Positions 1 to 64,000 of a DNA stretch of 64,000 bases are shown here, one piece after another. The stretch's first letter is position 1, and every line of letters starts with the position of its first letter. The position numbers and the translations under genes are program-made. The stretch is from assembly GCA_944325075.1 (NCBI GenBank), contig CALUYU010000001.1, forward strand, positions 1 to 64,000. The letters run 5' to 3'. The notes below the pieces were generated by a model that ran no database searches, was not told where the DNA came from, and saw nothing but the letters and a program-made list of their open reading frames with translations. Source of the DNA: Candidatus Gastranaerophilales bacterium (lineage in GTDB: Bacteria; Cyanobacteriota; Vampirovibrionia; Gastranaerophilales; Gastranaerophilaceae).

Positions 1-77
1 TTATTATATACTATTTTTTCAAATTTTCAAGTCCCATTTGAAATTTTAGTCTCACGACTCGTAGTGCTTTCTTTTTG

Positions 78-127
78 CTTACTTTTTCTTTCGGCTAAAG
101 AAAAAGTAAGTTGGGCTTTCAGCCCAA
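78..127. repeat. Dispersed palindromic repeat, two adjacent hairpins
   Basis: A 14-bp perfect stem (78-91 with 97-110, loop CGGCT) is followed at once by a second stem, TTGGGCT (111-117) with AGCCCAA (121-127). The first stem is nearly the same as the hairpin at 29042-29076, and related sequence lies at 63529-63642, so this is a dispersed family. The rest of 1-399 holds further short palindromes and fragments of the same family (CCCAACCTACAT, CCGCTTTC at about 280-345). I see no gene in 1-399. Confidence 0.75.
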
Positions 128-175
128 CATTTGTTTTTTGAGTGCAGATGGTCGATCATTTTTGACGATGGATAG

Positions 176-196
176 ATCCTGAAACGAGTTCAGGAT
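176..196. repeat. Short palindrome, REP-like
   Basis: ATCCTGAA (176-183) and TTCAGGAT (189-196) form an 8-bp stem with a 5-base loop. GTCCC(TCA)GGGAC at 261-273 is another small hairpin in the same non-coding stretch. Both lie inside the repeat-rich block left of the recombinase gene and look like components of composite dispersed repeats, not a terminator (no T run). Confidence 0.5.
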
Positions 197-399
197 GACA
201 TGGTAAATTATTTATCGACCTTTTCTCTATGCGTCCCACATAGCGACGCGTTATAGGGATGTCCCTCAGGGACAAACCCCAACCTACATCAACTCTGTTC
301 ACCCTACCGAAAATCCGCTTTCGGCCAAAGAAAAAAGTAGGTTTTCAAGTCTTAGTTTTGAAATTTAAATTTTGGGATTTATAGAAGTTTTCCTCTACA

Positions 400-1311
400 T
401 CACGCACGCGGATGAGCCTCATTATATACTTCTTTTAAATGCTGAGATGAAATATGGGTATAAATTTGAGTATTAGAAATGCTTGCGTGGCCCAAAAGTT
501 CCTGTACGACCCTTAAATCTGCACCATTTTCTATAAGATGTGTTGCAAAACTGTGTCTAAATACATGCGGTGTAACATGTTTTGGCAGATCAATTTTGTT
601 TACTATATCATTAATTACTTTTCTAACCGTTTGCGGCTGAAGCCGATAGCCCGTATTATTAATAAAGACCGGAGACTTGTCATCACAGTTAACATCAAAA
701 CCTTTTGCAACAAGTGGTCTTGCAGTGTCAATGTATCTTTGCAAATAAGATTTTGCTCTTTCTGATACAAGAATAATTCTTTCTTTTGAGCCTTTCCCAA
801 AAACTCTTATTTCATTTTCATCCAGATTTAAATCTTCAAAATTTAAACCGCTTAACTCCGAAATACGCATACCGGTAGCCCAAAGTAATTCTAATATAGC
901 TTTATTTCTATAACCGGCCGGAGTTTCTATTTTGGTATTGTTTAAAATCTGTTCAACCTCATACGTTGTGAGGAATTTTGGCAAAGATTTAGGCTTTTTG
1001 GGGGAATTTAAGTTTAAAGCAGGGTTAGCATCAACCTTCTTTTCCTTGTAAAGGTATCTGTAAAAGGTTCTCAGGCTTGCAATTTTACGGGCAATGGTGG
1101 TCTTTTTGTACTGAAATTTTTGGATAAAATGCAAATATTCTCTAACTTTTGAAAACGAAACTTCCTCACAAGAGGTGTCATCAAGCCAGATTAAAAAATC
1201 TAAAATGTCGGTACAGTAGGCCTTTGCAGTATATTTTGAGAAATTACGTTCAACAAGTATATATGCCTTAAATTCCTCCAGACAATTTTTTGAAATTTCG
1301 CTCAGTCCCAT
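400..1311 (-). CDS. xerC: Tyrosine recombinase, XerC/XerD type
   Basis: This 303-residue protein should cut and rejoin DNA as a tyrosine recombinase, most likely for chromosome dimer resolution. Residues 10-95 form the SAM-like core-binding domain. The catalytic domain follows with the expected residues: Arg149 (ATGMRISEL), Lys173 (GKGSKER), His249 and Arg252 (HVFRH), His275 (LLGHAS) and the nucleophile Tyr284 (TQIYTH). Length and spacing fit Xer proteins, not phage integrases. It stands alone, divergent from the TPR gene at 1391, with repeats downstream. Assignment to XerC over XerD is not certain from sequence alone. Confidence 0.9.
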   Translation of the reverse strand: MGLSEISKNCLEEFKAYILVERNFSKYTAKAYCTDILDFLIWLDDTSCEEVSFSKVREYLHFIQKFQYKKTTIARKIASLRTFYRYLYKEKKVDANPALNLNSPKKPKSLPKFLTTYEVEQILNNTKIETPAGYRNKAILELLWATGMRISELSGLNFEDLNLDENEIRVFGKGSKERIILVSERAKSYLQRYIDTARPLVAKGFDVNCDDKSPVFINNTGYRLQPQTVRKVINDIVNKIDLPKHVTPHVFRHSFATHLIENGADLRVVQELLGHASISNTQIYTHISSQHLKEVYNEAHPRA

Positions 1312-1390
1312 TACTTGCCTTATTGATTTTTTACGCTAACTATTATACAATATACTCAAAAGGATTAAAATAGTAAAGGGAAAAAAGACC

Positions 1391-3211
1391 ATGAATTACA
1401 AAAAACTGTTCATAGCATCATTTATTTGTGCAAGTATCCTAAGTGTTTCTTCAGCATATTCACAAGAATTACAAGCAAAAGTTGCCAAAGGCGGAAGTGT
1501 AAATGTTTACAAAAAATATGCCTCTATAGATAAAATGATAGAATACAATAATTATAAAGAGGCCGATAATGCATTAAAATATGCATTGAAAGTTCATCCT
1601 AATGATCTCGAAGCCCAAAGTTTACGAATTTTATGGATGGCTAAACAACAAAAATTAGCCCCTGCTCAGGCAGAACTTGATAAGTTATTGGCAAAATATC
1701 CTAACTATGCCCCTTTACATTATGCCCAAGGTATTGTATATATGAAACGCCGGACTTCATCAGATGTAACATATATTCGTGATTCAAAAGAACTTTTAAA
1801 CAATGCTATTAAAGAATTTGTAAAAGCAGTAAACCTCAACAACAACTACTATCAGGCATACAATGCAATGGGAGTAGCAACACTCCAATTAGGAAACACA
1901 GCAGATGCAAAAGAACTTTTTAATACAGCATTGAAAATTAATCCTCAATTTGCAACTGCATATGATAATCTTGGAAATCTGGAACTTATTAACGGGAACC
2001 TTGAAGCAGCAGAAAAACAACTGATGAATTCATTAAAATATAATTCACATAACCCGACTGCAATGTACCATTTAGCTCAGGTAGCCGTACGTCAGAAAGA
2101 TTATAACAAAGCATTAACCTGGTTAAACCATTCTATACATATTAATCCAAACTCTTCGCCGGCATTAACATTACAAGGCGAATGCTACTTAGTCCAGGGG
2201 AACCAGGCAGCGGCAATAAACTCTTTTAAAAAAGCTATAACAGTTAAGCCGGAAAATTCCCGTCCTTATATAAATCTTGCAAATGTATATGAAAAACGTT
2301 CAGATGCAGAATTTGCAATGGAACAACTTAAAACCGTTCTGGCAATTAACCCTAATTATAATGATGCAATTATGAGAGTTGCCGATTTATCGCTTGAAAC
2401 AAGAAAATATCAGCAAGCGCTTGACTATTATTCTAAACTGGTAGATGACAAAGTATATGGTAATGATGCAATTGTAGGCTTGGCCAACACATATTACGAA
2501 ATGTCAAAAGATCGTGGTGATAACGCCAATATGACGACAAACAAAGAATTATACCTTGCATACGACTATATAAATAAAGCCATTGAGCGTGTGCCAAACA
2601 GATTAGATCTGCATCTTGCAAAAATTAAACTTGCAAAATTGACCCACCAGCTGCCAATGACAAAAGACAGTTTAAATTATATTGTTCAATCAGCTGGAAA
2701 TTCCGTAATGGATAATGTAATAAAAGCTGAAGCATACCTTGCTTTAGGACGTGAAAATGATGCAGTATACACATTTGAAAATGCAGTAAACTTTGCAGAT
2801 AACGTTCAGGATGAGTTGTACCTGGCAGAAATTCTCGTTCATAACAAACAATTCAGAACAGCCCGTACAGCATTGAAAAAAGCTTTAATGCAGGATCCTG
2901 AAAATATTATAGCTAAAAATGGTGTTGCTTATATTGACTTATGCGAGACAAAATCAAATGAATTCTTTGATGTTGCTCAAAGAGAATACAAAGAAGGGAA
3001 TTTTGCCTCTGCAATCGAATATTGTAATAAGGCAATTGATTTCTATCACAACAGCCCGGCAATAGCTAAATTAAAAGCTATGTCGTTTGAAAAAGAGTTA
3101 AATTATCAAGGGGCAATAAAATATTACAGCCAGTATTTGTCAATGAGCCCAAATGCGCCTGACAGAGATTATATTATTTCCCTTATTAATAAATATAAAC
3201 AGAAAGTATAA
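1391..3211 (+). CDS. Exported tetratricopeptide repeat protein
   Basis: A 606-residue protein with an N-terminal signal peptide (MNYKKLFIASFICASILSVSS, cleavage near residue 23-25), so it probably works outside the cytoplasm. The rest is TPR helices from about residue 30 to the end. Repeats with the family pattern are clear, for example AYNAMGVATLQLGNTADAKE and AYDNLGNLELINGNLEAAE near 160-215. TPR arrays are protein-binding scaffolds; no catalytic domain is visible. It starts at ATG after AAAGGGAAAAAAG and ends 6 bases before the next small gene, so they are probably co-transcribed. The binding partner cannot be deduced. Confidence 0.85.
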   Translation: MNYKKLFIASFICASILSVSSAYSQELQAKVAKGGSVNVYKKYASIDKMIEYNNYKEADNALKYALKVHPNDLEAQSLRILWMAKQQKLAPAQAELDKLLAKYPNYAPLHYAQGIVYMKRRTSSDVTYIRDSKELLNNAIKEFVKAVNLNNNYYQAYNAMGVATLQLGNTADAKELFNTALKINPQFATAYDNLGNLELINGNLEAAEKQLMNSLKYNSHNPTAMYHLAQVAVRQKDYNKALTWLNHSIHINPNSSPALTLQGECYLVQGNQAAAINSFKKAITVKPENSRPYINLANVYEKRSDAEFAMEQLKTVLAINPNYNDAIMRVADLSLETRKYQQALDYYSKLVDDKVYGNDAIVGLANTYYEMSKDRGDNANMTTNKELYLAYDYINKAIERVPNRLDLHLAKIKLAKLTHQLPMTKDSLNYIVQSAGNSVMDNVIKAEAYLALGRENDAVYTFENAVNFADNVQDELYLAEILVHNKQFRTARTALKKALMQDPENIIAKNGVAYIDLCETKSNEFFDVAQREYKEGNFASAIEYCNKAIDFYHNSPAIAKLKAMSFEKELNYQGAIKYYSQYLSMSPNAPDRDYIISLINKYKQKV

Positions 3212-3217
3212 ATTTAA

Positions 3218-3481
3218 ATGACAAAATTTGATATTCGCAAATCGTTTGAAATATTCTGGAGAGAGCCCTTGAGTATTTTAAAAGAGGGCTTGTTCCAAAT
3301 TGTGAATATCCAAACAACAGACAATATTTTTGAAAAAAAGCCATCAGTAAATATTGACTTTATGAAAGATAAGACGCAAATAACTGTTGTTGACAGCGAT
3401 AAGATGTATAATCTGTTTCAAACGGTTTTGTATAAACAACGAATAAAAGAACATCAGAAAAAGGCATTAATCAGCAAATAA
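3218..3481 (+). CDS. Small hypothetical protein upstream of engB
   Basis: An 87-residue protein I do not recognise. It has no signal peptide, no membrane segment and no clear motif; the sequence is charged with a Lys-rich tail (KQRIKEHQKKALISK). It sits 6 bases after the TPR gene and 2 bases before engB, so translation is likely coupled to both. Its position suggests expression with ribosome assembly GTPase EngB, but shared function is only a guess. Confidence 0.65.
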   Translation: MTKFDIRKSFEIFWREPLSILKEGLFQIVNIQTTDNIFEKKPSVNIDFMKDKTQITVVDSDKMYNLFQTVLYKQRIKEHQKKALISK

Positions 3482-3483
3482 TC

Positions 3484-4086
3484 ATGAATAAAAAATCATT
3501 AAATGCAAAATTTGTCATAAGTGCAGAAAAATTAAGCCAGTGTCCTAATTTTAATTTACCTGAATTTCCTCTTTTAGGCCGGTCAAATGTAGGTAAGTCT
3601 TCATTTATAAACGGACTTGCAAACCACAAAAAATTAGCAAAGACCTCAAATACTCCTGGAAAAACAAGGTTGATTAATTTTTTTGATTTTTCTGGAAAAT
3701 TTATGATTGCAGACCTGCCAGGCTATGGTTACGCAAAAGTTTCAAAAGAAGCGCAGAACAAATGGCAAAAATATTTAGAAGAATATTTGTTAAAACGGAA
3801 AGAAATATCCAGCTTGATTCAGTTTATAGACGGGCGTCATGAAATCCAGAAAAATGACTATCAGATGCGTGAATGGGTTTTAGCCTATAATTTACCAATT
3901 TTTACAATAGTAACAAAAATGGATTACGTGCCAAAAAGTAAAACTCTTAATGTTATAAAATCTGTTGAAAAAGAATTTGGAGGATTAGTTTTACCTTTTA
4001 GCGCAACGGATAATCGTTATAATGATAAGATTATAGATACATTATTAAATTATTCGACAGCAAATAGTAGTACAGAAATCAATTAG
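3484..4086 (+). CDS. engB: Ribosome biogenesis GTPase EngB (YsxC/YihA)
   Basis: A 200-residue single-domain GTPase; the family is needed for maturation of the 50S subunit. The motifs are all present: Walker A GRSNVGKSS (about 33-41), switch region with TPGKTRLINFF, Walker B DLPGYGYAKVS, the base-recognition motif as TKMD (about 140) and a G5-like FSATD. Length and motif set match EngB and not Era or Der. It is the last of three closely spaced genes starting at 1391, and the glycosyltransferase genes begin 37 bases further on. Confidence 0.96.
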   Translation: MNKKSLNAKFVISAEKLSQCPNFNLPEFPLLGRSNVGKSSFINGLANHKKLAKTSNTPGKTRLINFFDFSGKFMIADLPGYGYAKVSKEAQNKWQKYLEEYLLKRKEISSLIQFIDGRHEIQKNDYQMREWVLAYNLPIFTIVTKMDYVPKSKTLNVIKSVEKEFGGLVLPFSATDNRYNDKIIDTLLNYSTANSSTEIN

Positions 4087-4122
4087 AAATATTTATGATA
4101 AAATTAGCCTGAGGGAGAGACG

Positions 4123-5172
4123 GTGGAAACAACAAACAAAAAGAAAGTTTTGCTAATTAAATTATCCTCGCTGGGAGATGTAATTTTTAATATTCCGTTA
4201 GCAAATGCTTTAAAAAGCAATGGCTATGAAGTGACCTGGATTGTGTCAGAAAAAGGTTACGATGTAATAAAAGACAACCCTTGTGTTGATAATGTGATTT
4301 TAGCCCCATTTGTGAAATGGAAAAAGGAAAAGTCATTTATAAAAAAATATAAAGAATTTTTTGATATAAAAAAGAAGATAAAGCAATACAAATTTGACAT
4401 AGCTATAGACACTCAGGGATTGTTAAAAAGTTTTGGTTTTATGTTTAACACCGGAATAAAAAGAAGAGTAGTAGGCACCAATGCAAGAGAATTTTCACTT
4501 CTGGGGGGAAATGAATTTGTAAAATTTCCCAAGAAACATGACTGGAACACCCCGATTATAAAAAAATACCTGAAATATGCAGAACATTTAGGTATTAATA
4601 CAGAAAAAATTCAGGTAACACTTCCAAAATCATCTGAGGAAGCAATAGAACATATAGATACCTTACTTAGTGAAGTTGATAAAACAAAACCGCTGGTTGT
4701 TATATGTCCGGCAACGACCTGGGACAATAAATTTTGGGATAAAGATAACTGGAAAAAACTTGTAGAAAAAATAGAGGATAAATATAGTATTGTATTTACC
4801 GGAACTAAAAATGATATTGATTATATTGAATATATCAACAACGGGAAACACCTGAATCTTGCGGGTAAAACTAATTTAAAAGAGTTAATAGAGCTTTTCA
4901 GAAGAACCGATTTAGTGTTATCACTTGACAGCGGCAGCACCCATCTTGCATGGGCGACGCAAATACCTAAAATAGTCTCAATATTTTGCTGCACGCCACC
5001 AACATTATACGGCCCGATTGGAGAAAAATACATATCTGTAAGCGGGAAACTTTCATGCCAGCCTTGCCATAATAGAAAATGTCCTAAGAGCGACGAAAAT
5101 TACAACGCCTGCACAAAATATCCGGATGTAGAAGAAGTAATTAATGCTATTGATGAATTAGAAAAAAGATAA
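4123..5172 (+). CDS. Glycosyltransferase family 9 (heptosyltransferase-like)
   Basis: This 349-residue GT-B protein belongs to the ADP-heptose:LPS heptosyltransferase family, which adds heptose or similar sugars to the lipopolysaccharide core at the inner membrane face. Family features are the N-terminal LLIKLSSLGDVIFNIPLAN, the middle VICPATTWDNKFW and the C-terminal donor-site DLVLSLDSGSTHLAWA. A cysteine-rich tail (SCQPCHNRKCPKS) is typical of many GT9 proteins. The start is GTG at 4123 after GAGGGAGAGACG. It opens the surface-glycan region and converges on another GT9 gene. The actual donor and acceptor are unknown. Confidence 0.88.
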   Translation: METTNKKKVLLIKLSSLGDVIFNIPLANALKSNGYEVTWIVSEKGYDVIKDNPCVDNVILAPFVKWKKEKSFIKKYKEFFDIKKKIKQYKFDIAIDTQGLLKSFGFMFNTGIKRRVVGTNAREFSLLGGNEFVKFPKKHDWNTPIIKKYLKYAEHLGINTEKIQVTLPKSSEEAIEHIDTLLSEVDKTKPLVVICPATTWDNKFWDKDNWKKLVEKIEDKYSIVFTGTKNDIDYIEYINNGKHLNLAGKTNLKELIELFRRTDLVLSLDSGSTHLAWATQIPKIVSIFCCTPPTLYGPIGEKYISVSGKLSCQPCHNRKCPKSDENYNACTKYPDVEEVINAIDELEKR

Positions 5173-5174
5173 AA

Positions 5175-6185
5175 TCATTTTTTAACTTGTAAAATATCTT
5201 TTATAGCAGCAATAACTTCCCCGTCGGTTATTGCTTCCATACATTTTGAATCCATTCCTTTGCATAATTCTTTTTTGCCGGACTCTAAAAGACATGGCGA
5301 ACACGGGAAGTTTTTGGTTATAACATGACATTTTGAACTTCTAGGTTTCCATCTTACAAGAGAAGTTGGCCCGTTCAGGAGGATTGACGGAATATCTAAA
5401 GCCGCAGCCATATGAATTATACCGGAATCTATCCCGATAACCAAATCCATATTTTTAACAAACGACATTGTTTCAGATATTGAAAATTTACCACATAAAT
5501 TTACAGGCGGAATTTTCATCTCATCAGAAAAAGTTTCGTTAATTTTATTATAAAATTCACAATCTTTTTCCCCGCCCGCATAATAAACCTGACAGTTACA
5601 TTCATTTACCAGAAAAGTAATAACTTTTTTCCAATAATCATCAATCCAATTCTTTTGCGGAAAACGGCTAAACGCTTGAATTAAAATATTTTTTGAGGCT
5701 TTTAGATTTATAAATTTCTTCACATTATCATCATTTTTTTGATTTAACCAAAGCTCGGTTTTGTCACTTTCAACCTGAAAGTTCGATATTCTAAGCAAAT
5801 CCAAATAACAATCAATTTCATGTTTATCATTTTTATAAGGTGATTTTAAAGTTAGGAATTTATTTCTGCGGACACCAAACCCGATCCGCTTTTTAACCCC
5901 GGCCAGGAAAGCCGTCAGAGAAAAGAAACTATCGTTTTTCAAAAAATAAACTGTATCATAATTTTTGAACAAAGATATATAAGATAAAATATTTTTGTAT
6001 TTGCCGTTTACAAAATGAACATTGTTTATATATGGACAAAATTCCATAACCCCATATGCAATTTTGTCAACAAGAATATCAATTTGTGCAGAAGGCAGCG
6101 ACTTTCTGAGCTCCCGGTAAAATGCACTTGCAAAAATAGTGTCACCAATAGTTCCGTATCTTATAACCAATATTTTATCCATCAT
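5175..6185 (-). CDS. Glycosyltransferase family 9 (heptosyltransferase-like)
   Basis: A 336-residue GT9 protein transcribed against its neighbours, ending 2 bases from the gene at 4123. It begins ILVIRYGTIGDTIFASAF, has IQAFSRFPQKNW in the middle, and DLVIGIDSGIIHMAAALDIP near residue 250 at the expected donor site. The C-terminus carries the cysteine cluster CSPCLLESGKKELCKG. Probably a second core-sugar transferase; it is clearly diverged from the first and is not a recent duplicate. A short AT-rich gap (6186-6315) separates it from the divergent gene at 6316 and should contain both promoters. Confidence 0.87.
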   Translation of the reverse strand: MMDKILVIRYGTIGDTIFASAFYRELRKSLPSAQIDILVDKIAYGVMEFCPYINNVHFVNGKYKNILSYISLFKNYDTVYFLKNDSFFSLTAFLAGVKKRIGFGVRRNKFLTLKSPYKNDKHEIDCYLDLLRISNFQVESDKTELWLNQKNDDNVKKFINLKASKNILIQAFSRFPQKNWIDDYWKKVITFLVNECNCQVYYAGGEKDCEFYNKINETFSDEMKIPPVNLCGKFSISETMSFVKNMDLVIGIDSGIIHMAAALDIPSILLNGPTSLVRWKPRSSKCHVITKNFPCSPCLLESGKKELCKGMDSKCMEAITDGEVIAAIKDILQVKK

Positions 6186-6315
6186 GTAATAAATTATATC
6201 ATCTATTATGCATATAAACTATAATTGTAAATTTTTGTATTAAAAATAATAAAATCCCGATTTTTGTAAAGTTTATAGTATAATAAAAATAAATTTTGCA
6301 GAGGATATAAAGAAA

Positions 6316-8217
6316 ATGGATAGAATAAATATTTGTCTATATTGCGATAACAATAATATAAAACAGGCAGGAGTCTTGATTGCATCAATTTTGGATAACG
6401 CAAAGTCAGATGATAATTTAAATCTTTATATTCTAAATAAAAATTTAACAGAAGAAAATCAAAAAGAGCTGCAAACGCTTAATTTCATTAAAAATTCTCT
6501 GATTAAGTTTATTCAGCTTAACGGACAAAACCATAGCGGAGATGAAAATTTTTACTGCATAAATCTTGCAAGTATTCTGCCTGAAATTGACAAAGTAATA
6601 TATCTTAACAGTAATTTAGTTGTAAATACAAGCCTCAGCAAACTTTTTAACATTGATTTAGGAAGTTTTGTCATTGCCGGAGTGAGCGATTTAACAAAAA
6701 ATAAAAAAAGAAAGAACGAATCCTCCTACATAAATACAGACATGCTTCTTATGGATTTGTCAAAAATCAGGTTTCAAAATATTGAAAGAAGTTTTACTGA
6801 TTATATAAATAAAAACAAAACTCAGAAAATAAATGAACAGCAAATTATAAACGATGTTTTGCAAGGCAAAATTAAACTTCTAAACCCAAAATGGAATCTG
6901 CAATCACAAGACTTTACTACACGATCACTATATACAAAATATCCATGGATAATTAATTATTCGGGAAAAGAAAAACCATGGCAAATTGGGAATTACAACT
7001 ACTACAACGAATACTATTATAAATATCTGAATCTTACACCTTGGGCGTTAAATTCCAAAGAAGTAAAAGCGATATTAATAAAAAGTAAATTAATCTCTCT
7101 TGTAAGATATTTTGTATCAAATCCGTTTTTTATGTTCAGACCTGACTTTTATAAAGCATTAAATGAAACATATTTTACACCGGAACCTGAAATTTATCCT
7201 GATACATTTTTAGTTTGGGAACCTTGTTCAAAAAGTCACTCCGAAGTAGTCCCCGGATTTGTAAAATATCTTTTAGATTTAGGTTACAGCGTATCAGTTC
7301 TGGTTACACCTGAAAGACTAAAAGAAGGTCTTTTTTCAAGATTTCAAGACAATAGAATTTTTCTGAATAACTTAACCCAAAAACAAATAAAACATTTTTT
7401 CAAAACACATATGCTGTCGGATGCAAAAGGAATACTTGTAACAACAGTAGGGAAAATTAATAATTCACTTGACTATTCTGATGCGCATAACTATTTCCGG
7501 CTGAAAGAAGGTCAAAAAGCATTGTTTGTAGAACATGAAGTATGCCATTCGGTCGACAACGGAACATTTGATGAAAAACTTATTACTTTAAGAAAACTTG
7601 ACTATAAAGGAGTAAATTCAGTTGTTGTTAATCCGCATTACTTTGGAGATATAAAAATTACACCTAAAAATCGTGATATAACAAATTTTGTAACAGTCGG
7701 AGCAATCAGAGCCGGCAAAAAAAATACCGGTGTAATAATTAATGCTGTAAAAAAACTTCACGAACATAATATCAGAAACTTTAAAGTAACGGTAATAGGC
7801 AAAGGAACATTAGACGGAATTCCGCACGAGATAAAAAAATATTTCGATATAAAAGGACGGCTGTCCTTTAAAGAAATGTACAACGAAATAGAAAAAGCCG
7901 ACTTCTTTCTTACGGCGTATGAAAAAGATAAACCTGCGCATATCAGATATATAACTTCCGGTACAAGCGGGAACTTTCAGCTTGTATATGGATTTGGAAT
8001 TCCTTGTATTATTGTTGAAAAATTTGGCCCGATTAATTGTTTCGATAATACAAACAGCATACTTTACAAAGATGATGAAGATTATGCAGCTGCAATGAAA
8101 ATTGCAATAGAAATGGATGAAATTTCTTATAGCCAAATGCAAAATAATCTGTTATCATATTCTAAAAAGTTATATCATGACTCATTAAGAAATTTAAAGG
8201 AATTAATTAATGAATAG
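6316..8217 (+). CDS. Two-domain glycosyltransferase: GT8-like plus GT-B
   Basis: A 633-residue fusion. Residues 1 to about 270 resemble family 8 transferases (VLIASILDNAK, then KVIYLNSNLVV). At the place where family 8 has its metal-binding DxD, this protein has NSN, so the N-terminal half may have lost catalysis. Residues from about 295 look like a GT-B enzyme: FLVWEPCSKSHSEVVPGFVK, a Rossmann segment FVTVGAIRAGKKNTGVI, VTVIGKGTLDG, and a donor-site region ending YGFGIPCIIVEKFGPINC. It overlaps the next gene by 8 bases, so the two are co-translated. The sugar used is unknown. Confidence 0.75.
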   Translation: MDRINICLYCDNNNIKQAGVLIASILDNAKSDDNLNLYILNKNLTEENQKELQTLNFIKNSLIKFIQLNGQNHSGDENFYCINLASILPEIDKVIYLNSNLVVNTSLSKLFNIDLGSFVIAGVSDLTKNKKRKNESSYINTDMLLMDLSKIRFQNIERSFTDYINKNKTQKINEQQIINDVLQGKIKLLNPKWNLQSQDFTTRSLYTKYPWIINYSGKEKPWQIGNYNYYNEYYYKYLNLTPWALNSKEVKAILIKSKLISLVRYFVSNPFFMFRPDFYKALNETYFTPEPEIYPDTFLVWEPCSKSHSEVVPGFVKYLLDLGYSVSVLVTPERLKEGLFSRFQDNRIFLNNLTQKQIKHFFKTHMLSDAKGILVTTVGKINNSLDYSDAHNYFRLKEGQKALFVEHEVCHSVDNGTFDEKLITLRKLDYKGVNSVVVNPHYFGDIKITPKNRDITNFVTVGAIRAGKKNTGVIINAVKKLHEHNIRNFKVTVIGKGTLDGIPHEIKKYFDIKGRLSFKEMYNEIEKADFFLTAYEKDKPAHIRYITSGTSGNFQLVYGFGIPCIIVEKFGPINCFDNTNSILYKDDEDYAAAMKIAIEMDEISYSQMQNNLLSYSKKLYHDSLRNLKELINE

Positions 8218-9100
8218 AATTCCTGTAGTATACACGTTTGATAAAAGAATTATTTTGGGGGCAGCTGTTGCTATCCAAAGTATGATAGATTGCGCAAATT
8301 CAGATACTGCTTATGATATTTTTATTCTGCATTCTGATTTGTCTGACAAAGAAATTAATTCTTTTACCAAGTTTACTTCCAACACCAGACACACAATAGA
8401 ATTTATGTATATAGATCCGGCACGTTTTAAAAACGCACCCAAGAGTAAAGGAAGCTGGACTGAAATCGTTTACTATCGGTTGATAACTCCGGAAATATTT
8501 CCTCAATATGACAAAATAATATATGTTGATACAGATGTTTTATTCAAAAATGATTTGTGGAATGCTTACAGCATTGATATTTCAGACTATGAATGCGCAG
8601 CTGTGCCGGTGGAAGTTAACGGGGAAAATATGATATGTCATAATTACTTCCCTGAAAATACAAATAAATATATTTATATTTCAAGCTTTTTAATATTTAA
8701 TTTAAAACGCATGAGAGAAGAAAAAACAGTAGAAAAATTTGAGCGTGTGATAAAAGAAGTGAACAAAAGATTAAAATTTTTCGATCTTGATACATTAAAT
8801 ATTGCGTGCGAAAAATTTTATCCTTTGCCATTTTCTTACGGAGTATTTCAAAGTGTATTTTATAATGACGACATTACAAAAGCAGATGAGTATAAATTTT
8901 TAAAAGGAGTCTACAGTTTAGATGAGCTTGAAACTGCCAAAAAAGATGTTATATTTGTTCATTACGCGGGAGATCTCGGGAAACCGTGGAGGATGAAACA
9001 CCCTTATGCAGATTATAAGCAATACATGGACAAAATTCCAAAAGAATTGAAAAAATATACTTTCAGAGATTTAAGAAAAAAATTCTTCAGCAAGAGGTAG
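8210..9100 (+). CDS. Glycosyltransferase family 8
   Basis: A 296-residue GT-A protein of the LgtC/GspA family, which transfers glucose or galactose onto LPS or other acceptors with Mn2+. The nucleotide-binding DxD is intact in KIIYVDTDVLFKNDLW (about 100-115), unlike the related domain in the preceding gene. The second metal ligand region is visible as VIFVHYAGDLGKPWR near the C-terminus. The positively charged tail (RDLRKKFFSKR) could bind the membrane. Its start codon overlaps the end of the gene at 6316, and it ends 3 bases before the next GT gene, so they form an operon. Confidence 0.9.
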   Translation: MNRIPVVYTFDKRIILGAAVAIQSMIDCANSDTAYDIFILHSDLSDKEINSFTKFTSNTRHTIEFMYIDPARFKNAPKSKGSWTEIVYYRLITPEIFPQYDKIIYVDTDVLFKNDLWNAYSIDISDYECAAVPVEVNGENMICHNYFPENTNKYIYISSFLIFNLKRMREEKTVEKFERVIKEVNKRLKFFDLDTLNIACEKFYPLPFSYGVFQSVFYNDDITKADEYKFLKGVYSLDELETAKKDVIFVHYAGDLGKPWRMKHPYADYKQYMDKIPKELKKYTFRDLRKKFFSKR

Positions 9101-9103
9101 TAA

Positions 9104-9913
9104 ATGAAAAAAATTTCTATAATAACTCTGACATACAACCAATTAGAAACAGCAACAAAACCATATATTCAATCTCTATACAAATATACAAATAAAGAAG
9201 ATTTTGATTTAATAATTGTTGATAACAACTCAACGGACGGAACTGTCGAGTATCTGCAAAATTTAGAAAAAGAATACAATAATATTCACGTAATTTATAA
9301 TAACGAAAACTCAGGATATTCTAAGGGGAACAACAAAGGCCTTAAATACCTTGATTCCAGAGAAGGGGGGGGGGGCGAATACATCGGACTTTTTAATAAC
9401 GACATCCTCTTTACACCTGATTGGCTTGATTTATCTTTAGCAGTATTTGAAAAAGATAATAAAATCGGACTTGCCTCTCCGCGTATTCAAAAAAAATGCC
9501 GGTTTAATTCAGAAAATTATATTAAACATTACCCGAAATTTTTGGAAAAATATAAAAAACTTGGGGATTTTTCAATAAATGTGACCACATATTTTTGCTG
9601 CGCGATTATGCCAAAAGAAGTTTTTGAAAAAGTCGGGTATTTAGATGAAAATTATTCTCCTGCTTTTTATGAAGACGATGATTACGCTCTAAGAACTTTT
9701 TATGAAGGATACAAAGTCGGGTATATAAATACTGCATTTATATACCATAATCATAGTACTTCAACTAAACATATGCCGGAAAAAGAAGCTTTAATGGAAA
9801 GAAATAAAAAGTACTTTTTCAACAAACATCCGCTTGGAGAATATATATGGCAGCATAAGCGTTCCAATTTAATAAATGATATGAAAAAATATCTGGATGA
9901 AAGTTTATTATAG
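9104..9913 (+). CDS. Glycosyltransferase family 2 with in-frame G11 tract
   Basis: A 269-residue GT2 protein resembling rhamnosyltransferase-type enzymes. It starts ISIITLTYNQLETA, has the nucleotide-binding IIVDNNSTDGTVEYL (about 37-51), NSGYSKGNNKGLKYL, the NND variant of the DxD motif in GLFNNDILF, and FYEDDDYALRTF as likely catalytic-base region. A run of 11 G residues at 9365-9375 encodes EGGGG just before the NND strand. Loss or gain of one G would truncate the protein, so the gene may be phase variable. It is co-transcribed with the flanking GT genes. Confidence 0.9.
   Translation: MKKISIITLTYNQLETATKPYIQSLYKYTNKEDFDLIIVDNNSTDGTVEYLQNLEKEYNNIHVIYNNENSGYSKGNNKGLKYLDSREGGGGEYIGLFNNDILFTPDWLDLSLAVFEKDNKIGLASPRIQKKCRFNSENYIKHYPKFLEKYKKLGDFSINVTTYFCCAIMPKEVFEKVGYLDENYSPAFYEDDDYALRTFYEGYKVGYINTAFIYHNHSTSTKHMPEKEALMERNKKYFFNKHPLGEYIWQHKRSNLINDMKKYLDESLL
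9365..9375 (+). repeat. Homopolymeric G11 tract inside a GT2 gene
   Basis: Eleven consecutive G residues in a strongly AT-rich neighbourhood. In the assembled length the reading frame continues through to the normal GT2 C-terminus. Long G runs inside glycosyltransferase genes are a known substrate for slipped-strand on/off switching. Confidence 0.9.
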
Positions 9914-9948
9914 TGTTATACAAAATTAATTTGAAAGGGTTTTAAATA

Positions 9949-10923
9949 ATGATATACGATTGTTTTCATTTTTTTAATGAAATAGATATGGCCGAAATCC
10001 GATTTAATATTTTAAATGATGTAGTTGATAAATTTGTCGTGGTTGAAGCAAATAAAACCCACACAGGCATTGAAAAGCCATTTATATTTGAGAAAGAATT
10101 TTCTCGATTTGAAAAGTTTAAAGATAAAATAATTTATATAAAAGTAACAGATTTTCCTAATCTGGATGAGGCAGACACAGATAACTTCGGCAATAAATGG
10201 CTGTATGAAAATTTTCACAGAGACTCCATTATGCGCGGACTAAAAGATTGTAAGGACGATGACATAATAATTATTTCCGATTGCGATGAAATCATCAAGC
10301 CCGAAATAATAAAAAAATATAAAAAGGGGATCGTAATTCCACAACTATTAACGTTCTATTACTACCTGAATATGTTCAGCCTTAACTGCCCTTACTCCTC
10401 AGGTGCGAAAATCTGCCGTTATTCAGATCTTCTAAACCCAAAACAAACATTAAAACCAAAAGAATTTTATCAATACTCTAAAAGCGGTCTTCCGACTTAT
10501 CTGAGATTTTGTAAAGGAAAAAGAATAAAAAATGCAGGATGGCACTTTGGCTACATTGGCGGAGTTGAAAAAATTATAGAGAAAAAACTTGCCATGCCCG
10601 AACAACAATACAATACTTCTGACAATTACCAAAAACAACATATTGAAGAATGTATCAAAAACGGAAAAGACATATTTGGAAGAGAATCTTTTACATATGC
10701 AAATGCAATTATTGATAAAAATTTCCCGGAATATATTGTCAAAAATCAGGAAAAATATTCAAAATATATTAACAACAACAATTGTCAAAATCTCCAATTT
10801 TTGCTCTTTAAAAGTTATCTTAAAAAGTTTATAAAAACATTCTACTCGGTAGATAAACAAATTATTAACGGAATTTCCAAAACACAAATCAAAATTCTTG
10901 GAATAAAATTTGTCAACAATTAG
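9949..10923 (+). CDS. Glycosyltransferase family 17-like protein
   Basis: A 324-residue protein that resembles family 17 (beta-1,4-N-acetylglucosaminyltransferase III type) enzymes found in bacterial surface-glycan loci. Characteristic features are the start IYDCFHFFNEIDMAEIR, FVVVEANKTHTG, the acidic DDDIIIISDCDEIIKP (about 103-118, probable metal site), and the AGWHFGYIGGVEKI segment near 195. The C-terminal 60 residues are Lys/Asn-rich and less conserved. It starts at ATG after AAAGGG with 35 bases to the previous gene. Substrate not predictable. Confidence 0.8.
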   Translation: MIYDCFHFFNEIDMAEIRFNILNDVVDKFVVVEANKTHTGIEKPFIFEKEFSRFEKFKDKIIYIKVTDFPNLDEADTDNFGNKWLYENFHRDSIMRGLKDCKDDDIIIISDCDEIIKPEIIKKYKKGIVIPQLLTFYYYLNMFSLNCPYSSGAKICRYSDLLNPKQTLKPKEFYQYSKSGLPTYLRFCKGKRIKNAGWHFGYIGGVEKIIEKKLAMPEQQYNTSDNYQKQHIEECIKNGKDIFGRESFTYANAIIDKNFPEYIVKNQEKYSKYINNNNCQNLQFLLFKSYLKKFIKTFYSVDKQIINGISKTQIKILGIKFVNN

Positions 10924-11009
10924 TTTTTTAATATTGCTTTATTGAAAAAAATAAGATTTATGGTACAATTGTGACGGATGTATAAGTGCATTTTTTACGG
11001 AGATAATTC

Positions 11010-12089
11010 GTGCCAAAAGTATCAATAATTGTGCCCATATATAATGTAGAAAAGTATCTTAAAGAATGTCTGGATTCGCTAACAAATCAAACATTAAAAG
11101 ATATAGAAATATTATGCATAGATGACGGATCAACTGATTCATCAGGCCAAATCTGCGACGAATATGCAAAAAATGATGCAAGGATTAAAGTTATACACAA
11201 ACAAAACTCCGGCTATGGCAACAGTATAAACTTAGGGATAGAAAAAGCAGAAGGGAAATATATCGGCATATTGGAATCCGATGACTATGCCAATAGAAAA
11301 ATGTATGAAGACCTGTGGAATACTGCAGAAAAATTTCAGGCCGATAATGTAAGATGCAGCTGGTATGAATGTTTTCCTGAAAAAAATGTCTACATTAATG
11401 TCGGAACTATTTCGCCTAAAATCGCAAACAAAGTAATTACCTTCAGGGATTACCATAAAATATTAAAAAATAAAACCATGATTTGGGGAGGAATATTAAA
11501 AAAAGATTTCTTAATTAACAATAATATTAAATGCCTCGAAACTCCCGGAGCAAGTTATCAGGATACATCTTTTAATTTTAAAATATTAACTCTTGCACAA
11601 AGGCTGGTTCTTGTAGACAAACCTTACGTTTATTACAGAAAAGATAACATAAATTCTTCTGTTAAAAATAAGGGAAAAGTCTATTTTATCTGCGACGAAT
11701 ACTCCGAAATAACTAAATTCCTAAATGAACACCCGGACATTAAAAAAGAAATTAATTACAGAAAATTAATTAATGAATACAATAATTATGTATGGAATTT
11801 ACTCAGAATATCTGAGGAGTATCGTGAAGAATTTATAGTAAAATTTGCTGAAATTTTTAAACAGTATTACGATAATGGAGAATTAGACGAAAAATTCTAT
11901 AATAAAATCAGCAAGGATGAGGTGGAAACTCTTTTAAATAATAAAAATGAATACCTGAATATTATTAACAAAAAAATCAAAAAGAAATTAGCAAGAGAAA
12001 AACGGAAAAATATGTTCTCATTAAAAACAAGCCGTACAGGAATAAGCCTGATATTATTCGGGAAACAAGTTATTAATATAAGCAAATAA
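11010..12089 (+). CDS. Glycosyltransferase family 2
   Basis: A 359-residue GT2 enzyme of the EpsJ/WcaA style. The N-terminus reads VSIIVPIYNVEKYLKECLDS, followed by the donor-binding LCIDDGSTDSSGQICDEYA and the metal-binding GILESDDYA (about 86-94). A Lys-rich C-terminal segment of about 120 residues follows the catalytic domain. The start is GTG, placed after ACGGAGATAATTC. A separate promoter is possible, because a TGGTACAAT sequence lies about 40 bases upstream. It is the last gene of the glycosylation region and converges on the AlkD-like gene 5 bases away. Confidence 0.9.
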   Translation: MPKVSIIVPIYNVEKYLKECLDSLTNQTLKDIEILCIDDGSTDSSGQICDEYAKNDARIKVIHKQNSGYGNSINLGIEKAEGKYIGILESDDYANRKMYEDLWNTAEKFQADNVRCSWYECFPEKNVYINVGTISPKIANKVITFRDYHKILKNKTMIWGGILKKDFLINNNIKCLETPGASYQDTSFNFKILTLAQRLVLVDKPYVYYRKDNINSSVKNKGKVYFICDEYSEITKFLNEHPDIKKEINYRKLINEYNNYVWNLLRISEEYREEFIVKFAEIFKQYYDNGELDEKFYNKISKDEVETLLNNKNEYLNIINKKIKKKLAREKRKNMFSLKTSRTGISLILFGKQVINISK

Positions 12090-12094
12090 CATTT

Positions 12095-12781
12095 TTAACT
12101 CTTTAATAATTTGACTTTTTCCTTGTCCGCTTTAGAAACTTTATATGACTCACAAATTTTACGTATTGTTTTATTCTTTATTTCTTCATCTAAATCCGAA
12201 TTTTTTAGGAGCCAATAAACTCTGTCAGGAAATTTTATATAACAAAGTGAAAGAGTCCACGCAGCAGCCATTTTGGCGTAATACCCTTCATGACGGGTCT
12301 TTTTGATTATCTCAAGCACTTTATCAATGTATTGCTCATTAATATAATAATTAAGCATCATAACTAGTGAAAAACGAACTTTATACTCATCATCAGATGA
12401 GGCCAGAGGAACAATATAATTCCAAACCAAATCCATATTATTTTTAGTAAATTTTAAGCTGCAGCAAAAACTATCACAAATTGACCAGCAATTTATTTTA
12501 GGTAAAAATTTGTTTACAAAAATTAAAATATTTTCAGGCCCATCTTTAATTAAACCTATGAGCATGCCCTGAAGCATGGCCTCTTCCATGTAAACACAAT
12601 CTTGACTCAAAAAGTCAGTGTAATTTTGTTTTATTAATTCTTTTGCAAGCTTTCTCAAAACAGGAAGCCGAACCCCAAGAACATTATCAATATTCGGAAG
12701 CAGAGAGGCCGAAAATCTCTGATATTCCTTATCCTGAAGTGAAAAAAGTCTTTCCCTTATATTACAAACGTTAGTTTCCAT
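12095..12781 (-). CDS. DNA alkylation repair protein, AlkD-like
   Basis: A 228-residue protein made of HEAT-like helical repeats and matching the AlkD family of DNA glycosylases, which remove bulky or cationic alkylated bases. Typical segments are NVLGVRLPVLRKLAKELI, EEAMLQGMLIGLI, NCWSICDSFCCSL and the repeat YYAKMAAAWTLSLCYIKF. The usual catalytic Asp corresponds to the WSICD motif. It stands as a single gene between the glycosyltransferases and the efflux operon; an upstream hairpin (12807-12830) ends the efflux transcript. Confidence 0.85.
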   Translation of the reverse strand: METNVCNIRERLFSLQDKEYQRFSASLLPNIDNVLGVRLPVLRKLAKELIKQNYTDFLSQDCVYMEEAMLQGMLIGLIKDGPENILIFVNKFLPKINCWSICDSFCCSLKFTKNNMDLVWNYIVPLASSDDEYKVRFSLVMMLNYYINEQYIDKVLEIIKKTRHEGYYAKMAAAWTLSLCYIKFPDRVYWLLKNSDLDEEIKNKTIRKICESYKVSKADKEKVKLLKS

Positions 12782-12798
12782 ATTCCCAAAGGTTTCCC

Positions 12799-12830
12799 GA
12801 AAAAGAAAGTCTCGTCGATTGACAAGACTT
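12799..12830 (-). terminator. Terminator of the emr operon
   Basis: Read on the minus strand, AAGTCT-GTC pairs with GAC-AGACTT (12807-12830, loop of 4) and is followed by TTTCTTTTT. It lies between the stop of the second EmrB gene and the start of the AlkD-like gene. Confidence 0.75.
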
Positions 12831-12934
12831 ATAAATATACATTTACCCCACCTTTTTTATACCATAAAATCATTTTTTTGTCAACACTTATTTACAAAAA
12901 ACGTTATTACGGAGTATTTTATTTATTACCTGAC

Positions 12935-14503
12935 TTAAACAGTCTTACGCTTTTTTATAAGCAACAGAAGGGGTATAATAACCAGACAAAGAACCCCAAA
13001 TACTCTGAATGCATCCATAAATGCCCATAAATTAGCCTGCTCAATAAGCTGACCGTATAAGGAATATTGAGCCATATAATTCGCAACAGAATGATGCGTA
13101 TACTGGGTCAATGAAGCAGCCGTTGACTGTAATCTTTCAATATATGCAGTGTTTAAATCATTAAGTTTTCCTACCATCATATATTGATGAACTTGTGCAA
13201 ATCTTGTGAGCATGGTTGCAACAAGAGATGTACCAACTGCACTGCCGATATTTTTTAGTAAATTTTGAATACCGGTCGCATTTGTCATCTGCTCATTAGT
13301 AAGCGTGTCTACAGATAAATTAATTATAGGCACCATCGAAAGTCCCATGCCCAATCCCATGAAAAAATTAGGAATAATAATATTTATATTTGAAATCTGC
13401 AAATTTAAAGCTGCAAATTCCAAAGACGCACCGCCAAGCAGCATTAATCCAATCATTACTAAAAATCTGTTATCAACTTTATTTGAAAGTAAAGCTGTTA
13501 TTAACATAGCAAGCATGCTCCCAAACCCTCTTGGCATCATGGTTTCTCCGCTTAAAAACGCAGTATACCCCATCATACTTTGCAAAAACTGAGGTAAAAT
13601 AGCAAGTGAAGCATAAAGAACAGCCTGAATAACAACCTGAATTATTGTCCCGACAGAAAAATTTCTATCTTTAAAAACCTTTAAATCAATAAGTGATTCT
13701 TTATTTGTAATCTGAGAATGAAAAAATAATATACAAGCAACAACCGAAATCCCAAATGTCCATCTTATCCAGGTTGCATTAAACCAATCGGCATTGTTTC
13801 CCTTGTCAAGAACTGTTTGCAGGGTTATCAGCCAAATTGTTAAATAAAAAAATCCTTTAGAGTCAATTTTTACATTTTTTTGCTTTTTAGCATAAGGCGG
13901 ATCCTCAATCAGCTTATGGGAAAGAATTGCGGCTGCACATCCAAACGGAACATTTATAAAGAAAATCCACGGCCATGTCCAGTTATCAGTAATCCATCCA
14001 CCCAAAACCGGGCCGATAATCGGAGCCAGAATAATTCCCATGCCAAAAACAGAAGTCGCGGCCCCTCTTTGCTCTTTAGGAAAGCTTTCTATTATAATTG
14101 CCTGCGAAATAGGCAGAATACCACCACCGCCAAAACCCTGCAAAATTCTGGCAAAAATCATAAACTCAATATTTTTTGCCATGCCGCACAGCATAGAAGC
14201 AATAGTGAACATCAAAATACTTATGATAAAAAAGTTTTTCCGCCCAAATACTTTACTAAAAAAATCAACAGCAGGAATAACAATCCCGGCAGCAATAAGA
14301 TAACTTGTCAAAATCCACATTGACTCATCTCTTGTTGCCGAAAAACTTCCGGCCATATGAGGAAGCGCAACATTACCTATAGTTCCGTCCAGCACATAAA
14401 TAAATACCGACAGCATTACAGGTACAATCATAACCCAAGGGTTAATCGACGGCTTCCAATCCATTACAGTGGAATGCATTATTTCATCAGTTTCTTTAGA
14501 CAT
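12935..14503 (-). CDS. emrB: DHA2-family MFS multidrug transporter (EmrB-like), copy 2
   Basis: A 522-residue, probably 14-helix proton-coupled drug exporter of the DHA2 family. It has the N-terminal LDGTIGNVALPHMAGSF, the motif C-like GPVLGGWITDNWTWPWIFF after helix 5, and the GMGLSMVPIINLSVDTLT and NLLKNIGSAVGTSLVATML segments near the C-terminal half. In EmrAB-type systems this inner-membrane pump passes substrate to EmrA and TolC. The start ATG overlaps the stop of the preceding copy (TAATG), so both are translated together. It is clearly a paralogue of the gene at 14503. Confidence 0.92.
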   Translation of the reverse strand: MSKETDEIMHSTVMDWKPSINPWVMIVPVMLSVFIYVLDGTIGNVALPHMAGSFSATRDESMWILTSYLIAAGIVIPAVDFFSKVFGRKNFFIISILMFTIASMLCGMAKNIEFMIFARILQGFGGGGILPISQAIIIESFPKEQRGAATSVFGMGIILAPIIGPVLGGWITDNWTWPWIFFINVPFGCAAAILSHKLIEDPPYAKKQKNVKIDSKGFFYLTIWLITLQTVLDKGNNADWFNATWIRWTFGISVVACILFFHSQITNKESLIDLKVFKDRNFSVGTIIQVVIQAVLYASLAILPQFLQSMMGYTAFLSGETMMPRGFGSMLAMLITALLSNKVDNRFLVMIGLMLLGGASLEFAALNLQISNINIIIPNFFMGLGMGLSMVPIINLSVDTLTNEQMTNATGIQNLLKNIGSAVGTSLVATMLTRFAQVHQYMMVGKLNDLNTAYIERLQSTAASLTQYTHHSVANYMAQYSLYGQLIEQANLWAFMDAFRVFGVLCLVIIPLLLLIKKRKTV

Positions 14504-16101
14504 TATTCAACTACTTCTTGTTCTGCTACATGTTTTTCACTTTTTAATAAAAACATAAACGGAATTAAAATAAAACATGCAATAGCAAAAACTTTAAAAG
14601 TTGTCATATAAGCACATAAAGTAGACTGTTGAATAAGTTGGTTATATAGCATCTTTCCGGCCATATATGCTGCATTTAAGCTATCTCCGGCCTGATGAAA
14701 TAACGACCCGGCATAACTATTTAGTCTTTCCTGAAAGATAGTATTAGTCTCGCTTAAAGCCTTAACCAAACCATGCTGGTGAACTTGAGAAAACCTTGAA
14801 ATCATAGTTGCAACAAGAGATGTGCCAAGTGCACCTCCTATAGTTTTTAAAAGATTTTGAAGCCCTGAAGCATTTGTCATCTGATCATTACGTAAAGTTA
14901 TACATGAAAGAGTGGTTATAGGCATCATAGTAAACACAAGCCCTATACCAAAAATAAAATTAGGAATTACAATATTCATCGGACTGATATCTAAATTTAA
15001 TAATCCAAGCATCCAGCCACCTAAGGCAAGACAGAATAAGCCGACAATCCCGTATGTTTTATAGCTGAATCTGCTGCCCAAGCACCCGAAAATTAATAGT
15101 GATAAAAACGCCCCCAAACCACGCGGCATAATTGCCAACCCGCTTGTAAACGCGTCGTATCCGAGCATGTTCTGAAGCATCTGTGGAAGAATTGCCAAAG
15201 AGGCCAGCAGTACAGCATTTATCAATATTAACATAAACGTACCAAATAAGAAATTAATATCTTTAAGAACATTAAGTTTTACCATTGGTTTTTTGCCGAT
15301 AATCTGGGATCTGAAGAATAAAATCGCACCGGTTAACGCTACAGCCGAGAACCAGCATACCCAAGGTGCATTGAACCAATCCGCATCATTACCTTTATCA
15401 AACACGATCTGTAATGGAATCAACCACACACACAGCCACAAAAAGCCCATTTTATCCAAATGAACATTTTTTTGTCTTTTTGCATAAGGAGGATCCTCCA
15501 GAAATTGTCTTGCAAGAAATATAGAAATCAAACCAAATGGTACATTAATAAAGAAAATATACGGCCAAGACCAGTTTTCAGTAATCCACCCGCCTAAAAC
15601 CGGCCCAAAAATCGGGGCAACAACAACAACCAGCCCGAAAACAGCCATCGCTTTATTTCTGGCCTCACCCTTAAAACTTTCCATACATACTGCCTGGGCC
15701 ATAGGCATCAAACATCCGCCGCCAAAACCCTGAAGAGCACGGGCAATAACTATCATACCTATTGAGTGCGCTATCCCGCACATAAAAGAAGCTACAGTGA
15801 AAATAAAAACACCCAGAATAAAAAAGTTTTTTCGACCCATAAACTTACAAAAGAAGTCTATCATCGGAATTACAATACTACTTGCCATAAGGTAACTTGT
15901 TAAAACCCAGATAGATTCCTGGTTACTTACAGAGTATGTCCCCGCGATATGCGGCAGGGCAACGTTTGCAACAGTTTCATCCAATGCATACATGAATGTT
16001 GCAAGCATTACGGGTAAAATTAACAGCCAAGGGTTAACCGTCGGCGTCCATTCTTCGTCTTTTTCTATTACTTCTGTTACGTTTGTATTTTCTTTTGTCA
16101 T
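14503..16101 (-). CDS. emrB: DHA2-family MFS multidrug transporter (EmrB-like), copy 1
   Basis: A 532-residue paralogue of the downstream pump. Shared features include LDETVANVALPHIAGTY, GFGGGCLMPMAQAVCMES, GPVLGGWITENWSWPYIFF and GLQNLLKTIGGALGTSLVA. It has Asp-Glu in the first helix (LDET) where the second copy has LDGT, a difference in the region that binds substrate or protons in this family. Gene order on the minus strand is marR, emrA, this gene, then copy 2, with 114 bases separating it from emrA. Two pumps sharing one adaptor may widen specificity or may form a heteromer; this is inference. Confidence 0.92.
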   Translation of the reverse strand: MTKENTNVTEVIEKDEEWTPTVNPWLLILPVMLATFMYALDETVANVALPHIAGTYSVSNQESIWVLTSYLMASSIVIPMIDFFCKFMGRKNFFILGVFIFTVASFMCGIAHSIGMIVIARALQGFGGGCLMPMAQAVCMESFKGEARNKAMAVFGLVVVVAPIFGPVLGGWITENWSWPYIFFINVPFGLISIFLARQFLEDPPYAKRQKNVHLDKMGFLWLCVWLIPLQIVFDKGNDADWFNAPWVCWFSAVALTGAILFFRSQIIGKKPMVKLNVLKDINFLFGTFMLILINAVLLASLAILPQMLQNMLGYDAFTSGLAIMPRGLGAFLSLLIFGCLGSRFSYKTYGIVGLFCLALGGWMLGLLNLDISPMNIVIPNFIFGIGLVFTMMPITTLSCITLRNDQMTNASGLQNLLKTIGGALGTSLVATMISRFSQVHQHGLVKALSETNTIFQERLNSYAGSLFHQAGDSLNAAYMAGKMLYNQLIQQSTLCAYMTTFKVFAIACFILIPFMFLLKSEKHVAEQEVVE

Positions 16102-16215
16102 AACTCCCTGCTTTATGGTTGGCCAAATTGTATTACTTGAAGGCCGACACCAAAAAGTAATACAATTTAGATTTTACCATTTTAAGAACTTTTGAATATG
16201 TTTTTATATTACAGT

Positions 16216-17226
16216 TTACTTTATTCTTACTTTTGGAACCACAGACATACCTGGAACAATGGTATATTCATTAGGGTCAATTTTTTCAGTAAATACAATT
16301 TTAACCGGAATTCTTTGCACAATTTTAACAAATGAACCCACAGCATTTTCCGGAGGGAATAAACTTGATTTTGCACCGGAACTTCTTTGTATACTATCAA
16401 CCTTTCCTTTAAAAATTTTATTAGGATATGTATCGACTTTTATATCAACTTCCTGCCCCGGTTTCATTCCACGTAATTGGTTTTCTTTAAAGTTAGCAAC
16501 AACCCAAACATCATTTGGTACGATAACACAAAGCGGAGCTCCGACATTTACGTACATACCTTTTTCAACACGTCTGTTTGATATAGTACCTGATTGAGGA
16601 GCATATATTTTTGTATAAGACAAATCTTGAGCAGCTTTATCTTTTTTAGCTCTTAATTCTTTCAAATCAGCATCCGCAACTTTATTATTAGAGCTATTTG
16701 AAAGAATAGCCTGATCAGCACTTGTTAAGTTAGCTCGTGCAGAATCATATTTTGCCTGAGCCGCATCAAGAGTCTGCTTAGAAACAGCTCCTTCTTCATA
16801 TAATTTAGTATAGCGGTCTAAATCTTTTTTAGCGACTTCAATATTAGTTTGGGAAGCCTCAAAATTAGCTTTTGCATTCTTCTGGTTAAGAAGCATACGT
16901 TCATAATTTGCACTGGCTTCTTCTAATTTAATTTCATAATCAACTGGATCAATTTCTGCAATCAAATCTCCTTCATTAATTCGCTGGTTATCCGTAATAT
17001 GAACCTTTATAATCTCACCGCTTACCTTTGGAGCAACAGACACTGTTGTTGTTTCTACATAAGCATCGTCCGTAGACTGGTACTTAAGAGCATCTACTAT
17101 AAAAAATCCCACTGCAATGGCCACAATAACAAGAACCATAAATGTAATTGTTCTTTTAATACCTTTGGGATGTTTTTTCCCCTCTTCCTTTAATTCTTCA
17201 TTGATTTCAGTATTTTTCTCTTCCAT
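16216..17226 (-). CDS. emrA: Membrane fusion protein, HlyD/EmrA family
   Basis: A 336-residue periplasmic adaptor. It has one N-terminal membrane anchor (ITFMVLVIVAIAVGFFIV, about 26-43), the split lipoyl domain (STDDAYVETTTVSVAPKVSG and TKIYAPQSGTISNRRV), a central coiled-coil hairpin of about 100 residues (95-200), and a beta-barrel domain with VWVVANFKENQLRGMKPGQ, a segment strongly typical of EmrA. It should link the EmrB pumps to the TolC channel at 17863. It lies 30 bases downstream of the marR gene and is probably in its operon. Confidence 0.93.
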   Translation of the reverse strand: MEEKNTEINEELKEEGKKHPKGIKRTITFMVLVIVAIAVGFFIVDALKYQSTDDAYVETTTVSVAPKVSGEIIKVHITDNQRINEGDLIAEIDPVDYEIKLEEASANYERMLLNQKNAKANFEASQTNIEVAKKDLDRYTKLYEEGAVSKQTLDAAQAKYDSARANLTSADQAILSNSSNNKVADADLKELRAKKDKAAQDLSYTKIYAPQSGTISNRRVEKGMYVNVGAPLCVIVPNDVWVVANFKENQLRGMKPGQEVDIKVDTYPNKIFKGKVDSIQRSSGAKSSLFPPENAVGSFVKIVQRIPVKIVFTEKIDPNEYTIVPGMSVVPKVRIK

Positions 17227-17256
17227 TTTCTACCTCATTTATATATTACTATATTA

Positions 17257-17739
17257 TTATATTCTATTATCTATATTTTCTTCCAAATTTTCTCTTAATC
17301 TTTGTAACGACAAACGAATAGCCTCAACTTCCTCAGGCGGGCTCTTTTTAGAAATATCTTTAAAATGACATAAGATTTTGTCATTAATTTCAATTAATTT
17401 GTCATAACCTTTTTGAGTAATAAATACATTTTTTACAAGCCTGTTATTTTTTGTATCAAGATTACGATTAATTAAACCAAAAGATTCCAATGTATTTATA
17501 ATTCTGCCGGTATTAGATCTATCTTTCAGCAAAAGTTTTGCCAAATCTCTCTGACAAATACCGGGATTACACATAATTGTATCTAATGCAGAATATTCAT
17601 CAGGAGAAAGTCCTATTTTTAATGATTCAAACAACTGAGAGGCAAAAATTTTCATGACTCTGGCAGTTTGCTTTAATTCATAAAATATACTGTCTGTATA
17701 ATGCGGTATATTATTACATTCTTTATTCAAATCTATCAT
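17257..17739 (-). CDS. MarR-family transcriptional regulator
   Basis: A 160-residue winged-helix protein. The DNA-binding region is about residues 55-125: YSALDTIMCNPGICQRDLAK, LLKDRSNTGRIINTLESFG and the wing NRLVKNVFITQKGYDKL. MarR proteins commonly repress adjacent drug-efflux genes and release DNA when they bind the drug. Here it leads the emrA-emrB-emrB operon and is divergent from tolC, with repeated ATGTTGCA motifs in between, so it probably controls both directions. Confidence 0.9.
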   Translation of the reverse strand: MIDLNKECNNIPHYTDSIFYELKQTARVMKIFASQLFESLKIGLSPDEYSALDTIMCNPGICQRDLAKLLLKDRSNTGRIINTLESFGLINRNLDTKNNRLVKNVFITQKGYDKLIEINDKILCHFKDISKKSPPEEVEAIRLSLQRLRENLEENIDNRI

Positions 17740-17769
17740 GGTTTTCCAATTATTTTTTTAGTTCATATT

Positions 17770-17817
17770 ATGTTGCAAAAAAAATATGTTGCATTTACAA
17801 CAATATTATGCTAACAT
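17770..17817 (+). promoter_or_regulatory. Probable tolC promoter with MarR operator
   Basis: TTGCAT (17789-17794) and TAACAT (17812-17817) are separated by 17 bases and would serve as -35 and -10 for the tolC-like gene. The spacer overlaps an inverted repeat TGTTG-6-CAACA (17787-17802). The octamer ATGTTGCA occurs twice, at 17770-17777 and 17786-17793. A palindrome in the promoter of a divergent marR/efflux pair is the usual place for the MarR operator. The actual binding site is inferred. Confidence 0.55.
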
Positions 17818-17862
17818 ATTATTGTTAAAAATGCAAGCAGAAAGTTATAAGGAATTAAAACA

Positions 17863-19266
17863 TTGAAAAAGATACTAACAATAACACTTTTAATGAGTTT
17901 GCTAAGCATGAATATCATGCCTGCATTTGCAAAAACAAAAGATGCAGAATCTACACAAACCCCTAAACAATTTAAAAGCATGATTAAGAAAAGTAAACAT
18001 CAAAAAAAATCTGATGATTATAAATATGCATATATTAATATGAATTGGTGGGACAATTTTAATGATGCAAATCTCACCGCTTATATTGATCAAGCTGTAA
18101 AAAATAACTATGACTTAAAAATGGCAACACTTGCTGTTGAAGAATATTATCAAAATACAAAGATCCAGTTTGCCAATCAATTGCCTACAATCGGAGCAGG
18201 TTTTGCCCCAAATTATACAAAAATGCCAACAGCTTCAAGCTGGGATTGGGGATTTGCAACACCTGCTTATGTAAATTATGAGGTTGATATATTTCTTAAA
18301 AACAGAGACAAAACAAAATCTGCTAAAAAATTGTATGAAGCATCACAATTTGACGAAAGAGCCGCATACATAGCAGTTGCAAGTGCTGTTGGAACAACTT
18401 ACTTAAATATTGTAAGATTAAACAAAATTATTGAACTTCAAACACAAATTGTCGATATCAGGCAAGATATTTATAACCTTATGCTTGTAAGCAACAGAGA
18501 AGGCCTTGTTTCTACCGCCGATACTGTACAGGCAAATAAAAATCTTGTTGCAGGGCAGACAGATTTGATTGAACTCCAAAAACAGCAAAAACAATTGCTT
18601 CATTCATTTGCAGTTCTAATTGGTGAAAGTCCGGAAAATATTTCTGAGTTAAAATTCACTCCGTATGATCAAATAAACTTTACCGGAAACATTCCTTCAG
18701 AAATTTCTACAGACATAATTGTACAAAGACCGGATTTTCTGAAGGCTGAAAAAATGGTTGAAAAAGCCGGTATTGATGTAAGGGTTGCCAGAAAAGAGTT
18801 TCTGCCGACAATCAATTTAACCGGACTTGCTTTATTTAATGCAGCAGATATAGGAAGTGCCTGGTCAACCGGCGGAATGCTTGGTTCTCTTGCAGCAGGA
18901 GCTATGCTACCGATATTTACCGGCGGAAAAAGATTGGCTAATTTAAGATTGCAAAAAACTACTTATGAAAGAATATTACAGGATTACTATAAGACAAACC
19001 TTACAGCAATCCAGGAAATAAATGATGCTCTTGTTTCAGTAAAAAAAGATAAGGAAAAAATGGCTGAAACTCTTAAACAGGCAAAACTTGAAAGAGAAGA
19101 TTTCAACTATAACCAAAAAAGATATAATCAAGGAACAATTTCCAGGTTAGACTTAATCCAGGTTCAGGAAAATCTTCTCAGCATTGACAAACTTGTTGCT
19201 CAACAAAACATTGAATGCATGGTTGACTACATTGGTTTGTACAAATCTGTAGGAAGTAAATTATAA
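17863..19266 (+). CDS. TolC/OprM-type outer-membrane efflux protein
   Basis: A 467-residue outer-membrane channel protein of the NodT/OprM group. It has a signal peptide (ILTITLLMSLLSMNIMPAFA) and no lipobox cysteine. Family segments include WWDNFNDANLTAYIDQAVKN, the long helices with VRLNKIIELQTQIVDIRQ, and QRPDFLKAEKMVEKAGIDV before the second repeat (VARKEFLPTINLTGLALF). The start is TTG at 17863, with SD AAGGA about 8 bases upstream. It is divergent from marR-emrA-emrB-emrB and supplies the outer-membrane part of the tripartite exporter. Confidence 0.9.
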   Translation: MKKILTITLLMSLLSMNIMPAFAKTKDAESTQTPKQFKSMIKKSKHQKKSDDYKYAYINMNWWDNFNDANLTAYIDQAVKNNYDLKMATLAVEEYYQNTKIQFANQLPTIGAGFAPNYTKMPTASSWDWGFATPAYVNYEVDIFLKNRDKTKSAKKLYEASQFDERAAYIAVASAVGTTYLNIVRLNKIIELQTQIVDIRQDIYNLMLVSNREGLVSTADTVQANKNLVAGQTDLIELQKQQKQLLHSFAVLIGESPENISELKFTPYDQINFTGNIPSEISTDIIVQRPDFLKAEKMVEKAGIDVRVARKEFLPTINLTGLALFNAADIGSAWSTGGMLGSLAAGAMLPIFTGGKRLANLRLQKTTYERILQDYYKTNLTAIQEINDALVSVKKDKEKMAETLKQAKLEREDFNYNQKRYNQGTISRLDLIQVQENLLSIDKLVAQQNIECMVDYIGLYKSVGSKL

Positions 19267-19328
19267 AAACTAAATAACACTTATACATAAATAATCATCA
19301 CCTCTTTACTTTTAAACAAGTAAAGCAT

Positions 19329-19358
19329 GCCGGTAAATTAATTACCGGCTTTATTTTT
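19329..19358 (+). terminator. Terminator after tolC
   Basis: GCCGGTAA (19329-19336) pairs with TTACCGGC (19342-19349) and is followed by TTTATTTTT. It ends the tolC transcript about 60 bases after its stop codon. Confidence 0.85.
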
Positions 19359-19459
19359 AAAGAATCATTTCTCAACTTATATTGCATAAAGTCTTTTAAT
19401 ATGGTAAAATATTATTATTAACAAAATGATATCTAATAAAATCCTAATATAATGATTTA

Positions 19460-19544
19460 AGGATTAAAACAAAGCCTCCCAAGAAAACTTGGGTTTTGCA
19501 TACTTTTATCTCGGCGGTTAAAAGTTAAAAACCGCCGTTTTTTT
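19460..19544 (+). ncRNA. Candidate small RNA between tolC and tyrA
   Basis: The 328-base gap 19267-19594 has no gene but, after the tolC terminator, contains a perfect -10 box TATAAT (19448-19453), then a small hairpin CCCAAG-AAAA-CTTGGG (19478-19493), then a strong intrinsic terminator CGGCGGTT (19512-19519) with AACCGCCG (19530-19537) and seven T. That would give an RNA of about 85 bases from near 19460. No convincing -35 is present. The terminator T run is on the plus strand, so it does not belong to tyrA, which reads the other way. The family is unknown to me. Confidence 0.5.
19512..19544 (+). terminator. Strong intrinsic terminator
   Basis: An 8-bp GC-rich stem (19512-19519 with 19530-19537) is followed by T7. 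No plus-strand gene ends nearby apart from tolC, which already has its own terminator, so this hairpin supports a separate short transcript. Confidence 0.8.
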
Positions 19545-19594
19545 ATGAATAGAGTTCTCTCAAAACACCGTCTCCGGGATAACCCGACAAACCA

Positions 19595-20362
19595 CTACCG
19601 GAACATTTTAGACCGTTCGGATTTAATTTTTGAAATTAGCCCCGGATAGTTACCGCAAGTAAGTTCCCCGACTGATTTATAAAGACGCAAAATTGCATCC
19701 TGGATATTTTCATGGTTCAACGTAACCATGTCATTAGCCATCTCTTCATTAGAAAGCGCAAGACGTGTCATATCCCTAAAACCACTGGAGGCCATCTGCA
19801 TGGCAAGCGGATTTTGACTGGCCGTTAAGAACAATGCCTGCGATATAAGCATTGGCATATGAGAAATTAACGCCGCAGCCTCATCGTGTTCCCTGGCAGA
19901 AGTAATAAGCGGTTTTGCTCCAAGTTTTTCTATTAAAGATGTTAACTCCTTAATTGATGTATCTGTGATATTTGAAAACGGTGTAAGCACCCAAACCGCT
20001 CCCTTAAACAACCCCTCTAAAGAATTCTCAAATCCTTTGTTTTCGGTTCCGGCCATAGGATGTGACGGAATAAAAATGTATGGTCTCAATTTTTTGCATA
20101 CAAAACCTTTTAAACTGCAAACATCAGTAACAATAGTATCAGAAGAGAGATCCTTCTCCAGTTCATCAAGGACTTTGATTGTCTTGTTCATAGCAGAGCA
20201 AACAAAAACAACTTTGCAATCTTTCAGAATATCATAAGACTTGAAAATTCTATCACCGGTTTGCGACTGAGATACAGCAACAACATCATATCCGAGTTTT
20301 TTAAGGTCTTTAAAAATAGACCCGCCGATTAATCCAAGCCCTATTATACCAATTTTACACAT
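19595..20362 (-). CDS. tyrA: Prephenate dehydrogenase
   Basis: A 255-residue enzyme of tyrosine synthesis that oxidises prephenate (or arogenate) with NAD(P)+. It starts with the Rossmann motif IGIIGLGLIGGSIFKDLKK and has the substrate-binding HPMAGTENKGF (about 100-110) and FRDMTRLALSNEEM in the helical C-terminal domain. I chose the ATG at 20362 because GGAGG lies 8 bases upstream; an ATG 15 bases earlier would put that ribosome binding site inside the gene. There is no ACT domain, so feedback control by tyrosine through such a domain is absent. Confidence 0.9.
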   Translation of the reverse strand: MCKIGIIGLGLIGGSIFKDLKKLGYDVVAVSQSQTGDRIFKSYDILKDCKVVFVCSAMNKTIKVLDELEKDLSSDTIVTDVCSLKGFVCKKLRPYIFIPSHPMAGTENKGFENSLEGLFKGAVWVLTPFSNITDTSIKELTSLIEKLGAKPLITSAREHDEAAALISHMPMLISQALFLTASQNPLAMQMASSGFRDMTRLALSNEEMANDMVTLNHENIQDAILRLYKSVGELTCGNYPGLISKIKSERSKMFR

Positions 20363-20413
20363 AACACATACCTCCATATAAATACTGCCACTTTTTCCGG
20401 TGTCACAAACCAG

Positions 20414-21538
20414 CTATCTAGTATAAACACGCGGTAAACGGACTTTTAAACGACAAGTAAGCTCATAATTTATAGTATTAAGGATTTCGGCCCATCGGTC
20501 AATAGAGTTGTCTTCATCCAAAAGAGTAATAACATCTCCAATTTCAGCCTCTACACCGGTAATATCAAACATCATCTGATCCATTGTAATATTACCTACC
20601 TGAGGGACTTTATGTCCGTTAAGCACTCCGTAAATTTTATTTGATAAACCACGTGACACACCATCAGCATAGCCAATCGGAATTGTCGCAATTGTTCTTT
20701 CTCCATTTGCCCGGTATGTAAATCCATAACTTACACCTTCATGGTCAGCAGCCTGATGAATATGGACAACTCTTCCTTTAAGAGATATAACTTGTTTCAA
20801 ATCCGGTCTGAATCCTTTGTCATCAGGCGGAAGATCAGGATAAAGACCGTACAATGCAATTCCAACCCTGCGCATATTAGACATCGGAATATCATAACAT
20901 AGTGTTCCAACTGTATTCTGAATATGAAGTAAGAGACCTTCAGTATCTGTTTGCGAAATTATTTTATTCCATCTGTCGATCTGAATTTGTGTCCCGTCTC
21001 TATCTTCTGCAACCGCGAGGTGGGTAAATATACCCTTAAGGTCTATGAAATCAGATTTTTGAACTTTTTTTATGAAATCAACGGCCTTGTCATGACCAAT
21101 CCCGATTCTATTCATGCCAGTGTCAATTTTTACATGAACTTTCGGCTTTTTGTTAGTCCTTAAAAAGGCTTGTTTGCAAGCTTCAAGATGTGCGTCTGAG
21201 AAAATCGGAATAGAAATATCTTCTTCAACAGCAGTTTCAACAGCCCAAACCGGCACGGCTCCAAGAACAAGAATTTCGCAATTAATTTTAGCTCTTCTTA
21301 AATCAACACCCTCGTCAATAGAGGCAACTCCAAGCATATCAAATCCTGAAGCAAGCAGTGTAGGAGCAAGCATTACAGAACCATGACCGTATGCATCAGC
21401 CTTTACTACAGCAAGAAGTTTAACATCTCGGGGAACATTTTTTCTAATTTCAACAGCATTATGAGCTAAATTTCCAATATTAATTTCAACCCAGGAATCT
21501 CTATGTATATTTAAATTTGTTTGTCTGATATTTTTCAT
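20414..21538 (-). CDS. alr: Alanine racemase
   Basis: A PLP enzyme of about 374 residues that makes D-alanine for peptidoglycan. The lysine that binds PLP is in LLAVVKADAYGHG near the N-terminus. The other conserved parts are HVKIDTGMNRIGI, NMRRVGIALYGLYPD and, in the C-terminal domain, SYGFTYRANGERTIATIPIG and GNITMDQMMFDI, with the catalytic Tyr in the first of these. The most likely start is ATG at 21538; a TATAAT lies only about 11 bases upstream (21549-21554) and no Shine-Dalgarno is seen, so the message may be almost leaderless. A TTG at 21577 is possible but adds residues not usual in the family. Confidence 0.93.
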   Translation of the reverse strand: MKNIRQTNLNIHRDSWVEINIGNLAHNAVEIRKNVPRDVKLLAVVKADAYGHGSVMLAPTLLASGFDMLGVASIDEGVDLRRAKINCEILVLGAVPVWAVETAVEEDISIPIFSDAHLEACKQAFLRTNKKPKVHVKIDTGMNRIGIGHDKAVDFIKKVQKSDFIDLKGIFTHLAVAEDRDGTQIQIDRWNKIISQTDTEGLLLHIQNTVGTLCYDIPMSNMRRVGIALYGLYPDLPPDDKGFRPDLKQVISLKGRVVHIHQAADHEGVSYGFTYRANGERTIATIPIGYADGVSRGLSNKIYGVLNGHKVPQVGNITMDQMMFDITGVEAEIGDVITLLDEDNSIDRWAEILNTINYELTCRLKVRLPRVYTR

Positions 21539-21585
21539 ACGCCACATAATTATAGTACATACAAAAAGATTAATCAAACAAAAAA

Positions 21586-21840
21586 TTAATTATCCAAAGA
21601 AATTTTAGAAGAAAACTCCGCAACAATTCTTGCGATATCACATCCGCCAATGCAGACTTCTAAAATAAGTCCGCTTTGGATAAACATTATTTCACTAAAT
21701 TCCATACTAGCTGTGTCAATAATTTCAAATTCAATAAAATCTGAGCCAACATAGCGGAGTTTGCCATATTCACCACCCATGGCCCATCGAATAAACATAA
21801 ATTGATTTTCGTATTCTTTAAGCTTTTCTGTTAATCTCAT
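21586..21840 (-). CDS. Small hypothetical protein
   Basis: An 84-residue protein I do not recognise. It is acidic and without signal or membrane segments; a mostly beta-rich middle (GKLRYVGSDFIEFEIIDTAS) and two cysteines in EVCIGGCDIARIV stand out. It lies in a minus-strand series between waaA and alr, 52 bases after waaA would begin and just upstream of alr, with its own ATG preceded by a weak AGGT. Function unknown. Confidence 0.65.
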   Translation of the reverse strand: MRLTEKLKEYENQFMFIRWAMGGEYGKLRYVGSDFIEFEIIDTASMEFSEIMFIQSGLILEVCIGGCDIARIVAEFSSKISLDN

Positions 21841-21892
21841 ATAACCTCGCCCTAATAATAATATTGTAATAAATTCTTAAAAGATGTCAATA

Positions 21893-23128
21893 TTATTTTT
21901 GTAATTTTGCTATAACAAAGTCAAGAGCCCCATGCTGCGCTTCAAAAACGCTTTTGCAGTCATAACATGCTTTTTTATAAAAGTCATGGTCTGATAAAAG
22001 TTTATCCTGGTATATTTCGAGCTCCTGAGGGGTTGTAACTATTTTTCCGGCATCAGTTTTATCCAAAATTCCATAGATATCCTTAAAATTATGGATAGAA
22101 GGGCCTGTGATAACCGGCTTATCATAAACAGAGGCCTCAATCGGATTATGGCCGCCGGTTTTGTTAAAACTTCCGCCGATAAATGCAAAATAACAAATTG
22201 AATACATTTTGCCAAGTTCGCCAAGTGTATCAAGAATAATCACATCAAAATCCGTGAACTTATCATCCTTAGAACGCAAACCATATTTTAGTCCGTAATT
22301 TTTAGTTAAAAGTTCAACATCAGGAACCCTTTTTGGATGACGCGGAGCAAGAAGAAGTTTTATATCATCATGTTTATTTTTTAAATTCTTAAATGCTTCC
22401 AGCACAATTTCATCTTCCCCGGAATGAGTACTGCCGGCAATAATAACCCTGAACCCTTCCTGCCCGAGGTCAAGGTTTATTTTTTCGCATTTTACATTGA
22501 ATTTAAGATTTCCCATAACCTCAACTTTAGCAGCCTCAGCACCTGCTGCAATGTATTTTCTCTTATCATCTTCACTCTGGGTGTATATTCCGGTAAAATT
22601 AGCAAACACATTTTTAAAGAAAAACTTTAATTTTTCATAAGACTTAAAAGTAGAATCAGAAATTCTTCCATTAATAATCATTACAGGAATATTTCTTTTA
22701 TTGCAGGCATAGGCAAAATATGGCCAAATTTCTGTTTCAGCAATCAAAACAGCTGATGGTTTTATATTATCCAAAAACCTATTTACACAAAACGGTATAT
22801 CAAACGGGAAATAGGTAATAAAATCAGCTATTCCGGAATATTTTTTATGAGCGATTTCCTGCCCGGTTTTGGTTCCGGTTGTTATAACAAGCTTTTTATC
22901 GGGGAAAGTTTCTTTAATTTTTTTTGCCAAATTCACTAATGCAATAACTTCACCAACAGAAACGCCATGCATCATAATAACATCATCTTCTTCCCTAAAC
23001 GGAGAAGAAACGAATCCGAATTTTGCCTTTAATCCGGCATTAGGTTTGCCTATAAGTTTTCTGACCGCAAAAACGAAAGGCATTGCAATTACAAAAATTA
23101 TTGTAGATAAAAGTCCGTATAAAAACAT
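21893..23128 (-). CDS. waaA: 3-deoxy-D-manno-octulosonic acid (Kdo) transferase
   Basis: A 411-residue GT30 enzyme that adds Kdo to lipid A precursor at the cytoplasmic face of the inner membrane. It has an N-terminal membrane helix (LLSTIIFVIAMPFVFAVR), the catalytic region HGVSVGEVIALVNLA with its conserved Glu, VLIAETEIWPYFAYACNKR, and the C-terminal CMP-Kdo site with AGSTHSGEDEIVLEAF and FIGGSFNKTGGHNPIEA. Its presence shows that the organism makes LPS and has an outer membrane, which fits the many core glycosyltransferases at 4123-12089. Confidence 0.94.
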   Translation of the reverse strand: MFLYGLLSTIIFVIAMPFVFAVRKLIGKPNAGLKAKFGFVSSPFREEDDVIMMHGVSVGEVIALVNLAKKIKETFPDKKLVITTGTKTGQEIAHKKYSGIADFITYFPFDIPFCVNRFLDNIKPSAVLIAETEIWPYFAYACNKRNIPVMIINGRISDSTFKSYEKLKFFFKNVFANFTGIYTQSEDDKRKYIAAGAEAAKVEVMGNLKFNVKCEKINLDLGQEGFRVIIAGSTHSGEDEIVLEAFKNLKNKHDDIKLLLAPRHPKRVPDVELLTKNYGLKYGLRSKDDKFTDFDVIILDTLGELGKMYSICYFAFIGGSFNKTGGHNPIEASVYDKPVITGPSIHNFKDIYGILDKTDAGKIVTTPQELEIYQDKLLSDHDFYKKACYDCKSVFEAQHGALDFVIAKLQK

Positions 23129-23246
23129 TTCAAAACTATTATATTACAAAAACTATAAATATGTTAATAAAGGGGCTTAATAATTGTTGCAAAATAACGT
23201 GCCAGTTCTCCTCTTCCAGTTACAAATATATAAATTTATTTCAAGC

Positions 23247-23269
23247 AAAAGCGCCGCGAATGCGGCGCT
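23247..23269 (-). terminator. Terminator after enolase
   Basis: On the minus strand AGCGCCGC (23262-23269) pairs with GCGGCGCT (23250-23257) around a 4-base loop, followed by TTTTGCTT. It lies just past the enolase stop codon. Confidence 0.75.
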
Positions 23270-23275
23270 ATCCTA

Positions 23276-24640
<1,365 letters not shown>

Positions 24641-24712
24641 TTATGATTTTTACTATTCATACCTCCCACTGCTGCCCGATAAATCAAGCACAAAAAGTTT
24701 TATGCCATTCGG

Positions 24713-25456
24713 CTAGAGATAAAACCACAAGATAATCCTGGCATATTTGGCGATAAGAACCGCAAGATAACTAAAGACAAAATCATAAACAATTTTAATC
24801 CCGCTCTGCGCTGAAGTCCAGCTTACAACAAATCCCCATCCGGCATGTTTCAGGTATGCCAGACACATCATATACAAAAGCCCGATAACATGGATAGTAA
24901 TTACTCCCCAGAATACTGCTTTTGCAACATTTTTATAAGAGTAACCTTTTTTAAGCAATGTCCCGAGAATATAAGCAGCAGGAATATATGCAAAAATATA
25001 GCCAAAACTGTATTCAAAAATATATCTCCAGCCGCCTCCAAGAGCAAAAACCGGCAAGAAAAACAATCCGGCAGCTATATAAAGAATCACGCTTGTTATA
25101 CCAAGACGCCTGCCAAGCAGACCCACTATAAAAATTATTACAGGTATCTGAGGAATATATTTAATTGAATAGATAAAATCATCAATATTACAAGGCCCGC
25201 CACGCCAAAACTTTGCAGGAATAATTATATGTGTTACATCGAGCTGCAAAAAAGTTGCAATTACAATCAAAAATGAGCAAAAAGCCATTAAAACAAGACT
25301 ACCAATTCCTATATGAATACTTTTTTTCCCCTTGCGAGCAGTTTTGGTTTTAACTTTTTTTGACTTCTTTTTCTTAATTGTTTTATCTTGATCAGCCGGC
25401 TGCTCAAAATCTTGCGGATAAATATTTTGCACTATGTTTTCAGATTCATCACTCAT
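24713..25456 (-). CDS. bioY: BioY-like substrate-binding membrane protein
   Basis: A 247-residue membrane protein. The C-terminal 190 residues match BioY, the substrate-binding part of biotin ECF transporters: LGRRLGITSVILYIAAGLFF, PVFALGGGWRYIFEYSFGYI (Gly-rich with aromatic residues) and about six membrane helices. An extra N-terminal segment of about 45 residues is strongly basic (KKKKSKKVKTKTARKGKK) and not part of the family. No ECF ATPase or T-component is nearby, so it either uses a shared module encoded elsewhere or works alone. It overlaps rimI by 8 bases. Confidence 0.78.
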   Translation of the reverse strand: MSDESENIVQNIYPQDFEQPADQDKTIKKKKSKKVKTKTARKGKKSIHIGIGSLVLMAFCSFLIVIATFLQLDVTHIIIPAKFWRGGPCNIDDFIYSIKYIPQIPVIIFIVGLLGRRLGITSVILYIAAGLFFLPVFALGGGWRYIFEYSFGYIFAYIPAAYILGTLLKKGYSYKNVAKAVFWGVITIHVIGLLYMMCLAYLKHAGWGFVVSWTSAQSGIKIVYDFVFSYLAVLIAKYARIILWFYL

Positions 25457-25985
25457 TTATTTCAATAACCTTTTTAAGATTTTCTATATTATGTTCATAT
25501 AATGTCTTAAATTTATCGTAAAAAATGTTTTCTGTCCACATTATTAATGCATCTTCATTATTATCCTGATAATATTCTTTACGTGTGCCAAGCGATTTAA
25601 ATCCATACTTTTCATACAAGTTGATGGCCTTAGTATTAGAAACCCTGACTTCAAGCGTAATATATTTTACGCCGCTTTCATAACATCTTTCAATCAATCT
25701 ATGCAAAAGTGCTTCTCCGACTTTTTTCCTTCTGTAAGCCGGCTTTACCGATATATTTGTAATATGGGCCTCTTCTATAATTTGCCAAATCCCTGCATAT
25801 CCTATCAGTGTCCCGTCTTTTGCAAACGCACAGTAGTAATGTGCCAAATCATTCGACAATTCATTATAAAAAGACTCTTTTGACCAATGATGATTACCGT
25901 AAGACTCTTCTTCAATTCCAACAACAGCATCAATATCAAGCTGGCACATAGGCTTGATTGTGATATTTAATTTTACCTCATTCAT
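25449..25985 (-). CDS. rimI: Ribosomal-protein-alanine N-acetyltransferase RimI-like
   Basis: A 178-residue GNAT acetyltransferase. The acetyl-CoA site is RRKKVGEALLHRLIERCYE (about 83-101), after the core strand AHITNISVKPAYR, and the RimI-type C-terminal part reads YITLEVRVSNTKAINLYEKYGF. RimI acetylates the N-terminal Ala of ribosomal protein S18; other GNAT targets are possible. A charged 30-residue tail follows the domain. Its last codons overlap the start of bioY, implying coupled translation. Confidence 0.85.
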   Translation of the reverse strand: MNEVKLNITIKPMCQLDIDAVVGIEEESYGNHHWSKESFYNELSNDLAHYYCAFAKDGTLIGYAGIWQIIEEAHITNISVKPAYRRKKVGEALLHRLIERCYESGVKYITLEVRVSNTKAINLYEKYGFKSLGTRKEYYQDNNEDALIMWTENIFYDKFKTLYEHNIENLKKVIEINE

Positions 25986-26093
25986 AAAAAAATTTTATCA
26001 CGAGCCAAAGTTGAAAGCAATAAATATAAATTAACCCTATTTATTAAGTTTTTTTGAATAATACTTGCAATTGGTACTATTTTATGCTTACAT

Positions 26094-26161
26094 GAAAACT
26101 GGAACGGGCAATTCCTCTTAGCCTTGTTCAAGGAATAGCAACAAGCGGCGGTTGTGTTTTC
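26094..26161 (+). promoter_or_regulatory. Candidate structured leader of rpsP
   Basis: Upstream of rpsP the sequence can fold as a three-way junction: outer stem GAAAAC (26094-26099) with GTTTTC (26156-26161), one arm ATTCCT (26111-26116) with AGGAAT (26131-26136), and another CAAC (26139-26142) with GTTG (26151-26154). It ends 37 bases before the start codon. Ribosomal protein genes often carry such autoregulatory leaders, but I cannot match this to a named family. Confidence 0.45.
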
Positions 26162-26198
26162 CGAATTTAAGTACTACTAATAAGAAGGAAAAACAAAA

Positions 26199-26582
26199 AT
26201 GTTAAAAATCAGATTAAAAAGATTAGGTGCAAAAAAGAACCCTACATATAGAATTATTGTTATTAACTCTACAACTAAAAGAGAAGGTAGACCGGTTCAG
26301 GAATTAGGCCATTACAACCCTAAAACTAAAGTTATGAAACTGGATCTTGCAGCTGCTCAGGATTGGGTAAAGAAAGGCGCCCAACCTACAGAAACCGTTG
26401 CATACCTTATTAAAAACTGCAATGAAGACGGATCTTTGAACTATAAGAAAAAAGAAACCGTTAAACTTTCTAAAAAGGCTCAGGCTAAAGCTGCTGCTGA
26501 GGCTGAAGCTAAGGCTAAAGCTGAAGAAGAAGCGAAAGCTGCTGCAGAATCTGCTGAAACTGCTGAAGAAGTACAAGCATAA
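26199..26582 (+). CDS. rpsP: 30S ribosomal protein S16
   Basis: A 127-residue small-subunit protein. Residues 1-80 are the conserved S16 fold (MLKIRLKRLGAKKNPTYRI, then VQELGHYNPKTK). Residues from about 88 form an unusual Ala/Lys/Glu-rich tail (KAAAEAEAKAKAEEEAKAAA) that should be a long charged helix on the ribosome surface. The start follows AAGAAGGAAAAACAAAA. The gene is monocistronic, with a structured leader and its own terminator. Confidence 0.97.
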   Translation: MLKIRLKRLGAKKNPTYRIIVINSTTKREGRPVQELGHYNPKTKVMKLDLAAAQDWVKKGAQPTETVAYLIKNCNEDGSLNYKKKETVKLSKKAQAKAAAEAEAKAKAEEEAKAAAESAETAEEVQA

Positions 26583-26604
26583 TTTTTGCTTTAATAATAA
26601 GAAT

Positions 26605-26638
26605 AAAAAAGCTCTGGTGATTTTATCAGAGCTTTTTT
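26605..26638. terminator. Bidirectional terminator between rpsP and the next gene
   Basis: GCTCTG (26611-26616) pairs with CAGAGC (26627-26632), flanked by A6 on the left and T6 on the right. It can end both rpsP and the convergent gene at 26667. Confidence 0.85.
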
Positions 26639-26666
26639 AATATATAAATTATGCTAAGAACACAAA

Positions 26667-27290
26667 TTATGCCTCAAATCTTGCAGTTATAACTTTATGT
26701 GCAAGCCCTGCAAAAAAACCGACAACCGCACCGGTTGTTGCATAAGCAATGGCCGGTCTTTTAACTTTTTTTACTGAAGCATTAAAAGCACTAAAGAATT
26801 GATTATATGTCGTAACTGCTTTTTCATTAACCTGAGCAATAATATTTTTAAGTTCCTTCATATCTTCAGGGCCTAAATTCGCATTGTTAATAATTTTACG
26901 CATTTTAATTGCTCTTAAATTATTTGCAATTTCAGCGCTTTTATCGGCAGCATTTTTTTGCTTGCCCAAAATACGATTTAAAAACCCATCTTTACCGCCT
27001 TGCTGCGGAATGTCAGAGTCTACCATTTTTATAAAGACATCCTGGGCAGGAGTCTTCTTTTCGATATTTCGAATAGACTCTATTGTAGTACCCTTGGCAC
27101 GGTTCGACTGTTCCCTGATAACAGAAACAATTTTTTTATATTCATCATCCATTTCAGCACTATTTAAAGGCAAAAAATATTTTGCTGCATATCCTGTTAC
27201 TGCGCCGGCCGCAACACCTTTTGATATTGAGCCGAATACTGAAAACGGACTTTTATCCTGTGTATTAATTGCATTTACCGTTGTTGACAT
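26667..27290 (-). CDS. Hypothetical protein with two glycine-rich hydrophobic ends
   Basis: A 207-residue protein I do not recognise. Hydrophobic, glycine/alanine-rich segments lie near both ends (GSISKGVAAGAVTGYAAKYF, about 22-41, and IAYATTGAVVGFFAGLAHKV, about 180-199) with a charged helical middle. The small-residue spacing is like glycine-zipper membrane segments. No signal peptide cleavage site is evident. It is monocistronic and shares a terminator with rpsP. It could be a lineage-specific envelope protein, but nothing in the sequence proves this. Confidence 0.65.
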   Translation of the reverse strand: MSTTVNAINTQDKSPFSVFGSISKGVAAGAVTGYAAKYFLPLNSAEMDDEYKKIVSVIREQSNRAKGTTIESIRNIEKKTPAQDVFIKMVDSDIPQQGGKDGFLNRILGKQKNAADKSAEIANNLRAIKMRKIINNANLGPEDMKELKNIIAQVNEKAVTTYNQFFSAFNASVKKVKRPAIAYATTGAVVGFFAGLAHKVITARFEA

Positions 27291-27480
27291 AGTTAATAAA
27301 CCTTTACTTAACTAATTCCCTACAAAATATGGCTATACACGTCCTGTTAAGACCAGCTAATGCATAATCTTAACGAATTGTATATAGGTGAATTTGCACT
27401 TAAATATTTTAAATAATTAACACTAAACCGCAATTACATAAAACTGAGTAATCAAATCCAAAACAAATACTAACATGCAA

Positions 27481-28518
27481 TTACTTTTTTGTCAATACCT
27501 TTATGAAGTTAAGTAACAGCATAATAAGCACAACAACAGCAATTGCAACAAAATACAGCTTAATCGTGTTCTCTCCCATAAACAAAGTGGCAAACGCCCC
27601 CGCAATAATTGCACAAGACGTAAGGATTCCGACTGTTTTCTTTTGTGAAAAGCCTGCATGAAGAAGTTTATGGTGAATATGCTCCGCGTCAGCAACAAAA
27701 GGAGACTGACCCTTCCATATACGGCGTAAGCTGGAATAAGTTATATCCATGATAGGAACAGCCAGAACCACAAATGGCAAAAGGATTGCTATAGTTGCAG
27801 CTTTCATCACGCCGGTAATTGAAATCGTTGCCAGCAAAAACCCGGAAAACAATGCTCCGCTGTCACCCATAAATATTTTTGCAGGATTAAAATTATAAGT
27901 CAAAAACGCCAGCATAGACCCCGCAAGTATAAATCCTATCAACGCGATTATCGGGTTAGGCGGAACCATAGCAAGAGCAATAATCGCAAGGGTAATAGAG
28001 TTAATTGTTGTAACAGAACCCGCAAGCCCGTCTACTCCGTCGATAAAATTCAGTGCATTACTTATCCCGACAATCCACAAAATTGTTATCGGATAAGACC
28101 AAAATCCTAAATTAATCCCGCCAAAAAACGGAATTGTATTAATCTGTATTCCAAGAAGATAAACCAAAGTTGCAATAGACAACTGTATTACAAGCTTAAA
28201 CTTTGCCGGTAAATTATATATATCATCCACCAGCCCAAGAAGAAACATCAGAGAACTTCCAAGTAAAATTCCCGAGAGCAAACTTCCGGTCGGATAATAG
28301 CTCATAAACACAAGACATAAAAAAGTAAGCATTGTACTTAACCAAATAGCCACACCGCCTATTCGTGAGATTGGTTTTTTATGAATTTTTCTCTCATTAG
28401 GAATATCTACAAGCCCCTCTTTTTTAGAAAAATTTATAACCAGCGGAACCAAAAACACTCCGAATATATAGGCAATAATTGTACCTATTATATGTGCATG
28501 TGTTAATTTAATAATCAT
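27481..28518 (-). CDS. Undecaprenyl-phosphate sugar-1-phosphate transferase (WecA/TagO-like)
   Basis: A 345-residue membrane enzyme with about 10-11 helices. The family transfers GlcNAc-1-phosphate (or a related sugar) from UDP onto undecaprenyl phosphate to begin glycan synthesis. Diagnostic parts are DIPNERKIHKKPISRIGG near the start, FLLGLVDDIYNLPAK, NALNFIDGVDGLAGSV, FMGDSGALFSGFLLA and the HIHHKLL motif that separates WecA/TagO from MraY. It probably primes the surface glycan made by the transferases at 4123-12089, though it is not adjacent to them. Confidence 0.9.
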   Translation of the reverse strand: MIIKLTHAHIIGTIIAYIFGVFLVPLVINFSKKEGLVDIPNERKIHKKPISRIGGVAIWLSTMLTFLCLVFMSYYPTGSLLSGILLGSSLMFLLGLVDDIYNLPAKFKLVIQLSIATLVYLLGIQINTIPFFGGINLGFWSYPITILWIVGISNALNFIDGVDGLAGSVTTINSITLAIIALAMVPPNPIIALIGFILAGSMLAFLTYNFNPAKIFMGDSGALFSGFLLATISITGVMKAATIAILLPFVVLAVPIMDITYSSLRRIWKGQSPFVADAEHIHHKLLHAGFSQKKTVGILTSCAIIAGAFATLFMGENTIKLYFVAIAVVVLIMLLLNFIKVLTKK

Positions 28519-28715
28519 CTTCTTTTACTTTTCCTTAATACTAACAACTATATTATACATGCTGATTTTCAGATGTTAAATATATTAAAGTTTAGAAATA
28601 ATTGTAACTAAAAAACGCCAAGAACAGTTGTACATCCTTATTTTTTAATAATTTGATAAAATTCATCCGATCAAGCTTTCTTCATTTATTATCCCGAAAT
28701 TTTTAGCATAATTTT

Positions 28716-28857
28716 TGTTGGGGTAGAAACCCCAACCTACATTATCTTTGTTCACCCTACCGAAAATCCGCTTTCCGCTAAAGAAAATTCGTTTAAAGTC
28801 ATTAAAGGATAAATCAAATCTCACAACTCATAGCGCTTTCTTTTTTGCTTACTTTTT
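28716..28857. repeat. 142-bp direct repeat, left copy
   Basis: This copy is identical over 142 bases to 28910-29051, with the two starting 194 bases apart. It begins with the hairpin GTTGGGG-TAGAAA-CCCCAAC and includes CCTACCGAAAATCCGCTTTC, which also occurs near 300. The sequence after this copy continues with a degenerate version of the CTTACTTTTT hairpin. Confidence 0.92.
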
Positions 28858-28909
28858 GCTTTTAGCCAAAGAAAAAAGTAGGTTGCAAGAGGGGAAAATA
28901 TAATTTCAA

Positions 28910-29051
28910 TGTTGGGGTAGAAACCCCAACCTACATTATCTTTGTTCACCCTACCGAAAATCCGCTTTCCGCTAAAGAAAATTCGTTTAAAGTCATTAAA
29001 GGATAAATCAAATCTCACAACTCATAGCGCTTTCTTTTTTGCTTACTTTTT
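28910..29051. repeat. 142-bp direct repeat, right copy
   Basis: Identical to 28716-28857. It runs directly into the well-formed palindrome at 29042-29076. The absence of any difference means the duplication is recent or is being homogenised. The long gap 28519-29471 contains these repeats, the small toxin-like gene and its antisense promoter; I see no other gene there. Confidence 0.92.
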
Positions 29052-29076
29052 TCTTTGGCCGAAAGAAAAAAGTAAG
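29042..29076. repeat. Dispersed 15-bp-stem palindrome
   Basis: CTTACTTTTTTCTTT (29042-29056) pairs perfectly with 29062-29076 around GGCCG. The same palindrome, one base shorter, is at 78-110, and a decayed copy is at 28850-28882, so it is a multi-copy element in this genome. Confidence 0.85.
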
Positions 29077-29207
29077 TTGGGATGGCAACCACAGCATTAG
29101 CAGGATAACAAGCACAATTCACGGAATAGAAAAATTAATAATAATTCCGTCGTTTATATGATTTAGTGAATGAATTTCAAAGTAAAATAAATAATAAGGG
29201 TAAGCCC

Positions 29208-29269
29208 AAGGCATATCCGACCTCTCCTCACAGACTAAAAATCTCAACAGAGGAAGGAGGTGATGCCTT
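29208..29269 (+). promoter_or_regulatory. 5' stem that hides the ribosome binding site of the small toxin-like gene
   Basis: AAGGCAT (29208-29214) pairs with ATGCCTT (29263-29269), directly before the start codon. Further in, ACCTC-T-CCTC (29220-29229) pairs with GAGG-AA-GGAGGT (29250-29261). The second strand contains the full Shine-Dalgarno GGAGGTGA (29256-29263), so translation should be blocked unless the stem is opened. Such sequestration is a known property of type I toxin messages. Confidence 0.7.
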
Positions 29270-29341
29270 ATGAACTTTAGTGTAACTGAAAAAGCGCTAA
29301 TACTTATCCTCATGATAATTTTAGCGCTTAAGTTATTCTAA
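29270..29341 (+). CDS. 23-residue hydrophobic peptide, probable type I toxin
   Basis: The peptide has a polar N-terminus (MNFSVTEKA) and a continuous hydrophobic stretch of Leu, Ile and Ala ending KLF, enough to cross a membrane once. A very strong ribosome binding site (AAGGAGGTGATG) precedes it, but it lies in a stem-loop. The layout GGAGGTGATGCC-start and the VTEKALIL pattern resemble the putative holin-like type I toxins of Firmicutes (Hol-Tox, TxpA-like). The coding DNA itself has a 9-bp inverted repeat (29292-29300 with 29321-29329). A hairpin follows the stop and an antisense promoter faces it. It is too short for homology to be certain. Confidence 0.6.
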   Translation: MNFSVTEKALILILMIILALKLF

Positions 29342-29348
29342 ATTTAAC

Positions 29349-29383
29349 GGGCTTTTAAAGAGAGGACGGCAATCCTCTCGCCC
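29349..29383. terminator. Hairpin after the small toxin-like gene
   Basis: GGGC (29349-29352) with GCCC (29380-29383) encloses GAGAGGA (29360-29366) with TCCTCTC (29373-29379). On the plus strand it is followed only by TTATTAATATT, so termination may be partial. It overlaps the predicted 5' end of the antisense RNA, as in txpA/RatA-type loci. Confidence 0.6.
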
Positions 29384-29391
29384 TTATTAAT

Positions 29392-29419
29392 ATTATAACG
29401 TACTTTTTTTATTTTTCAA
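29392..29419 (-). promoter_or_regulatory. Antisense promoter facing the toxin-like gene
   Basis: On the minus strand TTGAAA (29414-29419) and TATAAT (29392-29397) are separated by 16 bases, a near-consensus sigma-70 promoter. No minus-strand gene starts downstream until well past the repeats, so an antisense RNA is the natural product. Confidence 0.65.
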
Positions 29420-29471
29420 GCCTGGCCTAACGCAATGTAGAAAAATACTACACAATTTTTAGCAAAACAAT

Positions 29472-30692
29472 TTAAACTTTAAAAATTAAAGAGGTATTTA
29501 TACCACCGAATGCAAAATTATTAGACATTATAATCTTAGCGTCAAGTTCGCGTCCGCTTTGTTTGATGTAGTCTAACGGCGCACAATTTTCATCCACTTC
29601 CTTAAGATTAATAGTCGGAGCAAACCATTTTTTATGTGCCATATCAATTGCCAAAATCGCCTCAATAGCCCCGCAAGCACCAAGAGTATGACCGGTATAA
29701 CTTTTCAGGGAGCTTACCGGAACCGGCCTTTTAAAAATTTCATATGTAGCGCTTGATTCTGCAACATCACCCTGAATAGTTGCCGTACCATGCGCGTTTA
29801 CATAATCTATATCATCAGGAGAAATCTTTGCATCCTTTAGCGAAAGTTCAAGTGCATTTTTCATCATAAAGCGGTTAGGAGTTGTAATATGAGTTCCGTC
29901 AGTACTGGTTCCAAAACCGATTATCTCTGCATAAATATGAGCTCCTCTGCGTTTTGCATGCTCATATTCTTCAAGAATTAATGTTCCGGCACCTTCACCA
30001 ATTACAAGGCCGTCACGATTTTTATCAAACGGGGAAGGAGTCAGTTCCGGAGTTGTATTTTTTTGGCTTGTTGCATAAAGCGTATCAAATATAGCGATTT
30101 GGGTTGGATGAAGTTCCTCTGCCCCGCCGGCAATCATAACCGTTTCATAACCGTATTTTATCGCTTCATAAGCATAGCCGATTCCCATTGAACCGGATGT
30201 ACAAGCAGTTGAAGTCGGTATAACTCGTCCGGTTGTTTTAAAATAAAGTGAAATGTTCACTGTAGTTGTTTGCGGCATCATCTTTACATAGGAGCCGGAG
30301 GTAACATTTTTAATTTCTTTATCAACCTGCATAGAGTAAAAGTCAATTAAAGTTTCAAGCGATCCGGAGGAAGACCCGTAACTTACACCGGTTTCACCAT
30401 TACAAATAATTTCATCTCCAAGCAGACCGGCATCTTTAAGCGCTTCTTCTGCCGTTGCAACACTCATGTATGCAACGCGTCCCATGGTTCTTAAGACTTT
30501 TCTGTTGTAATGTTCTGGGATAGTAAAACCCTGAACCGGAGCAGCAAGTTTAGTATTAAGCCTTTCATACTCTTCTAATTCCGGCATATACTTTACGCAA
30601 TTTTTCATTGATAAAAGTTTTTCAAAAGCAGACTCTCTGGTACTTCCAAGCGGACTTGCAAGCGCCATGCCGGTAACTACAACACGATTCAC
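29472..30692 (-). CDS. Beta-ketoacyl-ACP synthase, FabF/ApeR-like
   Basis: A 406-residue condensing enzyme. The Cys-His-His triad is complete: the active Cys in STACTSGSMGIGYAYEA (about residue 165), His in NAHGTATIQGD and His in KSYTGHTLGACGAIEA. The thiolase fold ends with NNFAFGGINTSLIF. It starts with GTG overlapping the stop of the reductase gene (GTGA). It is the last of four minus-strand genes in the order KS, dehydratase, reductase, KS, which is the apeO-P-Q-R order of aryl-polyene clusters. A role in chain initiation or extension in that pathway is inferred from this order. Confidence 0.88.
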   Translation of the reverse strand: MNRVVVTGMALASPLGSTRESAFEKLLSMKNCVKYMPELEEYERLNTKLAAPVQGFTIPEHYNRKVLRTMGRVAYMSVATAEEALKDAGLLGDEIICNGETGVSYGSSSGSLETLIDFYSMQVDKEIKNVTSGSYVKMMPQTTTVNISLYFKTTGRVIPTSTACTSGSMGIGYAYEAIKYGYETVMIAGGAEELHPTQIAIFDTLYATSQKNTTPELTPSPFDKNRDGLVIGEGAGTLILEEYEHAKRRGAHIYAEIIGFGTSTDGTHITTPNRFMMKNALELSLKDAKISPDDIDYVNAHGTATIQGDVAESSATYEIFKRPVPVSSLKSYTGHTLGACGAIEAILAIDMAHKKWFAPTINLKEVDENCAPLDYIKQSGRELDAKIIMSNNFAFGGINTSLIFKV

Positions 30693-31420
30693 TGATAAAG
30701 CCCTCCGTTAACCGAAATAACCTGGCCGGTAATATATCCGGCATCTTCGCTCATAAGATAATTCACAAGTGAAGCGACTTCTTTAGCCTTCCCAAAACGT
30801 TTCATTGGAATAACTTTTTTTAATTCATCCGATGGAAGATTCATAGTCATATCACTTTCAATAACCCCTGGTGCAATGCAGTTGACCGTAATACTGCGTT
30901 TTGCCAACTCTAATGCCAGAGCCTTTACAGCTCCAATAATCCCGGCCTTGGAGGCACTATAATTTACCTGCCCGCGGTTGCCGCACAAACCCGATATTGA
31001 TGACATAGCAATTATACGCCCTTTAACTTTTTCTGTAATCATAGACATCACTAAAGGTTTCAAAACATTATAAAATCCGCCGAGATTTGTATTCAATACA
31101 TCATCCCACTCATTATCCTCAAGCAGCGGAAAAACATTATCCTTAGCAATTCCGGCGTTTAAAACTATCCCATAATATATACCGTTATCTTGTGTGTCTT
31201 TTAATAAAATCCGGCGGCATTCCTCTCTGTCAGCAATATTAAATTGTAAAATACGGCCATTAGCGCCTAAATTCTTGATTTCATGCAAAACTTCTTCAGC
31301 TTTAGCCAAATTACTATTACAATGCAAAACAACTTCATAACCGTTTTTTGCAAGATAAAATGCTGTTTCTCTGCCTATACCGCGGCTTGAACCTGTAATT
31401 AAGACCTGTTTTTTATCCAT
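30689..31420 (-). CDS. 3-oxoacyl-ACP reductase, FabG/ApeQ-like
   Basis: A 243-residue short-chain dehydrogenase. The NADP site is GSSRGIGRETAFYLAKNGYE at the N-terminus, and the catalytic Ser-Tyr-Lys lies in MSSISGLCGNRGQVNYSASKAG (split here across residues about 135-160). The C-terminus has GYITGQVISVNGGLYQ, typical of FabG. It reduces the beta-keto group formed by the neighbouring synthases. Overlaps the downstream KS gene by 4 bases and lies 4 bases after the dehydratase gene. Confidence 0.9.
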   Translation of the reverse strand: MDKKQVLITGSSRGIGRETAFYLAKNGYEVVLHCNSNLAKAEEVLHEIKNLGANGRILQFNIADREECRRILLKDTQDNGIYYGIVLNAGIAKDNVFPLLEDNEWDDVLNTNLGGFYNVLKPLVMSMITEKVKGRIIAMSSISGLCGNRGQVNYSASKAGIIGAVKALALELAKRSITVNCIAPGVIESDMTMNLPSDELKKVIPMKRFGKAKEVASLVNYLMSEDAGYITGQVISVNGGLYQ

Positions 31421-31424
31421 AAAT

Positions 31425-31877
31425 CTAAAATCCGTTTTTTAAGTAATTTTCGGCGTTTTCAGGCAGATAAGCATTAACAGTTGCCTTTGCACATTCAACA
31501 CCATCACTATTATAAATGAAACATTCAAATGAAACAAGTTCACCATCGCCAAAGACTTCTTTAGCAACTACCTTATACGTTTGACCGCATTCAAATTTCT
31601 CAATATTATTTTTGTAAGATCTGGTACCCAACAAAAAACCTACCCGCGGGGTCTGCAAGTTAGCCTTAAAAAATGAGTAACAGCCAATGGTTTGAGCCAT
31701 AAATTCTATTCCCGCAAGATATGAGATTCCGTTTAACTGCTTATCAAAAAAAATTTTATCTTTATTTATAAAAACTTCAGATATTAGAAATTTTTCATCA
31801 AGATTAATTTCTAAAACATCATCTATCAGTATCATTGGTCTGTTGTGTGGCAAAATTTTTTCCAGATCATATTTCAT
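31425..31877 (-). CDS. Hotdog-fold 3-hydroxyacyl-ACP dehydratase, ApeP-like
   Basis: A 150-residue hotdog protein. LPHNRPMILIDDVLEINLD carries the conserved His-Pro region of FabZ-type dehydratases, and GIEFMAQTIGCYSFFKA is the central helix with the acidic residue. The pattern FLLGTRSYKNNIEKFECGQT matches ApeP-type proteins better than FabZ. In characterised aryl-polyene systems ApeP works with a partner dehydratase ApeI, which is not seen here. It sits 2 bases from the KS gene upstream. Confidence 0.82.
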   Translation of the reverse strand: MKYDLEKILPHNRPMILIDDVLEINLDEKFLISEVFINKDKIFFDKQLNGISYLAGIEFMAQTIGCYSFFKANLQTPRVGFLLGTRSYKNNIEKFECGQTYKVVAKEVFGDGELVSFECFIYNSDGVECAKATVNAYLPENAENYLKNGF

Positions 31878-31879
31878 AA

Positions 31880-32962
31880 TTATTTTCCTATAACCATAAC
31901 CGCATTTGTGCCGCCAAATCCAAATGAATTACAAACACATTGACTGATATTATAAACATTTTTGTCATTAATATCAACAAGTTTAATTTTAGGCAGACTT
32001 TCATCGTAAATACCATCATATAAATGCGGCAGCACTCTTCCGGTTTCAAGAACCTTAAGACATAAAGCGGTTTCGATACTTGCAGCCGCTCCCAGACAAT
32101 GACCTGTAAGCGGTTTTGTTGAACCGGCCAAAATCTCATCACCAAAAACACGATTAACAGCAGCAGCCTCCATCAGATCATTTGCAAGTGTTCCGGTTCC
32201 ATGAAGATTTATGTATCCGATATCCTCAGGTTTAACTCCTGCATCCTCAAGCGCTATGCAAATAGCCCGAACAGCCTCTTTGGCCTCCGGATCAGGAGTT
32301 GCCGCATTATAAGCATCGGAGGTTTCACCAATTCCCATAACTTTTGCCCCGCAAGCATTTTTCTCTAAAATAAACAACGCTCCCGCTTCACCAATATTCA
32401 TCCCATGCCTGTTCTTTGAAAAAGGATTTGTTAAGTCATCACAGAGCACTTCAAGAGCCTTGAATCCTGCTATTGGCAATTTAGAAAGCGCGTCAACACC
32501 ACCCGCTATGACTGCCTCACAAATTCCGTTATCCAAAAGACGTTTTGCGGTAGAAAAAACTTTTATTCCGGATGAACACGCCGTTGAAACACTTAAGGCA
32601 ATATTTTCCAGATCCAAATGTTTTTGCAGAAATTCTGCCGGATTTGACATTTTTAAATATTCAATATTAGGAACAGATTCATATTCATCTATTCCTCCGT
32701 TTGAAGTGGCAATAACCACCCCTATATGCTTTTTCCCATATTTTTCTTTCAGATGGCCAATATCCGGTTTTAGAAGATTACAAAGATGTAAAAGAATTCT
32801 GTTACACCTTAAGTCAAACATTTCATCTTTAATTTCCGGAAGATTATAGTCAATTCTATGAGGCAAAATTTTTCCCATAAGAGCATTTTCAAATATCTCA
32901 TCTATATTTGAGCCCAAATTACATATTGCTTCATATTTAGTAATATTAATCATATTTTGCAA
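31880..32962 (-). CDS. Beta-ketoacyl-ACP synthase, ApeO-like
   Basis: A condensing enzyme of 360 residues with the triad Cys in STACSSGIKVFSTAKRLL, His in NLHGTGTLANDLMEAAAV and His in KPLTGHCLGAAASIETAL. The N-terminal region is shorter than in FabF. The start at TTG (32962) is supported by AGGTGA 4-5 bases upstream; an ATG 9 bases inside is the alternative. It is divergent from the KS-like gene at 32995 with 32 bases between. In aryl-polyene systems ApeO pairs with a non-catalytic ApeC, and the gene at 32995 is a good candidate for that partner. Confidence 0.87.
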   Translation of the reverse strand: MQNMINITKYEAICNLGSNIDEIFENALMGKILPHRIDYNLPEIKDEMFDLRCNRILLHLCNLLKPDIGHLKEKYGKKHIGVVIATSNGGIDEYESVPNIEYLKMSNPAEFLQKHLDLENIALSVSTACSSGIKVFSTAKRLLDNGICEAVIAGGVDALSKLPIAGFKALEVLCDDLTNPFSKNRHGMNIGEAGALFILEKNACGAKVMGIGETSDAYNAATPDPEAKEAVRAICIALEDAGVKPEDIGYINLHGTGTLANDLMEAAAVNRVFGDEILAGSTKPLTGHCLGAAASIETALCLKVLETGRVLPHLYDGIYDESLPKIKLVDINDKNVYNISQCVCNSFGFGGTNAVMVIGK

Positions 32963-32974
32963 TTCATCACCTGT

Positions 32975-32980
32975 TATAAT
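32975..32980 (+). promoter_or_regulatory. Extended -10 promoter for the ApeC-like gene
   Basis: TGTTATAAT (-10 at 32975-32980 with upstream TG) places the transcription start near 32987, only about 8 bases before the ATG at 32995. No Shine-Dalgarno fits in so short a leader, so the message may be leaderless or almost so. Confidence 0.5.
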
Positions 32981-32994
32981 ATTATTATATTAAC

Positions 32995-33600
32995 ATGAAA
33001 AGTATCAAATTTTATATAAACAAATATTCATATATAGAAAATGAAAAACGTGATGTATCATTTATACCGATGTTAATGAGGCGGAAACTTAATACATACG
33101 GAAAGGCTGCATTATACACTTTATACAATGCCTATAAAGAGAATAAAAACACAAAACTTGTCTTTGCTTCCGAATACGGAGATATTGAAAGGGTAAACAA
33201 ACTCATTAACCAGCGTCAGAGTGAAGGAGAAATTTCTCCGGGCGGGTTTAGTTTTTCCGTACATAATGCTTCAATAGGACTATTTTCCCTGCTTAAAAAC
33301 TTGAACTCATCATATACCTCAATTTCCGCAGGTGAAAAAACTCTGGCTGACGGAATATTAGAAACAGTTCTTCAGATTGAAGATAATGTACCGGTTTTGC
33401 TATGTTATACGGAAAATACCGGGGAAGTAAAAAGTGTTTCTGTACTATGCTCAAAAAATGACAGCAGCGGAACAGAAGTTACAGCTGAATTACAAAAACA
33501 AACAGAAACTTCTGAGGATAATTTTAATAACTTTATCAAATTTTTGAACGGTGAAATTAAAACATTTAATAGCGGATTATATGTTTTAAAAAGAGGTTGA
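32995..33600 (+). CDS. Ketosynthase-like protein, ApeC/chain-length-factor type
   Basis: A 201-residue protein resembling only the N-terminal half of ketosynthases (the 'beta-ketoacyl synthase, N-terminal' family seen in aryl-polyene loci). Recognisable parts are LVFASEYGDIERVNKLINQ and SFSVHNASIGLFSLLKNLNS; where a true synthase has Cys in TACSSG this protein has SISAGEKTLADGI, so it lacks the nucleophile. It probably acts as a chain-length partner of the ApeO-like synthase. It lies 1 base before the acyltransferase gene. Confidence 0.78.
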   Translation: MKSIKFYINKYSYIENEKRDVSFIPMLMRRKLNTYGKAALYTLYNAYKENKNTKLVFASEYGDIERVNKLINQRQSEGEISPGGFSFSVHNASIGLFSLLKNLNSSYTSISAGEKTLADGILETVLQIEDNVPVLLCYTENTGEVKSVSVLCSKNDSSGTEVTAELQKQTETSEDNFNNFIKFLNGEIKTFNSGLYVLKRG

Positions 33601-33601
33601 T

Positions 33602-34342
33602 ATGAAATTTTACAGAAGTATAATCGTTCTTTTGGAAATGATAATTTTTGCGATAGGAGCTCTTGTTATAGGTCTGATTATAATCCCCGGAAGTTCTTTA
33701 TTTTTTAAAGGGATTGAAAAAAAGAGGTACTGCGCAAATATTATACACAAATCGTGGAAATTTTTTACAGTTATAATGCAAAAATCCGGCTCAATTTCCG
33801 TTGAAATATCAGAAGATTTCAGCGATATAAAAGGAAAGATTATTGTAGCAAATCATCCAAGTCTTATTGATATTGTATTGCTGATAGGCCTAATACCTAA
33901 TTCTCTTTGTTTTGCCAAAAAGGCACTGCTCAAAAATCCGGTTATGCATAATATCGTTAAAACATTATATATTATAAATGATATAAGCCCTGAAGAACTT
34001 AAGACTCAATCTTCAGAAGCATTAAAAAACGGTTTTAACATCGTAATATTTCCGTCCGGAACAAGAACCCGCCAAGGTGAAGATTTTCAAATTCATAAAG
34101 GCGCAGCACAAATCGCAATTGATACAAAAACTGATATTGTACCCGTCAACATAGAACTTGATTATCCATTACTAATCAAAAATCATTTTCCGCTTGATGC
34201 CGGTATTAAACCTGTCATATGCTCAATTACAAGGAAACCTGATATAAAAATTTCTGAATTTGCAATAGAGGATATAACTGAGATTAAGCTCAGAAAACGC
34301 CTCTCTGAAAAAATTAAGGCTTCAATTATATCTAAATCCTGA
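33602..34342 (+). CDS. Lysophospholipid acyltransferase family protein (PlsC-like)
   Basis: A 246-residue membrane acyltransferase. An N-terminal hydrophobic helix (VLLEMIIFAIGALVIGLIII) is followed by the HX4D motif in VANHPSLIDIVLLIGLIPN (about 82-100) and FPSGTRTRQGE (about 155), which binds the glycerol or acceptor group. It could acylate a phospholipid precursor, but in a synthase-reductase-dehydratase cluster it more likely moves the finished polyene to a lipid, as proposed for APE clusters. It ends inside the convergent gene at 34332. Confidence 0.82.
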   Translation: MKFYRSIIVLLEMIIFAIGALVIGLIIIPGSSLFFKGIEKKRYCANIIHKSWKFFTVIMQKSGSISVEISEDFSDIKGKIIVANHPSLIDIVLLIGLIPNSLCFAKKALLKNPVMHNIVKTLYIINDISPEELKTQSSEALKNGFNIVIFPSGTRTRQGEDFQIHKGAAQIAIDTKTDIVPVNIELDYPLLIKNHFPLDAGIKPVICSITRKPDIKISEFAIEDITEIKLRKRLSEKIKASIISKS

Positions 34343-34961
34343 CAAACTTTGATTTAGGCTGCTTGCAAATAGGACAAAGATATGTATCCGGTTCTTTTGT
34401 TATATCACCCTCATAAATGTAGTTGCATATCGTACATCTGTATGCAATACGTCCGTCAGCGGGCTTAGCCTCTTCAATATATGTAGGAGCAGCTTTCGGG
34501 CTCGTGCCCTTTTTAACTTTATGATAATACGCATATGTCATCGGAATTGCTTGTTTTAAAATATCTCCATCTTTAATTTTGCCTAAAAATATTGTATGAG
34601 TTTCAGTCTCCATCTGGTTTATAACATCACATATAATGTACCCGGTAGAATCCGACAGAACATCAAGCCCGTCAACTTCTTTAACATCTACACCTTTAAA
34701 CTTATCAACATCACGTCCGGATTGAAAACCAAAAACCGGAATTATATTATCATTAACGTCTACACCTAATATAGACAGTGCAAATTTTTTACACTCTTTT
34801 ATGCATTTATTTGTAAAGTTGTCATGGTTTATACTTACGGCAATTGTATCATGCGTAACCTGCATAGCACTATTTGCAATACAGCCGGTCGGCTTATCAC
34901 CGCATAAGGTTGAAACAACGTACACACCATAAGATAAATTTCTTAAAATATCTATATTCAT
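34332..34961 (-). CDS. Flavin reductase domain fused to rubredoxin (Hrb-like)
   Basis: A 209-residue two-domain redox protein. Residues 1-150 are an FMN-binding flavin reductase domain (LRNLSYGVYVVSTLCGDKPTG, VSINHDNFTNKCI). Residues 170-209 are a rubredoxin with CTIC and CPIC iron-binding pairs. This is the arrangement of high-molecular-weight rubredoxin, which passes electrons from NAD(P)H to flavodiiron proteins for O2 or NO removal in anaerobes. No flavodiiron gene is in the window. It overlaps the acyltransferase gene end-on by 11 bases. Confidence 0.88.
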   Translation of the reverse strand: MNIDILRNLSYGVYVVSTLCGDKPTGCIANSAMQVTHDTIAVSINHDNFTNKCIKECKKFALSILGVDVNDNIIPVFGFQSGRDVDKFKGVDVKEVDGLDVLSDSTGYIICDVINQMETETHTIFLGKIKDGDILKQAIPMTYAYYHKVKKGTSPKAAPTYIEEAKPADGRIAYRCTICNYIYEGDITKEPDTYLCPICKQPKSKFVRI

Positions 34962-35055
34962 ATAAACTCCCTCTGTTATTATGCTAACTTTTGAAAAAAT
35001 TATAACATGAAAAATTAAAAAAATTGAGATAAAATATTAACAAAATGGTGATAAA

Positions 35056-35406
35056 ATGTATGAAGAAATTTTTAACAAACTGGAAAAATCAGACTTTAGG
35101 CGAAAGTTTCATCTAAAAGAAACCGACAAAAAATACGTTTCAGAAAAGGGGCTTGAAAAAATAAGATCCCACGCCCGGGATTTCATATCAAAACGAATAG
35201 CCCCTGCACAGATTGCAAACGACGGAAAACAAACGCCAATGAAAGGCCACCCTGTATTTATTGCACAACACGCGACCGCCACCTGCTGCCGCAAATGTAT
35301 AAGCAAGTGGCACAAAATTCAGCCGGGAAAACTTTTAACCGCCGAACAGCAGGAATATATCGTAAACATTATTATGGAATGGATTGAAAAGCAGATAAAT
35401 GACTAG
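35056..35406 (+). CDS. DUF4186 family protein
   Basis: A 116-residue protein with the DUF4186 pattern: FRRKFHLKETDKKYVSEKGL, HARDFISKRIAPAQIANDGK, and HPVFIAQHATATCCRKCISK followed by WHKI. Two cysteines and several His in the last segment could bind metal. The family's function is unknown; it is common in gut anaerobes. The stop codon overlaps the next start by 8 bases (ATGACTAG), so the two are translationally coupled. Confidence 0.82.
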   Translation: MYEEIFNKLEKSDFRRKFHLKETDKKYVSEKGLEKIRSHARDFISKRIAPAQIANDGKQTPMKGHPVFIAQHATATCCRKCISKWHKIQPGKLLTAEQQEYIVNIIMEWIEKQIND

Positions 35407-36199
35407 ACACACCATAAAATTAAACCTCGGCAGGCATTGTTTGAAATATATTATTAAAGCTTATAATATCAGAGAAATTTACCTGCCTTATTATATATGC
35501 CCAACATTAATTAAAACCGCAAGGGAAGAAAAATGTTATATAAAATTTTACCACATTGATAGAAATTTTTATCCGGCGCTGAATTTTGAAAATGACGCTT
35601 ATATACTTTATCCCAACTATTTTGGAATTTGTGCCTCAAATGTTATGAAGCTGGCCCATCAATATCGCAATTTGATTGTTGATAATGCTCACAATTTTTA
35701 TATGCCGGATTGCGGACTTGCCTCTTTCAATTCCCTGAGAAAATTTTTTGCCGTGAGGGACGGAGCCATATTAAATATTTCCAAAACAATTAATCTGAAA
35801 ATTCCTAAAGATACATACTCTTATAAAAATTTTTCAAGGGCAAATACATATAACGAATTTCTTACAAATGAACTTTCACTTGAGCATGAAAGCTTCAAAA
35901 TTATGTCCGAGTCTACTGAAAAACTCTTTTCACAAATTGATACAGAAAAAGAAAAACAATTAAGATTAGAACGTTTTAATCTTCTAAATAAACAGTATGC
36001 CGGCAAAAACAAATTAAAGATTAATTTGACAAAGTATGATGTTCCATTTGTATATCCGTATCTTATCAAAGATGAAGAAACCGGAAAAAGATTGGAAAAA
36101 GAAGGAAAAATTATTATAAGATACTGGCAGCCGCTTCCCGAAAAGTTTCCGGAATATGATTTTTACAAATATCTTATTCCAATACCATTAAGCCGATAA
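35399..36199 (+). CDS. Short DegT/DnrJ-like aminotransferase-fold protein
   Basis: A 266-residue protein with the order of features of the PLP-dependent DegT/DnrJ/EryC1 family: YLPYYICPTLIKTAREE, a strand with YILYPNYFGI, LIVDNAHNFYM at the usual Asp-x-Ala/His position, and SFNSLRKFFAVRDGAIL with the Lys that would hold PLP. It is about 100 residues shorter than normal members, mainly through a reduced helical C-terminal part. It may make an amino-sugar or be a degenerate relative. It is co-translated with DUF4186. Confidence 0.65.
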   Translation: MTRHTIKLNLGRHCLKYIIKAYNIREIYLPYYICPTLIKTAREEKCYIKFYHIDRNFYPALNFENDAYILYPNYFGICASNVMKLAHQYRNLIVDNAHNFYMPDCGLASFNSLRKFFAVRDGAILNISKTINLKIPKDTYSYKNFSRANTYNEFLTNELSLEHESFKIMSESTEKLFSQIDTEKEKQLRLERFNLLNKQYAGKNKLKINLTKYDVPFVYPYLIKDEETGKRLEKEGKIIIRYWQPLPEKFPEYDFYKYLIPIPLSR

Positions 36200-36200
36200 T

Positions 36201-37007
36201 TTACAAATAACACTTTCTATCCTGACCTGCAACGCCTGCATAGAGTTCAATATATTGCTTAGCCGGACTTGAATCTATTTTCGTAAGCAAAACTTCTTCT
36301 ATCTGGAAGAAACCAACATCTCCCGACATTTCAATATCAATTTTAATAGGCTTTCTTTCGCCATGGTGTATACCGATCCGGTTAATAGCGTTTGCGGAAT
36401 ATTTATGAATATCCCCGACACGCGGAGCACTGTTAATTGCCAAAGGTATACGAGCACGGCCTTTTGTCATGTCACAACCATCTGCAACAAGAATTATTCC
36501 CGCTTCTATAGAATGAATTTTCCTTGACGACATATGTCCTATAATCGCCTCAACTGCAACAGACTTAATAATCACACGTCTATGTAAATCATTTGGAAAA
36601 ACATGCATCAATGCCCGGTCAATAATCGGCTGAGCCAAAAGAACAGACATTTCTTCATGCCCCTGACGTCCGATAGCCATCCCTAAATCGTGCATTAATC
36701 CGGCAAGAATTACCGCACACATGCTATCCTCAAATGTTCCGACCTGCTCTTCCTCAAGAGAAGTCTTAATGCCTGAATCATGTAAAATATTCAGCATCTT
36801 AATTGCATTACCTACAACCTGACGCATATGAACAGGGCCGTGATCATTAAATCCAAGCCTTTTTATTGAAACATTATTTGCATAATCCTGCATTTCCTGC
36901 AATTCATCGTCCGCAAACAAATAATTCACAAGTTTAAGACAGACCGGATTATTTTTTAACCTGTCTTGTATTTTATTTTCTGTTGAAACTTCTTTAACTG
37001 ATTTCAT
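36201..37007 (-). CDS. HD-domain phosphohydrolase-like protein
   Basis: A 268-residue protein with an HD metal-binding domain: DHGPVHMRQVVGNAIKMLNI (first His), CAVILAGLMHDLGMAIGRQ (the HD pair, about residue 105) and VADGCDMTKGRARIPLAIN (last Asp). These enzymes hydrolyse phosphate monoesters or nucleotides, including second messengers. The C-terminal 70 residues (PIKIDIEMSGDVGFFQIEEV) form an extra domain I do not recognise. Single gene convergent with the DegT-like gene. Confidence 0.82.
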   Translation of the reverse strand: MKSVKEVSTENKIQDRLKNNPVCLKLVNYLFADDELQEMQDYANNVSIKRLGFNDHGPVHMRQVVGNAIKMLNILHDSGIKTSLEEEQVGTFEDSMCAVILAGLMHDLGMAIGRQGHEEMSVLLAQPIIDRALMHVFPNDLHRRVIIKSVAVEAIIGHMSSRKIHSIEAGIILVADGCDMTKGRARIPLAINSAPRVGDIHKYSANAINRIGIHHGERKPIKIDIEMSGDVGFFQIEEVLLTKIDSSPAKQYIELYAGVAGQDRKCYL

Positions 37008-37149
37008 ATTTTCCCGTTTAGTTAATAATTACAATAGTATTATACGTTAATAATAAAAAAATTTCATGTAAATTTTTATTATTAAAAGGCAATTTTCTTT
37101 TAATAAAATTGTTTATAAATATATACAATGATTTTTAAGGGGAAATATT

Positions 37150-37668
37150 ATGCCGGGGAAAAATGATATTAAGGTAAGTTTTACAGCGTCAAGTTTTCAA
37201 TACGCGGACGGAAGCAATTTTTCAACAGCCGGATGTGATTTAAAATTCAAACACGGAATAGGCGCTTATGCTGGAATATGCACTGAGTTTAAGGATGAAC
37301 CGGCCTTTCTTATTGACTTAAAGGAATCAAACAACTATCCGGGCAGTAAAACTTTCGGGCACAATATACGTGTAAGAACTAATTTGGATAATGACTTAAA
37401 TACCACCCAGCTTAGAGTATCGCCTCTTACTGTAAACCTTCCGGTCGGCCGCGGAACATCTGTTTACGCAAACCCGCATTATGTCGGGAAATATGATTAC
37501 AGATCCAAAAACTGGACAAATTCAGCAGGAATATTTTGCGGGCTTACACAAAAAATTTCAGACAAAAGCTCCATATCATTTGAAGTTCAGCGCTATAATC
37601 TCCAGGATATAAAAAACAATTCGGGAGAAAACTGGAGTTTCAACGCGATATACTCAATTACGTTATAA
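37150..37668 (+). CDS. Hypothetical beta-rich protein
   Basis: A 172-residue protein of unknown function. It consists of alternating polar/hydrophobic strands with many Gly, Asn and aromatic residues (GIGAYAGICTEF, HNIRVRTNLDNDL, GTSVYANPHYVGKYDYRSK, SISFEVQRYNLQ) and ends in a hydrophobic residue, which resembles a small outer-membrane barrel. There is no signal peptide at the ATG, which is preceded by AAGGGGAAAT, so export would need another route. Alternatively a soluble beta-sandwich. Confidence 0.6.
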   Translation: MPGKNDIKVSFTASSFQYADGSNFSTAGCDLKFKHGIGAYAGICTEFKDEPAFLIDLKESNNYPGSKTFGHNIRVRTNLDNDLNTTQLRVSPLTVNLPVGRGTSVYANPHYVGKYDYRSKNWTNSAGIFCGLTQKISDKSSISFEVQRYNLQDIKNNSGENWSFNAIYSITL

Positions 37669-37723
37669 AAATTATAAATCAGATTTTTGTAATATAATAC
37701 CGGTAGAAAGGTTATAAATTTTA

Positions 37724-38206
37724 ATGTCTGATTATAAATATTATTTAGATAACGGAATATATGATATTCAAAACGGGAATTTTCAACAAGCCATAGATAA
37801 TATTAACAAATCCTTAGAACTAAAAAATGACTGGTCAATTCCGTATTTTTACAGAGCAGCAGCATATCAGGCACTGGAAGAATATGACGAGGCAATGCTG
37901 GATTATACAAAAGCACTTCAGCTTGATAGCAAAATGACAGATGCATATTATAACCGTGCAAGAATAATTCTAACAAGAAAAGATATTGACAACCCGAATA
38001 TTGAAAATGCAGTTAAAGACCTGGAAGAAGCACTTAAGCTGGATGATAAATTCATAGATGCATTCTATGCAATGGCCGCTGCACATAAGAAACTCGGAAA
38101 TTACCACAAGGCACTTGAGTACCTTGAAAAACTTCTTGAGCTTGAGCCGGAAGCTGTTCATGCCAGAGCTTTAAAAAAGCTGATTTTACAAAAATATATT
38201 ATATAG
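37724..38206 (+). CDS. TPR protein
   Basis: A 160-residue cytoplasmic protein made of about four tetratricopeptide repeats (YLDNGIYDIQNGNFQQAIDN, YFYRAAAYQALEEYDEAMLD, AFYAMAAAHKKLGNYHKALE). No signal peptide or other domain. TPRs mediate protein binding; the partner is unknown. The ATG follows AGAAAGG with spacing about 12. It lies between the beta-rich protein and the EndoQ-like gene, all on the plus strand. Confidence 0.82.
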   Translation: MSDYKYYLDNGIYDIQNGNFQQAIDNINKSLELKNDWSIPYFYRAAAYQALEEYDEAMLDYTKALQLDSKMTDAYYNRARIILTRKDIDNPNIENAVKDLEEALKLDDKFIDAFYAMAAAHKKLGNYHKALEYLEKLLELEPEAVHARALKKLILQKYII

Positions 38207-38285
38207 TCGGATATAATCAGCGGTATTTATAATATTGCAGACTAAAGCCGTTTTTGGTATAATTCTTGCATTAAAGGGGAAAAGT

Positions 38286-39566
38286 ATGCTGTTTTATACT
38301 GATTTACATATTCATTCAAAGTATTCAAGAGCTACAAGTAAAAACTGTGATCTTGAAGAACTGGCTTTATGGGCCGAAAAAAAAGGCCTCAGCCTGATCT
38401 CTACCGGAGACTTTACTCATCCTGCCTGGTTTAACGAAATAAAAGAAAAGCTTATTCCGGCCGGAAACGGAGTATTCAGACTGAAACCCGAAATAGAAAA
38501 AAGAATATTCAAAGGCAGTGAGCCTGTAAAATTTATATTATCAGTAGAAATTTCGACAATATACAAAAAATGGGATAAAACACGAAAAGTTCATCATGTT
38601 GTGTTCATGCCGAACCTTCATTCAGCAGAAAACTTCCGGAATAAGCTAGGGGCAATCGGAAACATTAATTCTGACGGACGGCCGATATTGGGACTGGATT
38701 CAAGAAACCTGCTGGAAACCGTTTTAGACTCAGGAGAAGGTGCATACATAATCCCTGCACATATTTGGACCCCTTGGTTTTCCGTATTGGGTTCAAAGTC
38801 AGGGTTTGACAGCATAGAAGACTGTTATGACGATCTTTCCGATTACATTTTTGCAGTTGAGACCGGCCTTTCTTCTGATCCTGAGATGAACTGGCATGTA
38901 TCAAAATTAGACAAATTCAGACTTGTTTCTAATTCAGATGCACATTCACCGTCCAAACTGGCAAGAGAAGCAACTGTTTTTGATCATAACCCTGATTACT
39001 TTACGCTTATGCACGCCCTTAAAACAGGTGAGGGTTATGTCGGAACTGTAGAATTTTTCCCTGAAGAGGGTAAATACCATGAAGACGGACACAGAAAATG
39101 CAATGTCTGCATGACGCCTGAAGAAACAAAAAAGCATAATGGTATCTGTCCGGTTTGCGGAAAACCTGTAACAATAGGAGTTTCATACAGAGTAAATGAA
39201 CTTTCCGACCGAAAAGAAATTATAACACCGCCACCAACTGCCGGAAAAGTTTTCAGCCTTGTACCGCTTCCCGAAATACTTGCAGAAATAATGCAGGTTG
39301 GCCCGTCAAGCAAATCTGTTGCACTTGAATACGAAAGACTGGTTGGGAAATTCGGATCAGAGCTTTCTATACTGCAAAATATTCCGCTTGATGAACTTTC
39401 TAAATCTTCCGAAATGTTAGGAGAAGGAATTTCAAGGCTGCGTGCAGGCAAAGTTATTAAACAAGCAGGCTATGACGGGGAATACGGTGTAATAAAATTA
39501 TTTAATGAAGATGAACTTGTAAAAAAAAAATTATATAAATCTAAAATTAAATATAGACATTCCTGA
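38286..39566 (+). CDS. Endonuclease Q-like PHP-domain protein (N-terminal part of a split EndoQ-UvrD gene)
   Basis: About 426 residues with the PHP metal site: DLHIHSKYSRATSKN (HxH), STGDFTHP, an internal IPAHIWTPWFSV and SNSDAHSP. A zinc-finger region (CNVC about 285, then CPVC) follows, as in EndoQ, which nicks DNA 5' of deaminated bases. I start it at ATG 38286 because AAAGGGG precedes it and the PHP motif comes right after. The frame ends at 39566, shortly after an A10 tract (39521-39530); on the other side the UvrD frame is open without a start codon. Removing one A joins the two into one protein. Confidence 0.85.
   Translation: MLFYTDLHIHSKYSRATSKNCDLEELALWAEKKGLSLISTGDFTHPAWFNEIKEKLIPAGNGVFRLKPEIEKRIFKGSEPVKFILSVEISTIYKKWDKTRKVHHVVFMPNLHSAENFRNKLGAIGNINSDGRPILGLDSRNLLETVLDSGEGAYIIPAHIWTPWFSVLGSKSGFDSIEDCYDDLSDYIFAVETGLSSDPEMNWHVSKLDKFRLVSNSDAHSPSKLAREATVFDHNPDYFTLMHALKTGEGYVGTVEFFPEEGKYHEDGHRKCNVCMTPEETKKHNGICPVCGKPVTIGVSYRVNELSDRKEIITPPPTAGKVFSLVPLPEILAEIMQVGPSSKSVALEYERLVGKFGSELSILQNIPLDELSKSSEMLGEGISRLRAGKVIKQAGYDGEYGVIKLFNEDELVKKKLYKSKIKYRHS
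39521..39530 (+). repeat. A10 slippage tract between EndoQ-like and helicase frames
   Basis: Ten A after GAACTTGT. The EndoQ-like frame reads through to a stop at 39564-39566. With nine A the ribosome would continue ...VKKNYINLK and into the helicase with no stop. Polymerase slippage on A9-A10 is well documented in AT-rich genomes; a true mutation or an assembly error would look the same. Confidence 0.8.
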
Positions 39567-41211
39567 AGAAAAGACTAACCCGGCAAATACAACCAACAAC
39601 CTAAAAATAACAGAACAATATTCACACAATCCCAAACCGATATCTGTTGAAACAGAAAAACCAAAACAGAAAGGGCTTGATGAATACCAGCATGCAGCAG
39701 TAATTAATGAGAATCCTCAGCTTTTAATTATCGCAGGCCCGGGATCCGGTAAGACAACAGTGCTTACTAACCGTATTGCGCACCTTATCAAAGATAAACA
39801 AATTCTGCCGCAAAATTGTCTTGCAATAACGTTTACCAGAAGAGCCGCCCAGGAAATGCGGGAAAGACTTTATAAAATTTTAGGTGACAGGGCAAAGTCT
39901 ATAAAGATTAATACATTTCACTCACTTTGTTTTGAAATTCTGAAAGACAATTTTGATAAAGCAGGATTAAGTGAAAATTTTACGGTAATGAGTGACCAGG
40001 AAAGAGCCTTATGCAAGGATTCAAAACTCCTTGAAACTGCTATAAGTTTCGATGATTTAATTACACTTACCATAAAACTTTTCGACGAAAACAAAGATCT
40101 CACAGACTTTTATCGTGAACAGTTTAAGTATGTGTTTGTAGATGAATATCAGGACATTGACCTCAATCAATATAAATTAATAAAGTATCTTGTACCTGAT
40201 AATGGAAATATTTTTGTCATAGGGGATCCAAATCAGGCAATATATGGATTTAGAGGCGGGAATTCCAAATTTTTCAACAACTTTAAAGAAGATTTTCCAA
40301 AAACAGAGATAATCAACCTTAAAAATAACTACCGTTCAACAAACAATATCGTTAATGCCTCAAACCAAATGATAAACTCCTATAATATTATTTCTGTATA
40401 TGATAAACCTCATGAAAAAATTACAATACATGCGGCCCCGACCGATAAAGCAGAAGCAGAATTTATCGCAAGTACAATAGAAAATCTTATCGGAGGCCAC
40501 AGCTTCTTCTCTATTGATTCCCAAAGATCATCCGGGCAGGAAAATGATTACTCTTTTTCAGACTTTGTAATTCTTTACCGTACATCAACCCAGCTCCCGC
40601 CAATAATAGAGGCGCTTAAAAGAACAGGCATGCCTTTTGTAAAACTTTCAAACGACTTGTTATGCGAAAACAAAAATGTAATAGAATTATTAACTCTTTT
40701 AACAGATGAAACACCGGTTAACGGCCAGCTTGAAGCTTTATATGAAGAGTTCAGCAGCAAAATAGATGATTATGTTTTAAAATATCTCTTAAATCTTGCA
40801 CTGGAGCATAACAATAAAAATGACTTCATACATGAAGTTTCGTTTATAACAGAGGCAGATACACTTGACCCGCGTGCAGACCGGATAGCTCTAATGACAC
40901 TTCATGCTTCAAAAGGCCTAGAGTTTAAATGTGTATTTATTGCGGGACTTGAGAATGAAATATTGCCTTTGTACCGTGCAAAAACAGAAGAAGAAATTAC
41001 TGAAGAACAACGACTTTTATATGTTGGCATGACTCGTGCAAAAGAAAGACTGTTCTTAACAAGAGCAGTTAAACGTAAATGGCTGGGTATCGTTAAAAAT
41101 TTAGAGATTTCTCCGTTTTTAGCTAAAATTCAGGAGGATCTGCTTAATTTCAGCAAATTTGAAAAACAGTTTAAAGAAAAAAACAATTCAGAACAATTAA
41201 GCTTATTTTAA
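39523..41211 (+). CDS. UvrD/Rep-type helicase domain lacking its own start (C-terminal part of split gene)
   Basis: The open frame 39523-41211 encodes a superfamily 1 helicase. Walker A is IIAGPGSGKTTVLTNR at about 39727-39774, motif II FVDEYQDID, motif III VIGDPNQAIYGFRGG, motif IV NNYRSTNN, motif V/VI TLHASKGLEFKCVFIAGLEN and LLYVGMTRAKERL. Between 39523 and the Walker A there is no ATG, GTG or TTG in frame; the first is a GTG at 39760, which would cut off the nucleotide site. The helicase therefore probably depends on frameshift or slippage fusion with the EndoQ-like part, or it is a broken gene. Confidence 0.8.
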   Translation, partial: KKNYINLKLNIDIPEEKTNPANTTNNLKITEQYSHNPKPISVETEKPKQKGLDEYQHAAVINENPQLLIIAGPGSGKTTVLTNRIAHLIKDKQILPQNCLAITFTRRAAQEMRERLYKILGDRAKSIKINTFHSLCFEILKDNFDKAGLSENFTVMSDQERALCKDSKLLETAISFDDLITLTIKLFDENKDLTDFYREQFKYVFVDEYQDIDLNQYKLIKYLVPDNGNIFVIGDPNQAIYGFRGGNSKFFNNFKEDFPKTEIINLKNNYRSTNNIVNASNQMINSYNIISVYDKPHEKITIHAAPTDKAEAEFIASTIENLIGGHSFFSIDSQRSSGQENDYSFSDFVILYRTSTQLPPIIEALKRTGMPFVKLSNDLLCENKNVIELLTLLTDETPVNGQLEALYEEFSSKIDDYVLKYLLNLALEHNNKNDFIHEVSFITEADTLDPRADRIALMTLHASKGLEFKCVFIAGLENEILPLYRAKTEEEITEEQRLLYVGMTRAKERLFLTRAVKRKWLGIVKNLEISPFLAKIQEDLLNFSKFEKQFKEKNNSEQLSLF

Positions 41212-41270
41212 AATAAACATCTTCAGGGAAAAGATTTATAATCCGCTGTTATCACGCCGGCAGAAAAATT

Positions 41271-41291
41271 AAAAAAAAAAACTTTTATAAT
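41271..41291 (+). promoter_or_regulatory. A-tract promoter of the phosphatase gene
   Basis: A run of 11 A (41271-41281) is followed by CTTT and TATAAT (41286-41291), about 35 bases before the ATG of the phosphatase-like gene. The A run occupies the -35/spacer region, so length changes could alter promoter strength. Confidence 0.45.
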
Positions 41292-41325
41292 GGCAAATTA
41301 AAAATTTCAGAGGATTTATACAAGT

Positions 41326-41874
41326 ATGAAAATAAATCCTAAAACAAACCTCCCAAACTATATGCACATTGTTGACGATAAACTCATAAGAGGAAAAGCC
41401 CTTACCTCTCCGTTAATAATTTATAAAATTAAACGCCAAAACATAACACAGATAATAGATTTAAGAAATACATCAACAATAAAAAGGCCGCTTGAAAAAT
41501 TTTTCTGTAAATTATTCGGAATAAAATACGTTAACTGCAAATACCCCCATAGGTTAAACTATGTACCGGATATAGATTTTTTTAACAGAATAAATACACT
41601 GATAAGAAATAATAACGGAAAAACCTACATTCATTGTGAATACGGCAAGAGAAGAACCGGAATAAGTGTGGCGATTTACGAACAGCAGTATTTGAAAAAA
41701 GATAAATACAGTATCATTCAAAACATGTTGGATCTGGGATATAAAGAGCTTAAGTCAAACCCCAAATCTTCAAAAGCCGTAAGGTTAAAAACAATATTTA
41801 ACGATTTTTTAAACAAATATTATCCTAATGAGATTACAGAAATATACAAAAAGTTAAACCTGCCAAAGAATTAA
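41326..41874 (+). CDS. Protein tyrosine/dual-specificity phosphatase-like protein
   Basis: A 182-residue cysteine-dependent phosphatase. The P-loop is IHCEYGKRRTGISVAIYE (about 102-119), giving the CX5R signature with catalytic Cys and Arg. The general acid is less clear; IDLRNTSTIKRPLEKF lies in the expected upstream part. The N-terminal VDDKLIRGKALTSPLIIYK matches bacterial PTP-like proteins (DSP/Siw14 style), which can act on phosphotyrosine, phosphoinositides or inositol phosphates. It has its own promoter and stands apart from neighbours. Confidence 0.82.
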   Translation: MKINPKTNLPNYMHIVDDKLIRGKALTSPLIIYKIKRQNITQIIDLRNTSTIKRPLEKFFCKLFGIKYVNCKYPHRLNYVPDIDFFNRINTLIRNNNGKTYIHCEYGKRRTGISVAIYEQQYLKKDKYSIIQNMLDLGYKELKSNPKSSKAVRLKTIFNDFLNKYYPNEITEIYKKLNLPKN

Positions 41875-41912
41875 CTTTATTGTCAACAATCACTTACCGC
41901 AAAATATTTTAA

Positions 41913-43133
41913 CTATACGTCAACTTCCACAAAATCATCTTCAGACGGCATGTCAACATCTGTTTTATATGTTTTATGGTGACAATCTTTGCATAATACC
42001 ATAATATTCCCCGGAGTAGAAGGGCCACCATCTGTATGTCTTTCAATATGATGATATTCCGGCTCTTTATAATCCTTAAAGACATATCCGCACATTTCAC
42101 ATTGAGGATGCTGGCTGAATAATGCAATCTTTTCCTCATTAGATATTTGTCTTTTCACATCCTTTTCAACAAGTTTAATTTCATTAAGAAAAGCCTCTTT
42201 AATAAGCTTAAGCCTCAATGCAATAATGCGTTTTGACCAACCGCCTCTGACATTATCATAGAACTTTTGGTATAAAGAATTAGAACGACGCCAGTCTTCA
42301 CAGTAAACACAACTGTGAAAATCTTTTACAAATTTTCCTATAAGCTCTTCCTGACCATGTATAACATACTCTTTCTTTAAATCAGACACAAGAGAATAAA
42401 CAGTTAAAACCCAAGCGTGTTTTTCTAAATGACCATATCTGTCTTCAGGAAAACATCTTCTCAAATAATCTAAAATACTTTCAACTTCTTTTACAACAGC
42501 ATCATTTTCCGAAAGCTCCTTATTATCGGACATAAAAGAATATATATAATCAGATCCGCTTTCGCTCGGCCCATCCATCTCAAATTTTAATATACGCATT
42601 ACATCAGGATAAGCACCGTATCTATCCTGATTTATTGCGATAGAATTTTGTATAAACGGATGTTTGGCAAGTTTTCTCATCACCTTTACAATATTCCCCG
42701 GCAATGCATTCATCCGCTCTCCGATTGATAAAGGCTTTCCTCTTTGCAGTCTGGAAAATAACATTCGAATTCTTTCATCATCATAATTCTTAATGAGGTG
42801 AATGCTCAATTCGTAATCTAAAAATTTTTCACGTAAATCTTCAGGCAGCTGTTCAAACTTTACCCCATCAAGCTCATTACCGGAAAATTTTCCGTTTAAA
42901 CCAAATTTCCCCTGATGATAGTCTGTTATAGTTCCAAGCCTTTGCTGCCCGTCAATTATGTAATAATAATCATCTTTTTGGTTTATAAAAAACAATGGCA
43001 TTGGTTCGGATTTTAATATTGTATCAATTAAACACTGCTTATCTTCTCTAGACCAAGCATCAGCGGGGCTTTGATAATCATAATCAACTTTGTACTTATC
43101 ATAATTTACTAAATAATCACGAATTTTTGCCAT
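41913..43133 (-). CDS. DUF262-HNH endonuclease, GmrSD-like defence protein
   Basis: A 406-residue protein. Residues 1-200 are a DUF262 (ParB/Srx-like) domain with the IIDGQQRLGTITDYHQG motif, which in GmrS binds and hydrolyses nucleotide. The C-terminal part has an HNH nuclease with a zinc site: CEMCGYVFKD, EYHHIERHTDGG and CKDCHH. Related proteins are type IV restriction enzymes that attack modified phage DNA. GmrS and GmrD may be separate or fused; this is the fused type. It lies next to a tRNA-Ala gene, a common landing place for accessory DNA. Confidence 0.82.
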   Translation of the reverse strand: MAKIRDYLVNYDKYKVDYDYQSPADAWSREDKQCLIDTILKSEPMPLFFINQKDDYYYIIDGQQRLGTITDYHQGKFGLNGKFSGNELDGVKFEQLPEDLREKFLDYELSIHLIKNYDDERIRMLFSRLQRGKPLSIGERMNALPGNIVKVMRKLAKHPFIQNSIAINQDRYGAYPDVMRILKFEMDGPSESGSDYIYSFMSDNKELSENDAVVKEVESILDYLRRCFPEDRYGHLEKHAWVLTVYSLVSDLKKEYVIHGQEELIGKFVKDFHSCVYCEDWRRSNSLYQKFYDNVRGGWSKRIIALRLKLIKEAFLNEIKLVEKDVKRQISNEEKIALFSQHPQCEMCGYVFKDYKEPEYHHIERHTDGGPSTPGNIMVLCKDCHHKTYKTDVDMPSEDDFVEVDV

Positions 43134-43257
43134 TTTTCATACCTCCGTAGAAATTATAATATAAAATATAAAAATTCGATATAGCTTTTTAGCTATTTTT
43201 TTATAGTGGCCAAAATCTTATATGATACGAAAACATAATACAAAATTATGAAGCTAA

Positions 43258-43285
43258 TAAAAAAGAGGCATTCCGAGCCTTTTTA
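43258..43285. terminator. Terminator beyond tRNA-Ala(GGC)
   Basis: AAGAGGC and GCCTTTTT around ATTCCGA give a short stem flanked by A and T runs (43258-43285); on the minus strand it ends with TTTTTT and would stop the tRNA transcript. Confidence 0.5.
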
Positions 43286-43291
43286 TAAAAA

Positions 43292-43367
43292 TGGTGGAGC
43301 GTAGGGGACTTGAACCCCTGACCCCCACACTGCCAGTGTGATGCGCTACCAGCTGCGCTAACGCCCC
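43292..43367 (-). tRNA. tRNA-Ala(GGC)
   Basis: The minus strand folds as a full cloverleaf of 76 bases with CCA encoded. The acceptor GGGGCGT pairs with ACGCTCC and has G3-U70, the alanine identity pair. The anticodon loop is CTGGCAG (anticodon GGC), and the T arm has GGTTCAAGTCC. It flanks the accessory block that runs to the second alanine tRNA at 46395. Confidence 0.95.
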
Positions 43368-43447
43368 AGAGTTATTAATTTTACCGAATCCACCATGAAC
43401 ATTTCAGATAAAATCGGTATCTTTATTCTAACACAAAAATATAAAAA

Positions 43448-44077
43448 TTATGCATTTTGAAATAATTCAGGAGCAGAGGCGGCAGAAATTTCTTTCCCTC
43501 TTATAAAAAGCCTGTCTCCATCAGCAATTGATATGTTAGAAAAACATTCCCTAAGAGTTTTTAAATCCTTAACTTGGATATAAGGCATATTTTCAGATTT
43601 TCTATATTCCGAGAATAATGTCCAGGTATCATTATCCAAAGAATAATGGTAATGGGTCTGAGAATTTGGATATCTATGCCGTTCAAATAAAGAGAGATGC
43701 GGAACACGTTGGGAAAATATTTTCTTAAATCTTTCAAACTGTTCTATGGAATAAGGATACTTTTCACTTTCCTTACTTCCAATAAGCAGAGCTCTTTGAG
43801 GACTTTTCACAAAACGAAAAAGAGAATTTGCAATATTAGAAAAATTTTTCTTATTAGTATTATCATCCCAAAAATGAAATCCCTCTGCCTCCTTAAATGG
43901 AACAACCAACCCTCCACCTGTGCAGGTTCTTATCTCTTCAGAATAAAATTCATCTGCTTTTAATATATTTGGCACATTATGCCAAAACCCTATCTTATTC
44001 TTCTTAGATAATTTAGAATAAGCAATTCTGTCAACAAAATTGATATTTGAGGTAAATGAAACAGATTTCTTGTCCAT
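43448..44077 (-). CDS. Hypothetical protein
   Basis: About 209 residues from ATG 44077; a longer form from TTG 44119 or ATG 44098 is possible, and no site has a good Shine-Dalgarno. I do not recognise the family. Sequence features are FVDRIAYSKLSKKNKIGFWH, a Gly-rich CTGGGLVVPFKEAEGFHFWD (about 55-75), a middle rich in aromatic and His residues (HRYPNSQTHYHYSLDND), and ALLIGSKESEKYPYS. No signal or membrane segment. Cytoplasmic enzyme or binding protein of unknown role. Confidence 0.6.
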   Translation of the reverse strand: MDKKSVSFTSNINFVDRIAYSKLSKKNKIGFWHNVPNILKADEFYSEEIRTCTGGGLVVPFKEAEGFHFWDDNTNKKNFSNIANSLFRFVKSPQRALLIGSKESEKYPYSIEQFERFKKIFSQRVPHLSLFERHRYPNSQTHYHYSLDNDTWTLFSEYRKSENMPYIQVKDLKTLRECFSNISIADGDRLFIRGKEISAASAPELFQNA

Positions 44078-44190
44078 ATAAATATAAATTACGCACATAA
44101 AAATATTTGCCTGCCCCAAAAATATTTTTATTAAAATTTTACAATTGAATTATTAAGCCGTCAAAATCGCATTTAAGACTTTGAATATAA

Positions 44191-44220
44191 TAAAAAGCCC
44201 TTTGATGAATTCATCAAAGG
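44191..44220 (-). terminator. Terminator of the small-protein operon
   Basis: A perfect 22-base palindrome (44199-44220) is followed on the minus strand by GCTTTTTATTATATT. It lies downstream of the gene at 44323, so ends the 44731-44323 transcript. Confidence 0.8.
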
Positions 44221-44322
44221 TGCTAATTGTCTCTTAAATTGGGCTATTTGCATCGTTATTCAAACTCAATAAGTTTTCAAGAATAAAGATTGATACAAGA
44301 CAAGAAATTTTTTACGTAACAT

Positions 44323-44508
44323 TTAATTTGAGAGTTGTTGCTTAATATTCTGTTTTAATTCATCACAGTCAATTTTATTTTTGCGAATATATATAAGACA
44401 CTTTATTTCATCAAGTGTCAAGTATTCTTCTATATGATATTCTTCGCCCTCTTGTTCAAATAATTCCATTTCTTGTAATAGTTGCTGTATTTCTTCTTTA
44501 TTTTCCAT
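44323..44508 (-). CDS. Small acidic hypothetical protein
   Basis: A 61-residue, strongly acidic protein (MENKEEIQQLLQEMELFEQE) with a likely helical N-terminus, followed by EYLTLDEIKCLIYIRKNKID. Unknown function. It is 31 bases downstream of the gene at 44540, and the pair is followed by a clear terminator, so they form a two-gene operon in the accessory block. Could be a toxin-antitoxin pair or an element-linked pair; nothing in the sequence proves either. Confidence 0.5.
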   Translation of the reverse strand: MENKEEIQQLLQEMELFEQEGEEYHIEEYLTLDEIKCLIYIRKNKIDCDELKQNIKQQLSN

Positions 44509-44539
44509 AGATGTTTTATATCATATACAAAATAAAACA

Positions 44540-44731
44540 TCAATTTAAAGTTTTTTGTTCTTGCTGTCTCTGCTTTTGCCATTCCTTAAATTTTGCTACA
44601 TTTTTGGGATCTGAATAAAATTGTCTAACTCCTTCCAAAAATGTCATTGCAAGTAGTTTTACATCAGCTTCAGGAATAAGTGCTGGGTTTATTCTAATAA
44701 TTGTTTTATTATTTGATTTTTTATCGTCCAT
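44540..44731 (-). CDS. Small hypothetical protein
   Basis: A 63-residue protein with a short basic start (MDDKKSNNKTIIRINPALIP), then a helical region (EADVKLLAMTFLEGVRQFY) and a Lys/Gln-rich tail. The start ATG has GGGGAAA upstream. I do not recognise it. It is the first of the two small genes and is divergent from the DUF3800 gene, whose promoter lies between them. Confidence 0.5.
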   Translation of the reverse strand: MDDKKSNNKTIIRINPALIPEADVKLLAMTFLEGVRQFYSDPKNVAKFKEWQKQRQQEQKTLN

Positions 44732-44803
44732 ATTTTTCCCCTTTCATAAATTATGCAAATAGTCCCTTTAGTTTGATATTAACTACATTAAGTGTTATTC
44801 AAC

Positions 44804-44832
44804 AAGACAGAAAAATTTTTATATGTTATAAT
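44804..44832 (+). promoter_or_regulatory. Promoter of the DUF3800 module
   Basis: AAGACA (44804-44809) and a perfect TATAAT (44827-44832) are 17 bases apart, 26 bases before the ATG at 44858. Confidence 0.6.
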
Positions 44833-44857
44833 AACCTAAATTCGAAAGGTTAAATTC

Positions 44858-45583
44858 ATGGAATCAAACGAAATAAATATCTATTGTGATGAAAGTTGTC
44901 ACTTATTGAATGATAACAACAAAGTTATGGTAATTGGTGGAATAATATGTCCTCATGAGGATAGAAAAGAAATATACAGAGATATTAAAAATTTGAAATT
45001 AAAACATGGTATATCAAAATTCGCAGAAATTAAATGGACAAAAGTTTCTTACTCAAAAGAAAATTTTTATTTAGAATTAATTGATTATTTTTTTAATAAT
45101 CCAAAATTAGGTTTTAGAGCAATTTTTTTAGAAAAAAATACATTAAATCATAAAAAATTTAACCAAACTCCTGATGAATTTTATTATAAAATGTATTATT
45201 TGATGCTCAAGGGTATTTTTGAATCAAATTACCAGTATAATATATATTTAGATATAAAAGATACTCTTGGCTACAATAAAATAAATCTTCTTAAAAATAT
45301 TTGTAATAAATTACAAACAAGAAAAGAATACTCATACAAATTAGTAAAAAAAATCCAAGAAGTACGATCACATGAAGTCGAACTTGTTCAACTTGCAGAT
45401 TTGTTAATTGGTGCTGTTGGTTATGTAAATAGAAAATTAAATTCTAATCAGGCAAAAATAAATCTTATTAATAGTATAAAACAGAAAAGTGGTTATTCAC
45501 TAACAACCTCAACATTTTTAAAAGAAAGTAAATTCAATTTATTTCATTGGGAACCCCAAAAGGAGACTATGATATGGGATTAA
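44858..45583 (+). CDS. DUF3800 domain protein
   Basis: A 241-residue protein of the DUF3800 family, whose fold is RNase H-like. The conserved acidic start is IYCDESCHLLNDNNKVMVIG, followed by KFAEIKWTKVS, NIYLDIKDTLGYNK and HEVELVQLADLLIGAVGYVN, where the Asp and Glu residues would bind metal. The function of the family is unproven, but it is often found in mobile and defence contexts. The last 10 bases overlap the start of the next gene, so the two are translated together. Confidence 0.85.
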   Translation: MESNEINIYCDESCHLLNDNNKVMVIGGIICPHEDRKEIYRDIKNLKLKHGISKFAEIKWTKVSYSKENFYLELIDYFFNNPKLGFRAIFLEKNTLNHKKFNQTPDEFYYKMYYLMLKGIFESNYQYNIYLDIKDTLGYNKINLLKNICNKLQTRKEYSYKLVKKIQEVRSHEVELVQLADLLIGAVGYVNRKLNSNQAKINLINSIKQKSGYSLTTSTFLKESKFNLFHWEPQKETMIWD

Positions 45584-46068
45584 AATTACCTCCTTTGGTA
45601 AAATATGAGAATTTTGAATCGGATGATGACTTTTTGAATACATTATATGAATATTTTAGACAAGATTTTATACTTGATAAACCTAAATATAAGAATATTC
45701 CTTTAAGATTAAAACGCATGCCTATAAGAGATAATAGGGAAGCAACTTTTTATCACATAACAACAAAAGGCGAGAATGAAGAAAATAGGCAAATTGATAT
45801 TCCAAGAGCAGAAAGAATTCGTTGGATAAAACCCATTATTGAATCAAATGATAAAACCCTCATGATATGGGAAAATAAAAGAAAAAATGAGGAAAATATT
45901 TTAATCTTGCATGAAAAAGAAAATTTTTTAATTGTCTTAAGAAAAAGACAAAATGGTTTAATGTTTTGGACAGCTTATTATGTAGATAAATGCTATAAAA
46001 AGAAATTAATCAATGAACATAATAAGTACCATAATAAACTGAAAACGCCCTTTTTACAAAGGACGTAA
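45574..46068 (+). CDS. Unknown partner of the DUF3800 protein
   Basis: About 164 residues from ATG 45574, which is preceded by AAGGAG; a TTG 27 bases earlier is less likely. The family is unknown to me. It begins MGLKLPPLVKYENFE, contains FYHITTKGENEENRQIDI, RAERIRWIKPIIE, ILILHEKENFLIVLRKR and MFWTAYYVDKCYKKK. The alternation of His, Arg and Tyr in short strands is loosely like small RNases of the BECR fold; this is only an impression. Its overlap with the DUF3800 gene indicates a functional pair. Confidence 0.6.
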   Translation: MGLKLPPLVKYENFESDDDFLNTLYEYFRQDFILDKPKYKNIPLRLKRMPIRDNREATFYHITTKGENEENRQIDIPRAERIRWIKPIIESNDKTLMIWENKRKNEENILILHEKENFLIVLRKRQNGLMFWTAYYVDKCYKKKLINEHNKYHNKLKTPFLQRT

Positions 46069-46166
46069 TCGTTTCTCTTTCTACAACTTGGTAGATGAGC
46101 TATTTATATTATGACATATTCCATGTAAAAAGTAAAGACATTTTGTAAAAATTTGTTACAAATACC

Positions 46167-46195
46167 TTGACAGTTTTATAAAAAATCTGTATCAT
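46167..46195 (+). promoter_or_regulatory. Consensus promoter of the candidate RNA
   Basis: TTGACA (46167-46172), 17 bases, TATCAT (46190-46195). This is the best sigma-70-like promoter I see in the accessory block and no protein gene follows it. Confidence 0.75.
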
Positions 46196-46201
46196 GCAAA
46201 A

Positions 46202-46389
46202 TCTTCCATGCTTTATTAGAATCTTTTGAGTTCGAGTCTCTTAACCATATATTATTCCTTCAACCCCCTTACAATCATTATACTTATTGAATAAGAGTCC
46301 TATTTTGTTATTATAAAATTATAAAAATCACTCGAACACCTTAAAATGCAATAATAACAATAAAAAAGACCGTTTGAAACGGTCTTTTT
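46202..46389 (+). ncRNA. Candidate ncRNA of about 185 bases
   Basis: A consensus promoter at 46167-46195 and an intrinsic terminator at 46362-46389 frame a non-coding stretch (frames are broken by stops: ATGCTTTATTAG). GTTCGAGT (46230-46237) is the exact complement of ACTCGAAC (46330-46337), giving a long-range stem. The segment around 46226-46246 (GAGTTCGAGTCTC then AACCA) also looks like a decayed tRNA 3' end. Transcript length would be about 185 bases. Family unknown; 6S-like or regulatory RNA are possibilities. Confidence 0.5.
46362..46389. terminator. Bidirectional terminator by tRNA-Ala(TGC)
   Basis: AGACCG(TTTGAAA)CGGTCT flanked by A6 and T5 (46362-46389). It can end the plus-strand RNA and the minus-strand tRNA-Ala transcript. 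Confidence 0.85.
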
Positions 46390-46394
46390 ATAAA

Positions 46395-46470
46395 TGGTGG
46401 AGAATAGGAGACTCGAACTCCTAACCCCCTGCGTGCAAAGCAGGTGCTCTACCAATTGAGCTAATCCCCC
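46395..46470 (-). tRNA. tRNA-Ala(TGC)
   Basis: A 76-base cloverleaf on the minus strand with encoded CCA. The acceptor GGGGGAT pairs with ATTCTCC and includes the G3-U70 alanine identity pair; the D arm is GCTCAATTGGTAGAGC, the anticodon loop TTTGCAC (TGC), and the T arm GGAGTTCGAGTCTCC. It is the second alanine tRNA of the window and borders the accessory block. Confidence 0.96.
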
Positions 46471-46564
46471 TCGTACTTTACAAGGTCGTGCCCCTTTTTA
46501 AGGCACTTCTTTATTATACATGCTGATTTTTTTTTGTAAAGTACTTTTTGTTTATAATTTTTTA

Positions 46565-46720
46565 TTATTTTTTTATTTTTCGCTCTATTGAGGCTAAGTG
46601 ACTCTTTACTGTATGATGGCTTATATATAGTTGATCAGCTATTTCCTTGTCCGTCTTGCCTTGAATTGCCATGTCATAAACTTGCTTTTCATACGGTGTT
46701 AAGCTATTTGTACTTTCCAT
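46565..46720 (-). CDS. Free-standing LuxR/GerE-type HTH protein, 51 residues
   Basis: A complete short gene: ATG at 46720 preceded by AGGAGG with a 7-base spacer, stop at 46565. The whole protein is a GerE helix-turn-helix: LTPYEKQVYDMAIQGKTDKE, then IADQLYISHHTVKSHLASIE and a basic end. There is no receiver or ligand domain. Such proteins may act as compact transcription regulators or interfere with larger LuxR proteins. It lies alone between the tRNA and dnaB. Confidence 0.75.
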   Translation of the reverse strand: MESTNSLTPYEKQVYDMAIQGKTDKEIADQLYISHHTVKSHLASIERKIKK

Positions 46721-46821
46721 AAATTTTCCTCCTTTTTAAATTTTTATTGTATTATAAACAATAAAATTCTCATATTACCCGTTTGGCTATTTTTTTTAAT
46801 GGAAATTTATGGAATTATTAA

Positions 46822-48204
46822 TTAAAAAGCATCTGTTTTAATAGGATTTTTGAATTTTGTAATATTTCCCTGAAATAAAAGTTTTACTGTTCCGACCGGG
46901 CCATTTCTGTGTTTTGCTATAATTATCTCCGATTCTCCCTTATTTGCAGCTTTTGTAATTTCTTCTCCTTCCCCCTCTTCAGCTTTTCTATAGTATTCAT
47001 CCCTATATATAAACATTACAATGTCCGCGTCTTGCTCTATTGAGCCGGATTCCCTTAAGTCAGAAAGCATCGGACGTTTATCCGTTCTGCTTTCAACAGC
47101 ACGTGATAATTGTGACAACGCTATTACAGGAACATCAAGCTCTTTTGCCAATGTCTTTAAGCCTCTAGAAATAGTCGATACTGCTTGGAAACGATCCTCT
47201 TTACTGTTACTACCCTCCATAAGCTGTAAGTAGTCAATAATTACAAGTCCTAAATCCTTTTCGGCCATTTTTAACCGGCGGCACTTTGCTCTTATATCAG
47301 TCAGCGTACAGCCTGAAGTATCATCGATAAATATAGGGGCCCCGGCAAACTGGTTCATGGCATCTGCAAGCTTTTCCCAATCCCTTGGCTGCATATTCCC
47401 TGTCTTTAAACGCTGTGTGTCAACTTCTGCAACAGAACATAACATTCTCTGCACTAACTGCTGTTTCGACATTTCTAATGAAAATATTGCTACCGGTGTT
47501 TTTGACTTTATACCTACATTTTGAGCAATATTCAAGACAAATGCAGTTTTCCCCATTGCAGGACGTGCCGCAAGAATTATAAGGTCCGAACGCTGCAAAC
47601 CATTCATTAAAGCATCCAATTCATAAAAATCCGTCGGAATACCAAGAAGTTCATCTTTATGCTCATATCTGTATTCTATGTTTTCATATGTCTGCAACAC
47701 CAGATCCTTAACCGGTGTTAAATCTGTAGTTGCCTTTCTTGAGGCTATGGCAAAGATAAGTTTCTCAGCATTATCCAAAGAGGTTTCGATAGAGTTCATA
47801 TCATAGCCAAATGAAACAATTTCCGAACCGGCATTTATTAGTGCTCTTTTAATGGCCTTTTCCTGAATAATTTTTGCGTAATATTCAATATTTGCCGTTG
47901 TAATAGCATTAAAACTTAAATCATTTATAAATGATCTGCCGCCGGCAGCCTCAAGTTTGGAACTGAAATTGAGGACATCACATACGGTTATTATATCAAT
48001 TTTCTCATTGGAATTAAACAGTTGGAGCATGGCTTCATAAATATATCTGTGCGCAGGTTTATAAAAACTTTCAGGTTTCAGCAGCTCGACAACTTTTGTA
48101 ATTACACGCGGGTTGACCAAAATTGCACCCAAAACAGCCTCTTCAGCCTCTATGTTTTGCGGAAGTAAATGTGATATATCTTTATTCTTTTCTTTTGACG
48201 GCAT
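46822..48204 (-). CDS. dnaB: Replicative DNA helicase DnaB
   Basis: A 460-residue hexameric helicase. The N-terminal domain (PQNIEAEEAVLGAILVNPRV) binds primase; the RecA-like domain has Walker A ARPAMGKTAFVLNIAQNV (about 205-222), ALSQLSRAVESRTDKRPMLS and the arginine-finger region DLRESGSIEQDADIVMFIYR. The tail has HRNGPVGTVKLLF. Length is normal and there is no intein. Single gene on the minus strand. It is a core gene, so this marks the return to the vertical genome after the tRNA-bounded accessory block. Confidence 0.97.
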   Translation of the reverse strand: MPSKEKNKDISHLLPQNIEAEEAVLGAILVNPRVITKVVELLKPESFYKPAHRYIYEAMLQLFNSNEKIDIITVCDVLNFSSKLEAAGGRSFINDLSFNAITTANIEYYAKIIQEKAIKRALINAGSEIVSFGYDMNSIETSLDNAEKLIFAIASRKATTDLTPVKDLVLQTYENIEYRYEHKDELLGIPTDFYELDALMNGLQRSDLIILAARPAMGKTAFVLNIAQNVGIKSKTPVAIFSLEMSKQQLVQRMLCSVAEVDTQRLKTGNMQPRDWEKLADAMNQFAGAPIFIDDTSGCTLTDIRAKCRRLKMAEKDLGLVIIDYLQLMEGSNSKEDRFQAVSTISRGLKTLAKELDVPVIALSQLSRAVESRTDKRPMLSDLRESGSIEQDADIVMFIYRDEYYRKAEEGEGEEITKAANKGESEIIIAKHRNGPVGTVKLLFQGNITKFKNPIKTDAF

Positions 48205-48336
48205 GCCTGCTTCCTCCTTTATACATGAACATGATACATGATAAAATTACGAAAAACATATAATTTTTCAAAATATAACTTATCTTAATTTTTATTCATT
48301 ATTGTTAATCAAATGTTTTATTGATAAAATTAATGT

Positions 48337-48819
48337 ATGATTGATTCCAGATTAAAAAAAATTGCAGAATACCTTATTAATAACAAATTAACCGTATCAA
48401 CCGCAGAATCCTGCACGGGAGGACTATTAAGCTCCAGATTTACAGATATTTCGGGAAGCTCAAACTTTGTAAAATTAAATTTTGTTACCTATGCAAATGA
48501 AGCAAAAGAAGAAGTTTTGCTTGTTTCCCGTCAAATCTTAGACCAATATGGAGCCGTAAGTTCTGAATGCGCATACGCAATGGCAGAAGGACTCCGGAAA
48601 AGAACCAATTGTGATTTGGCAATATGCACGACAGGAATTGCAGGGCCTACCGGAGGAACTTCTGAAAAACCCGTTGGATTAATGTATGTATCTGTATACT
48701 TCAAAGGTCGTATTGTTGTGAAAAAAGTTCTGTTAAACCGTTTTATCCCAAGAAAAATTATGAAATTCCTCTTTACTCAAAAGGCCGTTGATTTTGCTTA
48801 TAACGTTATTTCATTATAA
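48337..48819 (+). CDS. pncC: CinA C-terminal-type nicotinamide-nucleotide amidase
   Basis: A 160-residue protein covering only the CinA C-terminal domain, which deamidates nicotinamide mononucleotide. Family marks are STAESCTGGLLSSRFTDISG (about 20-39), FVTYANEAKEEVLLV, GAVSSECAYAMAEGLRKRT and CTTGIAGPTGGTSEKPVGL. The N-terminal MoeA-like domain of full CinA is absent, as in stand-alone PncC. It is convergent with and overlaps by 14 bases the gene at 48806. Confidence 0.92.
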   Translation: MIDSRLKKIAEYLINNKLTVSTAESCTGGLLSSRFTDISGSSNFVKLNFVTYANEAKEEVLLVSRQILDQYGAVSSECAYAMAEGLRKRTNCDLAICTTGIAGPTGGTSEKPVGLMYVSVYFKGRIVVKKVLLNRFIPRKIMKFLFTQKAVDFAYNVISL

Positions 48820-49717
48820 TTTGCGCAATTAATTCAGGATTTTTCTTTATTAGCTGCTCTGCAAAAACTTCCGCATCAATCTGTGTTATTACAATGGAAA
48901 GTAAGTCATCAGGAAGTTCTTCCAGCATCTTAATCTTTTCATCAGGCTCTATTACAGCCATAGCCTTAACCAGTTCCGGCTGAAATTTATAAGTATGAAT
49001 CATATTAGTGTAAGCATGGGCATCAAAATTTTGGTATAATTCCTTGTGTTCATTGGCAATTCCAAGAGTTAACTGTTCCTTAGCCACGGGCAGCATAGCA
49101 TTCAGGGCGTCTTTGAATTGCAGAGGATTAAGTTCATCTATTTTATCGACTAATTGAATAGAATTTAATTCTTCTGAATTTTTTCCGCTCACAGCCTCAT
49201 ACATCTGCGCAAGATACTCCTGAGGGATGTCTTTAAGGTGTTTTAATATTTGGTTCTTCTTTAAATCAGTACTATCAAGAAATTTATTCAGCTCCTCCTC
49301 AGGAAGATAATTTATAACCGCTTCTTCAGTAAACATTTCAAAAACAGTATTTACAAGCTGTTCGGAAGGTATTTCCTCCAGCATTTGCAGAAGTTTATTC
49401 ATATCAAAATAGTATAATCCCTGATTTATATCCTCTTCTTCCATCAACGGTAAAAAATCTTTTAACTGGTCAGAACTCATTTCACGCAAGAGTTCAAGCT
49501 TATTTTCTGAATCAGCCAGTTTAAAAATTTTAACAAGCATGCTTGGGGATTTAAATAATTCCTTAGCAAATTCAACCGCCTCCTGGTTCCCCGCCTCAGC
49601 CTCTGCTTCCACTATTTCTTCTAAAGACATAGTTGCGTATTGTTCACGCATTTTTGTCTGGGAAATATTCAGACGCTGCATTAATGATATAAGATCGGTA
49701 TCAATTACAATACTCAT
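48806..49717 (-). CDS. MgtE_N-like helical repeat protein
   Basis: A 303-residue, strongly acidic, all-helical protein. It repeats short units like EEIPSEQLVNTVFEMFTEE, LKDIPQEYLAQMYEAVSG and LEELPDDLLSIVITQIDAEV, reminiscent of the superhelical N-domain of magnesium channel MgtE. No CBS or membrane domain follows, so it is not a channel. There is no signal peptide. Possibly a scaffold or a flagella/motor-type helical-repeat protein; function unknown. Confidence 0.65.
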   Translation of the reverse strand: MSIVIDTDLISLMQRLNISQTKMREQYATMSLEEIVEAEAEAGNQEAVEFAKELFKSPSMLVKIFKLADSENKLELLREMSSDQLKDFLPLMEEEDINQGLYYFDMNKLLQMLEEIPSEQLVNTVFEMFTEEAVINYLPEEELNKFLDSTDLKKNQILKHLKDIPQEYLAQMYEAVSGKNSEELNSIQLVDKIDELNPLQFKDALNAMLPVAKEQLTLGIANEHKELYQNFDAHAYTNMIHTYKFQPELVKAMAVIEPDEKIKMLEELPDDLLSIVITQIDAEVFAEQLIKKNPELIAQIIMK

Positions 49718-49861
49718 TTGCGGAAAACCTCTTTACCTATTTTACATATATAACGGCTTTTTTTAGAGGAATCTTTTATTATTTAATGAAAATTTAACAA
49801 ATTTTAATAAACTAATTTACTTAAACGATGATTTTAAGAAATAAAACATTATAATTAAGGT

Positions 49862-50503
49862 ATGAAAAAGCTATGTGTCATAATGCTAATATGTATCTTA
49901 ACCCCGTCAAGCTGTCTGGGAGCCTTTTTCAAAAAAGACAAAGTAGACGCTGATACCTCCAGAGGTTATGTCGGAACGCTTCCGGATCTAACAAAAGAGT
50001 ATAAACCAAGTGAATCCGGAATCTCCACACCGATATTTGATAAAACATCAACCTTTCATTCGGAAAATTCTATAAAACCAATACCAAGAGATGACCCGGC
50101 TTTTGTCAATATTATTTTGAAAAAAGACAGCACTTCCCCGTATATAGCTGATTTACAAGAATTTATTGATATGCTGGAACAAATATTCGACTCTATAGAA
50201 AACGGGGAAAATGTTCAAAGATTTGCTGCAAGGGTTTATTTTCTTAATATTAATACGGACCATTTCAAACAAAAATATGCGGACAGACCGGAAAGCAGCT
50301 ATATTTCTTATGAAAAAATTATCGAGTTAAGCGAAAGAGCAAAAGCCGTTTCGCAGCTGAGGACTGAAGCCGAAAAATATAAAAAGTATTTAGCTTACTC
50401 TGACACCGGAACGGTTTACAGTCCAAACAATATTGATACTCAATTGTCGGAACTTAAGGTCTCTTTAGAACATGCTATTAATCTTTTAAAAAATACTCAT
50501 TAA
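49862..50503 (+). CDS. Exported hypothetical protein
   Basis: A 213-residue protein with a signal peptide (KKLCVIMLICILTPSSCLGA). The Cys in SSCLG could be a weak lipobox, though the usual LxGC order is not met, so signal peptidase I is more likely. The rest is a Pro/Ser-rich spacer (KEYKPSESGISTPIFDKTST) and a helical C-terminal domain (EFIDMLEQIFDSIENGEN, KIIELSERAKAVSQLRTEAE). Function unknown. It is followed 57 bases later by the hybrid kinase gene on the same strand. Confidence 0.65.
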   Translation: MKKLCVIMLICILTPSSCLGAFFKKDKVDADTSRGYVGTLPDLTKEYKPSESGISTPIFDKTSTFHSENSIKPIPRDDPAFVNIILKKDSTSPYIADLQEFIDMLEQIFDSIENGENVQRFAARVYFLNINTDHFKQKYADRPESSYISYEKIIELSERAKAVSQLRTEAEKYKKYLAYSDTGTVYSPNNIDTQLSELKVSLEHAINLLKNTH

Positions 50504-50560
50504 AAATATACCTGATAGGGTAATTGTATATAATTATTATAGATATAAAATAGTTGTATT

Positions 50561-51997
50561 ATGCAAAAACTTATTAATAATGAGTCTAATAAGAAGGTAG
50601 CTTATGTAGAAAATATTAAAGATATCTACAAAATAAAAGATCTTCCGAGTAAAAAACTTTGTATTATTAAAACAAATTTCCACGATTTAAATCCGCTTAA
50701 AAAGTTCATCCAAAAATTCCCCAATATTGAATTCTGGCTTACTGCAAAAGAAATATCCAGAAAAAATATTATTCAGGCAAATGGTTACGGTGTTAAAAAT
50801 GTATTACCTTACCCGTTTGATATAAAGGTTATAAGAGATTTTTTCAAGAAAAATTCTTCTGAAATTAATGATAGCAAATATTCCTGCGATATGTACAACT
50901 GCTTAAAGGGGTTAAATGTTATGATTGTTGACGATAATGAACTTAATGTGGAACTCTTAGTAGAAACAATATCTAATGCAGGATTAAATATTCACACATT
51001 TACCAAACCTTTAGAAGCATTGGAAATGATAAAACACAATTCTTTTGATTTATTTCTGCTTGATGTTATGATGCCCGAGATGTCAGGTTTTGAATTGGCA
51101 AAAGAAATTAAGAAGAGTAGTTTAAACAAAGATGCTTTATTTATGTTCATATCAGCATTTTCAGATGCAGAGACAAAAATTGCCGGATTCGATTTAGGTT
51201 CATGTGCGTATATTGACAAACCTTTTGACATAAACGTCGTAAGATCTCAGGTTCTTAACATGCTTAAAACAAAACAGCTGCGCGACGCAATGAATAAAAC
51301 CCAGGATTCATTTGTGGCAATGGTTGCCCATGATTTAAAATCTCCGGTTAATGCAGAGATAAGAGCGTTGGAAATACTGCTGAATAACACCGCGCATTCT
51401 GAAAACAGTAATTTTAATAATGAAATTATTTCTGACTTATTGCAAGCAGCCAAGTATATGAAAAATCTTGTCAACAATATTTTATATAAATACAAATTCG
51501 AAAATAATTTTGCAGCTTTAAATAAAACTCACTGTTCTTTAAAAAATATTATTGAAGAAAGTATCACGGAAATAAAATACATTGTTGCTGAAAAACAGCA
51601 AAATATAACTTTTGCAAATAAAACAAAGGATTCTAAAGTTCTGATTGACTGCATTGAAATAAAAAGAGTGCTGAATAATTTACTTTCAAACTCAACAGAG
51701 TATGCACCGCGGAACTCAAGCATTGATCTTGAGCTTTCCGAAAATAGCAGCTGTTTTATAGTTTCAATAAAAAACAGAATTAAGGGTAATATTCCCGACA
51801 ATATTAACGATATTTTTGACAAATTCGTTTCATTTTCCAAAAGCTCAAAATGTGTAAATTCAGGACTAGGTTTGTATGTTGCAAAGAAAGTTATCGAGGC
51901 GCATAACGGAGCTATCAATGCCGAATTAATTGATGACAATATTATAAAATTCACTTTTTCAATTCCAAAAGAAAAATTTAAAAGTGTAAAAGAATAA
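50561..51997 (+). CDS. Hybrid signalling protein: receiver plus histidine kinase
   Basis: A 478-residue protein with three parts. Residues 1-105 look like a degenerate receiver fold (KLCIIKTNFHDLNPLKKFIQ, NVLPYPFDIKVIRDFF). Residues 118-235 are a full receiver: MIVDDNELNVELLVE, the phospho-acceptor Asp in FLLDVMMPEMSG (about 170), and YIDKPFDINVVR. Residues 245-478 are a histidine kinase with FVAMVAHDLKSPVNAE (phospho-His), an N-box NLLSNSTEYAP and G-box GLGLYVAKKVIEAHNG. No membrane segment or sensor is seen, so it is cytoplasmic and probably takes phosphate or input from another protein. Confidence 0.9.
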   Translation: MQKLINNESNKKVAYVENIKDIYKIKDLPSKKLCIIKTNFHDLNPLKKFIQKFPNIEFWLTAKEISRKNIIQANGYGVKNVLPYPFDIKVIRDFFKKNSSEINDSKYSCDMYNCLKGLNVMIVDDNELNVELLVETISNAGLNIHTFTKPLEALEMIKHNSFDLFLLDVMMPEMSGFELAKEIKKSSLNKDALFMFISAFSDAETKIAGFDLGSCAYIDKPFDINVVRSQVLNMLKTKQLRDAMNKTQDSFVAMVAHDLKSPVNAEIRALEILLNNTAHSENSNFNNEIISDLLQAAKYMKNLVNNILYKYKFENNFAALNKTHCSLKNIIEESITEIKYIVAEKQQNITFANKTKDSKVLIDCIEIKRVLNNLLSNSTEYAPRNSSIDLELSENSSCFIVSIKNRIKGNIPDNINDIFDKFVSFSKSSKCVNSGLGLYVAKKVIEAHNGAINAELIDDNIIKFTFSIPKEKFKSVKE

Positions 51998-52185
51998 GCG
52001 GGACACGCTTACCAATACTTGTAAAAATATTTTATTGAGCCGCCCAATATGCAATCTCTCTTCCAAACGGCAAAAAAATTTTGTTAAATTATGTCCGCGT
52101 TATAATATCAACCCCAAACAAGTTCATACTACAGCTTTACAAGACACATAAAAATTTACGCGGGAAATTTTGTTTGAGCTAAAAA

Positions 52186-52587
52186 CTATTTAACATAAAA
52201 TTCCGCCTGGGTAAGAGGTGTTTTAGGCTTATCAGCAGAATACACCTTCATAATATATGCACCACGCTCATTTAAAACAAAATAATCCGTGTAATACTTT
52301 GTCTCTTCATCTTTCAACCGTATCCTGCGCGACATGTAAAGGCTGTAACCAAGATATTCAACATCTCCCTTTTTAATAATTTGAATATTCAGTATTCTCG
52401 ACTGCTGAACTTCCGGCATTATTACCAAATAATATATTCTTGAGCCGGGAATAAACACGCTTGAAAAATCAAAAACATTCTCTTTTGTAATAGGACGTTC
52501 ATTAAAAACAATACTTGCCTTTTCGCTGCAGCCGGATGTTGTTACTGCCAGTATGAATAAAAATAAGTATAAAAAAAGCTTCTTCAT
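52186..52587 (-). CDS. Hypothetical lipoprotein
   Basis: A 133-residue protein with a lipoprotein signal (LYLFLFILAVTTSGC, lipobox TSGC with acylated Cys20). The mature part is about 113 residues of mostly beta strands (YYLVIMPEVQQSRILNIQII, YSLYMSRRIRLKDEE, YIMKVYSADKPKTPL). Function unknown. It overlaps or abuts the TPR gene by one base (start at 52587, stop of the TPR gene there), so the pair is one operon and may form an envelope complex. Confidence 0.75.
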   Translation of the reverse strand: MKKLFLYLFLFILAVTTSGCSEKASIVFNERPITKENVFDFSSVFIPGSRIYYLVIMPEVQQSRILNIQIIKKGDVEYLGYSLYMSRRIRLKDEETKYYTDYFVLNERGAYIMKVYSADKPKTPLTQAEFYVK

Positions 52588-54626
52588 TATTTTTTCAAAC
52601 TCTTAATCCGGTCTTCAACAGCCGAAACAGCAGACTGATCCTTATTATATTTTAGGAATAATTCATAATTTTTTATTGCTTCTTCTTTATTTTTTTCAGT
52701 TTCATAAGCAATACCGAGTGCATAATATGCATATGCATATTCAGAATCTATTCCGATAGCTTTTTCAAAACACTGTTTACTATTTGCTACATCTTTCTGA
52801 TTTGCGTATACAAGCCCCAGATTAAACCAGCCGTCTGCATACTCAGGTTTTACAAAAATAGCCTTCTTGTAAAACTCAATTGCATTAGCATCATCATTTT
52901 TTAATTTATATACATTACCTATTTTTAGCAGTGTAACTTCATCGGAAGGATTAATAGCCAAGGCATCTTTATAATTCTGAATAGCCTCATCATAACTCTT
53001 CTTTTTATAATTTTCGTCACCTTCTGCAATTAAGTCCTTATTCTTTTCGTTTATTGCAGTATCAGCTTTAGTCTCTTCTTTAACACCATCATCAAGTGTT
53101 ATAATTACCGGTTGAATTTCTCCGGTTGAAGAGGTAGTTTCAACAGAAGTATTTGAATTTATTTCTGCTATAAATTCCGCAAACTCTTCACTATATTTAG
53201 TATTATCCGGACTCATAGAAATTGCTTTTTCATAATACTCTGTTGCTTTATCGTTGATTTTACAAGCACGATATGCCTGAGCAAGCCCAAAATATGCAGA
53301 GCTGTCGCTTGTTCCTCTTGATATTGCTTTAATAAACAAATCCGTCGCATTTGAATAATTTTGTTTCTGCAAATCAAGCTTAGCCTGGGCAATAATTGCG
53401 TCAGTTAAATTGTGCTGAACTATTTCGCTATCTTTTACTTCAAGAATAGAATTATATAAAGCAATAGCCTCCTCATAACGTTCAAGAGCATGGAGAGCTA
53501 TCGCCTTATTTATCTTAATATCTACATTATCAGGTTCTTCTACAAGCACTTCATCGTAATACTTAAGAGCATTTACATAATCCTTTTCAAGATGATAGCA
53601 TGCGGCTAATTCCTTTTTAATATTAACATCCTTTGTATCAATGGATATAGCCTTTTCGTAATTAGCTATTGCATTCTTGTAATCTTTCTGGCGCTGATAA
53701 ACCAGACCTAAATTTTTATAAACTCTGGCATCATTAGGATAGAATTGCGAATACTTTTGATATTCGGAAACAGCCATAGTATTATTTCCCATATCAGCAA
53801 GAAGATTTCCGTAATCAAACCTCAAAGAATGCAAATTGGGGTTCTGTTTAAAAATATCGTTAAACTGCGCAAGCGCCAAATCATTTTTATCAAGATTCTG
53901 GTATGCCAATGCAAGGCAAACTTTGGCAGTTAAATTAGAAGAATCTTTTTCTACAGCTTTTTCCAAGAATTCTACTGATTTTTCATAATTATTAATTTCA
54001 AAAAGCGCAATACCGTAATTTGCATAATCATCAAAATGATTGTTGTTGTTTACATACAAATTTTCATATTCCTCAGCGGCTTTTTCCGGGTTGTTATCAG
54101 CCAGATATGCCTGAGCAAGGCTTTTTCTGGCTTCCCAATGCTGGGAATAGGTATTTAAAAACAAATTATAATTTTCTATAGCAGACTTATATTCTTTCAT
54201 TTGATACTGCACATTTGCAATATTCAAATAATTATATTTGTATTCAGGAAAAATCTTTAAAGCATTTTCGTATGCCCCAAGAGCTTCAGTGTATTTTCCC
54301 TGGGTTTCATATATGCTGCCCAAACTTATATAAACAAAAGCATCGTTCGGGCGGAGCTCAATAACTTTAGCATACGCTTCAATTGCTTTATCGTAATCAT
54401 CCATATCAGTATACAAACCGGCAAGTTTTGTATAAAGCATAGCGTCATCCGGTGACAGCTTAATTGCTTCCAAAACTTTAGCGACAGCTTGGGTAAACTC
54501 TCTCTGATATTCAAGAGTACAAGCCTCCTGATAAAGCGAACTTGCCTCAGGTGTCATTGCAGCATATCCGGGATAAGATGCAGCCAAAGACAATATAAGT
54601 GCTGTTAGAAAAATATGCTTTTTAAT
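52587..54626 (-). CDS. Exported TPR protein with apparent ATT start
   Basis: About 679 residues. The body is at least twelve TPR units (AYAKVIELRPNDAFVYISLG, NYEKAISIDTKDVNIKKELA) with a Ser/Thr-rich linker at about residue 495-520 between two TPR blocks. The nearest usual start is TTG at 54593, which has no ribosome binding site and would cut the signal peptide. Eleven codons upstream an ATT at 54624-54626 has AAGGAG exactly 8 bases before it and gives KKHIFLTALILSLAASYPG, a full signal peptide; a stop codon follows upstream. I therefore start it at ATT. It is coupled to the lipoprotein gene at 52186. Confidence 0.8.
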   Translation of the reverse strand: MKKHIFLTALILSLAASYPGYAAMTPEASSLYQEACTLEYQREFTQAVAKVLEAIKLSPDDAMLYTKLAGLYTDMDDYDKAIEAYAKVIELRPNDAFVYISLGSIYETQGKYTEALGAYENALKIFPEYKYNYLNIANVQYQMKEYKSAIENYNLFLNTYSQHWEARKSLAQAYLADNNPEKAAEEYENLYVNNNNHFDDYANYGIALFEINNYEKSVEFLEKAVEKDSSNLTAKVCLALAYQNLDKNDLALAQFNDIFKQNPNLHSLRFDYGNLLADMGNNTMAVSEYQKYSQFYPNDARVYKNLGLVYQRQKDYKNAIANYEKAISIDTKDVNIKKELAACYHLEKDYVNALKYYDEVLVEEPDNVDIKINKAIALHALERYEEAIALYNSILEVKDSEIVQHNLTDAIIAQAKLDLQKQNYSNATDLFIKAISRGTSDSSAYFGLAQAYRACKINDKATEYYEKAISMSPDNTKYSEEFAEFIAEINSNTSVETTSSTGEIQPVIITLDDGVKEETKADTAINEKNKDLIAEGDENYKKKSYDEAIQNYKDALAINPSDEVTLLKIGNVYKLKNDDANAIEFYKKAIFVKPEYADGWFNLGLVYANQKDVANSKQCFEKAIGIDSEYAYAYYALGIAYETEKNKEEAIKNYELFLKYNKDQSAVSAVEDRIKSLKK

Positions 54627-54665
54627 TTTTTTAACTCCTTATTTTAACAATATAATAACAAAAAA

Positions 54666-55583
54666 TTATATTTGTGTAAAGCTATGTGAATAAACCTTAT
54701 GATTAGAAAGTATTTCAACAGTCTTTATTATCATTGTTTGTTCCTCACTATTACTATTATATTCTATATCACTTAAATCGGAAAGTTTTTCAACCATGCG
54801 GGCGATATCAATATACAATTCATCTGTTTTATTTTGAGGAGAATTTAATTCAAGCATTCTAAAAATTCTTACAAGTTCTAAATCTTTTGCATCAATTATA
54901 GCAGCGTCGAGGCCGGCTCCAAAGGCCATTACGGCAAATACTCTGTTTATCAGCGGACGTAACTCTGCCGGACAGCCGTTTGAAACATTAGAAAGACCTA
55001 CTAATGTTTTAACCGGAGGATCAAAAGATTCTTTTATCATTTTTATTGTATTAATCGCCTCCGGGGCCTGGGATTGATCAGCGGTTACAGGTAAAACCAG
55101 CGGGTCAAAGTAAATTTTTTCGGTATCAATGCCTTTTTCCAAAAACTTTTCATACATGTCAAAAGCAATCTCAAGCCTTCCATCTGAAGTTTTCGGTATC
55201 CCGGTTTTGTCCATTGTAAGCGCAATAATATTACTATCTTTTTCAACAGCCAGATCAGATAGTTTATCAAACCTTTCAGGGTCATTAGATGTACTGTTTA
55301 TAAAAGCATGCGATGAGTTGCTACAAACTTCAAAACCCGATTGCATTTCCGAAAAATTAGTTGTATCAAAGGATATTCCAGCAGAAGAATTTTCCTGAAC
55401 CAGCCGCACAAGCCACGGCAGAACTCCTTGGAATGAACCTTTTGCCGGGCCTACATTCAGGTCTATAAAATCCATATTTTCCTGAAGTTTAATTAACTCC
55501 GTAAAGAAATCTCTATCTCTTTTAAGCAGAGCCTCTTTAACTGTTTTTGAAATTATATGAATATTTTCGCCTATTAATAACAT
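54666..55583 (-). CDS. Pterin-binding methyltransferase-like protein
   Basis: A 305-residue TIM-barrel protein of the pterin-binding family (dihydropteroate synthase, MetH folate domain, AcsE). It begins LIGENIHIISKTVKEALLKR and has DFIDLNVGPAKGSFQGVL, ISFDTTNFSEMQSGFEVC, IIALTMDKTGIP, LVLPVTADQSQAPEA and VGLSNVSNGCPAELR. It most resembles methyltetrahydrofolate:corrinoid methyltransferases, which pass a methyl group to a cobalamin protein. No corrinoid protein is adjacent, so its partner is unknown. Confidence 0.78.
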   Translation of the reverse strand: MLLIGENIHIISKTVKEALLKRDRDFFTELIKLQENMDFIDLNVGPAKGSFQGVLPWLVRLVQENSSAGISFDTTNFSEMQSGFEVCSNSSHAFINSTSNDPERFDKLSDLAVEKDSNIIALTMDKTGIPKTSDGRLEIAFDMYEKFLEKGIDTEKIYFDPLVLPVTADQSQAPEAINTIKMIKESFDPPVKTLVGLSNVSNGCPAELRPLINRVFAVMAFGAGLDAAIIDAKDLELVRIFRMLELNSPQNKTDELYIDIARMVEKLSDLSDIEYNSNSEEQTMIIKTVEILSNHKVYSHSFTQI

Positions 55584-55610
55584 ACAAATAGTTTATCACA
55601 AAAAGAATAC

Positions 55611-56261
55611 CTATCCATTTTGTAACAAATTTATAATATCTTCTTTAGTAACAGAGGGATCAATTTCATTTATTGAAGTAATACTGTTATCAACTTTTTC
55701 ATGGAAAATTTTTTCTATAAGCGGCTTATTATATTTATATAGTATTGACCCATGCTGTAAAATGTAACCGTTTTTACGATACTGAGCAGAACCTATAAGT
55801 TTTTTACCACCGTAACAAAGATCAGCACCGGTAGAAATCAGCATACAATAGTCAAACTTTGTATTTACCTTTTTTGTACCGCCAAAATCAAGATTTATAC
55901 CTATTTTTGCAAATTTATCAATCAGAATTTGGGAAATTTCGGCATAGGATTTTATAACGCTGTCACCTGATTTAAGATATTCAACAGGACAAATAAAGCT
56001 GTATGTAATCTCATCATCATGCAAAAGCGCCCGGCCGCCGGTAAGCCTTCTTACAACATCAATCCCATCTTCTGCAAGCAGCTGTTTATCTATAAATAAA
56101 TCTGATTGATTTCGCCCGACAGAAACGCATGCCGGAGACCAGCCGTATAATCTGAAAACCGGTTCAGGAGACTGGTTTTGAATAGCGTTTTCCAAAAGTT
56201 CGCAGTCAATACGCATATTTTCTGCTCCGGTATAAACATCATAAGGAATTATTGTATACAT
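55611..56261 (-). CDS. Lipoate/octanoate-protein ligase family protein
   Basis: A 216-residue BPL/LplA/LipB-family protein. It has FRLYGWSPACVSVGRNQSD, the RRLTGGRALLHDDEITYSF motif, and the conserved Lys in LCYGGKKLIGSAQYR (about 148-162), followed by LQHGSILY. This family attaches lipoate or octanoate to E2 or GcvH proteins. Whether it is a ligase (LplA) or a LipM-type octanoyltransferase cannot be told; the accessory ATP domain of LplA is missing, which favours LipM/LipL-type. It abuts the next gene upstream by one base. Confidence 0.85.
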   Translation of the reverse strand: MYTIIPYDVYTGAENMRIDCELLENAIQNQSPEPVFRLYGWSPACVSVGRNQSDLFIDKQLLAEDGIDVVRRLTGGRALLHDDEITYSFICPVEYLKSGDSVIKSYAEISQILIDKFAKIGINLDFGGTKKVNTKFDYCMLISTGADLCYGGKKLIGSAQYRKNGYILQHGSILYKYNKPLIEKIFHEKVDNSITSINEIDPSVTKEDIINLLQNG

Positions 56262-57151
56262 TAACTTTCTTTGTCCCGCTTTTTCAGATTATCCTCAAAC
56301 TGCTTAAAAACATCACTACCGACAAACTGTTCTAATGCCGCGCGTTTTGAATAAAAGGTTGCCCTGGCTTTTGTCTGTTCATCCAGTGCACTTCTATAAT
56401 AAGCGTCTGTAACCAAAACTATTTCCCTTGATAAATTTTGGGCTGCCTCATAATACTTTTTCCGCTGTTTTACAATGTCATCAATCATCTCCAGACTTTT
56501 TTTGGCCGTCATATATTCATTATAAAGATTAACCGTTAACTGCTGTAAGTCTTCTATCTTTCTGATAAGAATAATCATATCCGCATCTGTAACTTTTGTA
56601 TACTTATAGTTAAGAGCTTTTGTATCCTGAGACATTATACTGAAAATATTGCTTCCCAACATTGAACCGGTTGCTATAATAGGATTTCCAATACCGGCCC
56701 CAACAAGTGTTGACATACTTGCAATATTAAGAAGAACTTTTTTTATAGATTTTTCATTAGGCTTATCTTCATCAGGATTTGAAAGTTTATACAGCGCAAA
56801 ACTTATGGTATCACTCTTTGCAGCAGCTCCCTGCCATAAAAGAGTTAAATCTTCATACATATCAGCCTGTTCAAGTTCAAGCTCCTTTGAAATCTCTTTT
56901 GACATGCGCTTAATGCTCAAATCTGCATATGTAAGATCCCCCGAATCTATTTGATCTAAATCAGCCTTTACCGTTTCTTCCTTAATATTTTGCTTTATTT
57001 CAACAAACTTCTTTTCCGGATCATCAGTTAACCCTACACGAAATGACGGATCTTTAATATTTGCGTCATTAATATCGTCCAGAGTAACATTAGCTCCAAA
57101 CGCGGGAGTTATTAAAGTTAAAACAAATATTACAGCTAAAATCTTTTTCAT
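56261..57151 (-). CDS. Exported hypothetical protein, paralogue of its neighbour
   Basis: A 296-residue protein with signal peptide (ILAVIFVLTLITPAFGA). The rest is mostly helical with hydrophobic Gly-rich middle (MSTLVGAGIGNPIIATGSML) and coiled-coil-like ends (KIEDLQQLTVNLYNEYMTAK). It matches the gene at 57148 in several places: LLWQGAAAKSDTISFALYKL against ALWKGTVDNNQVIGFALKKL. The stop and start of the two overlap by 4 bases. Periplasmic or outer-membrane role likely, function unknown. Confidence 0.7.
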   Translation of the reverse strand: MKKILAVIFVLTLITPAFGANVTLDDINDANIKDPSFRVGLTDDPEKKFVEIKQNIKEETVKADLDQIDSGDLTYADLSIKRMSKEISKELELEQADMYEDLTLLWQGAAAKSDTISFALYKLSNPDEDKPNEKSIKKVLLNIASMSTLVGAGIGNPIIATGSMLGSNIFSIMSQDTKALNYKYTKVTDADMIILIRKIEDLQQLTVNLYNEYMTAKKSLEMIDDIVKQRKKYYEAAQNLSREIVLVTDAYYRSALDEQTKARATFYSKRAALEQFVGSDVFKQFEDNLKKRDKES

Positions 57152-57966
57152 TTTGCCTGACCCTGCCCCCTAAACAATGCTGTATTATAGTTGTACTGAT
57201 ACATATTTAGACCGTCAACAACCTTTTTACCGGCCAGTCGCTGCAATTCAAGATGATATTTTTTTGCCTGCTGAAGATAATAAAACTCTTCCATGACCAT
57301 ATTGTCATACAAAGATGAAGAAATCGTTATCTCAAGCAAATCATCTTCATCCATTGCTTTCGAAAAATTCTTATTGTAAAGCAAAAGTTTTGATCTGACT
57401 TCTTTTAGCTGGGAAAGAGAACTTTTATAGTTATAATAGGAATTAATTATTTTATCCTGAAGGTTCTCAATCAAACCGGCAAGTTCAATCATTTCTGTAT
57501 CCGTAAGCGGAATTTCTGTCGGGATATTCTTTTTGTTAATAAGATTTTGAGCTAATCTTCCAGCTGCAAATGCAGACGTCTGTACAAGATAATCCCCACC
57601 CATCATCGCAGGAGCAAAAGAAGCTCCGGCAACAAGAGCCGACAAGGTTTTGGACATTAAAGAAGCATGTATTCTCCGCTGGCTTTCCGGAGTTGCAAGC
57701 TTTTTCAGGGCAAAACCTATTACCTGGTTATTATCTACCGTACCTTTCCACAAAGCCTCTATATCCTGCAAATCCTTTTCTTTCTGCTTTTGTATAATCT
57801 CCTGCAAAGATGAATCATCGTTTATTACAAGAGAACTTTTCAATGGTACATCTGTTTTAGGAATTTCTATTTTTTCAGGAGTAACCCCGTCAAGAGTTAT
57901 ATCCTCTGCAAATGCACAGCCAACGATACTACATATTACAACCAACAAAACTAATACTTTATTCAT
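57148..57966 (-). CDS. Exported hypothetical protein, paralogue of its neighbour
   Basis: A 272-residue protein from ATG 57966 with the signal peptide KVLVLLVVICSIVGCAFA. Its Cys is at the right place for a weak lipobox (VGC) but the following AFA fits signal peptidase I. The middle (LSALVAGASFAPAMMGGDYL) is hydrophobic and Gly/Ala-rich; the C-terminus is helical (LAGLIENLQDKIINSYYNYK). It is tandem to a related gene and is separated from the TPR gene at 58068 by about 100 bases of divergent promoter DNA. Confidence 0.7.
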   Translation of the reverse strand: MNKVLVLLVVICSIVGCAFAEDITLDGVTPEKIEIPKTDVPLKSSLVINDDSSLQEIIQKQKEKDLQDIEALWKGTVDNNQVIGFALKKLATPESQRRIHASLMSKTLSALVAGASFAPAMMGGDYLVQTSAFAAGRLAQNLINKKNIPTEIPLTDTEMIELAGLIENLQDKIINSYYNYKSSLSQLKEVRSKLLLYNKNFSKAMDEDDLLEITISSSLYDNMVMEEFYYLQQAKKYHLELQRLAGKKVVDGLNMYQYNYNTALFRGQGQAK

Positions 57967-58067
57967 AACAAATTTATAACACAAGTAAAAGAATAAATCC
58001 AATGATTGAGGAAGTAATAAACCGATAGATTGTTCTTTATAAGACGCAAAAAAAGTAGAATAATAAT

Positions 58068-58826
58068 GTGAAAGAGGTCGTTTTGGATAAGAATACTGAA
58101 AATCAGTTATACAACACTCCCCTGCCGAAAGTAGAAATGGTTAAAAATTTTTTATCCAAGGCAGAAACGCTGCGTGAGAAAAAATTATACAAAGAAGCTA
58201 TTTCTATATATTTAAATGCGATTTTGCTGGACAGGCAGGATGTAACATCCTATTATGGCCTTGGTTTATGCTACAAATATCTTGAAAATTATGGGAAAGC
58301 TATCAAAAATTTTGAACAGGCTGCTAAGCTAAAACCGGATTTTTATGAAGCTTATTATGAACTTGGTATTTGCCATCTTAAAGAAGGAATACCATGCGGA
58401 GCGATTAAAAATTTTGTTCAGGCAATACAAATTAACCCTGATAATCCTAATGCAATTTTACAGCTTGGGATTGCACATGAACTTTGTGATGAGCAGGATA
58501 TGGCATTAATGGTTTACGAAAAATTAATTGAAAATTCTCCAAATTATATAAAGGCCTATGAACATAAGTCTACTCTGTTAATGAAACTTGAAAAATACAA
58601 TGAGGCCTGCAATACATTAATCGAATTAACCAAGATTGTCCCGAATTATGCGCAAGCCTACTTTGGAATAGCTGCCTGCCTAGAAAAAACCGGAAAACAA
58701 ACAGAGGCCCAAAGATATTACCGTAAGTTTTTACAGCATAACCCTCAACCCGGTCAGGCCAATTACGCGAAAACAAGATTAAAACAGCTTAAAACAAAAC
58801 ATTCCAATTATCTAAGCCTGGTTTAG
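58068..58826 (+). CDS. TPR protein
   Basis: A 252-residue cytoplasmic TPR protein with five or six repeats ([60 protein letters not shown]). Neither the GTG at 58068 nor a TTG at 58083 is clearly better: the TTG has AGAGG about 5 bases upstream. No signal peptide. It overlaps the end of lepA by 4 bases, but on the opposite strand. Confidence 0.82.
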
Positions 58827-60625
58827 TCTTCTTCAAGGCTCAAAACAGCCATAAAGGCTTCCTGCGGAACTTCCACACGGCCTACTGATTTCATTCGTTT
58901 TTTACCTTTTTTCTGCTTTTCAAGAAGTTTGCGTTTTCTTGAAATATCGCCGCCATAACATTTATCAAGAACATTTTTACGCATTGCTTTAATATTTGTT
59001 CTTGCTATTACCCTTCCGCCGATTGCAGCCTGAATAGGTACTTCAAACAACTGACGCGGAATTATTTCTTTCAACTTAGTTGTCAATTTTTGGCCAATAT
59101 AAAAAGCACTGTCTTCATGACAAATTACCGAAAGCGCATCAACTACCTCGCCGGCAAGCATTATATCAAGTTTTACAAGTTTTGAACGCTTATAATCACA
59201 AAATTCATAATCCATACTTGCATAACCCTTGGTTCGGGATTTCAGCTGATCATAAAAATCTGTTATAACTTCTGACAAAGGAATCTCATACTCCAAATCC
59301 GCACGAATTTTGTCTATATAAGACATGTTTTTGAAAATTCCGCGTTTTGTCTGAGCCAAATCCATCAAAGTTCCTACATAATCATTTGGAGTTATTATTG
59401 AAACTTTTACATAAGGTTCTTCAATGTAATCACGGTATTGAGGCCCAGGAAGATTTGCCGGGTTATCGATTTCAACCATTTCACCGTTTGTTTTATAAAC
59501 CTTATAAACAACAGAAGGAGCCGTTGTAACAATAGAAAGTCCATACTCCCTTTCCAGACGCTCTTGGGCAATTTCCATATGGAGCATTCCCAAAAATCCG
59601 CAGCGAAAACCAAAACCTAACGCAGATGAGGTTTCCGGCTCAAAAGTAATACTGCTGTCATTAAGTTTTAACTTTTCCAATGCCTCTTTTAAATCCTGAT
59701 AATCATCGTTATCAACCGGATATAGACCTGAAAAAACCATCGGCAGTGCTTCTTTATATCCCGGCAAAGGTTCAGGTGCCGGATTGTCGGCATTAGTAAT
59801 AGTATCACCGACAAATCTGGTAAGTTCTTTTATAGAACCGGCAAAAAAGCCTACATCTCCGCATTTAAGCTCCTGAACAGATACTCTCATAGGCGTTTGA
59901 TACCCAAGTTCAACAACCTCAAACTCTTTGCCTGTTGCCATAAACTTAATCCGGTCTCCGACTTTTATACTGCCGTCTACAACTTTAAAGAAACACAAAG
60001 TTCCAAGATACTGATCGTAAACACTATCAAAAACAAGTGCACGTAATGGTTTATCAATAGTATCAACCGGCGGCGGTATAAGATCTACAATAGCTTCTAG
60101 AACTTCTTCTATTCCTATACCGGCTTTTGCGCTTACCGGAATTGCAAGAGAGGCGTCTATACCCAAAACTTCTTCTATTTCTGCCTTAACTCTCTCAACA
60201 TCAGCAGACGGCAAATCTATTTTATTGATAACCGGTATAATTTCGAGATTTTGTTCTGCTGCAAGATACACATTCGCAAGTGTTTGCGCCTCAACTCCCT
60301 GTGTTGCATCAACAATAAGTAATGCCCCTTCGCAAGCCGCAAGAGATCTTGAAACCTCATAAGAAAAATCAACATGTCCGGGAGTATCAATTAAATTAAG
60401 CTCATACTGTTTCCCGTTTTTAGCAGTATAACGCATTCTTGCGGTGTTAAGTTTAATTGTAATACCGCGTTCACGTTCTATATCCATCGAATCCATTATC
60501 TGGTTCTGCATATCACGCTGAGCAACCGTGCCGGTTTTTTCCAGCAAGCGGTCTGCAAGGGTAGATTTTCCATGGTCAATATGAGCTATTATACAAAAAT
60601 TTCTTACATTTTCTCTGTATTTCAT
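58823..60625 (-). CDS. lepA: Elongation factor 4 (LepA)
   Basis: A 600-residue translational GTPase that back-translocates or helps ribosome assembly. The G domain has [16 protein letters not shown] (14-29), [26 protein letters not shown] and [17 protein letters not shown]. The LepA-specific C-terminal region ends [20 protein letters not shown]. Length is exactly that of the family. It is a single gene, convergent with the TPR gene and followed on the far side by the small gene at 60665. Confidence 0.98.
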
Positions 60626-60664
60626 AAGTCTATTATATCATAAAGATTATGAAAATATAAAATA

Positions 60665-60868
60665 TTAGTCACTTTCAGCGATAACATTCGTTATCAGCTC
60701 TCCGTAATTATTAACATGCCCGTCTGTTTCTTCAACAATATATCTAAGTTCAGGTTTATTTTCTATTGCTTTTCTGGCTGTTTCCATTGCCTCTTCTATG
60801 TCAGTAAATTCTCCGATTAAAGTTTTTGAAAACTCTGAGTAATCTTTTTCTGTATAAACGTGATACAT
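60665..60868 (-). CDS. Small hypothetical protein
   Basis: A 67-residue acidic protein: MYHVYTEKDYSEFSKTLIGE, then a helix EEAMETARKAIENKPELRYI and VEETDGHVNNYGEL. This looks like a small alpha/beta domain that could bind another protein or RNA. The ATG is preceded by AAAGGGGAAAA. No recognisable family. It is the only gene between lepA and ispF. Confidence 0.6.
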   Translation of the reverse strand: MYHVYTEKDYSEFSKTLIGEFTDIEEAMETARKAIENKPELRYIVEETDGHVNNYGELITNVIAESD

Positions 60869-60919
60869 AATTTTTCCCCTTTCAATTAAATATTACTACA
60901 AGAAAAATTTTTAGCATAA

Positions 60920-61396
60920 TTAAACATGTTTTAATAAAACTGACGCATGCGCTTCTATTGCCATACACTGACCAACCGCATCAAGTTTTTCTTTAGTTTT
61001 TGCCTTAACAGAAATTTTATCAATATCAATATCAAAAATCTTACTCAAAACTTCTTTCATTTTAGGAATATACGGCATCATTTTAGGCTGCTGGGCAATT
61101 ATGTTACTGTCAAGATTTACTATTTCATAACCTTTTTCTTTTACAAGATTATAAACATGTTCCAAAAGAACAGTACTATCAGCATCTTTATACTTAGGAT
61201 CCGTGTCAGGAAATAATGTACCGATATCAGAAAGCGCCAATGCCCCAAGAAGAGAATCTATAATCGCATGAATTAGAACATCTGCATCCGAATGCCCCAA
61301 AAGACCTTTTTCATGAGTTATTTTAACTCCTCCGATAACTAAATCTCGTCCAGATATAAGCTTATGAATATCATATCCTGTACCTATTCTATACAT
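60920..61396 (-). CDS. ispF: 2-C-methyl-D-erythritol 2,4-cyclodiphosphate synthase
   Basis: A 158-residue trimeric enzyme of the MEP isoprenoid pathway. The zinc ligands are in [11 protein letters not shown] (DxH) and the His of [20 protein letters not shown]. The CDP-binding and flexible loop regions are [20 protein letters not shown] and [20 protein letters not shown]. Length is standard. It stops 2 bases from the CDF transporter gene, so both are likely in one operon. Confidence 0.97.
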
Positions 61397-61398
61397 AT

Positions 61399-62307
61399 TT
61401 ACACCTTCTTACATTTCTTACTGCAGTTTTGTTCCGTACACTCAGGTTCTGCATGAATTGATACTGCACATTTTCCAAATTTTCCGCATATACTGTCTTC
61501 AATATCGTCACAAATTTTATGACACTCACAAATCGTCATCTGCGCCGGAAACAGCAAAATAAGTTCAATATCCTTAGACGGTCCAACACTTCTTGCCTTT
61601 AAGCTTTTATAGCCGGTTATTCCTTTAGTTTTATAGCTGTTTATTATGCTTTCAATTTCATCCAGTTCTTCCTTGGGTAAAGATCCGTCAAGCAAATTAT
61701 TCAATGTTGTTTTAGAAATAGAAAATCCGGCTTTAAAAATAAATATCGCAACACCTATGGCAATAATCGGATCCAGAATATGTATCCCGGTAATCTTTAT
61801 CAGAACTAAACCGGCCAAAACACCAAGAGAGGAATAAATATCCGTTCTCAAGTGTTCGCCGTCCGCAAATAAAGAAACTGAATTTGAACGTTTTGCCACG
61901 TGAAAAAGATATGAACTTACTAAAAAGTTGGCAACAACAGCAAAACCCATTACAATAATACCAATATTGCTCTCAATTTCAACCTCATAACCTAAAAACA
62001 GTTTTTTTAATGATTGATAAATTATATATAAAGACGCAAATATTATTAAACCGCCTTCAATAAAACCGGACATATCTTCATAACGTCCGTGACCGAACGG
62101 ATGATCATTATCGGCCGGTTCAGAAGATTTTATTACGGCAAAAAAAGTTAAGACTGACGCCAGAAAATCACTCAGAGAGTGAATTGCCTCGGAAATAATA
62201 CTTATACTGCCTGAAACAATTCCTGCAATAATCTTTAATGCAATTATTACAGCATTTGATGTTATAGATAATCCCGCTGCAAGTTTTTTTTCTGTATCTA
62301 TATGCAT
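61399..62307 (-). CDS. Cation diffusion facilitator (CDF) family transporter
   Basis: About 302 residues from ATG 62307. Six membrane helices lie between residues 10 and 200, with metal-site motifs [19 protein letters not shown] and the Asp/His pair in [19 protein letters not shown], plus [17 protein letters not shown]. The cytoplasmic C-terminal domain ends with a Cys-rich tail ([10 protein letters not shown]). The family exports Zn2+, Fe2+ or Mn2+; the ion is not certain. The longer ORF start at 62373 lies in the loop of a terminator hairpin and is rejected. Confidence 0.9.
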
Positions 62308-62352
62308 ACAACTTATTTTGTCACGATTTAGATGTTTTGTCAAAGAATTATT

Positions 62353-62381
62353 AAAAAAAAAAAACCGGCTCATAGCCGGTT
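62353..62381 (-). terminator. Terminator before the CDF gene
   Basis: On the minus strand AACCGGCT (62374-62381) pairs with AGCCGGTT (62363-62370), loop ATG, followed by T10. It ends the transcript of the small gene at 62459. Confidence 0.85.
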
Positions 62382-62458
62382 ATAATAACATATAAACTCT
62401 TTCTAACACTAAGAGTTTTTATATATTATCTTTTTCATACCTAATCAAACAGCTAAGT

Positions 62459-62593
62459 CTATTGTTCAATAGCTTTTTCTGTTTCTTCAATCTCTTTTAT
62501 TATAAATATTAATTTATCTTTGAAAAATTTAAGGAACAAACCAATTTCATTTTTAAAACTGTAAGCCCCCGGCCAAATTATATAATTATACAT
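62459..62593 (-). CDS. 44-residue small protein
   Basis: Starts at ATG 62593 after GGAGAG with a 7-base spacer, ends at TAG 62459. Sequence begins MYNYIIWPGAYSFKNEI, then GLFLKFFKDKLIFIIKEIEE, which is amphipathic, and ends with an acidic tail. It has its own ribosome binding site and a strong terminator (62353-62381), so it is probably expressed. Membrane-associated small protein or toxin are possible; no family is recognised. Confidence 0.5.
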   Translation of the reverse strand: MYNYIIWPGAYSFKNEIGLFLKFFKDKLIFIIKEIEETEKAIEQ

Positions 62594-62641
62594 TCTGAAC
62601 TCTCCTTAGTACTCTAACCTTAACAATTCCTGATACGACAA

Positions 62642-62679
62642 TAAACCTTCCGAACTTTAAATATCCGGAAGGTTTATTA
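62642..62679. terminator. Hairpin after the prepilin gene
   Basis: ATAAACCTTCCG (62642-62653) and CGGAAGGTTTAT (62666-62677) form a 12-bp stem around an AT-rich loop. On the minus strand it is followed by TGTCG, so the T run is poor, but the stem is strong and it lies 30 bases past the prepilin stop. Confidence 0.6.
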
Positions 62680-62708
62680 AGTTTTTGTTACAATCAGTTT
62701 TATTTATG

Positions 62709-63545
62709 TTATTTACACTTATGTTTACCACTCCAGCTAAGATCATCGCACTTAAGATAGTCCATATTCTCGTTATAAATTACCCAGGCCGTACAACCGT
62801 AACCGTTATAGTTTTTTGCTGTATTGGCCAAGCAATAATTATCAAATGAATATTTTGTATCATCTGTTTGCCCCATAGGCAGTATTTTGTTTTTATATAT
62901 GTAAAAATAAAATATATCACGGCCAACAATATTTGGACGATTGAGCCCATTAAGATCTACAGAAAAATTTCCGCAAATTTCATTTTTATTGCAATTTATA
63001 TTATCAATCCAGCCACCGGAAAAAATTGCTCCATCATTTAAAATTAACTTTGGCTCGCGCATTGTAGAAATACTATTACTACCTAATTGAGAAACTGCAT
63101 AAGGCTTACATTGATTTTCATAATCCAGACATCTTTTTAAGGTTTTTAAGTAAGACTCAAAAGTACTCCAAAACAAGTTCATACTCTTGACTGTTTCCTC
63201 AGAATTATTTATTTCTCCGGTATCAGGATCAACAACATGTGAGGAATTTGAAATCCCCCAGTTATCAATAGTACCAAGGTCATTTTGAGCTTGTAAATAT
63301 GCCTGATTAACTATACTATAAACCTTTTTTAGTCGTGTAACAGTTTCTTTTGCCTGATAATTATTTATTAAAGTCGGTAATGTCATCGCGGCAACAACTC
63401 CGATTATGCCTAGGGTTATAAGGACCTCAGCGAGAGTAAACGCGACCTTGCGAGGCGAGGGGGAGGATGGTAAAAAAACTTCCGCCAGAGTAAATGCAAT
63501 TCTACGAGGCGATAAATAGTTCTTGTTGTTGGGTTGAAAACCCAA
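62709..63545 (-). CDS. Type IV prepilin-like/pseudopilin protein with duplicated N-terminus
   Basis: A 278-residue prepilin. The prepilin peptidase site and hydrophobic helix are in KVAFTLAEVLITLGIIGV VAAMTLPTL (Glu at +5 in FTLAE). The rest is a globular C-domain with Cys pairs (CLDYENQC, CNKNEIC, CDDLSWSGKHKC). Immediately before the real N-terminus there is a second copy of RRIAFTLAEV, encoded by a 36-base repeat 54 bases away (26 of 36 identical). The only start codon in reach is TTG 63545, inside a dispersed-repeat palindrome with no ribosome binding site, so the 5' end may be rearranged. Confidence 0.75.
   Translation of the reverse strand: MGFQPNNKNYLSPRRIAFTLAEVFLPSSPSPRKVAFTLAEVLITLGIIGVVAAMTLPTLINNYQAKETVTRLKKVYSIVNQAYLQAQNDLGTIDNWGISNSSHVVDPDTGEINNSEETVKSMNLFWSTFESYLKTLKRCLDYENQCKPYAVSQLGSNSISTMREPKLILNDGAIFSGGWIDNINCNKNEICGNFSVDLNGLNRPNIVGRDIFYFYIYKNKILPMGQTDDTKYSFDNYCLANTAKNYNGYGCTAWVIYNENMDYLKCDDLSWSGKHKCK
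63423..63512. repeat. Imperfect 36-bp tandem repeat coding for prepilin N-terminus
   Basis: Copies 63423-63458 and 63477-63512 lie 54 bases (18 codons) apart, in the same frame, each coding for a prepilin signature (SPR, then AFTLAEV). 26 of 36 bases match. The copy nearest the body is the functional one. Confidence 0.75.
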
Positions 63546-63642
63546 CCTACGTTGATTCCCGTCTCATCCCGCCGGCGGAGAATTATAATGCAGTGCCCCT
63601 GGCACCACTTTTCTTTTTGCCTGCTATCAAAAAGAAAAAGTG
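63529..63642. repeat. Dispersed palindromic repeat, right edge
   Basis: TTGGGTT-GAA-AACCCAA (63529-63545) is followed by CCTACG, GTGCCCCTGGCAC and the stem CACTTTT...AAAAGTG (63606-63642). The order hairpin, CCTAC, pyrimidine-rich palindrome is the same as at 28716-29076 and 61-340. It interrupts the region just upstream of the prepilin gene. Confidence 0.65.
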
Positions 63643-63653
63643 AACAATAAACT

Positions 63654-64000
63654 TTAAATTTTATTTCTGATTTTGGCAAAATATTCAGATAATATATTGT
63701 CACATTCGGCCTCCATAATCCCGCCGTAAACAGATAATGAAGAATTTAGAAGATTTCTTAAGTCTATTTTAGAACCCAATGCTCCGTATTTAACATCATA
63801 ACTACCAAAAAAGACTTTGTTTATTCGCGATTGAATAATTGCCCAGGCGCACATTGGACAAGGTTCAAGAGTTACATACATTTCACAATCATCAAGACGC
63901 CAATTTTCAAGAACTTTTTCGGCCTGACGAATTGCCAGGATTTCAGCGTGTCCTGTAACATCGTTCGTACATTCTTTTTTATTACAAGCAGATGAAATAA
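63654..64000 (-). CDS. tadA: tRNA-specific adenosine deaminase, partial
   Basis: The gene is cut by the window edge; about 115 residues remain. The zinc motif is visible as GHAEILAIRQAEKVLEN and LEPCPMCAWAIIQSRINKVF, with the catalytic Glu in HAE and the ligands in PCPMC. The C-terminus has FGSYDVKYGALGSKIDLRNL. TadA deaminates A34 to inosine in tRNA-Arg; a general cytidine deaminase is less likely because of this pattern. It continues past 64000 on the minus strand's upstream side. Confidence 0.88.
   Translation of the reverse strand, partial: ISSACNKKECTNDVTGHAEILAIRQAEKVLENWRLDDCEMYVTLEPCPMCAWAIIQSRINKVFFGSYDVKYGALGSKIDLRNLLNSSLSVYGGIMEAECDNILSEYFAKIRNKI

Follow-up and report, generated by a model that had tools for sequence, protein, structure and literature searches.

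Long G tracts are known from glycosyltransferase genes of Campylobacter, and in Neisseria the opa family and pilC have repeats in the part of the gene that encodes the signal peptide. Typical contingency genes include those for glycosyltransferases and for phage receptor-binding proteins. Phage examples of such genes are cited in a 2025 review, which also describes the apparent restriction of multi-locus phase-variable genomes to pathogens as a major open question (PMC11868660). In Neisseria meningitidis, 277 candidate SSR loci have been reported, 115 of which were confirmed as variable by deep sequencing (PMC5084427), and about 11 opa genes are mentioned for Neisseria in PMC3745409. At the pil1 locus of Streptococcus gallolyticus, GCAGA repeats in a leader peptide act through a transcription terminator (PMC3894217).

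The genome considered here (G000; Candidatus Gastranaerophilales, 2.26 Mb in 107 contigs, with Candidatus Gastranaerophilales MAGs as its closest relatives) resembles each of these systems in part. It shares with N. meningitidis long repeats in or before surface genes, a frameshift on/off logic and a large number of loci per genome, but the meningococcal repeats concern many different genes, whereas most of the approximately 133 tracts of G000, an uncultured member of the Gastranaerophilales, belong to leaders of a single expanded family of prepilin-like genes. As in opa and pilC, the genes of a multigene surface family carry the repeat near their 5' end and are ON or OFF independently of one another; G000 differs in having a prepilin (class III) signal where Neisseria has a Sec signal, a mononucleotide G repeat, about ten times more copies, and a long leader between tract and signal. 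In pil1, as in a subgroup of G000 loci (F2b, described below), pilin genes are preceded by a leader-peptide ORF with a repeat that shifts the site at which the ribosome stops, but pil1 depends on a transcription terminator, whereas the F2b leaders overlap the prepilin start by an ATGA, which points to translational coupling. The resemblance to the Campylobacter glycosyltransferases lies in a long G tract within the gene and predicted truncation on slippage, and the difference in the presence, in G000, of a single young tract, ON and known from one assembly, in a genome that possesses MutS.

The tracts of G000 probably reflect large-scale slipped-strand phase variation, mainly of prepilin-like surface proteins and, to a minor extent, of a GT2 glycosyltransferase, prophage tail fibres and a radical-SAM gene. 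Slipped-strand phase variation is a mechanism of a known kind, but the gene family, lineage, leader architecture and scale appear to be undescribed in the open-access literature searched. Searches of that literature yielded no paper dealing with phase variation in the lineage, in keeping with the first-pass annotation of the glycosyltransferase tract, which had known of no description in this group.

A G tract in a glycosyltransferase gene

The window, a 64 kb (64,000-nucleotide) stretch of G000, contains only one G/C run of at least 7, a G11 homopolymer at 9365..9375 (+ strand). The second-longest G run in the window has six bases, and by a first-order estimate about 0.003 G or C runs of length 11 would be expected in 64 kb. 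An ORF (9104..9913, + strand) encoding a GT2 glycosyltransferase of 269 residues (profile match to PF00535, Glycos_transf_2, 3.3e-26) contains the tract in frame, reads through it and is, thus, ON in the assembly. The tract encodes the GGGG (residues 88–91) of an EGGGGE segment (residues 87–92), directly after which the sequence YIGLFNND aligns with the DxD metal-site strand of the chondroitin synthase 2z87 (YIGQLDSD). The NND codons of this DxD-like site (9395..9403, + strand; residues 98–100) are out of frame after a one-base change in the tract: removal of one base gives a product of 111 residues and addition of one base a product of 97 residues, both without the metal site and without the EDDDY motif. 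The first-pass annotation had described eleven G inside a glycosyltransferase gene, placed just before the metal-site strand, with truncation of the enzyme on a one-base change, and its description proved accurate on each of these points. The GT-A type profile match is accompanied by DxD-like and catalytic acidic motifs, and the tract has the make-up of an SSR contingency locus, as a beyond-chance repeat inside an ORF, in which a change of one unit shifts the frame. An AlphaFold2 model of the protein, based on three sequences, was set aside (mean pLDDT 39.6).

The gene belongs to a cluster of seven glycosyltransferase genes around the tract (4123..12089). The other members, identified by Pfam scan, are two GT9 genes (4123–5172, + strand; 5175–6185, - strand), two GT8 genes (6316–8217 and 8210–9100, both + strand), a GT17 gene (9949–10923, + strand) and a second GT2 gene (11010–12089, + strand). 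These neighbours suggest that the GT2 product may be a surface glycosyltransferase. A one-base slip in the tract would lead to loss of the enzyme and so to a change in a glycan.

At the position of the G tract, the nearest GT2 orthologue (G009/L036, 91% amino-acid identity) has GAAGGGTGC, and another (G008/L037, 67%) has no G run. N98, N99 and D100 are invariant across the three orthologues, in which the EDDDY motif is also conserved. As the two nearest orthologues lack the tract, it must be young rather than a conserved switch of this enzyme, and its selective value is unproven. It may have arisen as a neutral accident, by the growth through slippage of a short G run in a variable loop, tolerated in frame and with no role in switching. 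This is a serious possibility, although its chances are judged to be somewhat below even. It is consistent with the GGGTGC or absent G run of the orthologues, with the differences in loop length and sequence between them, with the in-frame state of the tract, and with the tolerance of G000 for long G runs, some of which are intergenic. It fits less well with the nature of the other genes concerned, as the long coding tracts outside the prepilin families lie, in addition to this GT2 gene, in prophage tail-fibre genes and a radical-SAM gene; the first two of these three are classic contingency classes, and two of the ORFs are OFF. Moreover, slippage is to be expected in a G run of 11 bases, useful or not.

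In the radical-SAM case, a 459-codon radical-SAM/B12-binding-like ORF has a G13 close to its start (L154, position 524, - strand); the ORF is OFF and has a possible internal start downstream. The tail-fibre tracts are found in prophage genes at positions 1477 and 69 of L160 (- strand) and in the end of a tail-fibre-like gene at 2193 of L101 (- strand), one of this set being OFF; an IMG/VR search revealed no relatives of the tail-fibre protein. Since tail fibres and glycosyltransferases are typical contingency genes, a switching role of the GT2 tract is supported, although not proven, and its prior is raised by the fact that this tract is one of about 133, most of them in prepilin-like leaders. 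On/off switching of GT2 by its tract is, thus, plausible, and the G11 would then be a young tract of the same kind as the prepilin tracts that arose outside the prepilin family. The main finding nevertheless lies outside the window, in the leaders of the prepilin-like genes rather than in GT2.

Prepilin-like genes and their leaders

About 133 G tracts of at least 8 were counted in G000 by pattern, against first-order expectations for the whole genome of about 11 at length 8 and about 0.1 at length 11. The run lengths are bimodal, with 7–9 rare and 10–14 common. A set of 100 stretches around tracts (L067–L166), amounting to about one fifth of the genome, was taken from G000. Two dispersed families, F1 (n = 65; ATGGAAAAGTCAAGTATAGCACGGCATAC, then usually G13) and F2 (n = 48; ATGCTAAAACTCAATCATAGTGCGGATTTCCCTGATA, then usually G10), account for 113 of the 133 tracts. 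Their tracts are typically located nine to twelve codons past a start codon with a ribosome-binding site; a -10/-35-like pair and a ribosome-binding site are found upstream of most, the promoter match being weak evidence in an AT-rich genome. An alternative F1 start in another frame was rejected on reading the sequence: frame +1 has a TAG before the tract, leaving the ATG as the only good start. IMG/VR pattern searches for length variants of F1 and F2 yielded no match. Loss of mismatch repair was also considered as a cause of the tracts and rejected, given that MutS is present in G000 and that MutS_I is found in 12 of the 13 genomes of the genus, tract-rich and tract-poor alike. To our knowledge, Campylobacter and Helicobacter are unlike G000 in this respect, which counts against the phase-variation reading.

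Each locus was read with its tract as it stands, shortened by one base and lengthened by one base. At 52 loci of G000, exactly one of the three tract-length frames joins the leader, with no stop codon, to a type IV prepilin signal (AFTLAEVLITLG); the open frame has 220–451 codons and contains FTLAEVLI, and the other two frames stop early, the pattern of an SSR contingency locus. The sequence AFTLAEVLITLGIIGVVAAMTLP, present in the 52 loci, is the type IV prepilin cleavage/methylation signal, and this N-terminal motif is followed by a hydrophobic helix, as in PF07963 (N_methyl). PF07963 matches occur genome-wide, with single proteins near or above the cut-off. Over five genomes, 137 tracts have a prepilin motif within 1 kb, and in 95 of these the frame of the motif is open all the way from the tract, whereas the frequency of stops in the other two frames would predict only about five.

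The genes would, thus, be laid out as a promoter, a ribosome-binding site, an ATG, nine to twelve codons, a G tract (usually 10–14), a leader and AFTLAEVLITLG. Replication slippage by one base would take the ribosome from a complete prepilin (ON) to a short peptide terminated soon past the tract (OFF), or back, and such switching could be reversible within a population, with the products presumably processed and displayed at the cell surface. Genes with such tracts before the prepilin signal could be annotated with the wrong start.

The leader between the tract and the prepilin signal usually has 60–250 codons in the source species, which is unusually long for prepilins, and as few as about 10 in relatives, the shortest being MHISGFEH-GGG-VKSSHSKGFTLAEVLITLG (L212). 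Some leaders (e.g. L068, L128) are mosaics of dispersed repeats, including VGVKPQPT, CHPELVSGS and a repeated AFTLAEVF..SPRRV, and are stop-free in the ON frame only. Codon-position diversity revealed no excess of third-position change, and hence no purifying selection, in the F1 leader, the protein sequence of which is, therefore, not visibly constrained, a point against the switching reading; the same measure weakly indicates purifying selection in the F2 leader.

F2b, a subgroup of F2, mostly has no fusion to the prepilin. Its ON frame is, instead, a separate leader of about 70–90 codons. At several of the listed loci, the end of this leader overlaps, as ATGA, a prepilin start preceded by a ribosome-binding site; at most of the others listed, it ends within about 20 bases of the prepilin start. 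When the tract has its OFF length, the leader is cut short at about 17 codons. The overlap suggests that leader and prepilin may be translationally coupled, in which case slippage in the leader tract would act on the prepilin through this coupling.

The tracts may, alternatively, be mere passengers of a dispersed 5' cassette (promoter, ribosome-binding site, ATG and tract) serving the exchange of prepilin sequences by recombination or gene conversion, to which slippage would be secondary. The 5' segments of F1 and F2 are, indeed, highly similar over dozens of loci, and the window contains a prepilin-like open frame (62709..63563, - strand; AFTLAEVLITLGIIGVVAAMTLP), its only one, that has no evident ribosome-binding site, leader or G tract and could be a silent copy. 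However, the leaders of G005, G007 and G008 differ from these in sequence and yet have the G tract at the same place ahead of the prepilin signal, so what is shared is the tract and not a cassette, and this explanation is considered very unlikely. The frame at 62709–63563, which may belong to the tract-carrying family as a silent copy, adjoins a deaminase-like gene.

Tract states and length differences

In the assembly, nine of the 52 G000 loci are ON and 43 are OFF. Over the 91 prepilin loci of G000, G005, G007, G008 and G009, 19 are ON and 72 OFF, the latter comprising 62 with one G too many, off(-1), and 10 in the third frame. This distribution is skewed (62/19/10), as free slippage would give a flatter split. 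The excess of tracts with one G too many could result from biased slippage together with selection for a mostly OFF state, or from a default length rescued by transcriptional or ribosomal slippage; the constancy of this default might reflect an evolved, mostly OFF setting.

If rescue were the rule, tracts fixed at one G too many would be read by RNA-polymerase slippage or ribosomal frameshifting, giving a constant low level of prepilin with no switch in the DNA. The 62 of 91 loci in off(-1), drawn from several leader families, are consistent with this possibility, as are the open frames that remain stop-free though OFF and the near-identical copies that often keep their length (in two of three near-identical locus pairs of G000 and G009, the tract length is unchanged). 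A fixed length is, however, difficult to reconcile with 19 loci that are ON and 10 in the third frame, and with near-identical copies of differing length, such as G12 (ON) and G13 (OFF). One locus, 97.7% identical between G000 and G009 (L113/L172), even differs in state between the two species, being OFF in G000 and ON in G009. Rescue in place of switching is, thus, unlikely. Prepilin leaders, in other words, include close copies that differ in tract length with a change of state, as slipped-strand switching would predict.

Contigs C86 and C42 of G000 (L161, L130) overlap, the former with its end and the latter with its start, and match exactly except in the tract, which is G14 in one and a 12-base GGGAGGGGGGGG in the other; this difference could be a sequencing error at the G run. 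Many contig ends lie near F1 tracts, indicating that the assembly breaks there, and the tracts may partly explain why G000 was assembled in so many contigs. It might be objected that the tracts themselves are artefacts of assembly or sequencing, such as the poly-G calls of two-colour chemistry, given the many contig ends located no more than 250 bp from a tract and the ragged appearance of a few end tracts (L124, L153). Such an origin is hardly credible, because most of the tracts are internal, with 10–14 G, conserved flanks and a fixed distance from the ATG, and because they recur at matching places in independently assembled genomes.

Tracts in related genomes

G005, G007, G008 and G009 share the architecture of G000, with a G tract after the start codon, leaders of differing sequence and, here also, one frame that reaches the prepilin signal. 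Some prepilin loci are nearly identical in G000 and G009 (L113/L172, L086/L258) while the GT2 proteins of these two genomes differ by 9%, which suggests that these loci may have been exchanged recently.

Tract count and N_methyl (PF07963) count are correlated over 13 genomes of the genus (rho 0.88), and tract number and prepilin number over 145 genomes of the family (Spearman 0.68, from first-look candidate counts and with phylogeny ignored). At least 30 tracts are found in 40 of the 145 family genomes, again as first-look candidate counts; among genomes of the class that lie outside the family, low tract counts are the rule, with some exceptions. We lean towards a family-wide phasome, in which a genome would encode as many as about 100 phase-variable prepilin-like proteins, or more, all having a G tract in the leader and most being OFF, such that individual cells would display their own combinations of surface pilins. 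A second form would switch a coupled leader ORF, and tracts would occasionally occur in glycosyltransferase or prophage tail-fibre genes.

The Gastranaerophilales are a non-photosynthetic cyanobacterial lineage of the gut for which we know of no role in disease. The presence of more than 100 candidate switches in one genome of this lineage, in a pattern that recurs across the family, bears on the question of why multi-locus phase-variable genomes seem restricted to pathogens (PMC11868660). If confirmed, these loci would provide a natural test of whether commensals diversify their surface as a defence against phages, competitors or immunity.

The highest count seen was that of G215, with 176 tracts of at least 9 G in a genome of 2.2 Mb. 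Four genomes of the family (G082, G054, G088 and G049) have many G tracts and few prepilins, and probably carry another tract-bearing gene family.

Follow-up and report, generated by a model that had tools for sequence, protein, structure and literature searches.

The window analysed here is a 64,000-nt stretch from the start of a contig of a Candidatus Gastranaerophilales bacterium. On its minus strand it carries a gene for an exported TPR protein, directly followed by a short lipoprotein-like gene, with the following features:

52186..52587, minus strand: 133-aa lipoprotein-like gene, its ATG overlapping the TPR stop (TAATG), from frame reading and orthologue neighbourhoods
52587..54626, minus strand: CDS of the exported TPR protein (679 codons and a stop), from direct reading and translation, with Pfam and AlphaFold2
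54555..54557, minus strand: conserved ATG, Met24 of the TPR protein
54558..54626, minus strand: signal peptide region, residues 1-23, mature protein from about Met24, cleavage site judged by eye
54591..54593, minus strand: TTG, codon 12 and first canonical in-frame codon, without a Shine-Dalgarno, from a frame scan
54624..54626, minus strand: ATT start codon of the TPR gene, read from sequence and conserved in orthologues
54635..54640, minus strand: Shine-Dalgarno AAGGAG, 8 nt before ATT, read from sequence and orthologues
54639..54641, minus strand: in-frame TAA stop closing the TPR frame upstream, from translation
54652..54680, minus strand: promoter-like TTTACA - 17 nt - TATTAT with a TG before the second hexamer, consensus match only

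Read on the minus strand, the start region is TAA GGA GTT AAA AAA ATT AAA AAG CAT ATT TTT CTA ACA GCA CTT ATA TTG, and translation places the terminal stop of the frame at 52587-52589. The initial annotation had proposed an in-frame ATT with AAGGAG 8 nt upstream as the start of 679 residues, and direct reading and translation bear out all of these points. Between the upstream stop and the TTG at codon 12 the frame contains none of the codons ATG, GTG and TTG. It had also held that this TTG, as the next start, would destroy the signal peptide, which is indeed the case: the codon lies inside the signal peptide, and the frame begun there (MSLAASYPGYAA) has lost it. With the promoter-like site the leader would be some 20 nt long; a consensus search gave four such sites in the stretch, with 1.8 expected. 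No structure was found in the leader (z +1.4, with 195 of 200 shuffled versions folding as well or better).

A start at TTG or at the ATG of Met24 would instead yield a cytoplasmic TPR protein and turn the upstream stretch into a leader. Both codons are in frame, and all 13 orthologues that were aligned share Met24; TTG, however, besides having no Shine-Dalgarno, is not conserved. In pairwise comparisons of 12 rows of the genus, L022 included, codons 2-11 differ at first, second and third positions 242, 100 and 296 times, and the 30 nt upstream 307, 327 and 320 times, the pairs not being independent. The window differs from L009, its nearest relative, at three places in codons 2-11, all of them third positions. 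Judged by these substitutions, the stretch before TTG evolves like coding sequence. The signal peptide is moreover kept in orthologues, and those with canonical starts begin upstream of this point, in most cases at a position equal or close to the homologous one, some 20-27 codons ahead of the mature part (e.g., L062, GTG at -23 with AAGGAG 7 nt upstream). We consider an internal start highly improbable.

The exported protein matches Pfam TPR_1 with 224.5 bits (cut-off 27.8). In the AlphaFold2 prediction (mean pLDDT 88, pTM 0.55), the helices form two solenoids with a low-confidence linker, residues 492-522, between them; confidence is also low at residues 2-22, which is to be expected of a leader that is cleaved off. 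The solved structures related to it are TPR proteins of a generic kind, including many designed ones, and no function beyond that of a putative exported scaffold can be assigned. The 133-aa lipoprotein-like product has no family in a Pfam search, and its gene adjoins the TPR gene in same-genus loci. The overlap between TPR stop and lipoprotein start is found in 34 of 38 orthologues with non-canonical starts, 13 of 26 with canonical ones and one of five whose start is open, counts that omit 56 of 125 loci with too little sequence.

The TPR gene has an orthologue in 11 of the 13 genomes of the genus, each with ATT at the corresponding position, which supports the initial annotation in its choice of start codon. 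The Shine-Dalgarno lies 7-8 nt before it, with GAGGG in place of AAGGAG in one locus (L017). No match was obtained in the remaining two genomes (G002 and G012, about 90% complete), though nearly the whole family has one: 282 of 288 family genomes, covering 40 of 41 genera, as well as 97 of 97 genomes in an order sample, 22 of which are from six other families. The start was determined in 145 loci, or 144 after removal of L233, which is the contig of L027 (102146 as the length of both, and identical sequence at the start), against 304 genomes with a match, the sample consisting of best matches plus at least one per genus. Duplicate sequences were dropped (L019-L021, L023-L025, L029 and L030), and labels were assigned by hand from the Shine-Dalgarno and its spacing.

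The first 125 loci comprise 59 with a non-canonical start only, 56 canonical and 10 open. By aligned codon the 59 are mostly ATT, with ATC in L038, ATA in L064 and L118, and ACG in L066, L126 and L128. Another 20 loci added 11 non-canonical, four canonical (L220, L223, L228, L229) and five open cases. The initial annotation had named an ATG elsewhere in orthologues as evidence that would speak against ATT. Such a codon is mostly not seen, and only in the 10 open loci of the first 125 does a nearby ATG leave the choice undecided; most of these read 'ATG AAA ATT' (g7, the others being from g15, g18, g22 and g27), where the Shine-Dalgarno is too near the ATG and its spacing is good for the ATT. 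Six g10 rows (L031-L036) carry ATC ATT in tandem; ATC was rejected as their start since the alignment puts the homologous start on the following ATT, and they are non-canonical under either label. To our knowledge, natural ACG starts are very rare in bacteria. In genus g9, ACG occupies the start position in all seven sampled genomes (L066, L126, L128, L215-L218), 5-7 nt after AGGAG or AGGAGG. Six of these genomes also have an ATT directly before the ACG, at a shorter distance from the Shine-Dalgarno than is common; L128 (GTT ACG) is the one genome with ACG alone. Among open-licence papers, judged by titles and abstracts, we found none that describes ATT starts for this lineage.

The distribution of these starts was followed on a quick tree of 124 proteins, built after removing the first 60 residues of each frame and excluding L062 (96 aa), with SH-aLRT as its only support. 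The non-canonical state requires at least seven changes. The window falls inside a 38-row clade (g1, g10, g13, g35, g38 and three named records; SH-aLRT 81 at the fork) in which all 38 starts are non-canonical, and ATT is seen again in g4 and g12/g41/g32, and beyond the family in f7 (L183, L184). The tree is unrooted, so we make no claim on which start state is older.

The strongest single result comes from the 38-row clade. Its start column holds 37 ATT and one ATC, which amounts to one change on the tree, and nothing canonical. Seven control columns (Ile in at least 36 of the 38 rows) show 9, 9, 10, 11, 11, 16 and 18 codon changes. The third base of the start codon is held far more than in ordinary Ile codons and has not gone to G in these rows.

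This bears on a simpler account in which ATT is the start and its weakness is merely tolerated, little protein being needed and a strong Shine-Dalgarno compensating, with no regulation involved. Canonical starts do occur in related genera (g14, g20, part of g6 and part of g7 in the wider clade), and so the need for a weak start is not absolute. The weak codon is also accompanied by a strong Shine-Dalgarno, found at 53 of the 59 non-canonical starts and at 10 of the 56 canonical ones. Duplex energies agree with these counts (median -8.6 kcal/mol for 58 non-canonical versus -5.45 kcal/mol for 56 canonical starts); across independent pairs 4.2 of five agree on average (p 0.0625-0.625), so that, with relatedness taken into account, the association does not reach significance. 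Mere tolerance, however, would let the third base drift. ATG is a single third-base change away, yet the clade has no canonical start and one change where comparable Ile codons have 9-18, and this lack of drift counts against tolerance, which we regard as unlikely.

Another explanation for the constancy would be that ATT belongs to an overlapping DNA or RNA element, such as a regulator site around the Shine-Dalgarno, and is not conserved as a weak start at all. AGGAG and AATTAA do stand close together in many orthologues. The flanks, on the other hand, differ between genera while ATT is constant, the leader is without structure, as described above, and other lineages swap ATT for ATC, ATA or ACG, which are likewise weak starts. 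We give such an element very little weight.

Whether non-canonical starts are a habit of this genome was assessed on the window plus 391 kb more, i.e., 455 kb of the 2.26-Mb genome (20%), with the infC locus added as a positive control. The scan of 332 long frames looked for ATT, ATC or ATA with a 5-6 nt Shine-Dalgarno at 5-10 nt and no nearby canonical start with its own Shine-Dalgarno. Only the TPR gene (ATT) and infC (ATA) showed all of these features, and ATT starts are therefore no habit of the genome as far as this 20% shows. An ATA candidate in L140 was set aside because of a Shine-Dalgarno-bearing ATG 13 codons downstream, and the L141 frame at 11334-14054 is an ordinary gene with its ATG further in. 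Frames in L147, L150 and L151 were also flagged, for other codons.

A further candidate, L142 13212-14237, was rejected as an odd start: its PCRF and RF-1 domains identify the product as a class-I release factor, and the gene (13212-14300, minus strand) has AAGGAG...CTTTGAC together with a short frame upstream. This resembles the usual layout of release factor 2 genes with their programmed +1 frameshift. Two other observations were made in the sampled stretches. A startless frame with a pilin-type N-terminus (FTLAEVVITLGIIGVVAAMTLPTLI; L143 15810-16130, minus strand) lies beside a repeat and is perhaps a broken or displaced gene end. A dispersed repeat, CCGACG(A/T)AAAGGAGGCTTAC, occurs in or near frames of four stretches (L141, L143, L144, L148).

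The second gene recovered by the scan, infC, encodes an IF3 with identified IF3_N and IF3_C domains. It was found in the genome of the window (G000), in 11 of 13 genus genomes and in 29 of 30 others. Counted by eye in the 38 readable of 40 family loci (L050-L060, L083-L111; L091 and L094 were not parsed), its start is ATA in 34, ATT in two and ATC in two, mostly preceded by AGGAG. In E. coli, IF3 represses its own synthesis through such an infC start arrangement. A study in S. aureus considers self-repression likely there as well (PMC13009471). An infC that itself begins at ATA, ATT or ATC makes discrimination by IF3 likely in this lineage too, and hence the TPR start a likely target; control of this start by IF3 is what we infer from the analogy. 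The initial annotation had likewise linked ATT starts to tight control by IF3, and the ATA start of infC agrees with that suggestion.

Putting these data together, we think it very probable that the ATT is a selected weak start, discriminated against by IF3, which keeps the exported TPR protein low and probably the neighbouring lipoprotein as well. The strong Shine-Dalgarno would place the 30S subunit so that the initiator tRNA sits on ATT with the third base mismatched; IF3 would then make most of these initiation complexes dissociate, and the TPR protein, still begun with Met, would be made at a low rate. That many relatives have kept a weak start over long evolution suggests that low output is selected for: the lineage mostly retains ATT or shifts to ATC, ATA or ACG, and would avoid the ATG that is one mutation away. 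Since the TPR stop overlaps its start, the downstream lipoprotein would probably also be held low. The low rate, the agency of IF3 and the coupling to the lipoprotein are the parts of this model that go beyond the observed conservation.

More speculatively, IF3 may gate a small and old regulon in this lineage, formed by IF3 itself (ATA) and the TPR-lipoprotein pair (ATT, with ATC, ATA or ACG in places). Envelope TPR output would then track the ratio of free IF3 to ribosomes, and the start would move mainly among codons that IF3 rejects, including the ACG of g9. We hold this wider scheme to be possible, though rather doubtful.

We know of few bacterial genes besides infC that begin at ATT. In the present case a weak start is traceable across a family and beyond, and with about half of the orthologues canonical it offers a natural experiment on the keeping of a poor start codon. 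The same comparison bears on whether IF3 levels control anything besides IF3. There is also a practical side, given that gene finders limited to ATG, GTG and TTG would remove the signal peptide and so misplace the TPR protein in the cell.

Among known systems, sigR of Streptomyces has a GTC start that is repressed by IF3: extra IF3 lowers SigR, and IF3 fidelity mutants raise it (PMC5472188). According to that report, sigR has a strong Shine-Dalgarno (AGGAGGTG), starts with GTC in 32 and GTT in two of 34 genus sequences, overlaps its downstream gene, and shows no evidence of a non-canonical start outside the genus (PMC5472188). The TPR gene shares with it a non-canonical start, a strong Shine-Dalgarno, conservation in the genus, an overlapping next gene and the exchange of one weak codon for another. 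The two differ in that sigR encodes a sigma factor whose IF3 dependence was shown experimentally, while the TPR gene has ATT, an exported product and a conservation that spans many genera.

In S. aureus, cvfC1 (AUU), ccpN (AUA) and infC (AUA) are described as having conserved starts with strong extended Shine-Dalgarno sequences, mapped by ribosome profiling, and in poor medium reporters with AUU and AUA gave about 10% of the AUG output (PMC13009471). On this description they resemble the TPR gene in combining a conserved AUU or AUA start with a strong Shine-Dalgarno, but are unrelated genes from another phylum. The ccpN start is, by the same account, shared by S. aureus and B. subtilis (PMC13009471), and broad conservation is thus not unique to the TPR gene. 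For pcnB of E. coli, the title of the original work states that an AUU start limits translation (Binns and Masters 2002, cited in PMC13009471); to judge from that title, the likeness lies in the AUU start, while gene and organism are unrelated. A further case is infC of the same genomes, with a conserved ATH start and AGGAG about 8 nt upstream; infC, however, regulates itself, whereas the only role open to the TPR gene is that of a target. By its anatomy, the TPR gene would join infC, pcnB, sigR, ccpN and cvfC1, with a conservation that is unusually broad.
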